A DNA stretch of 64,000 nucleotides from the NCBI GenBank assembly GCA_023382715.1, contig JAHDWP010000003.1:128370-192369 (forward strand), written 5' to 3'. The position numbers and the translations under genes were made by a program. Position 1 is the first letter of the stretch, and the number at the start of each line of letters is the position of its first letter. This document shows, piece by piece, positions 1 through 64,000 of the stretch. The notes beneath the pieces were generated by a model. The model was not told the origin of the DNA, made no database searches, and saw nothing but the letters and a program-made list of their open reading frames with translations. The stretch comes from Anaerolineae bacterium (GTDB lineage: Bacteria > Chloroflexota > Anaerolineae > Aggregatilineales > Aggregatilineaceae).

Positions 1-1020
1 TGGCAGCAGCGCGCTCAGCGTGTCGTAGGCGTCGAAGAGCGGTTCCTTATCTTCCTGCAGGTCTTTGTTGTAGCCGCTGGGCAGCCCCTTGAGCGTCGTC
101 AGCAGCCCGGCCAGGTACCCGGCCAGCCGCCCCGCCTTGCCCCGCGCCAGCTCCAGCGGATCGGGGTTGCGCTTCTGGGGCATCAGGCTGCTGCCGGTGC
201 TGTAACGCTCGTCCAGCCGGACGAAGCCGAAAGCAGGATTGGCGAAGAGGATCAGGTCTTCGGCCAGGCGGCTGAGGTGCACACCCGTCAGCGCGGCAGC
301 GAAGAGAAACTCGGCGGCGTGGTCGCGGTCGGCGACGGCGTCCAGGCTGTTGGGCGCGGGCGCGCGGAAGCCCAACTGCTCGGCCAGCCGCCCCCGGTCA
401 ATGGCATAGGGCGTCCCGGCCAGCGCGCCCGCCCCGAGCGGACATTTATCGCGCCAGGCATCGGCGAACCCTTCCAGCCGCGCCACGTCGCGGGCCAGCG
501 CCCAGAAGTGGCTGAGCAGCCAGTGCGCGGCGCTGAGCGGCTGGGCCGGCTGAAAGTGCGTGGTGCCGGGCATGATCGTACCGCCGTGCTGCTCCGCCTG
601 GGTCAGCAGCGCGGCCATCAGCCCGCCGATCAGCGCCGACAGGTGCGGCGCAGCGTCCAGCAGCCACAGCAGCACGTCGGTCGCCACCTGGTCGTTACGA
701 CTGCGCCCGGTGTGCAGCTTGCCCGCCAGCGGCCCGGCGATCTCGCCCAGCCGCCGCTCGACGGCGGTGTGAATGTCCTCATCCGCCGGTGCAGGGACAA
801 ACTGCCCGGCGGCGAACTCGGCGCGCACCGCCTCCAGCCCGCTGAGCAGCGCGTCGCGCTCGGCGGAGGTGATCACGCCGGCGCCGGCCAGCGCCTCGGC
901 CCAGGCGACGCTGCCGGTGATGTCGGCGTCGTAGAGTCGCCAGTCGAAGCGCAGGCTGTCGTTGAGCCGGCGCACGGCGTCGTCGGTCGGTTGGGAGAAT
1001 GCCCCGCCCCAGAGAGTCAT
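1..1020 (-). CDS. argH: Argininosuccinate lyase, C-terminus cut by window edge
   Basis: Last step of arginine synthesis: splits argininosuccinate into arginine and fumarate in the cytoplasm. The minus-strand frame is open from ATG at 1020 to the window edge, giving 340 residues of a family that is usually about 460 long. It contains the HTGRSRND block near residue 102 and the fumarase/aspartase superfamily signature GSSLMPQKRNPD near residue 273, which carries the flexible catalytic serine loop. The N-terminal WGGAFS motif is typical of the family. The missing C-terminus lies left of base 1; this is an edge effect, not a pseudogene. Neighbouring arginine genes, if any, are outside the window. 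Confidence 0.96.
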   Translation of the reverse strand, partial: MTLWGGAFSQPTDDAVRRLNDSLRFDWRLYDADITGSVAWAEALAGAGVITSAERDALLSGLEAVRAEFAAGQFVPAPADEDIHTAVERRLGEIAGPLAGKLHTGRSRNDQVATDVLLWLLDAAPHLSALIGGLMAALLTQAEQHGGTIMPGTTHFQPAQPLSAAHWLLSHFWALARDVARLEGFADAWRDKCPLGAGALAGTPYAIDRGRLAEQLGFRAPAPNSLDAVADRDHAAEFLFAAALTGVHLSRLAEDLILFANPAFGFVRLDERYSTGSSLMPQKRNPDPLELARGKAGRLAGYLAGLLTTLKGLPSGYNKDLQEDKEPLFDAYDTLSALLP

Positions 1021-1338
1021 GGTCGGCCCTTTGTGATGATTCAGCCATCGCCGCGACGCGCTGCGCCCAGTGAAGCGCGCCGGCGCGGCTGAGGCGTAGT
1101 GGGAACGCATACCCGCCCGCGTACAGGTGACTCTCACTGTATCACTGGCGAGTCTATCGCGCGAGATTCTCTGTGCGGCCCAACGAACCTGTTGCGCCAA
1201 AGCCCCGACTTATCGCACAATAGGGACGAGGGTTTCACGGACTGGGCTGAGAACCTGCTGGGGTGAAGCTGCTGCACGGCCGCTCGCGCCGTGCGACACG
1301 GAGCGCCGCAGCAGGCCAGAGACGCAGTGAGGGTATCA
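1021..1338. promoter_or_regulatory. Divergent intergenic region between argH and the VWA-FHA gene
   Basis: 318 bases without a convincing gene. For the rightward gene a weak sigma-A-like pair can be read: TTGCGC at 1192-1197 and CACAAT at 1216-1221, 18 bases apart. A GC-rich hairpin (GCACGGC / GCCGTGC, enclosed by CTGCTGC / GCAGCAG) lies at about 1267-1315, just before the start codon and probably in the leader RNA. I cannot place the argH promoter. No arginine-operator palindrome was recognised. Confidence 0.3.
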
Positions 1339-4074
1339 ATGTTTCGCTCGAAATGCATTTTTCGCTGGCTGGTGATACTGATTTTGGTCGGCCTGGCCGT
1401 GCCGCCGCTGGCGATCAGCCACGCGCAGGCGCCATCGCAACTGGTGATCAATTCCCCGGAGCTGACCGACCTGGGAGACGACGGGCTGCAACTGGGGCTG
1501 TACTTTACCATCACCGACAGCGAAGGGCGCGTCGTGCCCAGCGCGCGCGTGCAGTCGGCGCGGATTCAGCTTGATGACGGCGAGATGGTGGACAACGCCG
1601 CCTTCGAACAGCCGACCTCGCCCTTCTACATTGCGCTGGTGCTCGATGCCAGCGGCAGCATGGCCCCCGCCGCCACCGCCATGCGCGAAGCGGCTATCCA
1701 GGCCATCGGCAACGCGCCGGAACAGGCGCAGTTCGCCGTGATCCGCTTCAACGACAGCATTGACGTGCTGCAGGACTTCACCAGCGACCGCAACCGCGCC
1801 ACCAACGCCGTCGGCGACGTGCAGCCGGTCAACCTGAAGGGGACGTGCCTCTACGACGCGACCTATCGCGCCATCGAAGAGCTGAGCAAAGCGCCCGCCG
1901 GTCGTCGCGCCGTCGTTGTCTTCACCGACGGCACGGACCGTCTGCGCCCTGCGCCAGACACCACGCCGTGCAGCACGCACACCTTCGGCCAGGTGGTGGA
2001 CTTCGCCACGGCGAGCGCGTCGCGCGTGCCCATTCACACCATCGGCCTGCGCACCAATGATCTCAACCCGACCGAGCTGCGCAACATGGCCGCCCAGACG
2101 GGCGGTCTGTCCGCCGTTGGCGAGCAGGCGGAGCTGACCACGCTGTTCGGCGACATCATGGAGGCGCTCAAAAGCCAATGGCTGGCGACGGGCGTCTTTT
2201 TCCCCGATCGCGGGATGCACACGGCCACGCTGATCGTCACCCTGACCGACGGCACGCGGCTTTCGGCGTCCACGCAGTTCGAGGTACCGCGCGACTTCGC
2301 CCAGCCCCAGACGCCGACTCCTACGCCCACGCCCATCGTCGTCGGCCTGGAGATTCTCTCGGCGCGCTGGGACCAGGGCGAGGATATGCTCTACCTGGAG
2401 GTGCGCGTCCGGGGCGAAGGGGCCATCGGCAGCTATCGCTTTGACTTCTTCGACGCCAACAACCAGCTTCTGGACAGCAAGTCGGTGCCCAGGCCGCTGC
2501 CGTCGCCGGTAGCTATCGCGGCGGTCAATCTCAACGGCAGGATGCGCGTCGAATTGCGCGCCCTCGACCGGGCGGGTGAGTTCATCGCCTGGCCCGGCGA
2601 GCGCGACCAGATGATTGACAAAGTGACCTATGACTTCACCATCCTGCGGCCCACGCCTACCCCTCCGCCTGTCCCGCCGACGGAAATTCCCATCGAGATC
2701 ATCATTGACAGCATCGGCTACGACCAGGAATCAGACATCATCACGCTTCACCTGACGCTGATCGGTAAGGAGCAGATCGGCGGCTTGCAGATCAATGCGG
2801 TGGACGCCAAGACCAGCCAGCTCACGACAGTCTATAATGTCGAGGTCGCCGAGGCCGTTCCTGTGGGAGCGGAAGGGCTGGAGCCGCTCAAGGACTACCG
2901 CTTCCAGGTCATCGGCCAAAGCCCCGGCGGGCAGAACCTGGCGCGCAGCAACGTGATGCCCTTCGTCTACACGCCGCTGCTCACCCCCACGCCCGCGCCC
3001 ACCGCCACACCAACCCACACGCCCACGCCAGAGCCGGTCGAGGTGATCATCTCTGTGCGCCAGGACGAGCAGTCCAAAGAGTTCATCTTCACCGTCACGG
3101 TTCAGAACGAAGACCTGGTCGCCAGTTACAAGCTGCAACTGCGCGACAAGAACGGCCTGGTCAAGGGTGAGTATGTCTACGAGGCCCCGCTGCGCCAGGA
3201 AATCCGCCTGCCCGAACTGGAGCCGGGCGACTACACAGCGGTGATAGAAGCCTATGGGCCGGACGGCAAGCGCATCGAGACGAGCAACGTGGCCTTCACC
3301 TATTCGGTGCCGCCCACGCCGACGCCCACCGCTTCGCCGACGCCGACTCCCTCGCCGACGCCCACTCCCGCGCCCGGCGCCATCGAGAAGCTGACCGGCA
3401 ACGTGCGCGACAACCCGATCCTGGCGCTGGTCATCGCCCTGATCGGCTTCGCGCTGGTGATCGTGCTGTTCCTGATGCTGCGCCCGCGCAAGAAGTCTTC
3501 GACCGGCACCGGCTTCCTGGCCGAGCAGACCGGCTTCTACCAGATGCCCTCCGGCGCGACGGGCGGCAAGGCGACGGGGGGGCCTGCGGCCCCACCTCCT
3601 CCGGCCAGCATCGCGCCGCCCGGCTTCGCCGAAGAAGCGACCAACGTCTACACCGACGTGTTCGACTTCGTTGGCTCGCTGGAAGTCCGTCGCTCGCCGG
3701 CCATGCCGCGCATCGGGGCGAGCGTGGCCATCCCCTCGGTGCCCTTCCGCATCGGGCGCGGCACGCAGCAGCAGAACGATCTCACGCTGCAAGAGGATAC
3801 CAGCGTCTCGCGCAGTCACGCGGTGATCACCGTCGAGGGCGGCAGGTTCACCATCACCGACCTGGGCAGCGCCAATGGCACGCGCGTAGACGGCGTGCGT
3901 ATCACTGCCGAGCAGCCGTATCCGCTGCAAGCTGGCTCGGTGATCCTGCTCGGCAAGGGCACAGAGCTGGTCTTCTACCCTAGCAAGCCCGACAGCGGCG
4001 CTGGCCCCGCCCCGCGCGGCGGCGACATGGCCCGGACAGATTACGTGAACTTGGATCAGCCCAATCAAGACTGA
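1339..4074 (+). CDS. Secreted/membrane VWA-domain protein with cytoplasmic FHA domain
   Basis: 911 residues. An N-terminal signal/anchor segment (about residues 5-28) is followed by a von Willebrand A domain whose MIDAS motif DASGSM lies near residue 103. Three beta-rich modules follow, separated by Thr/Pro stalks. A transmembrane helix near residues 692-715 ends in a basic stop (RPRKK), and a C-terminal FHA domain with GR...SRSH...GSANGT motifs covers about residues 800-880. The layout predicts an outside metal-dependent adhesion domain and an inside phospho-threonine reader. I chose ATG 1339 over the upstream GTG at 1291 because it begins the hydrophobic signal segment. The adjacent PP2C phosphatase and downstream kinase make phospho-dependent regulation likely. 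The ligand is unknown. Confidence 0.85.
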   Translation: MFRSKCIFRWLVILILVGLAVPPLAISHAQAPSQLVINSPELTDLGDDGLQLGLYFTITDSEGRVVPSARVQSARIQLDDGEMVDNAAFEQPTSPFYIALVLDASGSMAPAATAMREAAIQAIGNAPEQAQFAVIRFNDSIDVLQDFTSDRNRATNAVGDVQPVNLKGTCLYDATYRAIEELSKAPAGRRAVVVFTDGTDRLRPAPDTTPCSTHTFGQVVDFATASASRVPIHTIGLRTNDLNPTELRNMAAQTGGLSAVGEQAELTTLFGDIMEALKSQWLATGVFFPDRGMHTATLIVTLTDGTRLSASTQFEVPRDFAQPQTPTPTPTPIVVGLEILSARWDQGEDMLYLEVRVRGEGAIGSYRFDFFDANNQLLDSKSVPRPLPSPVAIAAVNLNGRMRVELRALDRAGEFIAWPGERDQMIDKVTYDFTILRPTPTPPPVPPTEIPIEIIIDSIGYDQESDIITLHLTLIGKEQIGGLQINAVDAKTSQLTTVYNVEVAEAVPVGAEGLEPLKDYRFQVIGQSPGGQNLARSNVMPFVYTPLLTPTPAPTATPTHTPTPEPVEVIISVRQDEQSKEFIFTVTVQNEDLVASYKLQLRDKNGLVKGEYVYEAPLRQEIRLPELEPGDYTAVIEAYGPDGKRIETSNVAFTYSVPPTPTPTASPTPTPSPTPTPAPGAIEKLTGNVRDNPILALVIALIGFALVIVLFLMLRPRKKSSTGTGFLAEQTGFYQMPSGATGGKATGGPAAPPPPASIAPPGFAEEATNVYTDVFDFVGSLEVRRSPAMPRIGASVAIPSVPFRIGRGTQQQNDLTLQEDTSVSRSHAVITVEGGRFTITDLGSANGTRVDGVRITAEQPYPLQAGSVILLGKGTELVFYPSKPDSGAGPAPRGGDMARTDYVNLDQPNQD

Positions 4075-4116
4075 GCGCGAATGCGAAGGGGCAATCCGCC
4101 GTCGCGCGAGGGCTGC

Positions 4117-4188
4117 GAGTCCTGAGTCAGGAGTCGTGAGTCTGGAATGCGAGACACCCTGACGACACCTGACTCAAGACTCCTGACC
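4117..4188. repeat. Inverted repeat, TGACTC/GAGTCA type, between VWA-FHA and PP2C genes
   Basis: Left part GAGTCCTGAGTCAGGAGTCGTG and right part CACCTGACTCAAGACTCCTG are imperfect reverse complements, so the RNA can fold into a hairpin. It is AT-richer than the flanking genes and resembles in style the other short-word intergenic repeats at 15.7, 27.9, 47.2 and 59.8 kb. It could act as a terminator-like or processing hairpin, or be a mobile palindrome. Confidence 0.6.
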
Positions 4189-4236
4189 CTACTGGTTTTC
4201 CGATCGTTTCCGCGATGAGCACAAAGGCTGACGACT

Positions 4237-6456
4237 ATGGCCGATCATGGGATGAAGTTGGATGTCGCCGGGCGCACTGACATCGGTCTCAAGCGCAAGC
4301 GCAATGAAGATCACCTCGGCTTCCGCATTCCAGAGCCGGGCAGCCCGCAGCACGCCCAGGGGGCGCTCTTCGTCGTCGCCGATGGGATGGGCGGCATGGG
4401 CGGCGGCGATGTCGCCAGCCAGACGGCTGTCGCCGAGATTTTCCAGCGTTACTACGCCGATCCCGGCCTCGACGCGCTCAGCGCGCTGCGCCAGGCGATA
4501 GAATATGCCAACACTGCTGTGCGTGCCCAGGCGGAACAGGTCAAGCTGCCGCGCATCGGCTCGACGGCGGCGGGGCTGGCCCTGCTGCCCGACGGCGAAG
4601 CGGTGCTCTTCAATGTGGGCGACAGCCGCGTGTACCGCGTGCAGCGCGGCTTCATCGAGCTGCTCAGCCGCGACCAGAGCGTGCTCCAGCACCAGATTGA
4701 TGCCGGCCTGATCTCCGCCGAAGAGGCGCGCGGCGCGCGCAATGTTAACGTGACCGCCTTCATCGGCCAGCCGACGCCCATCCAGCCGGTCTTCAACCGC
4801 GTCCAGGCCGAGCCGGACGACGTGTTCCTGCTCTGCTCCGACGGGCTGTGGGACCTGGTGGAGCCGCAGGAAATGCTCTCTACCGTGCGGCGTCTGCCCG
4901 CCGACGCCGCCGCGCGCCGGCTGATCGAGCTGGCCCGCCAGCGCGGCGGCCCAGACAACATCACCGTGATCATCGTGCGCCTCGGCCCGCCGCCCAAACA
5001 GCGCCGACGCGCTCTGCTCGGCGTGGCGATGCTGGCCGTCGTGGCGATGGTCGCGGCAGGGGCAGCGCTCGTCCTGCTGGGCGGGCGCGGAGCGGACGAC
5101 AAAGCGACGCCCACGCCCGCAGCGCGGACGGCGGCGGCGCTGAGCGGCGGGGCGACGCTCAGCGCGACCCGCACGCCTACGAATACCGCTGAGTCTACCA
5201 AGCTGCCGACTGTCGCTACGGCTGCCGGCGGGCTGGTCGTGCTGCCCAGCGACACGCCGACCGTCACGCTCACGCCGACCGATACGAGCACACCCGTGCC
5301 AACGTCCACCCCCCTGCCGACGCGCACGCCGAGCGCCACCCATACGCCGAGCGCGACCGCCACGCCGACGGAGACGCCGAGCGCCACGCCGAGCGCTACG
5401 CCGACGGCCACCTTCACCGCCACGCGCACGCCGACAGCGACGATAACGCCGGTCACGCCGACGGCCACGCGCACGCCCCAGCCCTCGCCGACCGGCACGC
5501 CGGTCACGCCGACGGTCACGCTCGATCTGAGCAAGATCTCGCCCACGCCGTCGCAGACTCCCACGCCGTCGGATACGCCGACGCCCACGCCCAGCCCCAC
5601 GCCCACGCCGACGCCTTCGCAGGGCGACGCAGTGTTGCACATCGCCGCCGAGGAAGCGCCCGATCTGGCCCAGGCGGGCGTCTACCTGAGCGAGGAAGCG
5701 ACGTACTACATCGTCCTCGGCCTGGGGATGGAGAACCCCGAAGTGCGCGCAGAAGATGCGCTCCTGCCGGCAGGCACGCGCGTGCTCGTGCTCAGCGCGG
5801 ACGAAGTGCCGCTGCCCGACGATCCGGAAGTGATCCTGCGCCAGGTGCAGATCTTCTTCGAGTTCGGCGAGCTGGGCGAGAGCGTGAAGCCTGAAGGCTG
5901 GCTGCGACAGGACGTGCTGGAGCGGGCGATCCCGGTCGTGCCGCACGTGTTTGTGGGCGAGCGCGGCGCGCACCTGTACATCGAAGTCGGCGGGTATCGC
6001 CGCTATGGGGCGGCGCTGGCCTGGGGTGAGCGCGCCCGGCTGCTGGCGAAGAACCGAGCAGGCACCTGGTACAGGATCGCCCTGTCCGATGGCCGCACAG
6101 GATGGGTGCAAGCTGAGCTGGTCGAAGCGCTGGGACGGCCCGAAGACCTGGCTGGCCTGCCCGTCCAGCCGCTCCCGCCACTGCCCCCGCCCCCGCCCAC
6201 GTTCACGCCCTACGTCGCGCCGACCGAGCCGCCTCCGCCTGCGGACGAAGGCCAACCGCCGCCCGCGCCTGAACCTACGCAGCCGCCTGCGCCGCCCCAG
6301 CCTACATCGCCCCCTGAGTCTACGCGGCCCCCTGAGCCTACGCAGCCCCCTGAGCCTGGTTCCACGCCGTCTGCCACGCCGCCAGACAACGGCGGTGATG
6401 ATGGCAGCAACGATCCCGGCGGAGGGGGTGGTCATCCTGGAGAGGGCGGCAAGTAG
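4237..6456 (+). CDS. PP2C-family Ser/Thr protein phosphatase, membrane anchored, with SH3-like exodomain
   Basis: 739 residues. The N-terminal PP2C domain (about 8-248) has the metal-binding and catalytic motifs [28 protein letters not shown] and GGPDNITV. It should remove phosphate from Ser/Thr residues in the cytoplasm, opposing the kinase at 7271-9913. One transmembrane helix (about 257-280) follows, then a long Thr/Pro/Ser stalk (about 285-465). An outer region (about 470-635) ends in an SH3-like stretch ([15 protein letters not shown]), and the tail is proline-rich. The usual family partner (PrpC/Stp1) lacks the exodomain. ATG 4237 was taken as start; ATG 4252 is an alternative. It lies 162 bases after the VWA-FHA gene in the same direction. 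Confidence 0.9.
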
Positions 6457-6625
6457 ACCGGTTCGCCCGGCACAAACGCGGGAACAGAGCAAGGTCAGGC
6501 GGGGCGTTGTGCTGCTGCGCTCCGTGTGTAGGGCAGCGGGCTATGCGCCTCTACGGAATCTCCCCTGCCCGGCATCAGGCGAGTCGCTGATAATCCTGGC
6601 GCGCGCTCATGCACTTTTCCTCTGG

Positions 6626-6654
6626 TTGGATTCGCTGGTGAAATCAGGTACAAT
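6626..6654 (+). promoter_or_regulatory. Sigma-A-type promoter for spoVS
   Basis: TTGGAT at 6626-6631 and TACAAT at 6649-6654 with a 17-base spacer, about 50 bases before the spoVS ATG. The AT-rich run at 6665-6678 lies just downstream in the leader. This is one of the better promoters in the window and suggests spoVS is transcribed independently of the phosphatase gene. Confidence 0.6.
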
Positions 6655-6702
6655 GGGTGTGAAGGTTTTTTTTATATAGGCTGAGTCTACGTGGGGGCTG
6701 CG

Positions 6703-7026
6703 ATGCAACCAATACATTCTTCTCAATTAGCTCCTGACGAACCCGTTTTGGAGGAAGCACGGGCAGTTGACATCATTAAGGTTTCAGCGCGATCGCGCTC
6801 GACGGCTGTCGCCGGAGCCATCGCCGGGGTCGTGCGCGAACATAACCGCGCCGAAGTCCAGGCTATCGGGGCCGGGGCGGTCAACCAGGCGGTGAAGGCC
6901 GTCGCCATCGCTCGCGGCTATTTGAGCGATGATAACATTGACGTGATCGTGATCCCGTATTTCACGGAAGTCATGATCGAAGATCAGGAGCGCACCGCCT
7001 TGCGCATGGTGGTCGAACCACGCTAG
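6703..7026 (+). CDS. spoVS: Stage V sporulation protein S family (SpoVS)
   Basis: 107 residues from ATG 6703; a GTG at 6691 would add four. The core from residue 22 on matches the SpoVS family almost throughout: IKVSARS, VAGAIAGVVRE, EVQAIGAGAVNQAVKAVAIA, then ERTALRMVVEPR at the end. The family is an Alba-like fold thought to bind nucleic acid. It is required at stage V in Bacillus but is also present in non-sporulating bacteria such as Thermus and Chloroflexota. This copy has an extra N-terminal extension of about 20 residues. It sits between the phosphatase and kinase genes with its own promoter. No other sporulation gene is in the window, so a role outside sporulation is likely. Confidence 0.93.
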   Translation: MQPIHSSQLAPDEPVLEEARAVDIIKVSARSRSTAVAGAIAGVVREHNRAEVQAIGAGAVNQAVKAVAIARGYLSDDNIDVIVIPYFTEVMIEDQERTALRMVVEPR

Positions 7027-7173
7027 GCTGGCGTGCGCATCCGCCCAACAGCAGCATAGCCCGTCAAGCATTGCGGCTCGTGACGTGATCGTCATGGGCC
7101 GCCTGCTTTCGCCGACCCGACCCTCGCTGGCGAGCAGGGTGATGCAGGGCGGCGGGGCGCAGTCTACGCCCGT

Positions 7174-7201
7174 TTGCCCGATTCCGCCGCTGATCTATAC
7201 T
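7174..7201 (+). promoter_or_regulatory. Candidate promoter for the Ser/Thr kinase gene
   Basis: TTGCCC at 7174-7179 and TATACT at 7196-7201 with a 16-base spacer, about 70 bases upstream of the kinase ATG. The rest of the 244-base gap (7027-7270) holds no gene that I can support. Confidence 0.45.
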
Positions 7202-7270
7202 TGAATTGCCCTACGGCACCGGATACCTCTTGCGCCGCTCGCCTGTTTCACGGCTGTTCCGGGACACATT

Positions 7271-9913
7271 ATGAGCTTTCAGAACCTGGCCGGGCAGACG
7301 CTGGGCCAATACGAGTTGCGCGAGCTGCTGGGTGTGGGCGGCATGGGGGCCGTCTACCGCGCTTACCAGCCCAAACTCAAACGTTATGTCGCCGTCAAAG
7401 TGATGTCCGCTGCCCTGGCCCAGCAGCCCGGCTACATTGAGCGCTTCACCCGCGAAGCGGAAACCTCTGCCGCGCTCGAACATCCCAACATCATCCCCAT
7501 CTTCGATTATGGCACGCAGCAGGACGTCAGCTATCTGATCATGCGGCTGCTGACCGGCGGCACGCTGGCCGAGCGCATTGCCCAGCGCGCCGGCACCGAG
7601 CAGCCCCTGCCATCCCTGGGCGAAATTGTCGCTCTGCTGCGCCAGGTGGGGGGCGCGCTGGACTACGCGCACAACCAGGGCGTGATTCACCGCGACATCA
7701 AGCCCAGCAACGTGATGTTCGACAATCACGGCAACGCCTGCGTGGTGGACTTCGGCATCGCCAAGCTGCAGGACGCCACGGGCGGCCTGACGGGACCGGG
7801 AACGGTCGTCGGCACGTGGGGCTACATGGCTCCGGAGCAGTGGCAGGGAGTGGGAGTGACCGGGGCTACCGACCAGTACGCGCTGGGAGTCATGACCTAC
7901 GCGCTGGTGACGGGCCGGCTGCCCTTCGAGGCCCCGACGCCGCCGGGGATGATGCACAAGCATCTTCACGAGCTGCCCACGCCACCGCACGTGCAGCGCC
8001 CGGACGTGCCCGAAGCGCTGACGGCGGTCATCGAGCGAGCGCTGGCCAAAGACAGCGCCGCCCGCTTCCCAAGCTGTACGGCATTTGCCCAGGCGTTCGA
8101 TAAGGCGATTCGCGGCAACACCGGCGAGATGACCAACTACTTCACCATGCCGATGCGCCGCAAAGCTGCCGCTTCAGGGGTGTTTGCCCCCGGCCCCGGC
8201 GCGTCAACCACGGTGGCACGCCCCCTGCACAAGACGCCCGCCTTCTGGGTGATGAGCGGCTTGCTGGTGATCATGGCGGCGGTGATCCTGCTGCTGGTGC
8301 TGCAACAGAACAGAGAGAAGCGCACGGGCAGCCTGGCCGCTGGCGAGCAGACCGCGACGGCGCTCGCCGCCCTGCCAACAATCGCAGACGCGCCCACCGT
8401 GCCCGCCCTGGTGACCGCGACTCCTCTTCCGTCGGCCACTCCTGCGCCATCCGCCACGCCCACGGATACGCCCACCGCCACCGCCACGCCTACAGATACA
8501 GCCACGGCCAGCCTGACCCCCACCGCGGCGCCGACTGATACGCCCACCCTGTCACAGACGGAAGTTGAGGCGACGATCCAGGCGGGCATCGCCTGGGCGC
8601 TGACACAGACGGCGACGCAGTGGACGCCGACGCCAACCAGTACGCCGACAGAGACGCTCACCTTCACCCCGACCGTTGACCTGGAAGCGACCGTCATGGC
8701 CCGGCTGATGGGGACGCAGGCCGCGCTCGACGCTCAGGCGACGCTCGACGCTGCGGCGACAGGCACGCAGCTTGTGCGCGACCTGACGGCGACGGCGGAC
8801 AGTTGGACGGAGACGCCCACAGTCACCGCGACCGCCTCGATCACGGCGTCTGCCACAGCCACGCCGCCGCCGTCTGCGACCGCGGCAGTCACGGTATCTG
8901 CCGCCCGCAGACAGACGGATACCGGTGTGAGCATCACCGCCGGGCAGTGGGTCACGATTGAGTATGTGGAAGGGACGTGGCGAGCAGGCGCACTGCCCAC
9001 CTGGCCGCTGGTCGGCCCGCAAGGCGACCCCCAGGTGTCAGGCAAAGCCTCATTTCCGGTTCCGAGCGCCTGGATCATGAGCCTGGTCGGTGGGATCGGC
9101 TCCTACCAGCCCTTCTTTGTCGGGACGTCCATCACGTTTCAGAGTTCTGTCAGCGGCACGCTGTGGCTCGGCGCGAACGACGACGGCTTTTCGGATAATC
9201 ACGGCAGCCTGACGGTGCGCATCACGGTGTCCGCCCAGCCTGGGGGCGCCAGCAGAGCCGAAGGGCCTCCATCCCCCACGCCGCCAGCCGACCCTCGCAC
9301 ATCATCCTCACACTCTACACCATCGGGCCTGCACAGCGGCGGCATGGCCACCGTTCAGACCACGCACGGCGACACGCTGAGCGTGCGCGCTGCGCCGGAT
9401 GCTAACAGCCAACGCCTGACCTCCCTGCCCAACGGCTCCGTTGTTGAGGTTATCGGCGGGCCGCAGCAGGGCGGGCCGTACACCTGGTGGCGTATACGGT
9501 CGGCATCCGGCGTGGAAGGCTGGGTCGTTGAGAGCGCGGATGGCATTGTCACGCTGGCTCCCGGAGTCCCTTCCGTTCACCTGGCAAGCGAGCCGGGACA
9601 ACCGGCCTGCAATGGAATTCCGGCGCGGTTTGGAGTTGGAGACACGGTGATCGTCAGCGAGGTGGGCGATGCGCTGCGCCTGATGTCCGATTACACTATT
9701 GGCCCCAGCGGGTGGATGGGGCAGCTCTACCAGGGTAACCAGGCGCGGATTGAGCGCGACGCTGTCTGTGCCTACTCAGAGCGGATGCGCCAGGACGTAT
9801 GGTACTGGTATGTCTATTCCTACCGGCACAGCAAGTACGGCTGGATTCAGGATGGCACCGTCTACGAGCGGTGGATCTGCCCGCTCAGCAATCCAGCCTG
9901 CGATAAGAACTGA
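7271..9913 (+). CDS. Membrane Ser/Thr protein kinase with PA-IL lectin-like and SH3 exodomains
   Basis: 880 residues. The Hanks-type kinase domain (about 12-270) has the glycine loop GVGGMGAVY, lysine in VAVKVM, catalytic HRDIKPSN near residue 139 and DFG. A transmembrane helix follows at about 323-345, then a Thr/Pro/Ala stalk (about 375-545). The outer part begins with a domain (about 550-655) resembling the calcium-dependent galactose lectin LecA/PA-IL: WPLVGPQGDP near its start and NDDGFSDNHGSLTVRI at its end, where the family binds calcium. A bacterial SH3 domain (about 690-765) follows, then a Cys/Trp-rich C-terminus. The layout predicts a receptor kinase sensing glycans or wall fragments. 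Partners are probably the PP2C at 4237 and the FHA proteins. Confidence 0.9.
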   Translation: MSFQNLAGQTLGQYELRELLGVGGMGAVYRAYQPKLKRYVAVKVMSAALAQQPGYIERFTREAETSAALEHPNIIPIFDYGTQQDVSYLIMRLLTGGTLAERIAQRAGTEQPLPSLGEIVALLRQVGGALDYAHNQGVIHRDIKPSNVMFDNHGNACVVDFGIAKLQDATGGLTGPGTVVGTWGYMAPEQWQGVGVTGATDQYALGVMTYALVTGRLPFEAPTPPGMMHKHLHELPTPPHVQRPDVPEALTAVIERALAKDSAARFPSCTAFAQAFDKAIRGNTGEMTNYFTMPMRRKAAASGVFAPGPGASTTVARPLHKTPAFWVMSGLLVIMAAVILLLVLQQNREKRTGSLAAGEQTATALAALPTIADAPTVPALVTATPLPSATPAPSATPTDTPTATATPTDTATASLTPTAAPTDTPTLSQTEVEATIQAGIAWALTQTATQWTPTPTSTPTETLTFTPTVDLEATVMARLMGTQAALDAQATLDAAATGTQLVRDLTATADSWTETPTVTATASITASATATPPPSATAAVTVSAARRQTDTGVSITAGQWVTIEYVEGTWRAGALPTWPLVGPQGDPQVSGKASFPVPSAWIMSLVGGIGSYQPFFVGTSITFQSSVSGTLWLGANDDGFSDNHGSLTVRITVSAQPGGASRAEGPPSPTPPADPRTSSSHSTPSGLHSGGMATVQTTHGDTLSVRAAPDANSQRLTSLPNGSVVEVIGGPQQGGPYTWWRIRSASGVEGWVVESADGIVTLAPGVPSVHLASEPGQPACNGIPARFGVGDTVIVSEVGDALRLMSDYTIGPSGWMGQLYQGNQARIERDAVCAYSERMRQDVWYWYVYSYRHSKYGWIQDGTVYERWICPLSNPACDKN

Positions 9914-10045
9914 TTGCCGCGAGGGGCGCGCGCGATCGTGCCCCCATCACCACCGGGTGCGCGCAAAACCTGTCAGGGTGGGGCATGGCAGAACAACGCC
10001 CTGCGAGACACTGCGCCCATCCCTGGCCGAGATAAGCCCCCTGCC

Positions 10046-11071
10046 TCACAGATGCTTCTGGAAGAAGGCGATGGTGCGCAGCATCGCCTCTTCGAAGTAC
10101 GGCGAGTTGATGTCGTGCCCGCCGCCCGCGTATTCGTAGAACTCGTGCAGCTTGTTATTCTCCTCCAGAACCAGGACCAGGTCGCGCGAATAGCCGATAT
10201 TGACGACAGGATCATCAACGGCGTGGTGAATCTGTAAGGGTTTCTGCAGAAGCGCGATGTGCTCGGTGAGCGACACGGCTCGCCAATAGGGCACCTCGCT
10301 GTTGGGCACGCCATAGGCTGCGCGCAGCTCGCGCCCCCTCCTCCTGCTGGGAGATTCCTCGGTGATCACACCGCTGGAAGAGGGGTCGGAAATGCGATAC
10401 TTGGTGAAATCATCGTAGCTGTAAACCGCGCCCGCCCAGATGACGCCCGCCTGAATGTCCGGCTCGATCAGCATGGCGCGCAGGACGAGGTTGCCGGCCA
10501 TGCTGTGCCCCCACATGCCGATTCCCTGGGGATCGATAAAGTCAAGCGTTTGCAGGCTCTTGAGCGCGGCGATGGCGTCAATGGTGTAGGCGGGCGAGTA
10601 GTAGGTTCCGACCGGCTCGCCCTCTGAGCTGCCATGCCCGCGCATGTCTATCTTGAAGACCACAAAGCCATGACTGGCCAGCGTGTTGACGTAGACGACG
10701 TAGCGCTCCGTCGTCCGGTAGCTGGCGGGGGGGATGAAGCCGTGATTGAAGACGATGGCCTTGAAGCCGCCCTCTGGCACGTCTCCAAAGGGAATCGTCA
10801 GCAGCCCGTAGATTTTGTTGCCCTCAGAGAGATAGCTGACGAGGTGCTGGGCATAGCTGGGGCCGTCGGGGAGCTGTCGCTCAAAGGTGATCTCACTTCC
10901 GACGATTTCGCGTTCGAGCAGAGCGGCGATAGTCAGGTCTGCGCCAACTTCGAACCCGTTCTCCTCCACCTCCTGCGCGCCTCCGAGGCCGGCCACAGGC
11001 GAGAGGCTCGCCAGCATGATCATCAGGAAAAGGGCGGTTTTCCAGGTACGCCTGCGTTGGGTGGCGATCAT
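10046..11071 (-). CDS. Exported alpha/beta hydrolase (acyl-peptide/dienelactone hydrolase-like)
   Basis: 341 residues with a signal-peptide-like N-terminus (about 1-32: basic, hydrophobic, then GLGGAQ). The hydrolase fold shows HG in VFNHGF, GHGSSEG after the third strand, and the nucleophile elbow GHSMAG near residue 190. The acid is in VDDPV near 286 and the histidine in GGGHD near 317, so the Ser-Asp-His triad looks complete. It should cleave esters or peptides outside the membrane; the substrate is unknown. It is the only minus-strand gene inside the signalling island and converges on the kinase gene, which suggests a separate transcript. Confidence 0.85.
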   Translation of the reverse strand: MIATQRRRTWKTALFLMIMLASLSPVAGLGGAQEVEENGFEVGADLTIAALLEREIVGSEITFERQLPDGPSYAQHLVSYLSEGNKIYGLLTIPFGDVPEGGFKAIVFNHGFIPPASYRTTERYVVYVNTLASHGFVVFKIDMRGHGSSEGEPVGTYYSPAYTIDAIAALKSLQTLDFIDPQGIGMWGHSMAGNLVLRAMLIEPDIQAGVIWAGAVYSYDDFTKYRISDPSSSGVITEESPSRRRGRELRAAYGVPNSEVPYWRAVSLTEHIALLQKPLQIHHAVDDPVVNIGYSRDLVLVLEENNKLHEFYEYAGGGHDINSPYFEEAMLRTIAFFQKHL

Positions 11072-11413
11072 CGTTCCGTCTCCTCGCCCGGTCTAACTCA
11101 AGACATGGCACCTTCTATCCCACTACCAATAAGAACCAGCGGTTGGCTGACTTTCTGGCTGAATAGTAGTGTAGTTATACAAAATTCCGGGGCCGATCTC
11201 CCACTTCGTGAGGAGCGGGGTGCGCGCAGACTCTACCGGGCAGGAGCACTGCGCCTCTCGCAGGCCGGGCGCAGCCGGGCAACGCTCCTGCGCGCGCGGG
11301 GAGTTCGCCCGGCTGCCTGCGCGAGGCTTCAGGTGTTGTATAATACCTGTAGCAGCACGCACCCGATCATGCACGATCACTCGTGCAGCGGTGAATCACC
11401 GGAGACCTGACTC
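11072..11413. promoter_or_regulatory. Divergent region between the exported hydrolase and eccC-like gene
   Basis: 342 bases without a gene. A perfect TATAAT (11339-11344) lies 69 bases before the eccC-like ATG, but I see no good -35 at 17 bases. Overlapping GC-rich inverted repeats (GCAGGAGC / GCTCCTGC at about 11241-11300, and CGCAGGCCGGGCGCAGCCGGGC / GCCCGGCTGCCTGCGCG at about 11259-11323) lie just upstream of it and could be operators or a remnant palindrome. An AT-rich patch at 11160-11190 may serve the leftward gene. GGAG lies about 10 bases before ATG 11414. Confidence 0.4.
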
Positions 11414-14400
11414 ATGCCTGAGTTCACTAACCGCCCGCCCCGCATTCAGCCCGAACTCCCCTACGGCGACGTGACCATCCCGCAGCCGCCAGCCAGCGAG
11501 ACTGGCGGTCGCCAGCAGTTGATCCAGGTGGCGCTGCCGCTGATCACCATCATCGGCTACGTGATCGTCAGCGCCAGCGGACAGGGGCGCAGTATGCTGC
11601 TGCTGATCCCGATGGGCATGTCCGTCGTCGCCTCGACCACGGTGGCGCTGATCGCTTTCATGCGCAACAGCCGCCTGGAAGCGGAGAAGAAGCGCGCCTA
11701 CCAGCTTCGCCTGGTCGAGCTGCGCAAAGAGATGATCGCCTCGCACGACATCCAGCGCGGCTTCTATCTGCACAACTACCCGGAGCCGGAGATCGTGCTG
11801 CAAATCGCCGGCGACCGCGAGAACAAGGTCAACGGCCTGCGACTGTGGGAGCGGCGCACGACCGACAGCGACTTCGGCGCGGTGCGGCTGGGCATCGGCA
11901 CGCGGCCCTCCACCGTGCGCTACGCGCTCACCGCGGGGTCGCCCGCCGAAGATGACCCGCAGCTTAAGGACGCGCTCAAGCTGCAGGAGGACTCGCGCTT
12001 CGTCAGCGACGTGCCGATCACCATCCCCCTACGCCGCTACCTCAAGCCGGAAAGTGCGTCAGCGGCGGTCAGCGCGGACGACGAGGAAAGCCAGAGTCCT
12101 GACGATCAATCCGTCACGGCCCGCTTCGCCCTGGGCATCGCCGGCAAGGGAAGGACCGAGACGTATCATTTCATCCGCGCGATGATGGCCCACTACACGG
12201 CCTTCCACGCGCCGACCGACGCGCGGCTGTTCGTCGTCGGCTCGCCGGAGTCGCGCGCCGAGTGGGAGTGGGCGCGCTGGCTGCCGCACTGCAATACAAC
12301 GCGCAACCAGCAGGGCACCGGCGACCAACTGTGTTTCGAGCAGGACAAGGTGCGCCGCTTCTGGGATGATCTGCAGGTGGAGTTGGAGCGCCGCCAGTTG
12401 CGCCTGGCCGACAAGGACAGCGACACCGATCCCACATTGCCCCATCTGCTGGTCGTGATAGACGGCATCGGCGGCTTCGGCGAGAACTCCCCGCTGGCCG
12501 AGGTGCAGGCAGAGGCCGCCGTCTCGATTCTGCTCACCCAGGGGCCGCGCCTGGGGGCTTCGATTGTTTTCGTCGTGCCCGATCGCAGCCTGATCCCCAG
12601 CGACTGCAAGGCGGTGATCGAGGTCGAGCGGGTGAACGACGGCAAAGTAGCCTTCCGCTACGCCGAAGTGGGTGTCAATACGCTGCGCTATGTCGGCGAG
12701 GCGGACCAGCTCGACGCAGCCCGCGCCGAGCAGGAGTTCGCCCGCAAACTGGCTCCGCTGGCCGTGCGCACCACTTATGGCGCAGACCTGGCGACGGCGG
12801 TCAACCTGCTGGAGATGAGCGGCGTCGAGACGGTTGAGGAAATCCCCATCATGGATTACTGGCGGCGCACCCGCCAGCCAGAAGCATCCGAGTGGCTGAG
12901 CGTGCCCATCGGCCTGATGCCCGGCAACAAGGTGCGCTCGCTGCTGTTCTCGGCGGATGGCGACGGCGTGCACGGCATGATCGCCGGCACCACCGGCTCT
13001 GGCAAGTCCGAGCTATTGCTGACGCTGATCGTCGGTCTGGCGATCAAGTACGACCCCAGCGTGATCAACTTCGTGCTGGTGGACTACAAAGGTGGCGCGG
13101 CCTTCGAGCCGTTCCGCACGCTGCCGCACTGCGTGGACATCGTCACCAACCTGCAAGGCACGGCGGGAGTGCGCACCTTCACCGCCCTGCGCTCCGAGCT
13201 GAACCGGCGCAGCAAGCTGATCGCCGATACCAACGTGAAACACATCGTCCATTACCGCCAGAAGGGGCTGCACCTGACCCGCGAGCCGTTCCCCTTCCTG
13301 TTCATCATCGTGGACGAGTTCGCCGAGATGGTCAAGGAGAACCCGGACTTCAAGGCGCAGCTAGACAGCATCACTCGCCTGGGCCGCGCGCTCGGCGTCA
13401 CCCTGATCACGGCCACGCAGCGTCCGGCGGGCGCGGTCACCGACCAGATGCGCGCCAACATGAAGTTCCGCATCTGTCTGCGTGTCGAGACGATGGAAGA
13501 CAGCCGCGAATTGCTGCGCCGCTCCGACGCGGCCTTCCTGCCGCCCAACATCCCTGGGCGCGCCTATCTGCAGGTGGGCAACGAGAACGTCGAGCTGATG
13601 CAGGTCGCGCGGGCGGGCGGCCCCTACACCGGCCCGCAGATTGACGCCGAGCCGCCGGTGATCTGGCTGGAACGGCACAAGGGCACAGCAGCGGGAGCGC
13701 GCCCATCCGGGCCGCTGCAGGAAGCGCCCGCCCTGTCCGACGTGCTGGTGGAAGTGACGCACCGCCTGGCCGAGAGCAACGAGGAAGTGGTCAGGCAGCA
13801 GAAGCCCTGGCCCGACCCGCTGCCCGCGTACCTGGCGCTGCACTCGACCCAGATCAAGGGCGAAGAACAGCCCGACCCGCTGCTGCCGCTCAACCCGGCG
13901 GTGCTGGCCTGGCTGGAAGCGCGCGGCGGCTGGCGGGGCATCAACTGGGCGAGCGAGGCCCTGCGCGCGCCGGTCGGCCTGATTGACAACCCGATCCGCG
14001 CCGAGCGCCTGCGCCTGACGCTCGACCTGACGCGCGGCCATGCGGTGGTCTTCGGCGCGTCCGGCTGGGGCAAAACGACCTTTCTGCGCTCGGTGATCAC
14101 CAGCCTGGCCGCCACCCATTCGCCGGACGAGCTGCACATCTACATCCTCGACTTCGGTGGGCGCGGCCTGGACGTGCTGGAAGCCCTGCCGCACCGCGCC
14201 GCCTCGATCCTGCCCGCTGAGGAAGAGCGCGTGCAGCGCCTGCTGCGCCGCCTGGAGAGCATCCTGGAGGAGCGCAACCGCATCCTCAGCCAGGCGCGCG
14301 CCGACAACCTGAGCACCTACAATGCCAACAACTCCGATAACCGGCTCCCGGCGATCCTGGTGGTCATGGACAACTTCGCCGAGTTCAAAGAGAACTATGA

Positions 14401-15670
14401 GGGGCTGCTGGAGTCCCTGATCGGCATCGCCCGCGAGGGGCGCGCCTATGGCGTGCACCTGCTCGTCACCGCCGACCAGACCAACGCCCTGCCGGGCAAG
14501 CTCTACAGCCTTTTCACCGAGCGCCTCACCCTCAAGCTGGCCGACAAAGCCGAGTACGCCAACGTCGTCGGGCGCGGCGTGCCGGGCATTGACGACATCG
14601 CCGGGCGCGGCTTCGTCTCCGTCGAGCGGATGCCGCTGGAGTTCCAGACGGCGCTGCCGGTCGGCATCACCGAGGAGGAAGAGGCCGAAGGGCTGGACGA
14701 AACGGCCAAGCTGGAGAAGTTCGCCCAGTTGCTGGCCAGCGCCTGGACCGGCCCGCGCCCGGAGGGCATTGACATCCTGCGCGAGATCATCCCGCTGCGC
14801 AGCCTGCTCCCGCCGCTGGGCAAGGGGCCGGAGCGCGTGCAGACGATCCTGGGCGTGGAAGACCTCAACCTGGAGCCGGCCCTGCTCGACCTGCAGCAGC
14901 GCGGCCCGCACTTCGTCATCACCGGCCCGCCGCTGTGCGGCAAGACGACCACGCTGCGCGCCTGGGTGATGGCCCTGGCCCACGCCTACCCGCCCGACAA
15001 GGTGGCGATGGTGCTCATTGACTTTCAGCAGCGCTTCTTCAAGTACGGCGGAACGCACACGCTCGGCGACCTGCCGCACGTCCTGGCCGCCGTGTCGGAG
15101 AAAGAGGCGCTGACCGACGTGCTGGCCAAGCTCCAATACGAATACAGCGCGCGGCCCGCCGGCGAGCCGCGCCCGGAGATTTTCGTCATCGCCGACAACT
15201 ACGACGACTTCACCAATATCCTCGGCCCGGCCACGCGCGCCACCGAGTACCGCGATATGGCCGAGCTTGCCCGCAAGTACGGGCCAGAGGGGCTGCACTT
15301 CGTCATGTGCGGCTCGCTGAGCATCATGCGCTCGATGGACGACCTGATGAAGCAGGTCGTCGCGCCGCGCTATGGGCTGGGCCTGGACTCGTCCGACGCG
15401 CCCAGCGCATTGGGCGGGCGCGTGCGCGGCGGCGGCGACGAGTTCCCGCCGGGGCGTGGCTACATCGTCAAGGCAGGCCGCCTGTCGCTGATCCAGACGG
15501 CCATTCCTCACGACGAAAGCGACCTGGAAGGCTCGCTCGACCGCTGGGTGGAGGAGATCAGCACGGGCTGCAAGAGCCGCGCCCGCTGGTACATCGAGAT
15601 CAACCCGCCGCCAGAACCGGAACCGGTCAGTGGCGAGGCTGCTGAGAAGGTCGGCACACCGGCGAAGTGA
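11414..15670 (+). CDS. eccC: EccC/EssC-like type VII secretion ATPase (FtsK/SpoIIIE, three ATPase domains)
   Basis: 1418 residues. The N-terminus has the EccC-style RPPRIQPELP...IPQPP opening, then two transmembrane helices (about 38-80). Three FtsK-type ATPase domains follow. D1 has Walker A GTTGSGKS (about 525) and a full Walker B VDEF (about 633). D2 has GASGWGKT (about 881) and D3 has GPPLCGKT (about 1170). In D2 and D3 the Walker B glutamate position is Asn (MDNF, ADNY), so only D1 has all hydrolysis residues. In known type VII systems this motor recruits WXG100-type substrates and drives export through the inner membrane. It has no N-terminal FHA domain of the EssC kind; the FHA function is on the next gene. 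Confidence 0.9.
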   Translation: MPEFTNRPPRIQPELPYGDVTIPQPPASETGGRQQLIQVALPLITIIGYVIVSASGQGRSMLLLIPMGMSVVASTTVALIAFMRNSRLEAEKKRAYQLRLVELRKEMIASHDIQRGFYLHNYPEPEIVLQIAGDRENKVNGLRLWERRTTDSDFGAVRLGIGTRPSTVRYALTAGSPAEDDPQLKDALKLQEDSRFVSDVPITIPLRRYLKPESASAAVSADDEESQSPDDQSVTARFALGIAGKGRTETYHFIRAMMAHYTAFHAPTDARLFVVGSPESRAEWEWARWLPHCNTTRNQQGTGDQLCFEQDKVRRFWDDLQVELERRQLRLADKDSDTDPTLPHLLVVIDGIGGFGENSPLAEVQAEAAVSILLTQGPRLGASIVFVVPDRSLIPSDCKAVIEVERVNDGKVAFRYAEVGVNTLRYVGEADQLDAARAEQEFARKLAPLAVRTTYGADLATAVNLLEMSGVETVEEIPIMDYWRRTRQPEASEWLSVPIGLMPGNKVRSLLFSADGDGVHGMIAGTTGSGKSELLLTLIVGLAIKYDPSVINFVLVDYKGGAAFEPFRTLPHCVDIVTNLQGTAGVRTFTALRSELNRRSKLIADTNVKHIVHYRQKGLHLTREPFPFLFIIVDEFAEMVKENPDFKAQLDSITRLGRALGVTLITATQRPAGAVTDQMRANMKFRICLRVETMEDSRELLRRSDAAFLPPNIPGRAYLQVGNENVELMQVARAGGPYTGPQIDAEPPVIWLERHKGTAAGARPSGPLQEAPALSDVLVEVTHRLAESNEEVVRQQKPWPDPLPAYLALHSTQIKGEEQPDPLLPLNPAVLAWLEARGGWRGINWASEALRAPVGLIDNPIRAERLRLTLDLTRGHAVVFGASGWGKTTFLRSVITSLAATHSPDELHIYILDFGGRGLDVLEALPHRAASILPAEEERVQRLLRRLESILEERNRILSQARADNLSTYNANNSDNRLPAILVVMDNFAEFKENYEGLLESLIGIAREGRAYGVHLLVTADQTNALPGKLYSLFTERLTLKLADKAEYANVVGRGVPGIDDIAGRGFVSVERMPLEFQTALPVGITEEEEAEGLDETAKLEKFAQLLASAWTGPRPEGIDILREIIPLRSLLPPLGKGPERVQTILGVEDLNLEPALLDLQQRGPHFVITGPPLCGKTTTLRAWVMALAHAYPPDKVAMVLIDFQQRFFKYGGTHTLGDLPHVLAAVSEKEALTDVLAKLQYEYSARPAGEPRPEIFVIADNYDDFTNILGPATRATEYRDMAELARKYGPEGLHFVMCGSLSIMRSMDDLMKQVVAPRYGLGLDSSDAPSALGGRVRGGGDEFPPGRGYIVKAGRLSLIQTAIPHDESDLEGSLDRWVEEISTGCKSRARWYIEINPPPEPEPVSGEAAEKVGTPAK

Positions 15671-15676
15671 GAGGTC

Positions 15677-15812
15677 TTTGGTTGTTAGTAGTTGGTGATT
15701 GGTGACTGGCTGTTGGTTAAAAAGGTGGGCGATCTCCTTCGCCTGGCGCTGCGCTTGACATGACCTCACCGAGCCGCAGATGCCCTGCACCAATCACCAA
15801 TTACCACTCACC
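15677..15812. repeat. Inverted repeat with TTGGTGATTGGTGACTGG / CCAATCACCAATTACC arms
   Basis: Left arm at about 15677-15719 is built from TTGGTGA-like words; right arm at about 15789-15812 is its imperfect reverse complement. About 70 bases lie between. Composition is clearly AT-richer than the flanking coding DNA. It sits between eccC and the YukD-FHA gene, and the same words recur at 27.9, 33.0, 44.3 and 59.8-60.1 kb. Confidence 0.65.
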
Positions 15813-15827
15813 CACAGAGAGAGCGCC

Positions 15828-16475
15828 ATGGATCGCATCATCCTGACCATCACTTCCGATCTGCTCGACGACGAAGACCGCCGCCAGGAAGCGTCAGTGC
15901 GTGCCAACCTGACTGTGCGCGCGCTGATCGAGGAAATTCGCCGCGAGTTCAACCTGCTGGACGCCGGCTACCGCCTGACTCTGCACGGGCAGCAACAGCC
16001 CTTGCCGCTCGACCAGACGATGGAGCAGCTTGGCTTGCAGACCGGGGCCGAGCTGGTCTTTGAGCGCGATCGGCATCGTTTGCAGGAGCGCGTGGTGGCG
16101 CGCGGCGGGCAGTATTTCCAGGCGGTGACCAAACCGGGGCGAGCCTATCTGCAGGAGGCATCGTCCGGCAAGGCGTTCCCCCTGGAATGGCAGCCGGCGG
16201 TCATCGGGCGGCCCGACGCTGCCAGCCCCGACGCAGCGGAGATGCTGGCGGTGGATGTGAGCGCGCTGGCCGAAGGGCGCACCGTCTCGCGCCGCCACGC
16301 GCAGATCAGCGAGCGCGGCGGGACGTATTACCTGGAAGCGCTCAACGAGCGCAACCCCACTCTGCTCAACGGCCAGGCTATCCGGCTGGGCGAGAAGCGC
16401 GCACTGTCGCCCGGCGACGTGATCCGCGTGGGGCTGGTCGAGCTGACCTTTGCCGTGCAGGGCGCGTCCTCCTGA
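15828..16475 (+). CDS. YukD/EsaB-like ubiquitin fold fused to an FHA domain
   Basis: 215 residues from ATG 15828, chosen because AGAGAGAG precedes it and the domain begins at once; the open frame from 15780 starts in a repeat. Residues 1-80 look like the ubiquitin-like YukD/EsaB fold (also the N-terminal domain of EccD), with a hydrophobic strand, a helix with LIEEI, and a strand ending LVFERD. Residues about 120-215 are FHA: VIGRPD, VSRRHAQIS, NPTLLNGQ, a phospho-threonine reader. Type VII systems use both parts, usually on different proteins, so the fusion fits with the upstream ATPase. Soluble, no membrane segment. Likely recruited by phosphorylated partners. Confidence 0.78.
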   Translation: MDRIILTITSDLLDDEDRRQEASVRANLTVRALIEEIRREFNLLDAGYRLTLHGQQQPLPLDQTMEQLGLQTGAELVFERDRHRLQERVVARGGQYFQAVTKPGRAYLQEASSGKAFPLEWQPAVIGRPDAASPDAAEMLAVDVSALAEGRTVSRRHAQISERGGTYYLEALNERNPTLLNGQAIRLGEKRALSPGDVIRVGLVELTFAVQGASS

Positions 16476-16486
16476 GGTAGGGGGCG

Positions 16487-17284
16487 CTATTCCCCCGCGT
16501 CGTCGAGCGGGACGCGGCGCAGCCCAATGAGCTGCAGAGCCACGTACCACACGAACAGCGGGTTGTGGATCAGGTAGCGCCGCCACAGGCGGCGCGGCTC
16601 GGTCAGCAGTCGGAACAGCCATTCGAGCGCGCGGCGCTGCATCCAGCGCGGGGCCTGGGGGGTGCGCCCCGTGTGGAAATCGAACGCCGCGCCCACACCG
16701 ATCAGCACCGGCGCGTCCAGCAGCGCGCGGTGCTCGGCCATCCAGACGGTCTGCTTGGGGCAGCCCAGCGCCACCCAAACCACATCCGGCTGTGCCGCGT
16801 TGATGCGCGCGACGATGGCCGCGTCTTCTTCCGGCGAGAGGGCGCGAAACGGCGGCGTGTACGTCCCGGCGGTGCGCAGGCCGGGGAAGCGCGCTTCCAG
16901 CGCCCCGGCGAGCTGTTCGGCGACGCCCTCCGCCCCGCCGTAGTAATAAGCGCGATAGCCGCGCTCCGCCAGCATCGCGCTGGCGGCCAGCACCAGGTCC
17001 GGCCCGTATACGCGATCCACGTGCGCCTGCCCCAGCCAGCGGCTGAGGAAGACCAGCGGCATCCCATCCGGTGTGACCATGCCGGCGGCGTTGGTCATGC
17101 GGCGCAGGGCCGGGTCGCGGTGGGCGTGCATGATGTCGTTGACACAGGCGACGACCACGTATTCGCGTGCGCCTTCCTCGATCCAGCAGGCGATCTGCGC
17201 CACCGCCTGGGCCATGTCAATGGCGCTGACGCCAACGCCCAGGATGTTGGTGCGCGCGAAGGTGGAACAGGGGGGCATGGGCAT
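16487..17284 (-). CDS. WecG/TagA/CpsF-family glycosyltransferase
   Basis: 265 residues. It transfers a sugar (N-acetylmannosamine or similar in known members) to an undecaprenyl-linked acceptor in wall teichoic acid or exopolysaccharide synthesis. Family motifs seen: VVVACVNDIMHAHRDP near the start, TPDGMPLV (about 72), YYYGG, and GCPKQTVWM with GVGAAFDFHTG further on. ATG 17284 is chosen because AGGAG precedes it by about 5 bases; the frame is open upstream to 17353 but overlaps the previous gene. It follows the initiating sugar transferase by 23 bases and is probably co-transcribed with it. It converges on the YukD-FHA gene. Confidence 0.88.
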   Translation of the reverse strand: MPMPPCSTFARTNILGVGVSAIDMAQAVAQIACWIEEGAREYVVVACVNDIMHAHRDPALRRMTNAAGMVTPDGMPLVFLSRWLGQAHVDRVYGPDLVLAASAMLAERGYRAYYYGGAEGVAEQLAGALEARFPGLRTAGTYTPPFRALSPEEDAAIVARINAAQPDVVWVALGCPKQTVWMAEHRALLDAPVLIGVGAAFDFHTGRTPQAPRWMQRRALEWLFRLLTEPRRLWRRYLIHNPLFVWYVALQLIGLRRVPLDDAGE

Positions 17285-17307
17285 CGCTCCTGGGGATACA
17301 GTGCGCG

Positions 17308-18717
17308 TCAATAGGCTCCACGCCGCAGCAGCACCGCCTGGACGGTCTTCCACAGGATGCGCAGGTCCAGCCAGACGGAATAATTGCGGATGTAGAACAG
17401 GTCATCTTCGGTGTGCAGGTACATGGGCCGGTCGGCTCGCCCGCTGACCTGCCACCAGCCGGTGAGTCCCTGCGGCACCTCGAAGCGCTTGCGCTGCCAG
17501 GGTTCGTACTTCTCGACCAGCCAGGGCATCTCCGGGCGCGGCCCGACAAGCGACATCTCACCGCGCAGGATATTGAAGAGCTGCGGCAGCTCGTCCAGGC
17601 TGGTGCGGCGCAGCCAGCGCCCGGTGCGTGTCACACGGGGGTCATCCTCGTGTTTGTAGAGGATATGGCCGTCCGTGCTCCGGGCGCTCACCGCATCTTG
17701 CAGCGTCTCGGCCCCGTCGTGCATGGTGCGGAACTTGAGCATGGTGAACAAGCGCCCACCTTCGCCCACGCGCGCCTGACGGAAGAGGACCGGGCCGGGG
17801 CTGTCGCGCCTGATGGCCAGCGCGATGAGGCCCATCAATGGCAGGGCGGGCACCAGCAGCAGCAGCGTCAGCGCCACGTCGAACACGCGCTTGACCACGC
17901 GCTGGAACGGATCGAGCACCGGCTCTTTCAGACTGAGCAGGGGCATCCCGCCGAAGCTCTCGATGCTCACCCGCAGGAAGGCCATGTCGAAGTAGTCGGG
18001 GATCAGGCGGATGTTGACCGGCAGCGTTTGCAGCCGGTTGACGAAGTCGCGCAGATCGTTGGCGTCCTCGCGGGGCAGCGCGATCACCACCTCGGCGATG
18101 TCGTGCGCGCGAATGACATCAGGCACGCTGCCCAGCGTGCCCAGGACAGGCAGGTCATTGGGCGGATCCCCCGCACTGTTCTCGGTCACAAACCCGGCCA
18201 GCGACAGCCCCATCCAGCCCTGCGCCTGAACCATGCGCGCGATGTCGTGGGCGATGCCCCCGGTGCCCACGATCAGCACGCGCCGGGTGTGGTAGCGCTG
18301 CCCGCCGCGCGCCCGGAACGCGCTGCGCACGGCCAGCCGGTGCGTGAGGATCAGCGGCAGATAGAGGGCCAGGAAATAGAGGTACTCCAGGCGCGAGACT
18401 TCGCGGAAGCTGAAGTAAAGCATCCCGGCCAGGATCAGCCAGGCGAACAGCGTCGCCTCGACGATCTTGACCAGCTCCAGCAGCGGCTGGGTCAGCCAGC
18501 GCGGGTTATAGACATCCAGCGCCACAAACACCACCGCCCAGATGACGATGCCCATCAGGTAGACCGGCAAAGGCACCGCCCAGAAGGAGGAATCGGCTGC
18601 CTTGCCGAACGGCAGCAGTGTGCGCAGGCGCGTCGCCAGCAGCAGGCTCAGGACGACCAGCGCCAGGTCAGAGCCGAACAAGAACAGGATGAAGCGAAGG
18701 CTGAACTGTCGCGCCAT
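17308..18717 (-). CDS. Polyprenyl glycosylphosphotransferase (initiating sugar transferase, WbaP/WcaJ type)
   Basis: 469 residues. It starts polysaccharide synthesis by moving a sugar-1-phosphate onto undecaprenyl phosphate. Four N-terminal membrane helices are followed by a Rossmann-like region ([10 protein letters not shown], about 146), another membrane helix (about 278-300) and the C-terminal catalytic domain. That domain shows [44 protein letters not shown] and [10 protein letters not shown]. Full length for the family. Together with the WecG-type enzyme downstream it suggests an exopolysaccharide or wall glycopolymer pathway; the remaining genes are not here. Confidence 0.93.
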
Positions 18718-18876
18718 AGCCTGCCCGGGGCGCAGGAACCAGCTATGCAGGCCAGTCGGCGCCCCCCTCTGATCGAATGCGTGCGGTTAGTATAGCAGTT
18801 TTCGCATTCCGGGGGAGCGCGCGAGAGGGGAGCATGCCGTCGCCGGTGATTTTTCGCCCAGGCAGCGAACGCGCCC

Positions 18877-19434
18877 TCAGCCGCCCGGCTTGCGTCCGAC
18901 AAACGTGCTCAGATAGCCCTCGTCGCCCGCTTCGATCACCTCCCAGCCGGGAAAGTGGCCGGGCAGCTCGCCCAGGCGCAGCATGTGCGCGGCGGACACG
19001 GAAGGCCGCCGCGCCCGCTGGTGAATGTTGAACGTCTGGTAGATAGCCAGCCCGCCGGGGCGCACGCGGTCGCGGATGGCCGGGAACAGCCCCCGGTCGA
19101 GAAAGCGGAAGACGAGCACCAGATCGTAGGGGTAGGCCGGCAGGACGAAGTGATCCAGGTCAGCCACGATGAAGTTGACCCCGCTCAGGCCGCGCCGCAA
19201 CATCTCGCCCCGCGCCAGGCGCAGCGCCGCCAGGCTGATGTCGCAGGCATCCACGGTGAGGCCCTGGGCGGCCAGCCACAGCGCGTTCTGCCCCAGGCCG
19301 CAGGCCAGCTCCAGCGCGCGCAGGCCCGCCCCGCGCGGCGCGTAACGCTCCAGCAGCGGGTTCGGCCCGCGCTGGAGCTTGTCCACCGGATCGGCGTAGC
19401 GACGGTCCCAGCGCTCCCGGTCGGACTCAGCCAT
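18877..19434 (-). CDS. Class I SAM-dependent methyltransferase (TehB-like)
   Basis: 185 residues. The SAM-binding motif LELACGLGQNALWLA lies near residue 39, the acidic residue of the second strand in VDACDIS, and VADLDHF after that. The RWDRRY start and GGLAIYQTFN are typical of the TehB/UbiE-like group that methylates small molecules. ATG 19434 overlaps the stop of the upstream gene by 8 bases, so the pair is translationally coupled. Substrate unknown. Confidence 0.8.
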   Translation of the reverse strand: MAESDRERWDRRYADPVDKLQRGPNPLLERYAPRGAGLRALELACGLGQNALWLAAQGLTVDACDISLAALRLARGEMLRRGLSGVNFIVADLDHFVLPAYPYDLVLVFRFLDRGLFPAIRDRVRPGGLAIYQTFNIHQRARRPSVSAAHMLRLGELPGHFPGWEVIEAGDEGYLSTFVGRKPGG

Positions 19435-20287
19435 CCGTCTCCTCAGGCTGGGCGCGCCCCATGAACACGGGGAGATAGCCGGCAATGCCCGGCACGGCGG
19501 CCAGGCTTTCGTGGTCGCCGGGCAGGGCCATCATGCGCGGGTAGCGTTCCCTCATGCGGTGGGCGTGGTAGGCGTCGCGCACATCGTCCCAGGAAGGCAG
19601 CCGCCAGTTGGCGGGCAGGGCCAGCGTCTCGGCGATGGCCCGCACGCGCTGCCCATGCAGGCTGTTCCAGGTGTCGCGCCCGCCGCCCATGATCACCGCC
19701 CGCGCGCGCGCCTGCTCCTCGTCCGATTCGCCGCTCTGTCCCGCCAGCTTGCCGAACAGTCCCTCGCTGAGCCGCTCGAACAGCTTGCCCGCCTGCTGCG
19801 GATTGACGCCCTGCTCTCGCGCCACGTCATGCAGGCCGGGGGGTAGGTCCGCGCTGGCAGCGTCGCTCTCCAGCGGTGCGACGCGCGTCTCCCCGGCAAA
19901 CGCGCGGCGCAGGTCGCTGGGCGTTGCGCCCGCGCGCAGGTAGGGGGCGAAGGCAGCGATATCCTCGTGGCGCGCGCCATCCGCGCTGACCAGTGCGAAT
20001 CCGCCGCCGTCTTCTCCCAGCCAGGCGGCCAGCAGCGAGCGATCCAATGCCGCCGCCAGGTCGGGCAGCAGCGCCGCGTCCAGGTCGCCAAGCACGCGCA
20101 CCCAGCCATCCTGCGCCGGGGCGACAAACAGCCGTATGAGCGCGCTCAGCTCTGGCGGTGTGCCCGTCCCGCCAGGGAACGGGTCATAGGGCGCGCAGCC
20201 GCGCCGGACGAGCAGCGCGCGCAGCGCCTCGGCGACAGCGCTTGCGTCCGCATCGGGGATGAACAGGCCGTGCCAGGTCTGCGACAT
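19427..20287 (-). CDS. Protein of unknown function, coupled to methyltransferase
   Basis: 286 residues, not recognised. No signal peptide or membrane helix. It is acidic and Ala/Leu-rich with a WHGLFIPDADASAV start, a central GLHDVAREQGVNPQQAGKLFERL helix pair, and a C-terminal part rich in aromatic and charged residues ending PVFMGRAQPE. Codon use and length look like a real gene. The stop overlaps the start of the methyltransferase by 8 bases, so the two probably work together. Confidence 0.6.
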   Translation of the reverse strand: MSQTWHGLFIPDADASAVAEALRALLVRRGCAPYDPFPGGTGTPPELSALIRLFVAPAQDGWVRVLGDLDAALLPDLAAALDRSLLAAWLGEDGGGFALVSADGARHEDIAAFAPYLRAGATPSDLRRAFAGETRVAPLESDAASADLPPGLHDVAREQGVNPQQAGKLFERLSEGLFGKLAGQSGESDEEQARARAVIMGGGRDTWNSLHGQRVRAIAETLALPANWRLPSWDDVRDAYHAHRMRERYPRMMALPGDHESLAAVPGIAGYLPVFMGRAQPEETDG

Positions 20288-20473
20288 AGGACGTTCTCCT
20301 TCATTGATCGGGGAGTGAGCGCCACGCCGCTGGCGTAGCGCATTTCTGGCGTACCAGTTTAGCGGATTTTGGCGTGGGCGCTATGGGATCGCCCAGGGGG
20401 TGCGTGCTAAGGTTGCCAGCGACGCGCCGCGCGGGGGTGAGGTCAACGCGCCCAGGCTGTCCATCGGGTTACG

Positions 20474-21562
20474 CTAGGATTTCAGCCGGTTGGCGATTTG
20501 CAGCATCAGCCGAAAAGGCTTGCTCCGTGCCGCCGCCTGATTGACAGTGCCGGCAAAGTACAGATCGCGCTCCGGGCTGTAGAAGGCGAACGATCCTGTT
20601 GAGCCGGAATGTCCAATCAACTCCGGCGCCGGCTGAAACGGTGACAGGATACGCGACATCTTGAAGCGCATCATGCCGTAGCCGTATTGCAGCGGGAAGA
20701 AGACACCATTCCACCGGTGGGTCATGCGCTCGAAGTGTTTTTTGTGGAACAGTCTTCCATCAAAAAACGCGCGCAGGAAAACCAAACTTTCAGCGGCAGT
20801 GGTGACAATCCCGCCCTCAGCCGACCAGGACGAAAAGAGCAGCGGCAAGTCCAGCGCCCGATCTTTGAAGTAGAGGGTCGCCGGGCGAGTGTCGCGGGGC
20901 GGCTGACCGACATCAAAAGCGTAAGTGTGCAACAAACCAAGAGGCTCACCGATCATCTGCCGCAGGTTCTCCGCATAAGATTTTCCGGTGACTGCTTCGA
21001 TAATCGCGCCGAGCAAATGATAGTTTGTGTCTGAATAATGAGACCTCGCTCCATTTCTGGCACCTGGCTCGAATTTGGGCGGGATGGCCCGCACAATGGC
21101 GATCATTTCCTCGGTGTTGTAAGCGCGATCAGGTACGCCGCGCTTGAGGTCGTCGTACAGGCTGCGACCGCCCTTTGGCCTGTCTTCGTAATAGTCCGGC
21201 AGGCCGGATGTCTGGCCCACCAACTGATACACTTTCAGCCGATGGCTGTAGTCGTTGCCCTTGTACACGTGAATACCATCCACCAGCGCGGCGGGCAGAT
21301 AAGAGGAGATCGTGTGATCGAGGTCGAGCGAGCCTTGCTCGTACAGACTCATGATCATGGCGGCAGTGTACATCTTGCTGATGCTGGCGGTGAAATAGGG
21401 CGTGTCTGGTGTCATCATCACCCGGCCCTGGGCATCGGCAACGCCGGCAGCGCCAGCCAGATCAATCCGGCTGTCCCCCGACTGCACGCGCGCGACGATG
21501 TTCTTGATGTATCCCTTGCCGATCTGCCGCTCCAGCAGCGATTGGAATTGCGTCTGGTTCAT
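20474..21562 (-). CDS. Beta-lactamase-family serine hydrolase (class C/DD-peptidase fold)
   Basis: 362 residues from ATG 21562; the open frame continues upstream into a palindromic repeat, so the longer start at 21634 is rejected. Motif 1 SxxK is SISK (about residue 60), motif 2 is the tyrosine in HYSDTNY, and motif 3 is GHSGSTGSF near the C-terminus. These are the penicillin-binding protein/AmpC fold residues. No signal peptide is obvious, so it may be a cytoplasmic esterase or peptidase rather than a resistance enzyme. GC content and codon use (more AAA/TTT codons) look lower than in neighbours, a hint of transfer. Last gene of the leftward block. Confidence 0.85.
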   Translation of the reverse strand: MNQTQFQSLLERQIGKGYIKNIVARVQSGDSRIDLAGAAGVADAQGRVMMTPDTPYFTASISKMYTAAMIMSLYEQGSLDLDHTISSYLPAALVDGIHVYKGNDYSHRLKVYQLVGQTSGLPDYYEDRPKGGRSLYDDLKRGVPDRAYNTEEMIAIVRAIPPKFEPGARNGARSHYSDTNYHLLGAIIEAVTGKSYAENLRQMIGEPLGLLHTYAFDVGQPPRDTRPATLYFKDRALDLPLLFSSWSAEGGIVTTAAESLVFLRAFFDGRLFHKKHFERMTHRWNGVFFPLQYGYGMMRFKMSRILSPFQPAPELIGHSGSTGSFAFYSPERDLYFAGTVNQAAARSKPFRLMLQIANRLKS

Positions 21563-21605
21563 GGTGAATGCCCCTTGCGATGTTGAGTCAGAGCGTGTAC
21601 GAAAA

Positions 21606-21706
21606 CCCCTCACCCCTGCACCCCTCTCCCTCACTGGGGCGAGGGGAAATCCTGCGCCTTGCTCCCCTTCTCCTCCTGGAGGGAGAAGGGGTTGGGGGAT
21701 GAGGGG
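21606..21706. repeat. GC-rich compound palindrome (family B)
   Basis: CCCCTCACCCC at the left and GGGGATGAGGGG at the right flank two internal hairpin halves (CTCTCCC..., CTCC.TGGAGGGAGAAGGGG). Located between the serine hydrolase and recD2 genes. Same consensus as the copies at 33.1, 42.3, 43.2, 46.6, 51.8, 60.0, 62.3 and 63.9 kb. Confidence 0.75.
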
Positions 21707-21786
21707 AGCTTACCAGACACCCTCTCAGAGTCCTGAGCGCTGCCAACAGCACCGCTGGAACAGGCTGCGCGAGTCCCTGCGCAGCC

Positions 21787-23997
21787 TCATCCTCGCTCCG
21801 CCCGCAGCCGCCAGTCGAGCGCGCTCCAGCGCTGGGCGACCTGGTCGTTGCGCACGGCGATGGCGATAGCCTTGCGCGTGCCGACCAGCACGACAAGCTG
21901 CCGGGCGCGCGTCACGGCGGTGTAGAGCAGGTTGCGCTGCAACATCAGGTAATGCTGCGTGGCGACGGGCATGACCACGCACGGGTACTCGCTGCCCTGG
22001 GAGCGGTGTACGCTGATGCAGTAGGCGTGAGTCAGCTCGTCGGCCTCGGCGAAGTCGTAGTGCACCAGGCGCTCGTCCATGTATACGGCCATCACCTGGT
22101 TGGTCAGGTCGAAGCCGTGCACCCGCCCGATGTCGCCGTTGAAGACATCCTTCTCGTAGTTGTTGCGCGTCTGGATCACCTTGTCGCCGACGCGAAAGAG
22201 CCGCCCGGCCAGCCGTCGCTCCGCCTTGCGCCCGGACGGGTTGGGGTTCAGCGTCTCCTGCAGCACGTCGTTGAGCGCCGTCACGCCGAGCGGCCCGCGA
22301 TACATCGGGGCGAGCACCTGCACGTCGGCCAGCGCGTCCAGGCCGAAGCGCGCCGGGATGCGCTTCTGCACGATCTCCACCAGCAGGGCGGCGGCCTTCT
22401 GCGGGTCCTCCTCGACGAAGACGAAGAAATCATCGCCCTGGTTGGACGTATCGGGCGATTCGCCCCGGTTGATGCGGTGCGCATTGGTGATGATCTGGCT
22501 CGTCTCGGCCTGGCGGAAGATCACATCCAGCCGCGTCACCGGCCCCGCCGCTCCGCGAATAATATCGTGCAGCACGTTGCCCGCGCCGACGCTGGGCAGT
22601 TGATCGGCATCGCCGACGAGCAGCAGGTGCGCGTCCGGCGGGATGGCGCGCAGCAGGCTGTAGCACAGCACCAGATCGATCATCGAGGCTTCGTCCACGA
22701 CGATCATGTCGGCGTCGAGCGGGTTGTCGTCGTTGTGCAGAAAGCCGCGCTCCGCCGGGCTGAAGCCCAACATGCGGTGAATGGTGCGCGCCGGCTGGCC
22801 GGTCGCTTCGCTCAGGCGCTTGGCGGCGCGCCCGGTCGGCGAGGCGAGCAGAAACGAGTGGCGCGTTCGCTCCAGGATGGCGATCAGGGCGCGCAGGGTG
22901 GTAGTCTTGCCGGTGCCGGGGCCGCCGGTCAGCACGCTGACCTTGTGCGTCAGCGCGGCGCGCACAGCCTCGCGCTGCTGTTCGGTGAGCGCGCCCGCCC
23001 CGCCCGCCGCATCCGCGAGCAGGGCGTCCAGGTCGAGCCGCGCCAGGCCGGCCAGGCGGCTGGCGGCTGTGCGAGTGATCCGCGCCAGGCGCTGCGCCAC
23101 GCCTTTCTCGCTGTGGATCATAGGCGGCAGGTAGACGGCCTCGACCTGCTCCAGCCCGTCGGGGACGGGCACCGCCTCGATCATCACGTCGCCGCGCCCG
23201 GCGGCCCGGCGCAGCGTCTCCTCGACGTGCTCCGCCGCCACTTCCAGCAGCTCCGCCGCGCTGGTGACCAGCGCGTCGCGCGGCAGGAAGACGTGCCCCT
23301 CGTTGGTCGCTTCATTCAGGACGTGAGCGAGTCCGGCGGCGATGCGCGCGGGCGCGTCGGCGGGCAGGCCCAGGTCCTGGGCGATCTTGTCGGCGGTCCT
23401 GAAGCCGATGCCAAAGATGTCGGCGGCCAGGCGGTAGGGGTCGCGGCTGACGATGGGGATGGCCTGGTCACCGTACTGCTTGTAGATTTTGACGGCCAGC
23501 CCGGTGCTGATGCCGTGCCCCTGCAAAAAGAGCATCACCTCTTTGATGTGCTGCTGCGCGACCCACGCCTCGGCGATCAGGCGGGCGCGGTGCTGGCCCA
23601 CACCGTCCACTTCCAGCACACGGTCGGGCGTGCGGTCGAGCACGTCGAGCGTGTCCTCGCCGAAGGTGTCTACGATCTTCTTGGCCGTGGCCGGGCCGAT
23701 GCCCTTGATCAGCCCGCTGCCCAGGTAGCGGCGGATGGCCTCGGCGTCCGCCGGGCGAATCTGCGTCACCCCCTCGGCGCGGAACTGCCGCCCGTACTGC
23801 GGGTGGTTGCTCCATTCCCCTTCCAGGCGCACGCTCTCGCCCGGCTGCAATTCCGGCATGGTGCCGACGACGGTCACCAGTTGGTCGCGGCCCAGCAGAA
23901 GCTGGTGCGGGCGCAGGCGCAGCACGCAGTAGCCGGTTTCGTCACTGTAGAAGGTGATACGCTCGACGGAACCCGTCAGCGTGTCGGGTGCAGGCAT
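21787..23997 (-). CDS. recD2: RecD2-type ATP-dependent DNA helicase
   Basis: 736 residues, 5'-3' superfamily 1B helicase of the RecD2 group, acting in DNA repair without RecBC. The N-terminal region has an OB-like part (GSVERITFYSDETGYCVLRL) and helix-hairpin-helix motifs (LIKGIGPATAKKIV, VDGVGQHRARLI). The helicase core has Walker A GGPGTGKTTTLRAL (about 350-362), motif II VVDEASM (about 432), VGDADQLPSVGAGNVL, and the C-terminal VHRSQGSEYP and AVTRAR motifs. Typical length for the family. ATG 23997 directly begins the conserved N-terminus. Confidence 0.95.
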   Translation of the reverse strand: MPAPDTLTGSVERITFYSDETGYCVLRLRPHQLLLGRDQLVTVVGTMPELQPGESVRLEGEWSNHPQYGRQFRAEGVTQIRPADAEAIRRYLGSGLIKGIGPATAKKIVDTFGEDTLDVLDRTPDRVLEVDGVGQHRARLIAEAWVAQQHIKEVMLFLQGHGISTGLAVKIYKQYGDQAIPIVSRDPYRLAADIFGIGFRTADKIAQDLGLPADAPARIAAGLAHVLNEATNEGHVFLPRDALVTSAAELLEVAAEHVEETLRRAAGRGDVMIEAVPVPDGLEQVEAVYLPPMIHSEKGVAQRLARITRTAASRLAGLARLDLDALLADAAGGAGALTEQQREAVRAALTHKVSVLTGGPGTGKTTTLRALIAILERTRHSFLLASPTGRAAKRLSEATGQPARTIHRMLGFSPAERGFLHNDDNPLDADMIVVDEASMIDLVLCYSLLRAIPPDAHLLLVGDADQLPSVGAGNVLHDIIRGAAGPVTRLDVIFRQAETSQIITNAHRINRGESPDTSNQGDDFFVFVEEDPQKAAALLVEIVQKRIPARFGLDALADVQVLAPMYRGPLGVTALNDVLQETLNPNPSGRKAERRLAGRLFRVGDKVIQTRNNYEKDVFNGDIGRVHGFDLTNQVMAVYMDERLVHYDFAEADELTHAYCISVHRSQGSEYPCVVMPVATQHYLMLQRNLLYTAVTRARQLVVLVGTRKAIAIAVRNDQVAQRWSALDWRLRAERG

Positions 23998-24082
23998 GGC
24001 AGGCAGCCCCGTTTTCTGCTAGGATGGCCAGGATGGCGCAGCTCAGCGCGACGCGCCATCCAATGTCGAAGGAGAGAGAAGC

Positions 24083-24703
24083 ATGGAGTCAGCGATACCC
24101 GAGCCGGCCAGGCCACCGAGTGAGACACGTCGCAGCTTGGTGTGCCCTCCATTCACACCCTTCCCCGTCCTTGAAACTCAGCGCCTGATTTTACGCGAAA
24201 TCCGCGCGGATGACACCCCGGCCATCTTCGACCTGTATGCGGACGAGACGATCGCGGCGCACGTCGGGTCGGTCACTTTCAGCAGCCACGCTGAGGCCCA
24301 GGAGATCATCGAGTTCATGAGCAGCGCTTACGGCGAGGGTAAGGTGATCCGCTGGGGCATCACGCTGCGGAGAGAGGATCGCGTGATCGGCTCGTGCGGC
24401 TTTCACCGCCTCTCAACCCGCGACCGGCGCGCCGAGATCGGCTACGATCTCAGTCCGACCTACTGGCGGCAGGGGATCATGCGCGAGGCGCTGCGGGCGA
24501 TGTTCGGCTTCGGCTTCGAGACGATGCATCTGCACCGCATCGAGGCCATGACTTACCCGGCCAACATCGCGTCGTGGCGGCTGCTGGAGGCGCTGGGCTT
24601 CACCTGCGAGGGGCTGCTGCGCGACTACGCCTTCCTGCGCGATACCTTCGAAGATGTCAAGATATATTCGCTACTCGAGACGGATGATCGGCTAGCCGGC
24701 TAG
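24083..24703 (+). CDS. GNAT acetyltransferase, RimJ/RimL type
   Basis: 206 residues. TQRLILREIRADD is the typical start of the RimJ/RimL branch; GYDLSPTYWRQGIMREAL carries the acetyl-CoA loop, and MTYPANIASWRLLEALGF is the usual C-terminal motif. The first 30 residues are an unconserved extension. AAGGAG lies 8 bases before ATG 24083. Acetylates an amino group of a protein or small molecule; substrate not predictable. Starts a short rightward group with the alpha/beta hydrolase, 65 bases downstream. Confidence 0.9.
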   Translation: MESAIPEPARPPSETRRSLVCPPFTPFPVLETQRLILREIRADDTPAIFDLYADETIAAHVGSVTFSSHAEAQEIIEFMSSAYGEGKVIRWGITLRREDRVIGSCGFHRLSTRDRRAEIGYDLSPTYWRQGIMREALRAMFGFGFETMHLHRIEAMTYPANIASWRLLEALGFTCEGLLRDYAFLRDTFEDVKIYSLLETDDRLAG

Positions 24704-24768
24704 AGCCGGAGCACGCCGGTCAATGGCAATACACCACACGCCAGCGGTCACAGATCAGAGAGTATAGA

Positions 24769-25560
24769 ATGTCCATGTCTCACACACTTCCCACCGTCCA
24801 ATTGGCCTACGAAGAGCGCGGCCAGGGCTTGCCCGTCGTGCTGCTGCACGGCTACCCGCTCGACCATACGCTGTGGCGCGCGCAGATCGCCGCGCTGGGC
24901 GACGCTTACCGCGTCATCGCGCCCGACCTGCGCGGGCACGGGGCCAGCCCTGCGCCCGCTGGCGACTACAGCATGGACTCGCTGGCGGCAGATGTCGCCG
25001 CGCTGCTCGACCGGCTGGGCGTGGAGCGGGCGGTTTGGGTGGGGCACAGCATGGGCGGCTACGTGGCCCTGGCCGCGCTGCGCACATTGCCCCAGCGCGT
25101 GGCCGGCCTGGCCCTGTGCGCCTCGCACCCCTTCGCCGACCCGCCCGAAAAGGCGGCGTCGCGCCGCGCCAGCGCGGAACAAGCCCGGCGCGAAGGCACC
25201 GCCCCGGTCGTGAGCGGGATGCTCCCCCTGCTGTTCAGGCCGGGGACGAACCTGGAGACAGTCCCCGCGCACCTGATTCGCTCGATGATGCTCAGGACGC
25301 CGCCGCAGGGAGTCGCCGGGGTGCTGGATGGCATGGCCGCGCGCCCCGACGCGGTGGACATGCTGCGCCCGCCCGCTCCGCCCAAAGCGATCCTGGCCGG
25401 GCGCGAAGACCAGATCGTCCGGCTGGCGGACTTGCAGGCGCTCGTCGCCGAGCTGCCGCATGTTGCGCTGCACGTGATGGACGGGGCGGGCCACCTGCCG
25501 ATGATCGAGCAGCCGGAGGCGACGACCGCCGCCCTGCGCGCCTTCCTGGCCGCGCTGTGA
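24769..25560 (+). CDS. Alpha/beta hydrolase
   Basis: 263 residues. VVLLHGYPLD forms the oxyanion region, DLRGHGAS follows strand 4, and GHSMGGYVAL is the nucleophile elbow near residue 95. The acid is probably in AGREDQIV and the histidine in GAGHLPMIEQPE, completing the triad. No signal peptide. It belongs to the broad family of esterases, haloperoxidase-like and lactone hydrolases; the substrate cannot be told. A second in-frame ATG is two codons downstream. A GC hairpin (GGGCGG / CCGCCC, 25561-25578) follows the stop at once and may terminate transcription. Confidence 0.88.
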   Translation: MSMSHTLPTVQLAYEERGQGLPVVLLHGYPLDHTLWRAQIAALGDAYRVIAPDLRGHGASPAPAGDYSMDSLAADVAALLDRLGVERAVWVGHSMGGYVALAALRTLPQRVAGLALCASHPFADPPEKAASRRASAEQARREGTAPVVSGMLPLLFRPGTNLETVPAHLIRSMMLRTPPQGVAGVLDGMAARPDAVDMLRPPAPPKAILAGREDQIVRLADLQALVAELPHVALHVMDGAGHLPMIEQPEATTAALRAFLAAL

Positions 25561-25578
25561 GGGCGGAAGGCCCCGCCC
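25561..25578 (+). terminator. Possible hairpin terminator after the alpha/beta hydrolase gene
   Basis: GGGCGG and CCGCCC pair around a six-base loop immediately after the TGA stop, followed only by TTA, so a classical T-tract is missing. It merges into a family B palindrome. Confidence 0.3.
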
Positions 25579-25580
25579 TT

Positions 25581-25780
25581 ACCTCACCCCTCAGCGAAGC
25601 CAGGGAGGGAGAAAGCGTGCGCCGGATCAAGTTCCCCGCTCTGGTTCGGCTGGGGAGGGGAGTCTAAGGGCAGAGGCGCCGGCATCCAATGGCAGACTTC
25701 GGAAGTCTCAGGCAGCGCCCGCCCCTTCCCCTTGAGCCTCTTCGCGGCGAAGCCGGAGAGAAGGGAAATGAGGGGGTGAG
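25581..25780. repeat. Long GC-rich palindrome (family B variant)
   Basis: CCTCACCCCTC at the left and GAGGGGGTGAGG at the right are reverse complements about 180 bases apart. Inside are further hairpins, including a perfect AGACTT-CGG-AAGTCT at about 25694-25708 and pieces resembling CCCCTTCCCC...GGGAGG. This is the longest copy in the window and lies between convergent genes. Confidence 0.65.
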
Positions 25781-25804
25781 GCTGTAGACAATATGTCATA
25801 CGCC

Positions 25805-26269
25805 CTACGGGGATTCGACGCGCTTCTCCATGACCAGCCCGGCCTCGCCATCGCGGTAGTAGCCGTTCTTGCGCTCGATGACGGCGTACCCGGCGCGCTG
25901 GTACAGGCGGATGGCTGGCTGATTGCTCTCGCGCACCGTCAGGCGGACGCAGGGCCGCCCGATGCGCGCCTCGGCGCGGGCCAGCAGCGCCGCGCCCAGG
26001 CCGCGCCGCTGGTGCGCCGGACTCACGCCCAGGGTGACGATCCAGGCGCGGTCGCGGGCCAGGCCGCGCGTCGCACAGGCGAAAGCCGCCAGCGATCCGT
26101 CTGGCGCGGCGATCTTCAGGTTGATCACGCCGGGCGTCAGGAACAGCAGCGTCAGATCGAAATACGGGTAAGCGTCGCGGGGGAAGATGACGCGCTCCAG
26201 CCGGTGCACCGCGCGCAGATCGCGCAGCGTGGCCCGGCGCAGCGCGTAGCCGGGCGGCAGCGTGGTCAC
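25805..26269 (-). CDS. GNAT acetyltransferase, RimI-like
   Basis: 154 residues starting at GTG 26269. It shows the GNAT acetyl-CoA motif VSPAHQRRGLGAALL and the RimI-like end RESNQPAIRLYQRAGYAVIERKNGYY. RimI acetylates the N-terminus of ribosomal protein S18, but the same fold is used by many N-alpha-acetyltransferases, so the substrate is open. It follows the PspA/membrane coiled-coil genes on the same strand with a 12-base gap, so it may belong to their transcript. Confidence 0.88.
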   Translation of the reverse strand: MTTLPPGYALRRATLRDLRAVHRLERVIFPRDAYPYFDLTLLFLTPGVINLKIAAPDGSLAAFACATRGLARDRAWIVTLGVSPAHQRRGLGAALLARAEARIGRPCVRLTVRESNQPAIRLYQRAGYAVIERKNGYYRDGEAGLVMEKRVESP

Positions 26270-26281
26270 TATCTACACCCC

Positions 26282-27106
26282 TCAGCGCCCCGACGATGAA
26301 GCGCGATAACTCTGCACCTCGTCAATGGCGGCGATCAGGTCGGACAGCGAGGCGACCTGCTCATGGACTTCCTCTTGCAGCCGTTGAGTGCGGGCACTGT
26401 CAACGGCACGGGCGTCAATGACCTGCACCTGAGCGTAGACGGTGCCCAGCGCCGAAAGGGTCTGCTCAAGCTGAATCTCGGCGCGCTTGATGTTGTTTTC
26501 CAGGGCGCGCAGGTTGGCAAGCTGCATCTCTTTGGTCTGGATCGCCTCTTCCAGCTCGGCGCGCACCTCCGGCGACTCTTCCGCGCGCAGGCGGCGGCGC
26601 AGGTTCGTCAGCTCGTGGGGCACCATGCGCCGGTCGCGGACGATGATGTCGTTCTCCTCGAAGCCGTCCAGCCGCTGGGCCAGCGTGTGAATCTGGGCGA
26701 TCCACTCGTTGATCTCGCTGGCGGTCGCCTCCAGGCTGACGCGCAGCGCGCCGGGGTGCTTGCGCGCCGCCTCGCTGATCAGGCGGCGGTATTCGAGGGC
26801 GCGTTTGAGCCGGTCGCGGGCGCGCGGGCTTTTGATCGCGTCCGGGTCGTATCGGTCGGTGAGCATGGCGTTCACCGCGCGGTGAGCGGCCTGCGGATCG
26901 GTCACCGCCGCACCGAGGTAGATCGCCTCAGCGACTGCGCCGAAGATCAGCCAGTAGGCGGACTGCCACCAGTCGAACGGCTGGTAGCCCAGGCCGAACA
27001 GGACGATGGCCAGGGCGATGATCACCGCGCTTTCCACGCTGAAGAACGCCTGGCTGAGCATGGCGCGCCAGGCGCGCCCGCGCATCTCTTCTTTCATCTT
27101 CGACAT
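26282..27106 (-). CDS. Membrane protein with long coiled coil, partner of PspA
   Basis: 274 residues from ATG 27106. Two membrane helices lie at about 20-45 and 52-68, followed by a long charged helical region (about 90-270) with heptad-like Leu spacing that probably forms a coiled coil inside the cell. No family recognised. It lies 108 bases after the pspA-like gene on the same strand. A membrane anchor with a coiled coil next to PspA suggests a role in membrane stress or in docking PspA, as PspB/PspC do in other bacteria, but there is no sequence likeness to those. Confidence 0.65.
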   Translation of the reverse strand: MSKMKEEMRGRAWRAMLSQAFFSVESAVIIALAIVLFGLGYQPFDWWQSAYWLIFGAVAEAIYLGAAVTDPQAAHRAVNAMLTDRYDPDAIKSPRARDRLKRALEYRRLISEAARKHPGALRVSLEATASEINEWIAQIHTLAQRLDGFEENDIIVRDRRMVPHELTNLRRRLRAEESPEVRAELEEAIQTKEMQLANLRALENNIKRAEIQLEQTLSALGTVYAQVQVIDARAVDSARTQRLQEEVHEQVASLSDLIAAIDEVQSYRASSSGR

Positions 27107-27214
27107 CGGCGATCCTTGCCGGCCTTGCCGTAGACAGCCAGGGGCGTATAGCGCCATACGCCCCTTATCTCCTGATACGCACGTCGCGCGCGCCAGTTGC
27201 AGCGCCGGCGATCT

Positions 27215-27910
27215 TTACGCGCTCCCGCTCGCCCCGCCCAGGCCCAGCCGCTGGCGGCGCTCCTCAAGCTGAAGCTCGATCTCGGACATGCCAATGGCTT
27301 CGTCAATCTGCTCGCGCAGGTTGGTGCTGGCCATCTCCATGCGCGCTTCTTCGCGATCCAGACGGGCGCGAATCTGCTCTCCGAGGCGCTGCACGTCGTC
27401 GTCGCCAACGCCGGCCAGGTCGTCGAGGCTCCTGAAGGCTTTGGTCGTCATCTCCTTGGCCTCGACCAGCTCCAGCAGCGCCTTGAGGTGCTCGCGCTCC
27501 TGCTTGATCGTGGTCAGCTTGGTTTCCAGCTTGAGCTTGGCGTCGAGCATCCGCCGGTACTCTTTTTCCTGCACCTGCCACTGCTCGTAATATTCCTGAG
27601 CGAGCGACTGCTTCTGATTGAGTTCCGCCTGGGCCGCCGTCGCCAGGTCCGCTTTGCCGCGCATGAGCAGCGTGTCAATGTCGCGGTCGAGCTTTTCCGC
27701 CGCTGCCGCGAACTCCTCGTACTTGCGCTTGAGCGTCTTGACCGTGCCGCCGACGGTGGCCGCCTGGTCGTCGAGCGCGTCCAGGTTGCGCTCGGCCTGG
27801 CGAATGTACTCGTCCATCACCTTGACCGAGTTCGCTTCCAGCGCTGAATCCACCAGCGCGTGCACGTTGGCCGAGATGAGCGTGTTGATTTTCTGCAGAA
27901 GTGACGCCAT
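27215..27910 (-). CDS. pspA: PspA/IM30 (Vipp1) family membrane-stress protein
   Basis: 231 residues from ATG 27910. The family's amphipathic N-terminal helix ASLLQKINTLISANVHALVDSALEAN is present in recognisable form, followed by a long coiled coil (about 28-200) rich in Glu, Lys, Ala and Leu. Family members are ESCRT-III-like, assemble into rods or rings and protect or remodel the inner membrane. AGGAGG precedes the ATG by about 11 bases, a rather long spacing. Upstream sequence contains a short-word inverted repeat rather than a clear promoter. Confidence 0.9.
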   Translation of the reverse strand: MASLLQKINTLISANVHALVDSALEANSVKVMDEYIRQAERNLDALDDQAATVGGTVKTLKRKYEEFAAAAEKLDRDIDTLLMRGKADLATAAQAELNQKQSLAQEYYEQWQVQEKEYRRMLDAKLKLETKLTTIKQEREHLKALLELVEAKEMTTKAFRSLDDLAGVGDDDVQRLGEQIRARLDREEARMEMASTNLREQIDEAIGMSEIELQLEERRQRLGLGGASGSA

Positions 27911-27937
27911 CGTATTGCGATACCTCCTGTGAGAATA

Positions 27938-28058
27938 GTCGTCAGCCGTCAGCAATCAGCGCGTCAATTGGTTTTTGATGATTGGTGAAGGCGGTTCCGT
28001 TGCGGGGATCTCACCAGCAACCCACAGCCAGTAACCAGTAACCACAACCAACAACCCG
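27938..28058. repeat. Inverted repeat of short words between pspA and the REC-histidine kinase gene
   Basis: Left arm (27938-27990) contains CGTCAGCAATCAG and ATTGGTTTTTGATGATTGGTGA; right arm (28015-28058) contains CAGCCAGTAACCAGTAACCACAACCAACAACC. The arms are imperfect reverse complements and share words with copies at 15.7 and 59.8 kb. Confidence 0.6.
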
Positions 28059-28112
28059 CTTCTCCGTATGATAGCACGCCTGGCGAAGCGCGCGCTGACG
28101 GCGGGCTGACAG

Positions 28113-29255
28113 TCAGTTGCCAGGCGCGTCGTCGTCGCCGGTCGAGGCGGCTGGCAGGCGAATGACGAACTCCGATCCCTCGCCGACCGCGCTGGTGAGC
28201 GTGATATGCCCTCCGTGCAGCCGGGTCACGCGGTTGACAATGGCCAGGCCCGACCCGGCACCCTGGTCTTCGTACTTGTGGCGCTCGATCTGGTAAAAGC
28301 TCTGGAAGATGTTCTCGCGCTCGCCGGGAGGAATGCCGCGCCCCTGGTCGCGCACGGCCAGGCAGACGCCGCCGCCGTCACGGTAAGCGCGCACCGTCAC
28401 CACCGTCCCCGGTTTGTCGGAGAACTTCACGGCGTTGTCAATCAGGCACTCGACCGCCGCCACCAGGTATTGAGCGTCCGCCCGGATCGGCGGCAGATCT
28501 TCGTCCACCGCGACGGAGATCGTCACCTGCTTCTCTCCGGCGACGTCCTGATACTTGGCGATAGCCGAGCCTAGCAGCGCTTCGAAATCGGTCCGCATCT
28601 CGCGGCGCCAACTGAACGTCTGCGCGGCTTCGCCTGTTTCCAGCTCGACCAGCAGAATGAAGTTCTCAACCAGGCGACGCAGGCGATTGGCCCCGGCGTT
28701 GATCCCGCGCAGGAAGGCGCGCATGTCGTCCACGCCGAGGGCGTCGGCGTCGCGGTGCACCATGTCGGCGTAGGCCACCACGTAAGTCAGCGGCGTGCGA
28801 AATTCGTGGTTGAGGATCATCAGGATGTTCTGCTTGATCGTCGAGACCTCGTTCTGCCAGTGGCGCTCGATCTGCCGACGTCGTTCGAGCTTGGCCGAGA
28901 CCGCAACGAGCAAATCGTCGGCATCGAACGGCTTGATGACGTAGTCTTCGGCCCCCATGCGCTTGCCGCGCTTGACATCTTCATGCTCGCCTTTGGCGGT
29001 GAGGAAGATGAAGGGGATGTGCACCCAGTTCGGCTCGGCTCGCACCGCTCCGAAGAAATCATAGCCGTCCATGCGCGGCATCATGATGTCAGACACGATC
29101 AGGTCGGGCGGGCGCGGCTTATCCTGGAGCATTTGCAAGCCCGCCTGGCCGTTGGACGCCGTCCACACCTCGTACCCGTTGAGTTCGAGGATGTCGCGAA
29201 CGCCTTCCATCAGGTGCAGATCATCCTCGACAACCAGAATCGTCGCTTTGTGCAT
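28113..29255 (-). CDS. Response regulator-histidine kinase (REC-HisKA-HATPase)
   Basis: 380 residues, no membrane helix. The N-terminal receiver domain (about 3-120) has the acidic pair EDD, phospho-acceptor Asp in VSDIMMPRMDG (about residue 55), Thr in FLTAKG and Lys in VIKPFD. A HisKA domain follows with His in NHEFRTPLT (about 150), then a HATPase domain with DNAVKFSD, DQGRGIPP and GAGSGLAIV. The order REC first, kinase second, makes it an intermediate in a phosphorelay rather than a normal sensor. It lies 21 bases after the multi-GAF sensor kinase and is surely co-transcribed; that kinase probably phosphorylates its receiver. Confidence 0.92.
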   Translation of the reverse strand: MHKATILVVEDDLHLMEGVRDILELNGYEVWTASNGQAGLQMLQDKPRPPDLIVSDIMMPRMDGYDFFGAVRAEPNWVHIPFIFLTAKGEHEDVKRGKRMGAEDYVIKPFDADDLLVAVSAKLERRRQIERHWQNEVSTIKQNILMILNHEFRTPLTYVVAYADMVHRDADALGVDDMRAFLRGINAGANRLRRLVENFILLVELETGEAAQTFSWRREMRTDFEALLGSAIAKYQDVAGEKQVTISVAVDEDLPPIRADAQYLVAAVECLIDNAVKFSDKPGTVVTVRAYRDGGGVCLAVRDQGRGIPPGERENIFQSFYQIERHKYEDQGAGSGLAIVNRVTRLHGGHITLTSAVGEGSEFVIRLPAASTGDDDAPGN

Positions 29256-29276
29256 GAGCCGTCTCCTGCCCGCCCA

Positions 29277-32200
29277 TCACGAGTCTAGCACAGGCAGCCA
29301 TAGTCGAAAGATACTGCCCTGGTCTTGCTGGCTTTCAACTTCCACCTTGCCGCCGTGTAACCCGATAATATCCCTGAGAATAGCCAACCCCAGGCCCGTC
29401 CCAGGCACGGTCGGGCTGACATTGGAGGCGCGGAAGAAGCGATCGAAGATCATCGTCAGTTCGCCCGCGGGAATGCCAATGCCTGTATCGGACACTTCAA
29501 TGATAACCCAATCCTGGTTCTCGTGCGCCGCTGCCAGGCGACTGCGCACCGTGATCTGCCCGCCCTGCGGCGTGTAGCGGATGGCGTTGCTGACCAGGTT
29601 GGTCAGCGCGCGCTCGATCTGGTCGCTGTCACCGCTGATGGGCGGCAGCTCGTCTTCCGGGGGCTGACAGGTGAGCGCTTTGCCATCGCTCTCGGCCCAG
29701 GCGATGTTGTGCTCGATCACCAGGGCGATCAGGCGCTCCACGTCCACGGGCGCGCGCACGACGCGGCGCTGAGCCTGCTGCTCGCCTTGCAGGCGCGAGA
29801 TTTGCAGCAGGTCGTCAATCAACCGTTCCAGGCGCAGCGCCTCGCGGCGCATCACGTCCAGATAGGCCGAGTGCCGGTCGGCAGACCCCTTCTCCAGCAG
29901 TTGCAGGTAGAGCTTGAGGTTGGCCAGCGGCGTGCGCAGCTCGTGCGATACGGTGGAAATGAAGCGATCTTTGAGACGATCCAGCTCTTGCAGGCGCGAG
30001 ATGTCGCGCAGGACGACCACCGAGCCGATCAGCGCCTCGCCTTCCATCGCCCGCGCCGCTTTCGCCTGGAAGCTGATACCGTTCAGCTCGATGATCTCAG
30101 TGGCGTCGCGCGCCACGTCGTCCTGGGCGATCACGCGCTGCACCAGCTCGCTGATGTGCTCATTGAGCCGGACATCCTGCCCGTAACGGTCGAACAGCGC
30201 GCGCGCGACGGGGTTGGTCATGACGACGCGCCCGGACAGGTCGAAGACGATCACCGCGTCGGCCACCGAGCGCAGGATCGCTTCGGTGCGCTCCTGCTGC
30301 TCGCGAATCTTGGCGGTGCGCTCGATCACCCGCGCTTCCAGCTCGATGGTATGCTCGCGCACCTTCTCGTACAGGCGGGCGTTGGACAGGGAGATGGCAA
30401 GCTGCGCCGCCAGCGGTTCCAGCACGTCCAGGTCTTCCTGGCGAATGCTGTGATGGCCGCGCCGCTCGACGACCAGCACGCCGATCACCTCGTCGGCGAC
30501 GATGAGCGGCACGCCGAGCGAGCAACACTCAACCGCGCTCTCTCCCGTCTCGTCCGCTTCCAATAGGCATTCCTGGTTCTGCAGCACCGGCTCCGAACGC
30601 TCGATGGCCAGGGCCGCCATCTGCAACGCCAGCCGGTAACGTTCCGGATCGTCCGGCGCAGGCGCCACCGCCCCATCGAGATACGTCAAGCGCACGGCCA
30701 GCTTGCCGTCTTCCATGGTCAGCAGGCTGATCGCCGTGTAGCCGAGAATCTCGAACAGCTTGTGCGCCACGCCCTCAACCAGCGTCATCTGGCTGAGGAT
30801 CGCCGCCGAATAGCGGCCCACCTCGTTGACCAGCCGCAGATGATCCAGGCGGCGGCGCACCTCTTCGAACAGGTTGGCATTCTCGATGGCCAGCGCCGCC
30901 TGCACGCCGAACAGCCCCACCTGCTCGGCAAATCCCTCGTCAAAGGCGTCGGGAGTCTGCGTATTGACCAGCAGCAGCGTGCCGACCGGCATATCCGCCT
31001 TGAGCAGCGGCACGGCCAGCACCGCCTGTGCGCCGGTCAGGGCGACAAAACCGTCGGGCAGGGCGTCGCTGCGCTGCACGCCATTGGCGGCGCGCGGGTG
31101 CCAGTCGCTCAGCACGCGCGCTGGCAGCAGCGCCGTGTCGCTGCGCGCCAGGCGCTGCCCTTTGAACTGCTCTGCGCCGCGCCCGAAGGCTGCCGCGCCG
31201 ACCAGATAATCGCCATCGGTCAGCCAGAGATAAGCCCCCTGCACATCGAAGATGCCCAGGCTCTCTTCGCACAGCAAGTCCAGGACGCGCCCGCTGTCGA
31301 GCTGGGCGCTGATGGCCAGGCTGAGCCGGCCCAGATCGGTGGAGAGCGCGGCGCGGCGCGCCGTGTCTTCGAACAGCGCCGCGTTCTCCAGCACCACGCC
31401 CAACTGCTGGCCGATGCTGCTCAGCAAGGCGCGCAGGTCGTCATCGAGCGGCGCGCTGGCGGGATAGCAGACGATGAGCAGCCCATTCTCTGCTCCGTGC
31501 GCCATCAGCGACATGCTGAGCGAGTCCCAGCCCTCGGCCTGGCCGACGCACACGTCCTGCGGCCCGGCCACGCTCCCCAGCCGCGCGATGTCCGCGTCGG
31601 ACAGGCCAGAGGTGGCGCACAGGCGCAGCTTGCCCTGGCCAGACCGCTGGTAAAGCGCCCCGGCGGGCAACTCGAGCGCGCGCAGCAGCTCGATGAGCAC
31701 GTTCTCCAGGCGGTTCTCGCCGGTCAAAGCCTCGTTGCCGGCGGCGAAGACCGAGTTGAGCGCGCTCAGGGCGCGGTTCTGGCGCTGCGCTTCTTCGAAC
31801 AGGCGGAAGTTGTCAATGGCCACCGCGAACTGTTGGGCGTAGGTGCGCGCGATCTGCAGATGTTCTTCGGAAAAACTGCCGGGCGTCAAGCTGTCCAGGG
31901 CGAGCAGGCCGATCACCGTGTTGCGCACGATCAGCGGCACGCCGATCCAGCTTCGGATCTCCTTCGACGTGGCGCGCCCGGATCGCCACCGGGGTTCAGC
32001 ACGTGTGTCGGTGACGAGCACTGGACGCCGGGTGTGCACAGCGTCCAGCGCCAGCGGATAGAGGGTGATTGTGATTGAGTGGTTGAGAGGTATCGGTTCG
32101 CCGGGCGAGTACACGGCGCGGAAGCGCCACTGATCCCCGGCTTCCAAGAGGCCCACATGAGCACGGTCAAAGGTGATTGCCCTGGCCAGGTGCATCAGCC

Positions 32201-32984
32201 CTGCGCGCAGCGCGCCGTCCAGGTCGGCGCTGGTCACCACTTCGTAAGTGGCCTCCTGCAGCCGCTCGGCCTGGAGGCGCTGCTGGTGCGCGGCGGTCAG
32301 GGTCTTCTGGCGCGCACCCGCCACGCGCACGGCCAGCAGCGTCACCGGCGGCACATAGCCCAGCGCAACGACCGTCACCAGCCACTCACCGCCAGCCAGC
32401 GGCGAGAGCATGGGAATAATCAGGCTGGTCAGCGCCACCAGGGTCAAGGGGACGGCGTCGCGCCACAACGTCAGGCGACGGTGATACAGCGCCCAGCCGA
32501 TCGTCAGCCCGTAAAGGAGCAGGCTGCCCACAATCACCAGCGCCCCATAGGGCCAGACGAACAGAACGTGGCTCAAGGCCCAGTGCACCCAGGCCGATGA
32601 GGTCACAGGGGTGACGATCGGCATATCCTGCGCGGCGCGCAGCCCCAGAAACGCCACGTCGAGCACAGTCATGCCCAACGCGGTGAAGACGATCACCCGC
32701 CAGTAATGCGCGCGCAACCACGCCTCGAGGTACAGCCCCACCAGCGCCAGCGGCAGCAGCACCAGCACGGTCCAGCTTGAGAGCAGCACGACCAGTATAG
32801 CGACCACTTCGGCCAGCACGCGATCAGTCGTGGTGCCCAGCACCAGGTAGCCGCCAGTGGACAAGGCCGCGCCGCCAGCGTAAAGCACCATGACGATGCT
32901 GCTGACCGCGCGCGGAAAGCGATGCCCGATCATGGCCGCCAGAGCAGCATAGAAACCGACCAGCAGAATCAGCAGGTAAGCCAT
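29277..32984 (-). CDS. Large membrane sensor histidine kinase with multiple GAF and a PAS domain
   Basis: 1235 residues. About eight N-terminal membrane helices (1-225) form a 7TM-like sensor. Four GAF-type modules follow (about 250-400, 405-550, 560-705 and 715-875), joined by coiled linkers such as AIDNFRLFEEAQ and AIENANLFEEV. A PAS domain (about 905-1005) has RSVADAVIVFDLSGRVV. The HisKA phospho-acceptor is in VSHELRTPLANLK (about 1013), and the HATPase has NAIRYTP, DTGIGIP and GTGLGLAI. Such stacks sense several small ligands or redox state. No C-terminal receiver; the downstream REC-histidine kinase is the likely acceptor. Confidence 0.92.
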   Translation of the reverse strand: MAYLLILLVGFYAALAAMIGHRFPRAVSSIVMVLYAGGAALSTGGYLVLGTTTDRVLAEVVAILVVLLSSWTVLVLLPLALVGLYLEAWLRAHYWRVIVFTALGMTVLDVAFLGLRAAQDMPIVTPVTSSAWVHWALSHVLFVWPYGALVIVGSLLLYGLTIGWALYHRRLTLWRDAVPLTLVALTSLIIPMLSPLAGGEWLVTVVALGYVPPVTLLAVRVAGARQKTLTAAHQQRLQAERLQEATYEVVTSADLDGALRAGLMHLARAITFDRAHVGLLEAGDQWRFRAVYSPGEPIPLNHSITITLYPLALDAVHTRRPVLVTDTRAEPRWRSGRATSKEIRSWIGVPLIVRNTVIGLLALDSLTPGSFSEEHLQIARTYAQQFAVAIDNFRLFEEAQRQNRALSALNSVFAAGNEALTGENRLENVLIELLRALELPAGALYQRSGQGKLRLCATSGLSDADIARLGSVAGPQDVCVGQAEGWDSLSMSLMAHGAENGLLIVCYPASAPLDDDLRALLSSIGQQLGVVLENAALFEDTARRAALSTDLGRLSLAISAQLDSGRVLDLLCEESLGIFDVQGAYLWLTDGDYLVGAAAFGRGAEQFKGQRLARSDTALLPARVLSDWHPRAANGVQRSDALPDGFVALTGAQAVLAVPLLKADMPVGTLLLVNTQTPDAFDEGFAEQVGLFGVQAALAIENANLFEEVRRRLDHLRLVNEVGRYSAAILSQMTLVEGVAHKLFEILGYTAISLLTMEDGKLAVRLTYLDGAVAPAPDDPERYRLALQMAALAIERSEPVLQNQECLLEADETGESAVECCSLGVPLIVADEVIGVLVVERRGHHSIRQEDLDVLEPLAAQLAISLSNARLYEKVREHTIELEARVIERTAKIREQQERTEAILRSVADAVIVFDLSGRVVMTNPVARALFDRYGQDVRLNEHISELVQRVIAQDDVARDATEIIELNGISFQAKAARAMEGEALIGSVVVLRDISRLQELDRLKDRFISTVSHELRTPLANLKLYLQLLEKGSADRHSAYLDVMRREALRLERLIDDLLQISRLQGEQQAQRRVVRAPVDVERLIALVIEHNIAWAESDGKALTCQPPEDELPPISGDSDQIERALTNLVSNAIRYTPQGGQITVRSRLAAAHENQDWVIIEVSDTGIGIPAGELTMIFDRFFRASNVSPTVPGTGLGLAILRDIIGLHGGKVEVESQQDQGSIFRLWLPVLDS

Positions 32985-33432
32985 GCCTTTTTCACGCGGC
33001 TGCCTCTCGTTGGCGATGGGTGCTTGGTAACTGGTGATTGGTTGTTCGCAGGATGCAAGCCGCTGGAGACCACTTGCGAAGCCGTGCGTCCGCCTGTGCC
33101 CCCCATCCCCGGCCCTTCCCCCGCGCGAAGAGAAGGGAGAAGAGCGCTCCCGCCAGGCCCCTCTCTCCCTGCGGGAGAGAGGCCTGGGGTGAGGAGAAAC
33201 AGCTTCTCAAAGAGTCTCTTGCGTTTTTTCGCAACCTCATCCTGGCCCCTCTGTCTCAGAGGTGGACAGTAACGCGCTGGCGACCGATCAGCCGCGCTCC
33301 TCTGGCCCTCTCCCTACCATACGATAGAGCCTGCACAGGGGCGACGTAGGCGAGCACTGCCCACAATCGCCCCTGCACACAACGGATGGCTTCGATGATC
33401 CCGCCCGCACCGGGGCGCGGGCGGGCGGCGTA
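32985..33432. other. 448-base intergenic region with two repeats
   Basis: No gene is supported here. A short-word repeat with TTGGTAACTGGTGATTGG lies at about 33014-33051, and a full family B compound palindrome at 33099-33194. The stretch 33195-33432 shows only GC-rich unique sequence; CTCTATCGTATGGTAGGGAG on the minus strand near 33310-33330 could hold a promoter for the large kinase, but no good -35/-10 pair was found. Confidence 0.5.
33099..33194. repeat. GC-rich compound palindrome (family B), near-complete copy
   Basis: Two joined hairpins. The first is CCCCATCCCCGGCCCTTCCC with GAGAAGGGAG; the second is AGGCCCCTCTCTCCC with GGGAGAGAGGCCTGGGGTGAGG, a nearly perfect stem. This copy shows the two-part structure most clearly and can serve as the reference. 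Confidence 0.8.
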
Positions 33433-34998
33433 TCAGGTAGCAGTGCGCAGCTTGCGCGCGATGAACACCACAGCGACCAGCCCCGCCGCCGCGATCGCCA
33501 GCAGCGTCAGGCCGCTCGTGCCGCCGATGGCCCCGGCCTGATCACCAATGTCGGAGAAGAAGCCCGTAGTCGGCAGCGCGGCGGGCGTCTCCGTCGGCAC
33601 AGCCGTCTCGCTCGTCAGCGACGGCGTGATCGCCGCAGCGGTCAGCGAAGCAATCTGCCCGGCAAAGGCGGTCGCCGTCCTCTCGAACGGGCTGAGCGCC
33701 GCTTCGGTAGGGGTGACGGTCGGCGTGGGGGTCACGGTCGGCGGCGGCGCGCCAATGGTGAAGGTGACTTCTCCGGCGACGGGCACCGTGACCTTGATCA
33801 CCAGCGGCTCGCCGGCGGGCACCAGCGCCTTGAGAGCCGGCGGCAGCGAGTCGTAGTCCAGTTCCAGCCAGTAATCCCCCGGCTCCAGCGAGCCGAAGTC
33901 GAATGTGCCGTCGGTCGCGGTGGTGATCACCGCGATCAGCTCGTCTACGCTGATCTCCGGCGTGGGCGTGACTCCGCCCGCCTGCACCAGCACAATGCCC
34001 GACGCGGGCTGCGCTGAATGAGCGGTGCTGCTCGCTTCGCGGGTGACGGTCAGCGTGTAGCCGCCCGCTCCGGCGACGCTGCTCACGCGCACTGTGTACT
34101 GGCCGCTGGCGGGCAGGGCGACGCTGGCGATGCGCGGGTTGGTGCCTTCGCCGCTGTCGTCGTCACCGGCCAGCAGCACGCCGTCCGGCCCGACCAGCTC
34201 GGCGAAGAGGTCCAGCCCTTCCACAGCGGCGACCGCCTCTACGGTGACCACATCGCCCGCCGCGCCGTCGAAGGGCCAGGTCACCGTCTGGCCGGTTTCC
34301 AGCGTGCCTTCAACCGGCTCGTTATAGACCAGGCCCGTCGCGCCCGCCGGAGCCTGCGGCGGCGCAGGAGTGCGGTCGGCGGGGGTGAAGACGCCATCGC
34401 CATCGTCACGATAGAGCCGGAGCGTGACGTTGCCGAAGATGGTGCCTTGCTCGTCCAGGACGATCCCGACGAGGCGGTTAGCCTCCGCCGTGGCCGTCAG
34501 GTTCTGGTTGAGCGCGTCCTGGGTGGCGGTCTGGGCGGCGGCCAGCGCCTGGTTGGCGGCGAACTCGGCGGTTGCCGTCAGGGCGGCGTCGGTCGCGGCG
34601 ATAGCCTGCTCGGTCTGGCGGACGAAGAACTCGGCGGTTGCTGTCAACTCGGCGTTGTAAACCGCCGTTTGCGTGGCCGCTTCGATGGCCGCCAGAGCCG
34701 TCAGCGTGGCGTTGTACTCCGCCTCGATGGTCTGGTTGAGCTGGGCTACCGCCGTGCTGGTCTTCTCGTTAGGCGACAGCTTGTCCTGGTCGCCCAGCGC
34801 GAAGTACACGAGCAGGACGATGATGGCCAGCACCGCCAGCGCCATGAGCGCGCCGACGATCTTGAAGGTGCGGCTCAACCCTTCCGGCTCCGGCTCCATC
34901 AGGTCGAGCGGAAATTCGTCCTCGACCAGCCCGAAACTCGGCTCTTCGTCCAGATCGCCGAAATCGTCCAGGTTTTCGAAGAGTTCATCATCAGCCAT
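33433..34998 (-). CDS. Cell-surface protein with Ala/Thr stalk, PPC-like domain and LPTTG sorting signal
   Basis: 521 residues. An acidic cytoplasmic start (1-42) is followed by a membrane helix (about 44-68), then an Ala/Thr-rich helical stalk with repeated LTATAE-like units (about 80-178). A SdrD-B-like strand region with LYRDDGDGVFTPAD comes next, then a domain like bacterial pre-peptidase C-terminal (PPC) domains (about 225-318; FDGAAGDVVTVEA, LPASGQYTVRV). A carbohydrate-type TDGTFDFGSLEPGDYWLE region and a TPTPTVTPTE linker follow. It ends with LPTTG (about 474-478), a hydrophobic helix and RKLRTAT, the classic sortase sorting signal. Type II anchoring plus LPXTG is odd. Stop to the kinase block is 448 bases. 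Confidence 0.75.
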   Translation of the reverse strand: MADDELFENLDDFGDLDEEPSFGLVEDEFPLDLMEPEPEGLSRTFKIVGALMALAVLAIIVLLVYFALGDQDKLSPNEKTSTAVAQLNQTIEAEYNATLTALAAIEAATQTAVYNAELTATAEFFVRQTEQAIAATDAALTATAEFAANQALAAAQTATQDALNQNLTATAEANRLVGIVLDEQGTIFGNVTLRLYRDDGDGVFTPADRTPAPPQAPAGATGLVYNEPVEGTLETGQTVTWPFDGAAGDVVTVEAVAAVEGLDLFAELVGPDGVLLAGDDDSGEGTNPRIASVALPASGQYTVRVSSVAGAGGYTLTVTREASSTAHSAQPASGIVLVQAGGVTPTPEISVDELIAVITTATDGTFDFGSLEPGDYWLELDYDSLPPALKALVPAGEPLVIKVTVPVAGEVTFTIGAPPPTVTPTPTVTPTEAALSPFERTATAFAGQIASLTAAAITPSLTSETAVPTETPAALPTTGFFSDIGDQAGAIGGTSGLTLLAIAAAGLVAVVFIARKLRTAT

Positions 34999-35214
34999 GA
35001 GTATCTATCCTCCGCGTTATGCGCCCGCTGCTGCCTGGATCGGGCTGCGCCGCCGCTGGTAAACCGGCCCCGTCATCCCCCTGGCGAGCGAAGCAGAGCG
35101 GTGGACCGCCGGCCCCCTGGTGCATGACAGAGACTGATCGTTGGAATGTCTTTTAATATATGAGGCGCTATTCTGCTGCGCCCTCTGCTGCGCTCTGCGC
35201 GCTCCGTCCCTGGC

Positions 35215-36300
35215 CTAGCCGAGTAGCTCAAGGTTGGCCAGCGGCACCAGCACCTCACGGTTGTTCGGCAGGCGCACCCTGGCACACTGTGTCCGCAGAC
35301 CGTTGTCAATGACCTGGGGCGTCGGGGGCAGCGCGACGACCTGGGCCAGAAGGCCATCCCACGGCGCGCGCGTCAGCCGCACCTCCGCCCCCACCGCCAG
35401 CGCCCGTGTCAGAGAGGGGGCCTCTGGGAAAGTGCCGCCCGCAGGCAGCGGCAGCACGATCTCCGGGTGCTCCCACCGCCAGTGATCCGGCGTCGCCGCG
35501 TCGAAGGCGGCCTGCCGCCCCATGTTACTCTGAAGCAGGCGGTAGATCAACGCCGTCGGCTGGCGCCGCCCGAACCCCTCCGTCAATATAACTGGGAATG
35601 TAAGCCCCAACGCGAATTCGCGCAAGCTGGCCGGCATGCCCGGTGCGACGACGCCCGCCGCTTCCTGGCGCTGAGCCAGCAGCAGATCCGCCTGGGTGAT
35701 GGGCAGCGGGCTGATGATCATCTGGGCGCGGTAGGGCGAGATGGTCGGGTCGAGCGTGCGCAGCGCGGCGAAGCCTTCTTCGGGCAAAAGCTGGTATCCC
35801 CCGAAGAAGAAGCGCCCGTTGCCCCACGCGCACTGCATGACCGCGCCCACACCGCTGATGCGCACGATGTCGTTTTCGACCGATTCGACCTCGCCCGGCG
35901 TCCTGGCCAGGACCTCCACCGCCCGCTCGCTCGCCTGGATGATGATCTGCCCATCGTCCACGCTGATCACTACGCCGTCCACCGGCGAGAGCAGCGTCTG
36001 CGCGCGCTTGCCGCGCCCGCGCGTGGCCAGCTCCTGCCCCAGGCGCACCCGCTGATCCGGGGCGACGGTGATCAGATCGGCGATCTGCCCGGGGCTGGCT
36101 TTGCGCAGCCGGAGCGCGCGCGCCACGTCCAGGATATGGTACGCGCGCAGCGCATCCCCTTGCAGCACGGCAGTGACCGCGCTGACCTGCGCCCCCGGCC
36201 CAACGGTCGTGCGGCGGTGCACCACGCCCGGCGGCAGCCGCCGCTCGCGCGTCACGCGGGCCAGGCCCCTGATCGCAGTCATCTCAGGGTAGTAGGGCAT
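35215..36300 (-). CDS. Unknown protein with barrel-sandwich-like and KOW-like parts, coupled to MutL
   Basis: 361 residues from ATG 36300; ATG 36282 is an alternative, the frame upstream to 36372 lies inside the mutL gene. The start codon overlaps the mutL stop by 17 bases, so translation is coupled. A middle segment (about 105-135: TLLSPVDGVVISVDDGQIIIQ) looks like a lipoyl/barrel-sandwich hairpin without the lipoyl-lysine motif. The C-terminus (about 305-361) resembles a KOW-type beta barrel (GAEVRLTRAPWDGLLAQV...LVPLANLELL). No membrane helix. I do not recognise the family. Stable linkage to a MutL-type ATPase suggests they act together. Confidence 0.6.
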   Translation of the reverse strand: MPYYPEMTAIRGLARVTRERRLPPGVVHRRTTVGPGAQVSAVTAVLQGDALRAYHILDVARALRLRKASPGQIADLITVAPDQRVRLGQELATRGRGKRAQTLLSPVDGVVISVDDGQIIIQASERAVEVLARTPGEVESVENDIVRISGVGAVMQCAWGNGRFFFGGYQLLPEEGFAALRTLDPTISPYRAQMIISPLPITQADLLLAQRQEAAGVVAPGMPASLREFALGLTFPVILTEGFGRRQPTALIYRLLQSNMGRQAAFDAATPDHWRWEHPEIVLPLPAGGTFPEAPSLTRALAVGAEVRLTRAPWDGLLAQVVALPPTPQVIDNGLRTQCARVRLPNNREVLVPLANLELLG

Positions 36301-38161
36301 CCGCCTCCTCCTCGTCCCAGGCAGAAGACTCCACCAGCGCGGCCAGGCGCGCGTCGGGATCGGGCGCGGCAAGGTCCTGCGGGGTGGGGTGCAACTCTGC
36401 GTCGTCAGCGACAGGGGCCGCCGCGGGCAGCCGCCCGCCCATCGCCGCTGTGAGCCAGGCGGTCAGGCGGCGGGCGCGCTCTGCGCCGCGCGGCAAGGCC
36501 AGCGGTCGCCCGCGCGCGTCGAAGATCAGACCGGCGGCCCCGGCGACCAGCCGCCGCTTGATGCGCCGTCGCCCGTCAATGGACAGGCCGCGCCCCAGCC
36601 GCACCACCACTTCAACGCGCGTCCCCGCCGCCAGCGGGGCCAGCCACAACTCGCCGCCGCGCACCGTGTGGCGGATGATGCGCTCCCCTGGCTGGCGGAT
36701 CTCGACCGACATGGCTTTGCGCCCATCTTTGACGCGCCCCAGCGGACAGAACGCCGCGCCCAGCCCGACCAGGCCGCCCGCTTCCAACGCCTGCACGGTC
36801 GCCACCGGCTTGAGGTAGGCGGTCACGCCCAGCGCCGCGATCAGGTTATGCGGGTCGAGGCGCAGGTCGGCCAGCCCGACCGGTTGCAGGGCGTCGAGCA
36901 GCAGCATGGCCGCCACGCCCGGATGCGGCGCTTCGGTGAGGATGGCCCCCGCCCCGATCAGCGGGCCAAAGGGCGGCAACACTTCGCCGTCACCCTGGCC
37001 CCAGTCCGGGCGCGCGCTGCTCACCAGGGCGCGCACAATCTCGCGGGCCAACGCCTGCTCGATGAGTAACTCCTCCAGCGTGGCGGGAATCGCCGCCGGG
37101 CGAAGCTGCTTGTTGTAGGCGTAGTCCCACAGCGCATCCTCGCCCACGTCCGCCGGGAGCCAGCGCCGCAGGCGGCCGGGCGTCACCGCCTGCAGGGCTG
37201 CCGGGAAGCTGTGCCCCACGCCCAGGTCGGTGCGCACCACGGGATGGGGCCGCCCATGCACGCCCGCCACGAGGAAGCTGTTGGCGCTGCCCACGTCCAC
37301 GCACAGCGGGCCGATGCCCGGCGAAGGCAGCGCGCCCAGGTAGCGCACGGTGCTGATCGTCCCCTGCACGGTGGGCACCACGCCCACCTGGCTGGAGCGC
37401 CCCACAGCCTCGAACCCGCCAGGGCTGCGCGTGCGAATTTCGTCGTAAACCAGCGCCAGCTCGATCTGCGCGGGGACAATCTGCTCTTCGTCCAGCGCCG
37501 GGCGCACATTGCGCGCGATGAACACCGTCGTATAGGGGCTGAACAGCGCCTTGACGTGCGCGCGCAGCGCCTGGTTGCCGGCGAAGAGCACTGCCGGCAT
37601 CGTCCCGCGCCGGATCAGGCCCAGCGCCCGCGCCACGCGGCGCAGCAGCGCCAGCAGAATGTCGTCCGCGCCGCCGTCCGTCCCGCCGGTGATCAGGATC
37701 ACGTCCGGCTCGCCGCCCAGCAGAGCGTTGATCTGCGCTTCTTCCGGGCGCAGGTCGTCGGGACAGAGCATCCCCGTCACGGTGATGAAGCTGCTGGCGA
37801 GGACGCGCGCGCCGCTGGCCAGGCTCAGCTCTGGCGTGAGGCCGACCAGGAAGACGCGCATCGGGCGGCCCGCGCTGCCGGTCGCCAGGAAAGCGTCCAC
37901 GCCGTGCCCTTCGCTCTCCGGCATCAGGAACAGGCCATCGCCGTGCTCGTCCACGATGTGCCGCCCGATCAGCTCGGACATGCGCTGCGCGGCGCGATCC
38001 AGGCCCAAGCTGACCCGGCCCAGCGGCGGCTCGGCAGTGGTGCGCGATCGCGCCGAGGCGATCAGGCGATACTGCCCTTCCACCAGGTCAATCAGAGCCA
38101 GGCGGGTGTGGACGCTGCCGAGGTCGGCCACCAGGATGGAATTGACGTGCTCAACGCCCAT
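36284..38161 (-). CDS. MutL-family (GlmL-like) ASKHA ATPase
   Basis: 625 residues. It resembles the glutamate mutase MutL family (GlmL), sugar-kinase/Hsp70-fold ATPases encoded beside adenosylcobalamin-dependent mutases such as methylaspartate mutase and ornithine aminomutase, where they are thought to help assemble or reactivate the enzyme. Seen: VADLGSVHTRLALIDL (phosphate 1 loop), LITGGTDGGADD (about 158), FAGNQALR, and LCVDVGSANSFLVAGV (phosphate 2, about 290). The C-terminal 150 residues are extra. No mutase subunit or B12 motif DxHxxG is in the window, so the partner is likely different here. It starts 6 bases after the preceding membrane protein gene. Confidence 0.8.
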   Translation of the reverse strand: MGVEHVNSILVADLGSVHTRLALIDLVEGQYRLIASARSRTTAEPPLGRVSLGLDRAAQRMSELIGRHIVDEHGDGLFLMPESEGHGVDAFLATGSAGRPMRVFLVGLTPELSLASGARVLASSFITVTGMLCPDDLRPEEAQINALLGGEPDVILITGGTDGGADDILLALLRRVARALGLIRRGTMPAVLFAGNQALRAHVKALFSPYTTVFIARNVRPALDEEQIVPAQIELALVYDEIRTRSPGGFEAVGRSSQVGVVPTVQGTISTVRYLGALPSPGIGPLCVDVGSANSFLVAGVHGRPHPVVRTDLGVGHSFPAALQAVTPGRLRRWLPADVGEDALWDYAYNKQLRPAAIPATLEELLIEQALAREIVRALVSSARPDWGQGDGEVLPPFGPLIGAGAILTEAPHPGVAAMLLLDALQPVGLADLRLDPHNLIAALGVTAYLKPVATVQALEAGGLVGLGAAFCPLGRVKDGRKAMSVEIRQPGERIIRHTVRGGELWLAPLAAGTRVEVVVRLGRGLSIDGRRRIKRRLVAGAAGLIFDARGRPLALPRGAERARRLTAWLTAAMGGRLPAAAPVADDAELHPTPQDLAAPDPDARLAALVESSAWDEEEADALLP

Positions 38162-38167
38162 GCGCCA

Positions 38168-38845
38168 TCAGCCCCCTAACCGGTCGAGGATGAACTCCAA
38201 CTGCGCGCGGACCACGTCGCTGAAGATGGTCAGGCTGGTCAGAATAGCCCCGGCGTAGAGCGCGCCGAGCGCGACCGTCACGAAAACCTGCCCGACCGCG
38301 CTCAGCCCGCGCAGCAGGCGCGGCCTGCGCACGGCGCCGCGCCGGACGACGGCGAAGAACTGAAAGTAGATCAGCGTGGTGATCACCCCGACCAGGATGA
38401 CCAGCCCGTCCGCCGTGTCCTCGCCGACCGACTCGCCCGCTGCCCGCGCCAGCGGGACAATCGTCCCGCCCACCGCCCCGGCGATGGCCACGGCCACCCC
38501 GACGGCGATCACGAAGACGAGGCCCAGGCTGCCGACCGGGGCCAGGCGCGGCGAAACCTTGAACAGCAGCAGCGTGCCGACCAGAAACGGCACCGCCCCC
38601 ACAGCGCGCAGCGCGGCCAGCGTCGCGTCGTCGCGCCCGTTGGCTTCGGCCAGCAGCGTCTCGTCGAGCCAGGGCTTGATCACGCTCTCGGCGGCGACGA
38701 TGACCGTGTAGCCCGCCGCCACGCCGACCAGCACGTGCACCGCCAGCCGGTAGAGCACGTTGTCGCCCAGCAGATAGCTGAAGATCAGCAGAGTGAGCAC
38801 CAGCGAAACCCACCCCGCAATCAGGTCGAGGTTGTCAGGAGTCAC
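38168..38845 (-). CDS. Multi-pass membrane protein of unknown function
   Basis: 225 residues with about six membrane helices (roughly 8-27, 33-53, 85-105, 108-130, 148-168, 185-210). No family recognised. Conserved-looking features are GDNVLYRLAVHVLVG and a glycine-rich third and fourth helix. Its ATG overlaps the stop of the PDWL-repeat protein gene by 4 bases (ATGA), and its stop is 6 bases before mutL, so these three are translated as a unit. A channel or scaffold role is possible but unproven. Confidence 0.65.
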   Translation of the reverse strand: MTPDNLDLIAGWVSLVLTLLIFSYLLGDNVLYRLAVHVLVGVAAGYTVIVAAESVIKPWLDETLLAEANGRDDATLAALRAVGAVPFLVGTLLLFKVSPRLAPVGSLGLVFVIAVGVAVAIAGAVGGTIVPLARAAGESVGEDTADGLVILVGVITTLIYFQFFAVVRRGAVRRPRLLRGLSAVGQVFVTVALGALYAGAILTSLTIFSDVVRAQLEFILDRLGG

Positions 38846-41800
38846 CGCCGTCGCCTCCGTCCCAACGCGCGCAGCAGGTTGATGACCATCCCCAGGGCGA
38901 TCAGGCCCGCCGCCCCCGCCGCGCCCAGGGCGATGCTGTGCCAGCGCGCCTCCGGCGGAGCGGGCAGCTCGACTGGCAGGTCGCCGGGCATCTGGTACGG
39001 CGCAAGGGTGGCGGCGTTGCGCTCGGCGTTGTAGCGGGCGGTGTCGCGCGCGCCGGCCAGCAGCCCGGCGTAACCCGTCTCGCCCACGTAGGGCACAGCC
39101 AGCGGCTCAATCGCCGCCGTCACCAGGGCCACCCTGGGCACCGGCACCGCCGCCAACTGCTCGGCCCAGGTGCGCACCCCCGTTGACTCGTCCCCGACGA
39201 CCACGATCAGGGCAATATCTTCGGCCAGGCTGGTGATGGGCAGGCCGCTGTCGTCGCCGCGCAGGTCGGTGGCGAAGGCCGGGTGGCGCTCCAGCGCCCC
39301 GCCCGCGCCCCACACCACCGAGGTCAGCGAGCGCACGCCCACCGCCTCGCCGGGCAGGTAGCGCAGCGCGGCGTAATCCTCGCCCGCCTGCAAGACTGTC
39401 TCGCCCTGATCGCGCGCGGCCAGCAGCAGCGCGTCGTCGCCCAGCGCGGCGATCACCGAACCGGCGTGAAAAGCGCCCGCCGGGCTGGTGCTGATCGTCA
39501 GTGGGACGGCGCCGCGCGCCAGCGCATCGCGCAGCACGGCTGCGGCCAGCGCGTCCAGCTCGCCCGCCGACACCGGCCCATACTCGAAGGCGAAGAGCAC
39601 ATAGTCGCCGGCGGCCAGCGCGTCCACCTGCCCGGCGACCGCCGCCCGATTGCCAGCAAGCGGGGGCGGGTCGGCGGCGAAATGCAGCGCGTCGGTGGCG
39701 AAGGGGCCGAGCAGCGCGGCCAGCAGCGCCAGCGTGACCAGCAGCCGGTCGAGCTTGAAGCGGCGGGGCCGGCGCGGTCGGCGCGCAGTGGGCAGCTCTT
39801 CCGGCTCCAGCCCGGCGAAGGCCAGCCGCGCGGCATCGTCCAGGGCGGCTTCCTCGTCCTCTTCGCCCGCACCGATGTCCAGCAGGGCTTGCAGCCGCCT
39901 GACGCGCCGTTCCTGGTCGGGTGTGGTGACCAGTTGCCCGGCGACACGCCGCCCCACTGCCGCGGGGATCACCATGTCGGCGGCGGGCAGCGCGCCTGGA
40001 ATGTCCGCCAGCAATCCGCCGGCGGGGGCCTGCTCGCCCTGGGCATCGCCCAGCTCGCGCAGAGCCTCTGCGCGGAAGGCGCGCAACCGCTCCGGCAATT
40101 CGTCCACCTGCTTCTGGCGGACACTGGCCTGCGCGCCGCCGGCCTTCACGGTGACGGGCAGCTCGGACGGGCGCAGCTCTTCGACCCAAGAGGGGGCAGC
40201 GGACGGCTCCGGGGCGGGCGGGCGGTGCGGCGGCTCGGCGGGCGGGAGCGGCGAGAACTCAGCGGATGGCGCGGTTTCTTCCTGTGGGGCCAGCATGTCG
40301 CCCAACACGCGATCCATCTCGTCCTGATCGAACAGCCGCTGCAAGTCGGGCGCCTGGCGCTCTGCGCTCACTCCGCTGAAAAGCGCCTCCAGATCTTGCA
40401 GAGCTTCGTCGCCGGAGTCCAGGACGAACGGCGGCCCGGCGGCGGGCTGCTCCTCTTCATAGCCGAGCAGATCGTCGAGCGCCGCGCTGTCCAGGGGCGC
40501 AGTTTCGAGCGTATGGGGCGCGTCCTCTGGCGGCGCGGGCACGACAGGAGCGGGCGGGAGAGGATATTCCTCCGCCGGGGCGACATCCTCCGGCGAAAGC
40601 TCTTCCAGCCAGTCCAGCGCGTCCGCTGTATCCGGCGGCGACGAGGCAGCGGCTTCGACATCCGCCCGATACCGTTCGCCGAGCGCAGAGTCGGCGCTGG
40701 CGGAAAGCTCGCGCAACCAGTCGGGCATATCCGCGCTCGCCGCGCCCGTCGCAGCGAACGCCGGGCGGTCGAAGTCCTCTGGCTCCAGCGGCTCGAACCG
40801 CTCGACAAAATCCCCGATCTCCGCTTCTTCGCCGGCCTGGGGGGGCGGGGTCTGTTCGAGTTCGAGGTCGGGAAAGGGGATGTCTTCCGGGGCGAGAATG
40901 CGGTCGTCGTCCGCCGCTTCGCCAGCCATCCAGGCCGGCAGCGCGCCTTCGCCCGGCTCCGCCTGGGGGGGCATCTCTGCGGGCGTCTCATCCGCCTCCA
41001 GGCCCGCGCCGAACACCTGCCAGTCAATGCTATCCACGCCGGAAGCGCCCCGGAACCAGTCCGGCACGTCCGGCTCGGACGGGGCGGGAGCGGGCGCTGC
41101 TTCGGGCGCAACCGGCTCTTCCAGCGGGCCAGTGGACAGGTCCATGCGGCGCAGCCAATCCGGCGCTTCCTCTGCCTGTTCCTCCAGCCCCAGGAACCAG
41201 CCGGGCACGAATTGCGGCCCTTCGCCGGTCGCCGCGTCGGGCGGGGGCGGGGCGGGCAGCACCTCGTCAAGCTGCGCGAACCAGTCGGGCACTTCTTCGA
41301 GCAGGCGCTCTTCGGGCGTCTTCTCCGCCTCGGCGGCCAGCTCGCGCTGCTCGCGCTCCCATTCCTCGTAGCTCTGCGCCGGGGGCTGCTCGCCCGCCCC
41401 TGGAGCCTCGGCGAACAGCCAGTCAGGGACTTCTTCGGGCGGCTGTTCTGCGGGCGGTTCGCCTGTCCCTGGAGCCTCGGCGAGCAGCCAGTCAGGGACT
41501 TCTTCGAGCGGCTGCTCTGCGGACAGCCGCTCTGCCCCGGCTGCCGGTTCGTACTGTTCGTGGCGCTGCGCCGGGGGCAGTTCGTCCGGCTGCGGAGCCT
41601 CGGCGAGCAGCCAATCGGGGAGCAGACCCTCGCCCTGCACGGGCGATTCTTCGGCTGCGCCGGCGGTGAGCCAGTCGGGCAGCACTTCCGCGTCGTCCGG
41701 GAAGGGCTGTTCTCCGGCCTCGTCCGGCTGCGGCGCGGGCGGTTGAGGGGCGTCGGGAACGTCCAGCCAGGTCAGGTCATCTTCCGAGGCGGCGGGCACC

Positions 41801-42255
41801 TGGCGGCTGTACCCGGCGGCCTGGCCGAAAGCGCCCAGCCAGTCTTCGCCGGCGGGGGAGAGCGGCGCTGCGTCCGGGGCAGCCGGCTCCGGCTCCCCGG
41901 TCAGCCAGTCGAGCGTCTCCAGGTCGCCGAACACGTCGTGAGGGCTTTCCCAGGGGGCGGAAGAAGCGCGCTGCTCCTCATAGGTGGGCGGTTTGCCCGC
42001 GCCAAATTCGTCCCAGGGGGCCGATCTCGGCCCGCCCGCCTCTGGCGCGCCAGCCGACTGCCCGGCGAATTCTTCCCAGGGCGCGCGCGGCGAGGCCGAT
42101 CCGCCGACCGGCTCATCGGGCCGGTCGGGCGGCGGGTCGTCGTCAATGTGCTTCGGATCGTCCGGCATAGCCTTCTCGTCCTGCTCTTGCGAGCCTGCCC
42201 CCATCAGCGGCACGTACTGAGTCTGTCCGGCAGGGGCGCTGCTCTGTGCACCCAC
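38842..42255 (-). CDS. Large acidic PDWL-repeat membrane protein
   Basis: 1137 residues from GTG 42255; ATG 42168 is an alternative. Residues 1-820 are acidic, Pro/Glu/Ala-rich and probably disordered, with about a dozen short motifs of the form (V/L/M)PDW(L/F), for example LPDWLLAEAP, VPDWLFAEAP, VPDWFRGA, MPDWLREL. A membrane helix lies at about 825-850. An outer domain (about 855-1095) with conserved FAFEYGPVSAGELD, YLPGEAVGVRSL and ALVTAAIEPLAVPY follows, and a last helix and RRRRR close the protein. The repeated tryptophan motifs look like docking sites in the cytoplasm. Function unknown. The N-terminal region has evolved by 69-base duplications. Confidence 0.7.
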   Translation of the reverse strand: MGAQSSAPAGQTQYVPLMGAGSQEQDEKAMPDDPKHIDDDPPPDRPDEPVGGSASPRAPWEEFAGQSAGAPEAGGPRSAPWDEFGAGKPPTYEEQRASSAPWESPHDVFGDLETLDWLTGEPEPAAPDAAPLSPAGEDWLGAFGQAAGYSRQVPAASEDDLTWLDVPDAPQPPAPQPDEAGEQPFPDDAEVLPDWLTAGAAEESPVQGEGLLPDWLLAEAPQPDELPPAQRHEQYEPAAGAERLSAEQPLEEVPDWLLAEAPGTGEPPAEQPPEEVPDWLFAEAPGAGEQPPAQSYEEWEREQRELAAEAEKTPEERLLEEVPDWFAQLDEVLPAPPPPDAATGEGPQFVPGWFLGLEEQAEEAPDWLRRMDLSTGPLEEPVAPEAAPAPAPSEPDVPDWFRGASGVDSIDWQVFGAGLEADETPAEMPPQAEPGEGALPAWMAGEAADDDRILAPEDIPFPDLELEQTPPPQAGEEAEIGDFVERFEPLEPEDFDRPAFAATGAASADMPDWLRELSASADSALGERYRADVEAAASSPPDTADALDWLEELSPEDVAPAEEYPLPPAPVVPAPPEDAPHTLETAPLDSAALDDLLGYEEEQPAAGPPFVLDSGDEALQDLEALFSGVSAERQAPDLQRLFDQDEMDRVLGDMLAPQEETAPSAEFSPLPPAEPPHRPPAPEPSAAPSWVEELRPSELPVTVKAGGAQASVRQKQVDELPERLRAFRAEALRELGDAQGEQAPAGGLLADIPGALPAADMVIPAAVGRRVAGQLVTTPDQERRVRRLQALLDIGAGEEDEEAALDDAARLAFAGLEPEELPTARRPRRPRRFKLDRLLVTLALLAALLGPFATDALHFAADPPPLAGNRAAVAGQVDALAAGDYVLFAFEYGPVSAGELDALAAAVLRDALARGAVPLTISTSPAGAFHAGSVIAALGDDALLLAARDQGETVLQAGEDYAALRYLPGEAVGVRSLTSVVWGAGGALERHPAFATDLRGDDSGLPITSLAEDIALIVVVGDESTGVRTWAEQLAAVPVPRVALVTAAIEPLAVPYVGETGYAGLLAGARDTARYNAERNAATLAPYQMPGDLPVELPAPPEARWHSIALGAAGAAGLIALGMVINLLRALGRRRRR
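41401..41538. repeat. Tandem 69-base duplication inside the PDWL-repeat gene
   Basis: Two near-identical 69-base units (23 codons) start at 41401 and 41470, each with GCCTCGGCGA(A/G)CAGCCAGTCAG; a third, more diverged unit begins near 41591. They encode successive VPDWL(L/F)AEAPG segments. Confidence 0.75.
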
Positions 42256-42261
42256 TGTAGG

Positions 42262-42267
42262 GTTATA
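42262..42267 (-). promoter_or_regulatory. Possible -10 element placing the RNA start at the GTG of the PDWL-repeat gene
   Basis: Read leftward, TATAAC ends six bases before GTG 42255, so a transcript from here would be leaderless. No clear -35 is seen 17 bases upstream, so this is weak. Confidence 0.25.
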
Positions 42268-42298
42268 CCGGGCTGGTGCGGGAAGCGGGCGGATTTAC

Positions 42299-42350
42299 CT
42301 CACCCCTCATTCCCCTCCCCACACGCGGAGAGGGGGCCGGGGGGTGAGGT
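42299..42350. repeat. GC-rich palindrome (family B), single-hairpin copy
   Basis: CTCACCCCTCATTCCCCTCCCC pairs with GGGGGCCGGGGGGTGAGG around CGCGGAGA. It lies between two leftward membrane protein genes, where it could attenuate or process a shared transcript. The remainder of the 42256-42489 gap holds no gene I can support. Confidence 0.75.
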
Positions 42351-42489
42351 CAACCGGCTTCTGACGCGACACAGGCGACCGTATTGCCACCGAACAAGTG
42401 ACAAAACCCTATGGCCGGATTCCGTAACATAACCCTTCGCCGCGTGACACTCTCCTACGCAACACGCCCTACCCTGCGCACGCACTTCA

Positions 42490-43140
42490 TCAGCCCCGGA
42501 TCGAACGATCCTGGCCAGTCAGCACGCGCACGCCCGCGGCCACTGTGCCCAGTCCCACGCCGATCAGGATGCCGCGCGCTCCGGCGCTCACCGGGACGCG
42601 CACCAGCCACTCGCGCGCGTCGGCCAGGACCTCGGTTTCTTCGAGCGGAATCCAGCCCACCAGCGCCACCAACACCGCCAGAGTGAACAACACCGACCAG
42701 ACCGTCACCTGGCGGCGCATCAGACGGTAGGCGGCATAGACCAGGAAGAAGACCAGCAGCCCGGCCAGCGCCGACTCCAGGCTGACCTGCACCGCCTCGA
42801 ACGCCCGCGCGCTCATCTGTTCGCCTTGCAGGTCGCCCGACCACACTTCGGCGCGGTCGAGGATGCGCAGCGCGATCACGCCCGCCGCCGCCAGCAGAGC
42901 CAGCAGACTGTACGGCCAGCCGCGCTCGGAGCGAGCCAGGCGGCCCAGGTGCACCGCCAGCAGGTTGAACACGCCGACAAATACCGCCACCGCCGCGATT
43001 ACCGTGACCAGGTGCAGCATGAGCGCGGCAAAATCTGCCGGCGGCGTCCCCCACTCGCTGGACAGGCCGACGAGCATGGCCACGCCCACGCTGATAACGG
43101 TGAGAGATGACAGGAAGTGGAGCAGGCGATGGTTGTTCAC
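42490..43140 (-). CDS. Multi-pass membrane protein of unknown function
   Basis: 216 residues from GTG 43140, chosen because GGGGGAG lies 5 bases upstream. The frame is open to 43215, but those extra codons are read from a palindromic repeat (MSAFSFPLVGEG...), so the longer start is rejected. About six membrane helices (12-32, 39-62, 75-93, 115-135, 143-163, 185-205). No family recognised. In line with the other 35-44 kb genes on the same strand, with repeats on both sides. Confidence 0.6.
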   Translation of the reverse strand: MNNHRLLHFLSSLTVISVGVAMLVGLSSEWGTPPADFAALMLHLVTVIAAVAVFVGVFNLLAVHLGRLARSERGWPYSLLALLAAAGVIALRILDRAEVWSGDLQGEQMSARAFEAVQVSLESALAGLLVFFLVYAAYRLMRRQVTVWSVLFTLAVLVALVGWIPLEETEVLADAREWLVRVPVSAGARGILIGVGLGTVAAGVRVLTGQDRSIRG

Positions 43141-43164
43141 AAATCTCCCCCAGAGGCCACTTGG

Positions 43165-43262
43165 CCCCCCATCTCTGCGCCCTTCCCCCACAAGGGGGAA
43201 AGAAAAGGCGCTCACTCTTAGCCCCTCCCTCTTTGTGGGGGAGGGGGTGGGGGCGGCACCCC
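43165..43262. repeat. GC-rich compound palindrome (family B)
   Basis: Two hairpin halves: GCCCCCCATCTCTGCGCCCTTCCCCC with GGGGGAAAG, then GCCCCTCCCTC with GGGGGAGGGGGTGGGGGC. It lies directly upstream of the membrane protein starting at GTG 43140 and produces a false N-terminal extension in that reading frame. Confidence 0.75.
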
Positions 43263-43273
43263 CAGGCGCCGGG

Positions 43274-44005
43274 CTAGATCGTTTGCAGCGCGGCGGCGAT
43301 GATGCCCAGGATGACCAGCCAGCGCAGCACGTCCTGCGCCAGGACGCTGCCGCGCTCCAACGCCGTGCCGTTCAGGTACGCCGGACCAGCGTACAGCTCT
43401 TCGCCGAGCAGCACCTCGCGCGCCTGGACGAAAGCGACCGCCTGCCCTTCCAGCAGGTCGCTGTGAGCGATCACGGCCTGGCTGTGGCGCAGCGCGCTCT
43501 CGCCCAGCAGGGCCAGATTGGCGCCGAAACGCCCCAGCAGGATGTTGCTGTCGGCGTCCAGGTCGGCGGACAGGCTGGCGGCCCCCGCCGCGAAAGCCAG
43601 CCCCGCCGGGTACCAGGCGGCAGCGCTGCTGCGATAATAGCCCATCGTGCGGCGATAAAGATAGGCGCGGCGCAGCGTATCCTGCGCCAGCGGGAGCGTC
43701 ATGGGGCTGGTCAGCGTCAGCAGCGGAAGCTGGTGGCTGATGGCCAGCCGCTCGCTCATGCGGTAAGCGATCTCCGCCGACACCAGCGCCGTGACCGTGC
43801 TGGCATCGCCCAGCGCGCTGTCGCCCAGCGAGACATGGACGCGCCGGGCGCTCTCTACTGCGTCAGCGGCCAGCACGGGCAGCGCCTCGTAGGCGCGAAT
43901 GGGGCGCAGGCGCACGGCGAAGCGCCGCACGAGGAAGCGCCCGGCCATCATCGCCGCGAAGGTGATGGCCACCACGGCCCAGATCAGCCCGCTGTCGTTA
44001 ATCAT
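43274..44005 (-). CDS. Membrane protein with N- and C-terminal anchors, unknown function (possibly DUF6754-like)
   Basis: 243 residues. One helix at about 6-26 and one at the extreme C-terminus (about 223-242) hold a central, mostly soluble domain. That domain carries VHVSLGDSALGDASTVTALVSAEIAYRM, SPMTLPLAQDTLRRAY and YPAGLAFAAGAASL. I recall similar proteins in Anaerolineae annotated as DUF6754, but cannot confirm it. The start ATG overlaps the stop of the small upstream gene by 4 bases. First membrane gene of the 35-44 kb set. Confidence 0.6.
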   Translation of the reverse strand: MINDSGLIWAVVAITFAAMMAGRFLVRRFAVRLRPIRAYEALPVLAADAVESARRVHVSLGDSALGDASTVTALVSAEIAYRMSERLAISHQLPLLTLTSPMTLPLAQDTLRRAYLYRRTMGYYRSSAAAWYPAGLAFAAGAASLSADLDADSNILLGRFGANLALLGESALRHSQAVIAHSDLLEGQAVAFVQAREVLLGEELYAGPAYLNGTALERGSVLAQDVLRWLVILGIIAAALQTI

Positions 44006-44292
44006 CTGTCTGCCTCATCTTGCGCCGTCGCCAACTGCTCGCGCAGCCAGGCCACGCCGCCGGGCGCGTCGAGCACGCGCGCCAGGTCCGCGACCGCGTC
44101 GCGCGACAGCAGCAAGCCCAGCGCCGGCTGCGCCACCCACAGCGCCTGCGCGCCCAGCGGAGCGAGCGGCTCCGCCGCGTCCAGCAGGGCCGCCATCAGC
44201 CCGCCCAGGCCCGCCGCGTGCAGGCGCGCGCCCCACTGAGCCAGGCGCGCGGCCAGGCGTTCGGCGTCAGGAAGCTGCTCAACAGGTACCAT
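44002..44292 (-). CDS. Small Ala/Leu-rich protein, first gene of the leftward set
   Basis: 96 residues, predicted all helix, Ala/Leu-rich and without a membrane segment clear enough to call. It has no WxG motif and is not a WXG100 protein (the near match is QWGARL). Its stop overlaps the ATG of the next gene by 4 bases. Family not recognised. It reads leftward from the same gap that holds the SRP RNA promoter, so the two are divergent. Confidence 0.5.
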   Translation of the reverse strand: MVPVEQLPDAERLAARLAQWGARLHAAGLGGLMAALLDAAEPLAPLGAQALWVAQPALGLLLSRDAVADLARVLDAPGGVAWLREQLATAQDEADR

Positions 44293-44333
44293 AGCGCCAG
44301 TATAGCACAGCGCTCATTGTGGAGAAAATGGGT

Positions 44334-44354
44334 ATGGTTATTGGTGATTGATGG
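44334..44354. repeat. Short copy of the TTGGTGATTG repeat
   Basis: ATGGTTATTGGTGATTGATGG matches the left arm of the repeats at 15.7 and 59.8 kb; no facing arm is seen. Confidence 0.4.
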
Positions 44355-44399
44355 GGGGTTTGGGGTGGGGTGTCGCACGCGCCCACGCCGCACTCACTG

Positions 44400-44428
44400 T
44401 TGACAACAGGGGGTCAATCCGCTACTAT
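44400..44428 (+). promoter_or_regulatory. Strong sigma-A promoter for SRP RNA
   Basis: Perfect -35 TTGACA at 44400-44405 and -10 TACTAT at 44423-44428 with a 17-base spacer. The start would be near 44435, about 45 bases before the mature SRP RNA. A second TTGACA at 44456-44461 has no matching -10. This promoter probably also drives the G5 protein and rsmA downstream. Confidence 0.7.
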
Positions 44429-44480
44429 GCAGGCTGAGGACGCGGCGCGTTTTCGTTGACAACCCACCCCGACCGACGGC

Positions 44481-44619
44481 GGGTTGCAGGCAGGTTGCTC
44501 GGACTGGGTCCTGCGCGGCAGGGCGTCCGAACCGTGTCAGGGCCGGAAGGCAGCAGCACTAAGGGCTTTACCCTGGGTGCCGCAGGAGCGCCTGGCCCGA
44601 GCAACGTGCCCGCAACCCC
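44481..44619 (+). ncRNA. ffs: Signal recognition particle RNA (4.5S-type)
   Basis: Contains the conserved SRP domain IV sequence: GGGTCCTGCGC, then GAACCGTGTCAGG, CCGGAAGGCAGCAGCAC and GGTGCCGCAGG, including the GGAA tetraloop and the AGCAG asymmetric loop that Ffh binds. The ends pair (GGGTTGCAGGCAGGTTGCTCGG with CCGAGCAACGTGCCCGCAACCCC), which fixes the limits. It targets membrane proteins to the SecYEG translocon with Ffh. An open frame from 44484 reads through it, which is spurious. Confidence 0.95.
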
Positions 44620-44660
44620 GTTGTGTTTCTAGTGGACGCTTGAGTGAAGAGAGCCGTGTC

Positions 44661-45737
44661 GTGACCCCCCAGAAAGGCTCCGCGCCAGCCCGCCCACTGC
44701 GCCGGCGCTGGGCGCGCGCAGTGCTCGTCGCCGCGAGCGCAGCCCTCATCGTCAGCGGGGCGCTGGTCGCCGACCGCCTCACCCGCAAATCGGTCACCCT
44801 GGACGTGAGTGGCAGCATCCAACGCCTGCACACGCGCGCCGACACGGTGGGCGAAGCCCTGCGCGACGCTGGCATCTCGCTGGACCCCGAAGACCTGGCG
44901 CATCCCCTGCCCCAGTCGGCGCTGCGCGGCGGCATGACGATCACCGTGCGCAAGGCGCACGCGGTCGCCCTGCAAGTGGACGGGACGCTGCGCCAGGTGC
45001 GGACGCAGGCCGTTCACCCGCTCGACGTGCTGGCGGAGCAGGCAATCTCCCTCGGCCTGTATGACGTGGTGCAGGTCAATGGCCAGCTCTATCCCGCCCA
45101 GCAGTTGAAACAGGTCGAGTGGCAGGCTCCCGCCGCCATCATCCGCGTGGTGCGCAGCGTGACCATGAAGCTGGTCGAGGGCGACGCGACGCAGGTGCTG
45201 CACACGACGCAGGCCGATGTCGGGCGCGCCCTGGACGCCGCCGGGGTGACGCTGTACCTGGCCGACCGCATCACGCCCGACCCCAGCACGCCGGTCGCCG
45301 ACGGGCTGATCGTCGCCATCGAGCGGTCGGTGCCGCTGACGATCATCGCCGATGGGCAAACGCTCAACACGCGTGCGCTCGGCCCCACCGTCGGCGATGC
45401 GCTGGCCCAGATCGGGGTCGCCCCGGCTGACCTGGACAGCACCATTCCCCCGCTGGAAACGCTCCTCACGCCGAACATGACCATCCGCGTCGTGCGCATC
45501 CACGAAGACCTGACGACCCAGGACGAGCCGATTCCCTTCACCACCATCACCCGCCAGGACTCGACGCTGGCTCCGGGCGAGGAGCGCGTGCTCCAGGGCG
45601 GGGCCGACGGGCTGCGCCGCCAGCAGATTCGCAAGCGCAGCGAAGACGGGCGCGTGGTGGGCCGCGAGACGGTGGCCGAGTGGATCGTGCGCACGCCCGT
45701 CCCGCGCATCGTCGCCCAGGGCAGCTCCGCCCCATGA
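44661..45737 (+). CDS. YabE-like protein: three DUF348 repeats and a G5 domain
   Basis: 358 residues from GTG 44661, with AAGAGAG upstream; TTG 44640 is possible, and the frame from 44484 lies in the SRP RNA. A membrane helix (about 18-38) is followed by three DUF348 repeats (about 42-85, 150-195 and 205-255; each with a hydrophobic strand and a V(G/D)xAL(R/D)xAGV-like helix). A C-terminal G5 domain (about 275-345; TTQDEPIPF...GEERVLQGGADGLRRQQ) follows. G5 domains bind wall glycans or zinc. The catalytic 3D/Rpf domain found in Bacillus YabE and actinobacterial Rpf is absent. Overlaps rsmA by 4 bases. Confidence 0.88.
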   Translation: MTPQKGSAPARPLRRRWARAVLVAASAALIVSGALVADRLTRKSVTLDVSGSIQRLHTRADTVGEALRDAGISLDPEDLAHPLPQSALRGGMTITVRKAHAVALQVDGTLRQVRTQAVHPLDVLAEQAISLGLYDVVQVNGQLYPAQQLKQVEWQAPAAIIRVVRSVTMKLVEGDATQVLHTTQADVGRALDAAGVTLYLADRITPDPSTPVADGLIVAIERSVPLTIIADGQTLNTRALGPTVGDALAQIGVAPADLDSTIPPLETLLTPNMTIRVVRIHEDLTTQDEPIPFTTITRQDSTLAPGEERVLQGGADGLRRQQIRKRSEDGRVVGRETVAEWIVRTPVPRIVAQGSSAP

Positions 45738-46558
45738 ACGACCGCCAACTCCTCGACGGGCAGGGCATCGCGCCGAAGAAGAGCCTGGGGCAGAATTTCC
45801 TACACGATCCGCATACGCTGGAGAAGATCGTCGCCCTGGCCGAGCTGCCGACCGGCGCGACGGTGCTGGAGATCGGCCCCGGCACGGGCAACCTCACCCG
45901 CGCCCTGGCGCGCGCCGCCGCGCGCGTGATCGCCGTCGAGGTGGACGACCGGCTGATCCCGCTGCTGCACGATGCCTTCGCCGATCAGCCGCACATCGAG
46001 ATCGTGCACGGCGACATCCTGACGCTCGACCTGGCCGCCAGGCTGGGCGACGCACCCTACACCCTCGTCGCCAACCTGCCCTACTACATCACCAGCGCCA
46101 TCCTGCGCCACATCTTCGAGGAGATGCCGCGCCCACAGCGGATCGTGGTCACCGTCCAGCGCGAAGTCGCCGAGCGACTGGTCGCCGCGCCCGGCGAGAT
46201 GAGCCTGCTGGCGATCAGCGTGCAGTTCTACGGGCAGCCGCGCATCGCCCTGCGGCTGAGCGCGGGCGCGTTCTGGCCGCGCCCGGACGTGGACTCGGCG
46301 GTGGTGCGCATTGACGTATACGAGCGCCCGCCGGTGGACGTGCCGGATGAGAAGCTGTTTTTCCGCGTGGTGCGCGCTGGCTTCGGCCAGAAGCGCAAGC
46401 AACTGCGCAACGCGATCAGCGCCGGGCTGGGACTGGACAAAGCCGCCGCCGACGCCCTGCTGTGGGCCGCCGGGATCGATCCGCAGCGTCGCGCCGAGAC
46501 GCTGAGCCTGGAGGAGTGGGCGGCGCTGGCGCGGGCAGTGGCCGGGATGAGGGGCTGA
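45734..46558 (+). CDS. rsmA: 16S rRNA dimethyladenosine transferase
   Basis: 274 residues. Dimethylates the two adjacent adenines in the 3' hairpin of 16S rRNA during 30S assembly, using SAM. Seen: KKSLGQNFLHD at the start, SAM motif EIGPGTGNLT (about 46), acidic EVDD, HGDIL, and the catalytic NLPYYITS (about 112), then PRPDVDSAVV. Typical family length. ATG overlaps the G5 gene stop (ATGA). The yabE-ksgA neighbourhood is also known from Bacillus, though there rnmV lies between. Confidence 0.97.
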   Translation: MNDRQLLDGQGIAPKKSLGQNFLHDPHTLEKIVALAELPTGATVLEIGPGTGNLTRALARAAARVIAVEVDDRLIPLLHDAFADQPHIEIVHGDILTLDLAARLGDAPYTLVANLPYYITSAILRHIFEEMPRPQRIVVTVQREVAERLVAAPGEMSLLAISVQFYGQPRIALRLSAGAFWPRPDVDSAVVRIDVYERPPVDVPDEKLFFRVVRAGFGQKRKQLRNAISAGLGLDKAAADALLWAAGIDPQRRAETLSLEEWAALARAVAGMRG

Positions 46559-46599
46559 GGGCGAGCTTTGCGCTATAAATCAGGGCGCTGGCTGGCTGT

Positions 46600-46695
46600 C
46601 CCCATCCCCGGCCCTTCCCTCACGAGGGGGAAGGGAGCAGAACGCAGACCCCAGGCTCCTCCTGCCTGGTAAGGGAGAGGTTTGGGGTGAGGGGG
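46600..46695. repeat. GC-rich compound palindrome (family B), complete copy
   Basis: CCCCATCCCCGGCCCTTCCC pairs with GGGGGAAGGGAG; a second part CAGGCTCC...GGTAAGGGAGAGGTTTGGGGTGAGGGG follows. It lies between the convergent rsmA and alkyltransferase-like genes, where it could act as a two-way terminator. The arrangement matches the 33.1-kb copy. Confidence 0.8.
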
Positions 46696-46734
46696 CACAG
46701 CAAACAATTACCGGCGGACTCCCGCCGACGTGCG

Positions 46735-47127
46735 CTAGGGCGCGTCAGCATCAGGGCGGCCACCCTGTGCGTCGCGCAGCAGCTCGGCGACGACGGGCGG
46801 CGGCGGATCCCACAGGTAGCGGCTCATATCCAGAGTGCCGCGCTCATCGAAGACGATGCCCTCGTCTTCGAGACGAGCGTGCTGCTCGAAGGCCGCCTCC
46901 GGCGCGCCCTTGATGCTGATCCGGCCCTGGGCGTTGACCACGCGGTGCCAGGGCACTGGCTCGACGACGCGCGTATACTTGAGCGCACTCAGCGCCCAGC
47001 CGACGGCGCGCGCCCCGTTGGGCACGCCGAGCAGCTCGGCCACGCGCCCATAGCTGAGCACCTTGCCGCGCGGGATGTGGCGCACCAGCGCATAGACCAG
47101 GGTGTTGAAAGAGGGGGAAGGTTGCAT
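46735..47127 (-). CDS. Alkyltransferase-like (ATL) DNA-binding protein
   Basis: 130 residues. It has the DNA-binding domain of O6-alkylguanine methyltransferase: HIPRGKVLSYGRVAELLGVPNGARAVG, and PVPWHRVVNAQGRIS where active enzymes have PCHRV. The catalytic cysteine is replaced by tryptophan (about residue 60), the hallmark of ATL proteins. ATLs bind and flip alkylated guanine without repairing it and pass the lesion to nucleotide excision repair. Single-gene unit on the minus strand. Confidence 0.93.
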   Translation of the reverse strand: MQPSPSFNTLVYALVRHIPRGKVLSYGRVAELLGVPNGARAVGWALSALKYTRVVEPVPWHRVVNAQGRISIKGAPEAAFEQHARLEDEGIVFDERGTLDMSRYLWDPPPPVVAELLRDAQGGRPDADAP

Positions 47128-47148
47128 GGCAGTCTCCGGCGGGAACGC

Positions 47149-47244
47149 TTGTCAGTGGTCGGTTATCGGTTTCAGATCATGCCCACTGGTGACTGAAAAC
47201 CGATCGCTGAAAACCGATCACTGACAACTGACCACTGATCACTA
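47149..47244. repeat. Inverted repeat of CAGTGGTCGG / ACTGACCACTG type
   Basis: Left arm TTGTCAGTGGTCGGTTATCGGTTTCAG (47149-47175) and right part CTGAAAACCGATC repeated twice followed by ACTGACAACTGACCACTGATC (47193-47242) are reverse complements with local tandem copies. It lies between divergent genes, so it is not a simple terminator. Related in style to the TTGGTGA repeats. Confidence 0.7.
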
Positions 47245-47251
47245 TTACCCC

Positions 47252-48385
47252 ATGAATAAAGCGCGCGCACTGACTCATTATACGCCTTTACGCCCCTGGC
47301 TGGTCGTGCTGCTGGCCTGCGCCGTCTATCTGGGCGCGATCTTCGCAGCCAACGACGCCGATCCGCTGGCTTTCGTCACGCTGGGCGAGTGCTTCAGCGT
47401 GTGCGCCGGGGCCGACGGCACCGCCTGCCCGCCGGACAGCGAAGGCTACGACGGGCAGTTCGCCTACTACATCGCCCGCGACCCCGTCGCTTCACCGGGC
47501 TGCCTGGACGCGCCCGCCTACCGTCTGCAGCGCATCCTGCTGCCTGCGCTGGCCCGCACGCTGAGCCTGGGGCAGACGGCGCTGATCCCCTGGGCACTGG
47601 TGGCGATCAACCTGGCGGCGCTGGTCGGCGGCACGGCGCTGCTCGAAGACCTGCTGCTGCGTGTGGGGACCAGCCGCTGGTACGCGCTGAGCTACGGCCT
47701 GTTCGCGGGCGTGTTCATGGCCGTGCGGCTGAGCACGGCGGAGCCGCTCGCCTATGGGCTGGCGCTCGCTGCGGTCTGGCTGGCGGCGCGGGAACGTCTG
47801 ACGGGGGCGGCGATCCTGCTGGCGCTGGCGGCGCTGGCCAAAGAGACAACCGCTTTCTTCGCGCTGGGCATCGCGCTGCACCTGGTGTTGATAGGGCGCT
47901 GGCGCGCCGCGCTGACGCTCGCCCTGATCGCCGCCGCGCCCTTCCTCGCCTGGCAGGGCGTGCTGATCGCCTGGCTGGGCACGCCGGGCGTCGGGTCGGG
48001 CGGGGCGCTGGCGACGGCGTTCACGCCCATCCCCTACGGCGGCGTGTGGCAGATCGCCCTTGAAGGGGGATTGCTGGTCTTCCTGGTGCTCGGCGTCCTG
48101 CTGGCGATCCCGGCGGCAGTCGTGCCGAGCCTGTGGGGATTGTGGCGCGCGGCCCGCGATCTGCGCGGCGGGCAGAGTGACCTGGCCGCGTGCCTGCTGC
48201 TGGCCAACGCCGCGATCATGCCCTTCGTGCCCTTCTCCACCTATCGCGAGTTCCTGGGGCTGCTGCGCTTCATGCCCGGCCTGGTGATCGCCGTCGTGTG
48301 GTATGCGGCGGCCCATCGCCAGCGGCGCGCGCTGCGTTACAGCACGCTGTGGATCGTGCTGATCGCTTTCGTTATAGCCGGCTGA
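47252..48385 (+). CDS. Multi-pass membrane protein, possible GT-C glycosyltransferase-like
   Basis: 377 residues with about nine or ten membrane helices. A conserved-looking GYDGQFAYYIARDP motif lies in the first outer loop (about residue 68), an acid-containing loop like that of GT-C-fold mannosyltransferases, where such Asp residues are catalytic. AKETTAFFALG and FVPFSTYREFLG lie further on. I cannot assign a substrate. It converges on the YfhO-like gene with two bases between stops. Confidence 0.6.
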   Translation: MNKARALTHYTPLRPWLVVLLACAVYLGAIFAANDADPLAFVTLGECFSVCAGADGTACPPDSEGYDGQFAYYIARDPVASPGCLDAPAYRLQRILLPALARTLSLGQTALIPWALVAINLAALVGGTALLEDLLLRVGTSRWYALSYGLFAGVFMAVRLSTAEPLAYGLALAAVWLAARERLTGAAILLALAALAKETTAFFALGIALHLVLIGRWRAALTLALIAAAPFLAWQGVLIAWLGTPGVGSGGALATAFTPIPYGGVWQIALEGGLLVFLVLGVLLAIPAAVVPSLWGLWRAARDLRGGQSDLAACLLLANAAIMPFVPFSTYREFLGLLRFMPGLVIAVVWYAAAHRQRRALRYSTLWIVLIAFVIAG

Positions 48386-48387
48386 GG

Positions 48388-50796
48388 TCAGGCTGTCCGG
48401 CTCCGCCGGACGCGCCCGCCGAGCAGCAGCAGCAGCGCCACGATCAGCGCTCCCCCTGAGATTGCCGCGCCCCACGCGAAGTGAGTAATCCGGTAACGAA
48501 ACACTATCTCGGAGTCGCCGGCGGGCACGGCAACCGCCTGAAAGGCCAGGTTCGCGCGCAGGAGGGGCGCGGGCGCGCCGTTGACCGTCGCCGACCAGCC
48601 GGGATACCACGTTTCGGCCAGAACCAGGTAGGCGGGCGCGTCCGTCGCGGCGCGGAAGCGGCGCTCGGCGGGATGCTCCTGAAGGAGGCTGATCGAGCCA
48701 GGGGAGGATGCCTCATCCCCCCCGCTCCCCTCTTCAGCCGGGTTAGGGAGGGGAGAAATGCCCGCCAGGATGACCGTCTGCGCCGGGTCCCAGGCCGGGT
48801 CGCCCAGCGCCGCGCTGATCGCCTCGTCCGCCTCGTGCCACTCCGCCGCCCCCACCAACCAGGCCGTCGCCCCGCTGCTGCCAGCGGGCGCCGCCGCCGG
48901 AGCCGCCCCCGTCCAACTGTCCGGCGTGACGCCGAAGGCGCGCGTCACGCCCGCCGCGCGCAGCAGCGCCCCGGCCCGCGCGCCCAGCTCCTCGATCAGC
49001 GCCACATAGCGGCGGTGAACCGCTGGCAGCAGCGGGTCGTTGTTGTCCAGCGAGGGGAGGCGATCCAGCAGGTTCAGGTTGGGCAGCAGCGAGGCGCGCA
49101 ATTCCTCGCGCCGCCGCTTGGCGATGCGATAATCGCCCACGTCGAAGAAGCCTTCGATCGGCGGCGTTTCGTCCTCGTCCGTCCCAAAGGTCACGTCGTA
49201 CTGATACGCATCGAACCAGTAAAGGCGGCCCGGCGGCCCGACGACTTCGCGCCGCTCGAAGAACGACGATGGGACGGTCGGGTTCAGCCCGGCGGCAAAC
49301 CAGGCCAGGTCGAGCGTCACGACGAGCAGGACGGCAGCCCGCCACAGCGTCGCGCGCGCCGAATGCGCCGAGCCGAGCGGCTGGACGAGCGTCAGCAGGG
49401 CGGCGGCAGCGATCCATCCGCCGAAGGCGGCCACGGCCAGGGCCATGGTGCCCAGTTCGGGGGGCGTGAGATTGACGAAGATGCGCGCGCCGAGGGCCAG
49501 CAGCGCCATGCCGCCGCCACCCGCCGCCGTCAGCCGCGACCAGTAAACAATGCGCGGCCCGCGCCCCCAGTGCCCCACCCCGATCCCGGCCAGCAGCGCC
49601 AGCCCCACGTGCGTCAGGATCAGCCAGCGCACCGGCTCGCGGAAGGCGTCGAAGGTGGGCACGTAGTCATAGAGCAGCCGAAAGGCCGGGTTATGCTTGC
49701 CGGCGGCCAGGAACAGCCCGACCAGGGCCAGCGCCGCCCAGAAGGGCACGGACGCCTCACCCCCTAAATCCCCCTCCCTGGCTCTGCCGGGAAAGGGGCC
49801 GGGGGGAGGGGCCTGGCGTCTGAACAGCCAGGCGGCCAGCGCCGCGCCCGCCGCGATCAGCGGGATGACGCCCAGGTAGGCCGCGTCCTCGAAGAAGATG
49901 CCCTCGGTGAAGACGCTGCCATCGGCGGGCGTGCCAAAGAAGTGCGGCATCCACAGCGCCAGCAGGCGTGCCGGGTGATACGACAGGTTGGTCAGCGCCG
50001 CGTAGCCCAGCCCGCCAGCGCGATCCGACTGGCGCAGATATTCGGCGGTGGGCAGCAGTTGCACGGCGGCTATTCCCGCGCCGAGGGCGACGCCCAGCCC
50101 GGTCAGAGCCAGCCCGCGCGCTCGCAGCCGCCAGGAGTCTCTGCGATCTGCCCACAGCGCGCGCCACAGGGCATACGCGCCCGCGCCGAGCAGCCCGTAC
50201 CACGCGGTTTGGGCGTGCCCGGCCAGCAGCAGCAGCCCGGCGGCCAGGGCCAGCCCGCCCACGTCGCGCCACGCCCGCCGCGTCAGGGTGCGGTGGGCCA
50301 GCCAGAACAGCCAGGGCAGCCAGGCAGCGGCAGCGTGCGTGGGGAACGAGCCAAGCCGGGCGATCAGGTAGCCGCCCAGGGCGTAGCTCAGCGCGCTGAC
50401 CCCGCGCCCGAACGGGGTCACGTCCAGCGCCCTGGCCAGGTGCCACATACCCAGCGCCGCCCAGAGGACGTGCGCCAGCGCCAACAGCGACATGGCCAGC
50501 GGGCCGGGCAGGACGAGCATCAGCCAGTTGGGCGGGTAGAAGATCGCCGTCTGGTAATTGGCCAGCAGCGGCGCGCCCGCGCCCAGGTAGGGATTCCACG
50601 CGGGCAGCCGCCCGGCGCGCAGCTCGGCGAAGGCGAACTCGCGCCAGGGATAGAATTGCAGCGTCGGCAGGCCCCAGAACAGCGTCTCCCCACCCAACAG
50701 GGCGCGCAGCAGCGGCAGCAGCGCCGCGCCAGCGAGGGCGAAGGGCAGCCAGCGCAGGATGCTGGCCTGGGCACGGAAGGGGCGCGGCTCACTCAT
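48388..50796 (-). CDS. YfhO-like multi-pass membrane protein (module B')
   Basis: 802 residues from ATG 50796, which overlaps the upstream stop by 8 bases; the frame upstream to 51069 is inside the previous gene. About 12 membrane helices. YfhO-type features: FYPWREFAFAELRAGRLPAWNPYLGAG near the start, IFYPPNWL, AAAWLPWLFWLAHR, a large outer C-terminal domain with TRAFGVTPDS and ETWYPGWSATVNG, and a last helix. YfhO in firmicutes modifies lipoteichoic acid with sugars. Two family B palindromes lie in frame within it (49755-49812 and 48711-48756), adding low-complexity loops. Clearly paralogous to 52491-54638. Confidence 0.72.
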   Translation of the reverse strand: MSEPRPFRAQASILRWLPFALAGAALLPLLRALLGGETLFWGLPTLQFYPWREFAFAELRAGRLPAWNPYLGAGAPLLANYQTAIFYPPNWLMLVLPGPLAMSLLALAHVLWAALGMWHLARALDVTPFGRGVSALSYALGGYLIARLGSFPTHAAAAWLPWLFWLAHRTLTRRAWRDVGGLALAAGLLLLAGHAQTAWYGLLGAGAYALWRALWADRRDSWRLRARGLALTGLGVALGAGIAAVQLLPTAEYLRQSDRAGGLGYAALTNLSYHPARLLALWMPHFFGTPADGSVFTEGIFFEDAAYLGVIPLIAAGAALAAWLFRRQAPPPGPFPGRAREGDLGGEASVPFWAALALVGLFLAAGKHNPAFRLLYDYVPTFDAFREPVRWLILTHVGLALLAGIGVGHWGRGPRIVYWSRLTAAGGGGMALLALGARIFVNLTPPELGTMALAVAAFGGWIAAAALLTLVQPLGSAHSARATLWRAAVLLVVTLDLAWFAAGLNPTVPSSFFERREVVGPPGRLYWFDAYQYDVTFGTDEDETPPIEGFFDVGDYRIAKRRREELRASLLPNLNLLDRLPSLDNNDPLLPAVHRRYVALIEELGARAGALLRAAGVTRAFGVTPDSWTGAAPAAAPAGSSGATAWLVGAAEWHEADEAISAALGDPAWDPAQTVILAGISPLPNPAEEGSGGDEASSPGSISLLQEHPAERRFRAATDAPAYLVLAETWYPGWSATVNGAPAPLLRANLAFQAVAVPAGDSEIVFRYRITHFAWGAAISGGALIVALLLLLGGRVRRSRTA
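48706..48760. repeat. Family B palindrome inside a coding region
   Basis: CCTCATCCCCCCCGCTCCCCTC pairs with GGGAGGGGAG around CAGCCGGG. In frame it encodes a Pro/Glu/Gly-rich stretch beginning SPLPNPAEEGSGGDEASS in the outer domain of the YfhO-like protein. Confidence 0.65.
49755..49812. repeat. Family B palindrome inside a coding region
   Basis: CCTCACCCCCTAAATCCCCCTCCC pairs with GGGAAAGGGGCCGGGGGGAGGGG. In frame it encodes PPPGPFPGRAREGDLGGEAS in a loop between two membrane helices, a stretch without counterpart in the paralogue at that place. Confidence 0.7.
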
Positions 50797-52507
50797 GCGG
50801 CACCTCGTAGATGCGGACGGGCGCGGTTTGTTCCGGCGGCAGTGCCAGCGGCAGAGCGTCTGCCCAGGCGGGGAGCGCGTCGCCCGCCCCCGCCATCTCC
50901 AACTGTCCCACAAAGACGTAGTCCACCACGGCCAGCAGATCGCGCTGTGCTGCCACGTCGAGCGCCCCGGCGAAGAACTGCTGGGCGATGGCTTCCTTCC
51001 GCTCGGCGTCCACCGTCTCCGGCCCATGCCCGACATAGGCCTTGAGATCGGTCCAGGCGGGCAGGACATTGCCCGTCTCCTTCAGGCTGAGCACCACCGC
51101 ATCGCGCGGGGCAACTCGGTTGAGGGCATCCATCGCGCGCAATTCGGCGTCCGGCTGGAAGAGCGGGCGCTCCGGCGTCAGGACGGTGAAGGTCGCCCCC
51201 AGCCAGAGCAAGACCGCCGCCGGCAGAGTCAACGCCAGCAGCGCGGCCCGCGCTCGCCGGTAGGCCCGTTTCCGAGGGAAGGCCAGGCGCAGCCCGGCGG
51301 CGGCCAGGATGCCCAGCGGGACGATGGCCCCTTCCAGCAGGCGGCGCTGCACGTTGACCGGCAGATAGGCCAGCACCGGCGCAGCGATCACCCAGGCCGT
51401 CAGCAGCAGGTGTGGCAGGCCCCCGCGCCGCCACGCCCAGCGCCAGCCGAGCGCCGCCGGGATGGCCAGCGCCACATAGCCGAGGACATAATGCAGCGGG
51501 TGCGGCGACGGCAGCCGGTTCTGCGCCGACCAGGTGCCCAGCACGTCGCTGCCCAGGAAGGCCGCTGCGCTGCTGGCCAGCGGCGGCAGCGTGACCAGGG
51601 CTGCGACCGTCGCCGGCCAGAACAGCGCCCAGGGGAAGCGCCGCGTTCGCCCCCAGGCGGCCAATCCCCACGCGCCGAGCACGGCGTAGATCACCGCCAG
51701 GTAGAACGGCACGCACAGCCCCACCACGACCCAGCACAGCCCGGCGCCGAGCGCCCAGCGAGGCCCGGCGGCCCCCCCCATCCCCCAACCCCTTCCCTCA
51801 CGCAAGCGGGGGGAGTGTTCCTGGAGGCTTTCTCCCTTCCCTCCTTGTGGGGGAAGGGTCGGGGATGGGGGAGCGCTCGCTCGCAGCAACAGCAGCAACC
51901 CGCCCAGCAGCGCCGCCCGCGCCAGGGCCAGATGCGGCAGCCCGAACAGAATCAGGAAGCTGTACCCTTCTGGCACGTAGAAATCCACCGGCAGCGAGCC
52001 GAGCCAGTCGCCGCGCCCGGCCAGCGCCAGGGGCCAGCCCAGCCCGCCGCCCAACGCGATCAGCACCAGGGCCAGCATCCGCGTGGCCGGGCCGCGCAGG
52101 AAAACGGCGATGAAGCGGTACGTCACCAGGATCAGGGCGAAGCCACAGGCGATTCGCGCCGCGTGGAAAGCGATAATCAGCGCGGCGGGCAGGCTCGCGC
52201 TGTGCGGACTGACGAACAGGGCGGCCAGCTTGCCCAACAGGAGATAGTGCAGGAGCAGCAGCGCGCCGCCGTGCGGCTCGTGGGTGTAGCGCAGGGTGAA
52301 CAGCCAGTCGCCGCGCGCGCCGAGGCGCATCTTGGCCAGGTAGCTGTAGCCGTCGTCCGCGCCGAAGACGAATCCGCCGAACGTCCAGCCAGCGCCCGCT
52401 GCCAGCGCCCCGATGATATAAGGGATCGCCGTGACCAGCATCACAGCGACGGCGAAGAGAGCGACGCGCCGCCATTCCGCCCGCGAGATCTCATCTCCGC
52501 CAGGCAT
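50789..52507 (-). CDS. Multi-pass membrane protein, GT-C-like (module A')
   Basis: 572 residues from ATG 52507, overlapping the upstream stop by 17 bases. About ten membrane helices. The first outer loop has DDGYSYLAKMRLGARGDWLFTLRYTHEPHGG, with acids in the position typical of GT-C enzymes; NVQRRLLEGAIVPLG lies later, and the C-terminal part (VVLSLKETGNVLPAW, AFFxGALD-like) is soluble. Closely matches 54610-56277 along its length, so the two are paralogues. A full family B repeat (51772-51872) is inserted in frame and gives about 34 extra residues between two helices. Function unknown; glycosylation or glycolipid handling is a guess. Confidence 0.65.
   Translation of the reverse strand: MPGGDEISRAEWRRVALFAVAVMLVTAIPYIIGALAAGAGWTFGGFVFGADDGYSYLAKMRLGARGDWLFTLRYTHEPHGGALLLLHYLLLGKLAALFVSPHSASLPAALIIAFHAARIACGFALILVTYRFIAVFLRGPATRMLALVLIALGGGLGWPLALAGRGDWLGSLPVDFYVPEGYSFLILFGLPHLALARAALLGGLLLLLRASAPPSPTLPPQGGKGESLQEHSPRLREGRGWGMGGAAGPRWALGAGLCWVVVGLCVPFYLAVIYAVLGAWGLAAWGRTRRFPWALFWPATVAALVTLPPLASSAAAFLGSDVLGTWSAQNRLPSPHPLHYVLGYVALAIPAALGWRWAWRRGGLPHLLLTAWVIAAPVLAYLPVNVQRRLLEGAIVPLGILAAAGLRLAFPRKRAYRRARAALLALTLPAAVLLWLGATFTVLTPERPLFQPDAELRAMDALNRVAPRDAVVLSLKETGNVLPAWTDLKAYVGHGPETVDAERKEAIAQQFFAGALDVAAQRDLLAVVDYVFVGQLEMAGAGDALPAWADALPLALPPEQTAPVRIYEVPHE
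51772..51872. repeat. Complete family B compound palindrome inside a coding region
   Basis: CCCCCCATCCCCCAACCCCTTCCC with GGGGGGAG, then CTTTCTCCCTTCCCTCCTTG with GGGGGAAGGGTCGGGGATGGGGG. About 101 bases read in frame as APPSPTLPPQGGKGESLQ and a further 17 residues ending WGMGGA. The paralogue at 54.6-56.3 kb has only a short loop here. Confidence 0.78.
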
Positions 52508-54638
52508 GGCGCTCTCCCCCCCACAAAACCAGTCCGCCCAGCGCGACCAGCGCCGCGCCGATGCCCAGCGCCAGCCACACTTCGGACGGATCGTAGACGA
52601 ACGACCAGGTGTCGGTCGCTCCGTCGAGCGGGCCGGGCAGCCCCGGCGTGTCGCCTGGTGCGGCGCGCCAGCGCCCATTGGCGACCGCGTAGAGCGGCCC
52701 GGCGCTGGGCGCGCCCAGCGTCACCGTGACGCGGTTTGGCCCGTCCCAGGTCAGGCGAGCATCCGGCGCGTAGGCGTTGCGGTAAACGTAAACCTCGCCG
52801 ATGCGCGCCTCCAGCGCCAACCCCTCGGCCTCCAGCGAGCAGGCAGCGACGACGTGCGTGACCAGCCACGCGCCCAGCAGGTCGGGGCGCAGGGGCGCGT
52901 CGCAGTTGGACGTTGCCAGCGTTTCCGCTTCGGTCTGCTCCTCATCCTCGGTGACGAACGCCGGGATGGTGACGCTGTAACCTTCGGCGTGGACGCCGGT
53001 CGCCGCTTGCGCCGCTTCCACGTAGGTCTGCGTCTGGAAGGGATCCACGCCGTCGAACTGGGCGATCCCCCAATAGGCCGCCGCCTGCTGTGGCAGGCTG
53101 TAGGTGGGCGAATAGACGCGCACAGCGCCGGCTTCCTGCAGATGCTCGGCCAGCGGGCGATAGGGGTCGAGCCATGTACGCTCCGAACGTCCCTCGACCA
53201 GCGACCCGCCGATCCACAGCAGATCGGCCAGCACGACCAGGGCGAAGGCCGCCAGCAGCGCGCGCGACGGCAGGGAGCGCGCGAGCGCCAGCAGCATGAT
53301 CAGCGCCGTCAGCGGCAGCGCAAACGTTCCCAGCGCCACTTCCCAGCCCAGGTCGGCGCTGAGGGCCAGCGCGCTGAACAGCCCGCAAGTCAGCCCCCCG
53401 CCCAGCGCGCCGGCGACGATCAGCCGGGCGGCGCGGCGATCCGGCGGCTGGCTGATCAGCAGTTGCGCCCCCCACGCCGCCAGGTACGGCAGGATCAGCG
53501 CGGCCAGGAACCAGGCGCGCGGCGGCACGCGCCACCAGCGCAGCGCCGGAATCAACGACGTGAGCGCGGGCCACAGGACGAAGTTCTCGCCCATCGCCCA
53601 GGCGGCGATGACCAGCAGCGCCGCGCCCCAGAAGGCCAGCGCGCGCGGGCGCAGCAGCAGCGCGGCCAGGGCCAGCGCCAGCACACTGACGCCCGGATAG
53701 ACCAGCGTCTCTCCCAGCCCGCCATGATTGCCCAATACCAGTCCGAACCAGCCAATTCCCTCCAGGCTGAACAGGGCGGCATCGCTCGCGGTGATCTCGG
53801 CCCGCGACAGGTCGGCGCGCCACAGCAGCAGCGGCACCCACTGGACGGCGCTCAGCCCGGCGGCCAGCAGCCCCGCCGCCAGCAGGCGCAGCGCCGCCCG
53901 CGCCCTATCCGGGTGTGGGCTTCTCCCTTCCCCCCTCGTGGGGGAAGGGCCAGGGATGGGGGGGCACCAGCGCCACAGTGCATACGCGGCGGTCAGGGCG
54001 AAGGCGTAAGCGCTCAGGCGCACGTCGGCCAGCAGGCACAGCGCGGCGAATGACGCCAGCCACACGGCTGCCCGCCGGCCAGAGCGACCAGCCAATACCC
54101 GTTCGACAGCCCACAGCAGCCAGGGGATCCACGCCGCGGCGTAGACCAGGTCCACGTGCCCGTTGCCGACCGCCGCGATCAGGCGCGGGGCGAGGGCGTA
54201 GCCGGCCCCGGCCAGCGCCGCCGGCCCTCTCGCCAGGCCGGTCGCGCGGCCCCACACCCATGCGCCCAGCCCGGCCAGCGTCAGGTGCAGCCAGAGCAGG
54301 ACATTCAGGTGCAGGGCCGGCGGCAGGAGGAGGGCCAACCACTGCGGCGGATACCAGACCTTGCTCAGCGGGTTGGCGGCGAAGGGCGTCCCGCTGAAGA
54401 TGCCGGGCTGCCACAGGGGGAGCGTGCCCTCCTCCAGGACGGCGCGGCGCAGCAGCAGCGCGTTCGGCCAGTGGGTGGTCACGGCGTCGGAGAAGGCCGC
54501 TTCCAGCGAGAAGGGCAGCCTGTCCGCGCGCAGCCCCGCCCCCAACAAAAACGCCGCCAGAAGGGCGGCCAGGGCGGCGGTGAAGGCGAGGGCCGTGCGC
54601 GCCCCGGCCTCAGTGAAGGATGTAGACAGTGACCTCAC
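52491..54638 (-). CDS. YfhO-like multi-pass membrane protein (module B)
   Basis: 715 residues from GTG 54638, overlapping the upstream stop by 29 bases. About 12 membrane helices. The N-terminal motifs run parallel to the paralogue at 48388-50796: TLPLWQPGIFSGTPF, VWYPPQWLALLL, GYALAPRLIAAVGNGHVD, AAAWIPWLLW. A C-terminal outer domain contains VYSPTYSLPQQ and GVDPFQTQTYVEAAQ, then a last helix with basic end. A family B palindrome piece (53918-53965) is read in frame as PPIPGPSPTRGEGRSPHP. Likely transfers sugars to a surface polymer, by analogy with YfhO only. Confidence 0.7.
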   Translation of the reverse strand: MRSLSTSFTEAGARTALAFTAALAALLAAFLLGAGLRADRLPFSLEAAFSDAVTTHWPNALLLRRAVLEEGTLPLWQPGIFSGTPFAANPLSKVWYPPQWLALLLPPALHLNVLLWLHLTLAGLGAWVWGRATGLARGPAALAGAGYALAPRLIAAVGNGHVDLVYAAAWIPWLLWAVERVLAGRSGRRAAVWLASFAALCLLADVRLSAYAFALTAAYALWRWCPPIPGPSPTRGEGRSPHPDRARAALRLLAAGLLAAGLSAVQWVPLLLWRADLSRAEITASDAALFSLEGIGWFGLVLGNHGGLGETLVYPGVSVLALALAALLLRPRALAFWGAALLVIAAWAMGENFVLWPALTSLIPALRWWRVPPRAWFLAALILPYLAAWGAQLLISQPPDRRAARLIVAGALGGGLTCGLFSALALSADLGWEVALGTFALPLTALIMLLALARSLPSRALLAAFALVVLADLLWIGGSLVEGRSERTWLDPYRPLAEHLQEAGAVRVYSPTYSLPQQAAAYWGIAQFDGVDPFQTQTYVEAAQAATGVHAEGYSVTIPAFVTEDEEQTEAETLATSNCDAPLRPDLLGAWLVTHVVAACSLEAEGLALEARIGEVYVYRNAYAPDARLTWDGPNRVTVTLGAPSAGPLYAVANGRWRAAPGDTPGLPGPLDGATDTWSFVYDPSEVWLALGIGAALVALGGLVLWGGERHAWRR
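53918..53965. repeat. Family B half-element inside a coding region
   Basis: GCTTCTCCCTTCCCCCCTCGTG pairs with GGGGAAGGGCCAGGGATGGGGG. It encodes PPIPGPSPTRGEGR in a cytoplasmic or outer loop. Nearly identical DNA is found between genes at 62.3 kb. Confidence 0.75.
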
Positions 54639-56277
54639 CCTCGCTCAGTTCCTTTTCGATGCGCTCCGGCGGCAGCGCGGCGATGCACCTGCCGGCGTCG
54701 GGATAGACCTGGCCGTCGTCGTCTTCGGCGGCGAAGGCGCGCTCCTGCGGCCCCCACAGCACGTAGCGCACGCGGAAAGGCAGGTTGTCGCCCAGCAGGG
54801 TTGCGCAGTCCTGCCCCCGGTAGAACTGCTCGACCTGCTCCTCCCGCTCGTCGTTGGGCACCGTCTCGTAGGGATGACCGTAGACGACCACCTGGCGGGT
54901 GTAGGCGGGAATCCACAGGCTGATATTGGGTGAGGCCAGCACAACCACGTCCCTGTCCCCCTCATTGCGCAGCCACTCAAAGGTGCGCCAGTAGTCCATC
55001 TCAACCAGCAGCCCCCGATCCAGCCCGCTGTCCGGATCGAAGACAGTGCCATACAGCGGAATGGCCAGCACCAGGATGTTGCTCGGCATCAGCAGGACAA
55101 TCAGGGCGATGAGGGCCGGCGTGCGCCAGCGATCGGGCACCTTGTAGAACCAGGTGTCTTCCAGGGCGCGCACGGCGAAGTAGACCAGGGGGATGATCAG
55201 GCCCATCGCCAGGCGGCGCTGCAAGTTGAACGGCGCGTACAGCCCGACGATGTTGACGATCAGCCACAACAGCATGAGCTGGTCCCCGTCGCGCTCGAAG
55301 CGGCGCAGGGCGCGCACCAGGCCGGGGATGGCCACGATCACCAGCAGGCCAAAGCCGGACAGCATCAGCCAGGGCGCGGGCGACGGCGTCTGGTTCTGCG
55401 CATTGAAGGCCCCCATGATCTCGTTGAAGTGGAACACGGCGAAGTCATACACCGCGAAGGGGATCATCGGCAGCCACAGCATCGCCGCCCAGCGCAGCTC
55501 GTGCTTGGGCCACGCCTGCGTGAACCAGAAGCGCACGCCCACATACAGCACCAGCGCGCCGGCGATGGGGATCAGCACAGTGGGCTGGATCAGCGCCAGC
55601 AGCGTGGAGAGCAGCAGCACCCCCAGCCCGCCGTTCTCGGCGCTCGGCGCGTCCTGGTAGCCTCGCCGGAAGACCACCAGGTAGGCGCTGACGATCAGCG
55701 CCAGGCTGGCGATGCTCATCGGGAAGTGCGGGTTGGTGTACGAAGCGTAGAGCGGGAACGCTTCGGGAATGATCAGGTCGGCGGCCAGCGCGTCAGGATT
55801 GAAGAACAGCACCAGCCAGCCCAGCCCCGACCCCACCGCCGCGAGCACAAAAAACAGCCGGCGTGGGCGCTGGCGCACCCAGATCGTCGCCCCTAGCTGG
55901 TAGAGCGAGATGTACATGAAGAAGCTGGTCACCATGCGCGCCAGGTGGTACGTCACCAGGCTGGACAGCCCCAGCACGCGCGCCGCGTGCCCCAGGAACA
56001 GGTAGAACGTGTGAAAGGCCGCCCCGTCGTGCTTCTCCGGCGTGTGGCGCAGTTGGAAAAGCCACGACCCGGCCCGGCCCTGTTCCATCTTGGAGAGGTA
56101 GGTCGCGCCGTCCAGCGGGTTGGAGAGCATCCCCATGAACTGCCAGTCCCCCGCCGACTGGTTGCGGGCCAGCGCCCAGGCGTAGGGAGCCATCGTCAGG
56201 GCGACGAGCAGCCCGCTGATCACGATCACCCAGCGCCACTCGGCGGCTGACACATATACGGAGCGGAGCGTCTGCAT
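54610..56277 (-). CDS. Multi-pass membrane protein, GT-C-like (module A)
   Basis: 555 residues from ATG 56277; TTG 56283 is an alternative. About ten membrane helices. LDGATYLSKMEQGRAGSWLFQLRHTPEKHDG in the first outer loop, GLGWLVLFFNPDA, DLIIPEAFPLYASYTNPHFPMS, NLQRRLAMGLIIPLVYF and a soluble C-terminus with VVLASPNISLWIPAYTRQVVVYGHPYET. It matches 50789-52507 segment by segment but has no inserted palindrome. First gene of the four-gene A-B-A'-B' operon. Function not known. Confidence 0.65.
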   Translation of the reverse strand: MQTLRSVYVSAAEWRWVIVISGLLVALTMAPYAWALARNQSAGDWQFMGMLSNPLDGATYLSKMEQGRAGSWLFQLRHTPEKHDGAAFHTFYLFLGHAARVLGLSSLVTYHLARMVTSFFMYISLYQLGATIWVRQRPRRLFFVLAAVGSGLGWLVLFFNPDALAADLIIPEAFPLYASYTNPHFPMSIASLALIVSAYLVVFRRGYQDAPSAENGGLGVLLLSTLLALIQPTVLIPIAGALVLYVGVRFWFTQAWPKHELRWAAMLWLPMIPFAVYDFAVFHFNEIMGAFNAQNQTPSPAPWLMLSGFGLLVIVAIPGLVRALRRFERDGDQLMLLWLIVNIVGLYAPFNLQRRLAMGLIIPLVYFAVRALEDTWFYKVPDRWRTPALIALIVLLMPSNILVLAIPLYGTVFDPDSGLDRGLLVEMDYWRTFEWLRNEGDRDVVVLASPNISLWIPAYTRQVVVYGHPYETVPNDEREEQVEQFYRGQDCATLLGDNLPFRVRYVLWGPQERAFAAEDDDGQVYPDAGRCIAALPPERIEKELSEGEVTVYILH

Positions 56278-56337
56278 CGGCAACCTCGCTGGTGGTGCGG
56301 CGCGTTCTACGGCTCGGTATGACGGGCTTGCCGCTCA

Positions 56338-56411
56338 TTGGCCTGGCCACCCCCGCCCGACTCACAGGCACAGGGCGAGCCGCGCTGTGCTCGGCTGGGG
56401 GTGAGGCCAAC
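56338..56411. repeat. Palindrome related to family B
   Basis: TTGGCCTGGCCACCCCCGC pairs with GGCTGGGGGTGAGGCCAA; inside is GCACAGGGCG...CGCTGTGC. It lies between divergent genes, just upstream of the promoter at 56428. Confidence 0.55.
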
Positions 56412-56427
56412 CCCAGTGCCCCCAGGT

Positions 56428-56457
56428 TTGCCCGCCGATTCCGGCGTGGTGTATAAT
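56428..56457 (+). promoter_or_regulatory. Promoter for zinc-ribbon and NACHT genes
   Basis: TTGCCC at 56428-56433 and a perfect TATAAT at 56452-56457, spacer 18. The start would be near 56464, giving a leader of about 60 bases. Confidence 0.6.
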
Positions 56458-56523
56458 GCCCCTTGCCAGCCCAAGATACTGCTCATTTTACAACGACCGG
56501 CACTGTACGCCAGTTGAGGGGGT

Positions 56524-57228
56524 ATGATGAGCCAGACCAGGGCGCTCTACCGCCTGCAGAAGCTCGATCTCGACCTCGAATCCCGGCGGGGCCGTGCTCG
56601 CGAGGTGACCGCCGCGCTCGAAGATGATCGCGCCTTGCAGGCCGCGCAGGACGACGTTGCCGCCCTGGAGGGGCAGCTTCGCCCGCAAGAAGCGCGCGCC
56701 GCCGACCTGACGCTGGAGATCAAGAGCGTCGTCGAGCAGGCCCGGCAGCTTAACGACCGCCTGTACAGTGGCGCGGTCAGCAACCCCAAAGAGCTGGAAG
56801 ACATCCAGAACAAGATCGCCGAGCGCGGGCGACGCCGCGCAGCCCTTGAGGACTCGCTGCTCGAAACGATGATCGCCGTCGAGGAGCAGCAGGAAGCGCT
56901 CGACGCCGCCCAGGAGCGCCTGCGCCGGGCCGAGATGGACCGGGCCTCTGCCCAGGAGACGTTTGGCGCGGAATTGCAGCAGCTCAAGAGCGAGATCAAA
57001 CGGCTCAAGGCCGACCGCGAGCGCGTTGCCAGCCAGATCAGCCCGGAGTTCATCGAGGTGTACCAGACGCTGCGCCCGCGCAAAAACGGCCACGCTCTGG
57101 CCCTGCTGGAAGGCGAGTGCTGTTCTGTGTGCGGCGTCGGCCAGACGACGGTCACCATTCAGCAGGTGCGCCAGAATCTCGAGCTGATCACCTGCGAAAG
57201 CTGCGGGCGCATTCTGGTAGCCTTGTAA
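56524..57228 (+). CDS. Coiled-coil protein with C4-type zinc ribbon (COG1579 family)
   Basis: 234 residues. ALYRLQKLDLDLE is the typical family start. A long antiparallel coiled coil (about 10-185) contains the family hairpin LYSGAVSNPKELEDIQ. The C-terminal ribbon has GECCSVCGVG and TCESCGRIL, four cysteines for zinc. The family is widespread and its role is thought to be nucleic-acid or ribosome related, but not settled. ATG 56524 or the next codon ATG 56527 can start it. The NACHT gene begins 12 bases after the stop, so both are on one transcript. Confidence 0.88.
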   Translation: MMSQTRALYRLQKLDLDLESRRGRAREVTAALEDDRALQAAQDDVAALEGQLRPQEARAADLTLEIKSVVEQARQLNDRLYSGAVSNPKELEDIQNKIAERGRRRAALEDSLLETMIAVEEQQEALDAAQERLRRAEMDRASAQETFGAELQQLKSEIKRLKADRERVASQISPEFIEVYQTLRPRKNGHALALLEGECCSVCGVGQTTVTIQQVRQNLELITCESCGRILVAL

Positions 57229-57239
57229 CGGGGGGTATC

Positions 57240-59831
57240 ATGCGCTTTGACCCGCTTTCGTTCCTTGTGGGCTTGCTGGCCGGGGGCCTCCTGGGGCTGA
57301 TCGCCTGGCGCGCGCGCCGCCGCCTGGCGCGCATTCACGACACGGCAGAAGCGCAGATCGAAGGCACGCGCCGCTTCGTGGGGCAGGCGGCAGATGCCCG
57401 CTACGCCCGCGACCTGCTGCACCTATTGCAGGGGCGACATCTGGCCGGGAGCCTGTGCCCGCTCAGCGAGGTGCTGCTGGAGCCGCGCCTGATCCTGCCC
57501 CCGCCGCCGGACTTGGAGCCTGCCGGCGAGAATGCCACCGCCCGCAGCGTGTTCGATGTCGTGCCCCTCTTCCACGACATGCCGCAGAGCTACGCCCCGT
57601 ATAACATCGAGACGATCTCCCTGGCCGACCTGGGCGCCGGCGACCGGCAGGTGGCCATCCTGGGCGCGAGCGGCATGGGCAAGAGCGTGACGCTGACCAC
57701 GCTGGCGCTCATAGCCCTGGGCGCAGTGACGTTCGAGTCGCTGGAAGACCTCTCGGCGCAGGCGATCCTGGCCGAGGAGCGCGATCTGCCCGAAGAGGAA
57801 CAGCGCGCCCGCGCCACCGAACGCCAGCGCATCCAGCAGCGGGCGATGGAGCGGCTCTACGACGCGCGCCAGCAGCGGCGCGAACAGCTCGGCATGCCGG
57901 AAGAGGAACGCCTGCCGCCGCTCGATCTCACCACCCTGACGCCGGTGCTCGTCCACCTGAGCGATATCGAGCTGGACGCCATCGCCTTCGGCAAGGCGCG
58001 CGGCGCGGCGCTGGACCCGGCGGAGCCGCTGGTGCGCGCGGCGCAGCGCCAACTGGGGGCGGTAGCGGCGCGCGTGGCCGGCAGCGTGATCTACCCGGCG
58101 CTGGAGCGAGGCAGCGCCCTGGTGCTGATTGACGGCTACGACGAGCTGTCGCCGGCGGCGCGCGAGCCGTACCTGGGCTGGCTGAGCCAGCTAGCCGCTA
58201 CCTATGGGCAGAATCTGATCGTGGTCGCCGGGCCGCCCAGCGGCTACGAGCGGCTGACGACCTGCGGCTTCACGCCCGCGTTCCTGCGCGCCTGGCGCGA
58301 CGAGGATTACGCCCTGCTGGCCGAGCGCTGGACTGAGGCCTGGAGCCGCGCGCACCGCCACGCCCCGGCGCTCGATGACAAGGCGCTGCGCCGCCTGACG
58401 CAGGACAACCGCGGGCGCAGCGCGCTCGACGTGACGCTCAAGCTGTGGGCCGGGCTGGCCGACGACACGCGCGAGACAGGTCACCGGGGCTGGTACGATG
58501 CGTTCGTCCTGCGCCGCCTGAGCAACGCCCAGCTTCGCCCGATGCTGCCCCCTCTGGCCGCCGCCCTGATCACGGCGGGCGAGCCGCTGTCGCGCGCCGC
58601 GCTGGTCGAGGCCCTGCCCTCTGTGATGAGCGCGAGCAAGACGGGCGAGGCGTTGGAATCGCTGGTCAGCGTTGGCCTGATGGCTGTTTACGCTGGCGAT
58701 CGCTACGCCTTCAGCCACCCGCGCCTGGCCAGCTTCCTGGCCAGCGAGACACTGCTGGATCCGGGATCGGAGCGCCCAACGGAGCTGGCGCTTGACCCGG
58801 CGTGGCAGGATGCGCTGGGTTTCGCCGCTGGGCAGATCAACATCCTGCCAGTCATCTATCGCAAGCTGAGCGCCCCGCCCGACCTGTTCTATAGCAATCT
58901 GTTCGGCCTGGTGCACTGGCTGCCCGATGCGCCACCCGACGCGCCCTGGCGCGGCGACATTTTCACCCGCTTTGCCAAAGCGCTGCTGGCGAATGAGCAG
59001 TACCCGCTGGTGCGCGAGCGGGCGCTGGCGGCGCTGATCGCCTCGCGCGATCGCAACGTGATCTTCATCCTGCGCCAGGCGCTCCACGCCGCCGATCCCG
59101 GCATCCGCCGGCTGGGTTGCGTGGGATTGGGCGCGCTGGGCAATCCCGAAGCGGTCAAGGACCTGTCTGCCCTGCTCGCTGATGAGAATCAGCGCGTCAA
59201 GCTGGCAGCGGCGCTGGCGCTGGGCGCGATTGGCAGCGAGCAGGCTATCGAGATGATGATTCACGGCCTGTTCGCAGAAGGGCACGAAGTGCGCCGGGCC
59301 ATTGCCGAAGCGCTGGCCGCGCTGCCCGGCAACGGGCATAACATCCTGCGCGAGGCCATCGCCGCCCAGGAAGTGGAAATCCGCCGCGCGGCGGTGTACG
59401 GGCTGAGCCGCGTGCGCGCGCCCTGGGCGCTGATCGCGCTCTACCGGGCGATGATGGAAGACGAGCAGTGGGTTGTGCGCACAGTGGCCCAGGAAGCGTT
59501 CGCCGCCGCGCAATCGGCGGAGCGCGAAGGCCCGCGCCGCCACCCCGAAGCGGACTCCCTCGGCTGGCTGATCGCGTGGGCAGCCGATCGGGGCGAGGGC
59601 GTCCCTGCCGGGCCGAACGCGCGCCAGGTGCTCGTGCGCGTGCTGCAAGAGGGGCAGACCGTCTACAAGGCGCTGGCCGCTCACACGCTGGCCAGGCTGG
59701 GGCACGTCCCCGCGCTCAAGCCGCTCTACGCCGCGCTGCGCGACCGTGACCCGGCGGTGCGCGGGGCGGCCTACGCCGCGCTGGCCGAGCTGCAGACGCA
59801 GCTTGGGCAATCGCTGCCGGGCCTGGTGTGA
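57240..59831 (+). CDS. Membrane-anchored NACHT-type NTPase with HEAT repeats
   Basis: 863 residues from ATG 57240, preceded by GGGGGT. A single N-terminal membrane helix (about 6-24) with basic stop is followed by a NACHT/STAND-like NTPase: Walker A GASGMGKSVTL (about 141) and Walker B LVLIDGYDELSP (about 298), with the acidic cluster typical of NACHT. An unusual charged helical insert (about 165-240, EERDLPEEEQRARATERQRIQQ region) lies between them. C-terminal HEAT-like repeats cover about 590-760 (GCVGLGALGNPEAVKDLSALL, ALALGAIGSEQAIEMM). STAND proteins act as switches in signalling or phage defence. No effector nuclease is seen; the ligand is unknown. Confidence 0.8.
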   Translation: MRFDPLSFLVGLLAGGLLGLIAWRARRRLARIHDTAEAQIEGTRRFVGQAADARYARDLLHLLQGRHLAGSLCPLSEVLLEPRLILPPPPDLEPAGENATARSVFDVVPLFHDMPQSYAPYNIETISLADLGAGDRQVAILGASGMGKSVTLTTLALIALGAVTFESLEDLSAQAILAEERDLPEEEQRARATERQRIQQRAMERLYDARQQRREQLGMPEEERLPPLDLTTLTPVLVHLSDIELDAIAFGKARGAALDPAEPLVRAAQRQLGAVAARVAGSVIYPALERGSALVLIDGYDELSPAAREPYLGWLSQLAATYGQNLIVVAGPPSGYERLTTCGFTPAFLRAWRDEDYALLAERWTEAWSRAHRHAPALDDKALRRLTQDNRGRSALDVTLKLWAGLADDTRETGHRGWYDAFVLRRLSNAQLRPMLPPLAAALITAGEPLSRAALVEALPSVMSASKTGEALESLVSVGLMAVYAGDRYAFSHPRLASFLASETLLDPGSERPTELALDPAWQDALGFAAGQINILPVIYRKLSAPPDLFYSNLFGLVHWLPDAPPDAPWRGDIFTRFAKALLANEQYPLVRERALAALIASRDRNVIFILRQALHAADPGIRRLGCVGLGALGNPEAVKDLSALLADENQRVKLAAALALGAIGSEQAIEMMIHGLFAEGHEVRRAIAEALAALPGNGHNILREAIAAQEVEIRRAAVYGLSRVRAPWALIALYRAMMEDEQWVVRTVAQEAFAAAQSAEREGPRRHPEADSLGWLIAWAADRGEGVPAGPNARQVLVRVLQEGQTVYKALAAHTLARLGHVPALKPLYAALRDRDPAVRGAAYAALAELQTQLGQSLPGLV

Positions 59832-60139
59832 GAGGGGTTATTGGTTGGTGGTTGGTGGTTGGTGGTTGTCAGTGAGCAGTTGTCAGAGACGATAGGCGAG
59901 CGCTGATCGCTAGAGCGCGTTATGAACTCCGCGCGCTGGGCGTGCGTACAGGACACGGCGCATGGGGTGCGCCCTGACCCCACCCTGCAGTTCCTCCCCG
60001 TTGGCGGGGAGGGACAGGCTGCTCCCCTTTCTCGGCTTGCGGGGAAAGGGCCGGGGGCCAGGGGTTGAAGAGTGTAGAACAGGTCTCTCAAGATGCTGGT
60101 CACCCATAGTCAGCTACCAATCACCAACAACCAACCCCC
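59832..60139. repeat. 308-base intergenic region with nested repeats
   Basis: No gene. TTGGTTGGTGGTTGGTGGTTGGTGGTTG lies at 59841-59868, and its facing arm CTACCAATCACCAACAACCAACCCC at 60114-60138. Between the arms sits a family B palindrome (59976-60066: CTGACCCCACCCTGCAGTTCCTCCCC ... GGGGAAAGGGCCGGGGGCCAGGGGTTG). One family is therefore enclosed by the arms of the other. The region separates the convergent NACHT and DivIC-like genes. Confidence 0.65.
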
Positions 60140-60598
60140 TCAAAATGGCGGAGCATCGTCGAAGAACAGGCTCCACCACAGCCGCCAGTTGGGAGTGCGC
60201 GGCTCCGGTGCGGGCGTGGGCAGGTAGATGGAGGGAGGTGGTGCAGGGGTCGGCGCTTCGCTGTAGCCGGGGACGGGGATGACCAGCACTTCACCGTCGC
60301 GCACCATCTTGCCCTCGGTGTGCGCCCAGTACTCGATGCTGGCGTCGTTAGCGGCGTAGTCGCGCGTGCGCAACAGGTCCAGCTTCTGCCGTTCGAGCAC
60401 GGCAATCGTCGCCTGCATGCGCTGGCGCTCGGCTTCCATCTGCTGGCCGCGCGCAATACGCCCGCTGAAATTGATCACCAGCAGCAGCCCAATGGATAGG
60501 ATGAGCGCGAACACGATCTGAAGACTCGTGATCTGCTGCGGTCGCTCGCGGCGGCGCGGCAGGGGCGGGTCGAGGTCTGGGGGAATCGGGTCGCTCAT
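60140..60598 (-). CDS. DivIC/FtsB-like septum formation initiator protein
   Basis: 152 residues. A charged Pro-rich cytoplasmic start (1-24), one membrane helix (about 26-45), a coiled coil (about 50-80; QQMEAERQRMQATIAVLERQKLDLLRTRDY) and YWAHTEGKMVRDGEVLVIPVPG, which matches the REELGMVKPGE-type end of the DivIC/FtsB core. A Pro-rich outer tail follows. In division such proteins join FtsL and FtsQ at the septum. It reads in the same direction as tRNA-Leu, 98 bases away. Confidence 0.72.
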   Translation of the reverse strand: MSDPIPPDLDPPLPRRRERPQQITSLQIVFALILSIGLLLVINFSGRIARGQQMEAERQRMQATIAVLERQKLDLLRTRDYAANDASIEYWAHTEGKMVRDGEVLVIPVPGYSEAPTPAPPPSIYLPTPAPEPRTPNWRLWWSLFFDDAPPF

Positions 60599-60666
60599 CG
60601 CTGTCAGGTTTTGCTCCGCTTGGCACTCTCAACCGTACCACAAGCGCCCGCGCCCGGCAATGAAAG

Positions 60667-60693
60667 CGCCCAGGTTGTTGGGCAACCTGGGCG
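60667..60693 (-). terminator. Terminator of tRNA-Leu
   Basis: A perfect 11-base stem (CGCCCAGGTTG with CAACCTGGGCG) and five-base loop, followed leftward by CTTTCA. It begins three bases after the 3' end of the tRNA. The T-tract is short. Confidence 0.7.
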
Positions 60694-60695
60694 TG

Positions 60696-60780
60696 TGCCG
60701 AAGGTGGGAGTCGAACCCACACCCCCGTAATGAGGACTGCGCCCTGAACGCAGCGCGTCTGCCAATTCCGCCACTTCGGC
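60696..60780 (-). tRNA. tRNA-Leu, anticodon CAG
   Basis: 85 bases including discriminator A. Acceptor stem GCCGAAG / CTTCGGC, D-arm with GGCGGAATTGGCAGACGC, anticodon stem CTGCG / CGCAG with loop TTCAGGG giving anticodon CAG, long variable arm GTCCTCATTACGGGGGT, and T-arm GTGGGTTCGACTCCCAC. The long variable arm and G-rich D-arm are class II leucine features. CCA is not encoded and must be added. Confidence 0.97.
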
Positions 60781-60792
60781 GTGGTGATGTTC

Positions 60793-60820
60793 ATTTTAGC
60801 CTGGAACGGCGCTCTGTCAA
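60793..60820 (-). promoter_or_regulatory. Promoter of tRNA-Leu
   Basis: Read leftward: TTGACA (60820-60815), 16 bases, TAAAAT (60798-60793). The predicted start is about six bases before the tRNA 5' end. Confidence 0.75.
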
Positions 60821-61003
60821 GATCGGAATTGCTGCGAAGTGCCTGGCGACGGGGCGTCTCTCGTCCTTCTCTGCGTCCTCGGCGGTGAGGCTCTGCCCCA
60901 AAAAAAATGAAAAGCGCCCGATCGCCGCGCGTGCACGTTTTGCCGGATCGCGTAGAATTAGGGCAGCAGTCGTGAGAACTCACAGGCGGGCAGGGAGAGA
61001 GCC

Positions 61004-62269
61004 ATGAACCAGGTGGGCGACTATCCAGACATCCTGGGCCAGTTGAGCGGAGAGCGCCTGACGGTTGGCGATCTGCTGCAGGGGGCGCTGGGAGTCTTCC
61101 CGCCCACCACAGCCCTCGATCAGACAGTTGAAGTGCTGTTCCTGCTGCAAAACATGACCAACCGCCCCCTGGCGCTGCGCCTGATCGTCCGCCCACCCGC
61201 GCGCGATTCTGCTGGCAGCCTGGCCAACTTCTTCACGCCCCGCCCCCGCCTGGCGCTGACGCTGCCCCCCGCCGAATGCGGCCTGGTGCACATCCCTGTC
61301 ACGCCACAGCTTCCGACCCGGCCCGGCGAAGGGTACCTGATCCAGGTAGCGGTTGAGGTCACCCCGCCCGACCGCTACCAGGCTGTGCGCCCGGTGGCAG
61401 GTGGCGCGCCGCCCAGCCTGCTGGCGCTCTCGCCCTTTCGCGTGGCTGTGCTGCGCGATATCCACTTCACGGCGCGCGAAACCGCGCCCAGCCAGCTTGC
61501 CGTCGCGCTGGACGTTCTGCCGGGCCGCTTCCCGCCGCGCAGCGAGACTCCGCAGCCGCGCTACGAGGCGCTGTGGACGCTGCACGATCTGCGCCAGGAA
61601 GCCCAACAGGTCGAGGCGACGGCGGCGGAAGCGCGCAAGGTGGCGCGGGCGCTGTCTCCGGCGCTGCTCTACGTCCCGCTGCTGGAGCATACCAATGCCG
61701 TCTTCGGTGAGGCGGGCATGCCGCTGCATCCCGGCGAAGCGTTGTTCATCACCCGCGCGCTGATGTACGTGTTGCAGGACGGGCTGGACCTGGAGCAGGG
61801 TTTTTCGCGCGAGCAAAGCGCGTGGTTCAAGCGACTATGCCGGCTGCTGGTCGCCGACCCCCAAGCCGCCCACGCCGTAGACCAGCTCGTCAGCCTGCTC
61901 TATACCGCTGCCGTCTATGATGCCGTCCTGCTCGGCTTCCACGTGGCCGCCGGGCAGACTAACGCCGACTTCGGCGACAAGACCGAGCAGAGCGACTACA
62001 CCGCGCGGCTGATCGCGGCGCTCGAAGGCCGCGCGACGCTCCGCCTGGAGCATGTCTATGTGCCGCTGGTGTTGGCGGGGGTGGCGCTGCACGGGCGCGT
62101 GACGCTGCCGGGCGAGAAGCCCTGGCAGAGCCTGGTCCAGGTACAGCAGGCGCGCGACGGGCGCATCAAGCTGGCGGGGGCAGAGTTTGCCGAGGTGTTC
62201 GAGCTGCTCAACACGCTGATCGAACAGGCGCGCCAACTGCTGATCGATCTGCGCGTCCCTCGCGACTGA
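61004..62269 (+). CDS. Soluble protein of unknown function
   Basis: 421 residues, no signal peptide or membrane helix; AGGGAGAGAG lies 6 bases before the ATG. The N-terminal half (1-200) is beta-rich with VEVLFLLQNMTNRPLALRLIVRPP and LTLPPAECGLVHIPVTPQLPT, like an immunoglobulin-type sandwich. The C-terminal half (210-421) is mainly helical: YVPLLEHTNAVFGE, HPGEALFITRALMYVLQDG, AVYDAVLLGFHVAAGQ. Family not recognised. Single-gene unit between tRNA-Leu and a convergent pair. TAGAAT at 60953-60958 may be a -10 element. Confidence 0.6.
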   Translation: MNQVGDYPDILGQLSGERLTVGDLLQGALGVFPPTTALDQTVEVLFLLQNMTNRPLALRLIVRPPARDSAGSLANFFTPRPRLALTLPPAECGLVHIPVTPQLPTRPGEGYLIQVAVEVTPPDRYQAVRPVAGGAPPSLLALSPFRVAVLRDIHFTARETAPSQLAVALDVLPGRFPPRSETPQPRYEALWTLHDLRQEAQQVEATAAEARKVARALSPALLYVPLLEHTNAVFGEAGMPLHPGEALFITRALMYVLQDGLDLEQGFSREQSAWFKRLCRLLVADPQAAHAVDQLVSLLYTAAVYDAVLLGFHVAAGQTNADFGDKTEQSDYTARLIAALEGRATLRLEHVYVPLVLAGVALHGRVTLPGEKPWQSLVQVQQARDGRIKLAGAEFAEVFELLNTLIEQARQLLIDLRVPRD

Positions 62270-62294
62270 GCGGCCCGCTCTTCTCAGAACTTGT

Positions 62295-62361
62295 TCCCCT
62301 CACCCCAAGGGCGCGCTTTTTTCCCTTCTCCCCTCGTGGGGGAAGGGCTGGGGATGGGGGC
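62295..62361. repeat. GC-rich palindrome (family B)
   Basis: CCCCTCACCCCAAGGGCGCG is followed by a stem of CTTCTCCCCTCGTG with GGGGGAAGGGCTGGGGATGGGGG. It lies between convergent genes and is nearly identical to the in-gene copy at 53.9 kb. Confidence 0.75.
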
Positions 62362-62381
62362 AACGGCAGCAGAAGCGGGCG

Positions 62382-62750
62382 CTATTCGACCCAGACCTCG
62401 ACGTGCTCGCCGCTGGTGATGTCTTCCATGTCCACCAGCTTGCCGCTGGCCCCACCCCGGATCGCTTCCAGAATCTCGTCGTAGTCCACGTTGGAGGAGT
62501 GGGGCGTGAAGCGCGCGCCCAGCTTGACGCCCACAGTGACCAGGCTCATCGGGATGTTGACGTTGACTTTTGTCTTCCCGCTGGCCAGGTCGGTGATGCG
62601 CACGCGCAGCAGGCGCGGATCGCGGGTTGGCGGCGGCGTGGGGCGGCTGCCGCTGGCCAGCGCCTGGAGCAGCCGGGCACCCTCTTCTGCCGTCACCTTG
62701 CCATCCTGGATCATCTGCAAGATGCGCATCCGCTCTTCGGCTGTGGTCAT
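62382..62750 (-). CDS. SHOCT-like/YvlB N-terminal-type protein
   Basis: 122 residues. RMRILQMIQDGKVTAEEGARLLQAL is the SHOCT-like/YvlB-type helix pair found at the start of bacterial membrane-stress regulators. A Pro/Thr linker follows, then a small beta domain (about 45-122: RVRITDLASGKTKVNVNIPMSLV...DMEDITSGEHVEVWVE). The domain arrangement matches short proteins that accompany anti-sigma or Psp-like systems. Its ATG overlaps the acetyltransferase stop by 4 bases. Confidence 0.72.
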   Translation of the reverse strand: MTTAEERMRILQMIQDGKVTAEEGARLLQALASGSRPTPPPTRDPRLLRVRITDLASGKTKVNVNIPMSLVTVGVKLGARFTPHSSNVDYDEILEAIRGGASGKLVDMEDITSGEHVEVWVE

Positions 62751-63790
62751 CGAACGCTCTCTCCTCCCGGCGAACCGGGATACCGCCCGCCGCTGTGTGT
62801 CGGTGCGGGCCGGAACATGTGCACCAGCACACGCTCCGGTCGGAATAGATTCTCGCGCAGCGCGGCCCCGGCAGCCGGATCGTCAGTGGGGTGATCGGTC
62901 AGGGCGCTGTGCTCGCGGGCGATCAGCCGGCGCAGGGCGAAGTTGAGCAGGGGCGACTCTAGCTCGCCTGCCCGCTGTGGCGCAACGAGCAGATCGAAGA
63001 GGCGCGTCAGCCCGCCAATGCGCTGCTCTACGCGCAGCGCCGCGTCAAGCTGGCCGCCCTCGCCGGGCACGACCCACGTCTCCACGCGCTGCCCGCTCAG
63101 CGCATAGCGCAGCGCCGCCCAGCGAGCCGGGCGCAGCGCCGCCGGAGTCACCGGGCGCAGCCAGCCCAGCCCGCCGCGCGAGTCAGGGCGCACCGACACG
63201 GCCAGCGCATAAAGCGAGTCCGCCTCGGCGCGCGCCAGTGGGCGCACGTCGGGCATCGCTGGCGGCAGCAGCGGAGGTCGCTGGTAGGCCGGACGGCGCC
63301 AGCGCGTGAAAGTGCGCTGGAGGCGAAACCCCAGCCTGGCGTACAGGTCGAGCGCCGCGTTGTTGTCGGCGTCCACCTGCAAGACGGCGAACGCGCCCCG
63401 CTCCTCAGCGAAAGCCAGGGCCGCCTGCATCAGACGGCGGGCAATGCCCCGCCGCCGGTATTCGGGCAGCACGGCGACATTGGCGATCATCCAGCCGCCC
63501 CCGTAGCCGGCAGGTGTCAGGGTGACATTGCCCACCAGCCGCCCGCGCTCGACCCACACGTAGCCGTACATGCCGGGGATGCCCTGCCCCAGCCGGGTCA
63601 ACAGCCAGAGCAGCGGCCCCGTCCGGCTGAGGGCGCGCATCTCGTGAATGGCCGAGCGCCCGGCGGCGTCCAGGGAGGCGGCGAAACAGATTTCGATCAG
63701 GTCGGCGATGGCCGCCAGATCGTGGCGCAGATGAACCGCGCGCAGGCCGGTGAACGCTTCCGGCTGGGCTAATATCCCTGTTGCGGCCAT
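62747..63790 (-). CDS. GNAT acetyltransferase with second, degenerate GNAT-like half
   Basis: 347 residues. The first half (about 18-165) is a complete GNAT domain: VAVLPEYRRRGIARRLMQAAL binds acetyl-CoA and ALDLYARLGFRLQRTFTRWR closes it. The second half (about 175-335) repeats the GNAT secondary-structure order without a clear acetyl-CoA loop, as in tandem-GNAT enzymes of the mycothiol synthase type, though no closer link is visible. It is co-translated with the SHOCT-like gene. Substrate unknown. Confidence 0.82.
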   Translation of the reverse strand: MAATGILAQPEAFTGLRAVHLRHDLAAIADLIEICFAASLDAAGRSAIHEMRALSRTGPLLWLLTRLGQGIPGMYGYVWVERGRLVGNVTLTPAGYGGGWMIANVAVLPEYRRRGIARRLMQAALAFAEERGAFAVLQVDADNNAALDLYARLGFRLQRTFTRWRRPAYQRPPLLPPAMPDVRPLARAEADSLYALAVSVRPDSRGGLGWLRPVTPAALRPARWAALRYALSGQRVETWVVPGEGGQLDAALRVEQRIGGLTRLFDLLVAPQRAGELESPLLNFALRRLIAREHSALTDHPTDDPAAGAALRENLFRPERVLVHMFRPAPTHSGGRYPGSPGGESVR

Positions 63791-63853
63791 GCCCGTCCCT
63801 TACACCGATCGATCCACATCAGGCGAGTCTGGGAAGTCGTGTGCCCGCCTTTG

Positions 63854-63970
63854 CCCCCCATCCCCGGCCCTTTCCTCACGAGGGATACTGTTGGCGAATC
63901 AGAGCCGCGCCCCTGCCAAATCGGCGCGCGCTCTGACTCGCCAACAGTATCACAAGAGGGGAAGGAGGAA
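63854..63970. repeat. Family B palindrome interrupted by another element
   Basis: CCCCCCATCCCCGGCCCTTTCCTCACGAGG is the normal left half, as at 46.6 kb. The right half, AAGAGGGGAAGGAGG, resumes after 63953. The two are separated by a 68-base inverted repeat. Confidence 0.7.
63884..63951. mobile_element. 68-base inverted repeat (MITE-like) inserted in a palindrome
   Basis: Arms GATACTGTTGGCGAATCAGAGC (63884-63905) and GCTCTGACTCGCCAACAGTATC (63930-63951) pair at 21 of 22 positions; the centre (CGCGCCCCTGCCAAATCGGCGCGC) also pairs in part. TCACGAG before and TCACAAGAG after may be remnants of a target duplication. It encodes no protein and only one copy is in the window. Confidence 0.6.
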
Positions 63971-64000
63971 AAGCCCTGGCGCTCATCCTTCCAGCGCCGC

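Follow-up and report, generated by a model that had tools for sequence, protein, structure and literature searches.

Three adjacent membrane-protein genes in the analysed stretch of DNA (64,000 nucleotides, hereafter the window) contain dispersed palindromic repeats, which are read in frame as Pro/Gly/Arg-rich loops in open reading frames. These loops are very probably in-frame insertions of dispersed MITE-like palindromes, tolerated in unconstrained loops between membrane helices at sites that have been reused. The observed basis of this reading is the insertion seen against orthologues, the maintained frame, the depletion of the repeats from genes, their restriction in the sample to GT-C-like or PMT-like proteins, the turnover between species and the purifying selection that acts on two of the genes. 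The window lies on contig C3 of a draft genome of 3.88 Mb (G000), whose closest named-record relatives are uncultured Anaerolineae (Chloroflexota), e.g. UBA2029, 'Thermoflexus sp.' BE2012_66_11 and Gw_SlDig_bin_20. Five species of the genus have been sequenced, all as draft genomes: G000 (this genome), G001, G002, G003 and G004.

Palindromic repeats read as inter-helix loops

The three genes lie on the minus strand, are open and well-scoring, and encode polytopic membrane proteins. Gene 1 (48388-50796) codes for a YfhO-like GT-C-fold protein of 802 amino acids (Pfam YfhO, E=2e-13) with one confirmed in-frame insert, and its AlphaFold model (mean pLDDT 77) gave Foldseek matches to AftD, PglB and ArnT. 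The 572-residue product of gene 2 (50789-52507) carries an insert of ~34 residues and is a GT-C glycosyltransferase-like protein by AlphaFold (mean pLDDT 80) and Foldseek, with the oligosaccharyltransferases STT3/AglB/PglB and ArnT as top matches. Gene 3 (52491-54638), identified from its ORF, coding score and orthologue alignment, encodes a GT-C/YfhO-like protein of 715 amino acids with a ~17-residue insert, and matches the YfhO profile weakly (E=0.46). Genes 1 and 3, two of the three, are maintained proteins under ongoing purifying selection, as their dN/dS of 0.18-0.31 shows. Elsewhere in the window (44720-45737), a protein that combines a G5 domain with three DUF348 domains resembles cell-wall proteins of the resuscitation-promoting-factor type.

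Three of the four palindrome copies proposed in the initial annotation (49755-49812, 51772-51872 and 53918-53965) are family members by repeat depth. The copy in gene 1 is a family A palindrome (49755-49815, minus strand) read as QAPPPGPFPGRAREGDLGGEAS between the helices at residues 310-328 and 346-364; its repeat depth in the genome sample reaches 7, family A being rarer than family B, and its fold has a z of -2.2. Gene 2 contains a family B double palindrome of ~100 bp (51772-51873, minus strand), which is read as APPSPTLPPQGGKGESLQEHSPRLREGRGWGMGG between the helices at 191-210 and 247-265, has a maximum repeat depth of 94 in the genome sample and folds with -68 kcal/mol (z -3.9). In gene 3 a single family B palindrome (53918-53970, minus strand) is read as PPIPGPSPTRGEGR; its repeat depth in the genome sample is 82 and it folds no better than shuffles (z -0.6). 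These in-gene copies match many intergenic copies over 40-58 bp at 86-93% identity. The proposed location between membrane helices is seen in both modelled inserts, where pLDDT falls below 50 (residues 332-343 in gene 1 and 217-244 in gene 2). The fourth proposed copy (48706-48760, minus strand), a stretch rich in G and C that falls in the soluble domain of gene 1, within a hydrophilic and variable linker, was rejected as a member of any repeat family, with a repeat depth of 0 in the sample and a fold z of +0.27; the linker has equal length in the sister species G002, without a family repeat.

Family B is the commonest of the families and is MITE-like. Complete copies measure ~155 bp, and in them two GC-rich palindromes lie between the terminal inverted repeat of 17 bp, AGAGGCCGTTTGAGAAG, and its matching end. 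The core palindrome was found at 83 sites genome-wide (up to two mismatches; reversed control 0) and the terminal repeat at 77 sites genome-wide (control 0). The terminal inverted repeats of family C are of the form GGGTGCGTGCAAAACCTGTC. Intergenic family B copies within the window comprise a near-complete element of ~155 bp with two internal palindromes and the terminal repeat at its right end (33060-33219), two further copies (43161-43256 and 46600-46701) and a partial copy (62310-62369). In the class, the family B half-palindrome is patchy, occurring in 18 of 199 genomes and nearly always at low copy. One contig of another genome (G041, C177, 954-1110) holds four of these half-palindromes in a regular 45-bp tandem array. 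On contig C7 of G000 (L224 9487-10812), a 441-aa protein has long aspartate runs (DDDDD) encoded by a repetitive stretch, and the adjoining gene at 11657-12607 ends in similar aspartate runs.

Depletion of the elements from genes

The search and tabulation of in-gene copies was run on 51% of the genome (1.98 Mb, assembled from stretches). Genes were called with our own periodic Markov model with repeats masked, giving 1481 genes and 83% coding DNA; repeats were marked by self-comparison and protein families were assigned by keyword. About 350 palindromic segments of families A-E were found in this census, and only four of them (~1%) lie inside genes, whereas 83% of the DNA is coding. Families D and E, of the CTCTGCGTCTCTGCG and TACGCCCCTACGGGG types, are two more dispersed palindromic families of the G000 sample and are essentially all intergenic. 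The four in-gene copies, those of gene 2, gene 3, C2:109381 and C11:27489, are without exception in frame, and each belongs to a membrane protein that has the GT-C fold or is PMT-like. The copy of the rarer family in the YfhO-like gene 1 is a fifth, and the single same-strand case in a different frame falls between two separate genes. Thus the palindromic families are depleted from genes, and their in-gene copies, very rare as they are, are restricted in this sample to GT-C-like or PMT-like proteins. Other apparent in-gene calls were excluded as WD40, ABC-transporter or Thr-Pro repeats, and two more (C2:65884, before a HicB-like protein, and C9:37919, before a signal peptide) were excluded because the gene probably starts downstream of them.

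The C2 and C11 proteins both match PMT_2. The C11:27489 copy is a nearly complete element of 149 bp, including the left terminal repeat, and adds ~48 residues which are missing in every homologue; it folds with -83 kcal/mol (z -3.85). The C2:109381 insert is common to G000 and G001 and missing in G004, and its fold (z -0.45) is no better than shuffles. An additional in-gene copy in G001 is also within a PMT_2 protein (L200). Positive charges suggest a cytosolic location of the inserted loop for the gene 1 and C11 proteins only. In a PMT-like protein of G022, from another family of the same order, a loop of the SPTRGE type (LSPALSPTRGERELE...LAPCGRGGQGVRG) was seen at the corresponding position, encoded by a different palindrome (L264).

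The restriction to GT-C-type proteins was noticed after the fact and concerns one gene of G001 and five of this genome, of which three are neighbours. A rough count (36 PMT_2 matches, with YfhO and others added) puts the GT-C-like share of coding DNA at about 3%; the share of proteins predicted to have at least six helices is 18%. The post hoc chance of finding four out of four in-gene copies in such proteins is ~1e-6 for GT-C and ~1e-3 for polytopic proteins; with the adjacent window genes counted as one, the post hoc chance for GT-C is ~3e-5.

In four genes family B is translated as PPIPGPSPTRGEGR, PPSPTLPPQGGKGES, LFSLPPSWEKGWGWG and LSPPTPNPSPARREG...LPSPLVGEGPGMGG, and it has no conserved peptide because it is read in several frames and in both orientations across genes. 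Of 6 frames, 3.0 are open in family B and 2.7 in shuffled sequence, and family C has fewer open frames than its shuffled counterpart; the idea of an element which evolved to be open in all frames was therefore rejected.

Filled, empty and replaced sites in sister species

Comparison with orthologues indicates that the loops are insertions and not ancestral features. The paralogous GT-C-like neighbour at 54610-56277 (minus strand, a coding ORF with no repeat segment within) lacks the ~34-residue insert of gene 2, as previously pointed out, and aligns to gene 2 residues 13-230 and 263-566 at 33-35% identity. Orthologues are more informative than this paralogue, and in those from other genera within the family or order a short linker joins the flanking helices where the loop is missing. 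Clean gaps of this kind were found in many orthologues per gene outside the genus, and repeat-free orthologues bearing the same loops were not seen there, so the best reading is still that palindromes have invaded coding DNA in frame. The gene 3 site is insert-free in most other genera, and one orthologue (G010) carries there its own loop, rich in Ala, Pro and Arg.

Within the genus, the same loops are filled, empty or occupied by different repeats. The family A site of gene 1 holds A in G000, nothing in G003 and G004, and an unrelated insert in G002. The corresponding site in G001 contains an in-frame repeat array (L138 1950-2720) of ~200 extra residues, about 230 residues longer than the segment in G000 and still open, which mixes at least three repeat types and includes a tandemly amplified family A unit. 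The gene 2 site is occupied by family B in G000, by B with a nested C in G004, by C in G002 and by no insert in G003; the contigs of G001 break there. The gene 3 site is filled by family B in two species, G000 and G004, and by family C in the other three, G001, G002 and G003. The copy numbers of the families agree with the family which fills the loops in each species. There are 70 family B core sites in G000 (matches listed per strand as found, with no second strand added), 97 in G001 and 89 in G004, and none in G002 and G003, while family C is abundant in all five species (29-195 sites). The gene trees have the form ((G000,G001),G004),(G002,G003), in which the G000/G001 pair is supported at 74-77%, and set against the distribution of the families this topology requires at least two insertion or replacement events in gene 3. 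Sequencing error is an unlikely cause of the loops, because independent assemblies of sister species hold different in-frame palindromes at the same positions.

Route of insertion, alternatives and relation to known elements

According to the explanation that we propose, at least three families (A, B and C) of dispersed palindromes would insert largely regardless of genes, presumably moved by a trans-acting transposase. Almost every copy that lands in coding DNA would be purged as it breaks the frame or the fold, and the survivors would be those with a length multiple of three and no stop in the frame used, located in inter-helix loops of GT-C-fold glycosyltransferases and YfhO-like proteins. 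The Pro/Gly/Arg-rich extra sequence may stay disordered and be tolerated there with a near-neutral effect. An occupied site would stay permissive, such that other families replace the insert, nest in it or amplify in tandem, and this may be why sister species have different inserts at one loop. As a wider and tentative idea, GT-C-fold membrane glycosyltransferases might be a preferential sink for in-frame palindromes across Anaerolineae. One repeat family after another would then re-invade their inter-helix loops, which would change through the serial capture of mobile palindromes, through nesting and through tandem amplification, and not by ordinary indels.

Active transposition stays a proposal because no target duplication, autonomous partner or RAYT was found. 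Target-site duplications were not recognised by eye at intact copies, nor at the C11 in-gene copy, and intergenic empty sites near the window are too diverged for such duplications to show. In the search for an autonomous parent of family B, the one inverted pair of terminal repeats ~2 kb apart was found to enclose an S1-domain-like gene and no transposase; the best candidate pair for an autonomous IS with family B ends, at C40, encloses a cellular gene. No RAYT was found in the genome, where the search gave an IS605-type TnpA beside TnpB and a weak match inside a 1256-aa frame. RAYT-driven REPs were rejected as well, as just one clear Y1 transposase (129 aa) was found and it is paired with TnpB in the IS605 manner. 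This single IS605-type element lies on contig C3 at ~51.8-53.4 kb (L143 800-2368), with a TnpA of 129 aa and a TnpB of 391 aa, beside a tyrosyl-tRNA synthetase-like gene. Since most in-gene copies are without terminal repeats, they could be internal fragments brought in by recombination.

Two functional interpretations are less likely than tolerated insertion, because neither the fold scores nor the loop sequences are conserved. The first places the function in the RNA: a hairpin between helices would slow the ribosomes, or would shield or process the polycistronic transcript, and the peptide would be a by-product. The strong hairpins of gene 2 and C11 and the position of the inserts between helices agree with this, but the gene 3 and C2 copies fold like shuffled sequence, other genera and some of the sister species have no such inserts, and nothing is conserved once the repeat family changes. 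A general mRNA hairpin function was rejected on account of the inconsistent z-scores, and we consider an RNA-level role improbable. An adaptive role of the protein, in which the palindromes are co-opted as raw material for a regulatory or interaction loop, would be in keeping with the gene 3 loop being filled in all five species of the genus; however, the sequences at the loops are unrelated across species, the same repeat is read in different frames, the structure is of low confidence and G003 is without an insert in two of the three genes, which makes this role quite improbable. That the loops are ordinary low-complexity GC-rich linkers, repeat-like by chance, fits the stretch at 48706-48760 and is refuted for the other three of the four copies by their close matches to many intergenic copies, the control count of 0 and insertion boundaries that are exact against orthologues, and as a general account it is hardly credible.

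REP and BIME sequences are GC-rich palindromic units, single or paired in mosaic elements, and are overwhelmingly intergenic. The present families share the GC-rich palindromic units and the intergenic preference; they differ in that no RAYT was found here and that family B is larger, with outer inverted repeats. The MITEs with intragenic copies (ERIC/RU-1, Correia/NEMIS and Coxiella QMITE1) are short, have terminal inverted repeats and no transposase of their own, and are occasionally fused in frame with genes (PMC2229807, PMC10969869). Family B resembles them as a short element (~155 bp) with terminal inverted repeats and many copies, whereas here no target-site duplication or parent IS was found and the in-gene copies are mostly internal palindromes without the terminal repeats. 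The palindromic elements of Rickettsia and Wolbachia, of ~100-150 bp, are dispersed between genes and also occur in frame in ORFs, where they are translated as extra segments (PMC10969869, PMC2229807); nearly half of the 44 RPE copies in R. conorii are in ORFs of unrelated genes (PMC10969869). By these described features, the present elements are like RPE in being both intergenic and in frame inside ORFs. In contrast to RPE, only ~1% of the copies are in genes, all of them encoding GT-C-type or PMT-like membrane proteins; RPE carry a conserved peptide ORF, whereas one and the same repeat is translated here in various frames and orientations; and a given loop is occupied by different families in different sister species. 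The restriction to one fold class, the reuse of sites by different families and the lack of a conserved reading frame set these elements apart from RPE.

In-frame insertion of palindromes into protein genes is best known from the intracellular Rickettsia and Wolbachia. The initial annotation knew of no such description in this phylum, and none was found for Chloroflexota in the open-licence literature. Here the host is a Chloroflexota lineage whose genome measures ~4 Mb, and close sister species provide filled, empty and replaced sites at the same loops. For annotation, loops of the PSPTRGEGR type in membrane proteins should be regarded as repeat DNA and not as conserved domains. The contribution of selfish DNA to protein sequence is thereby made directly testable, as to which insertions are tolerated, why one fold class receives them and whether a first insertion eases later ones.
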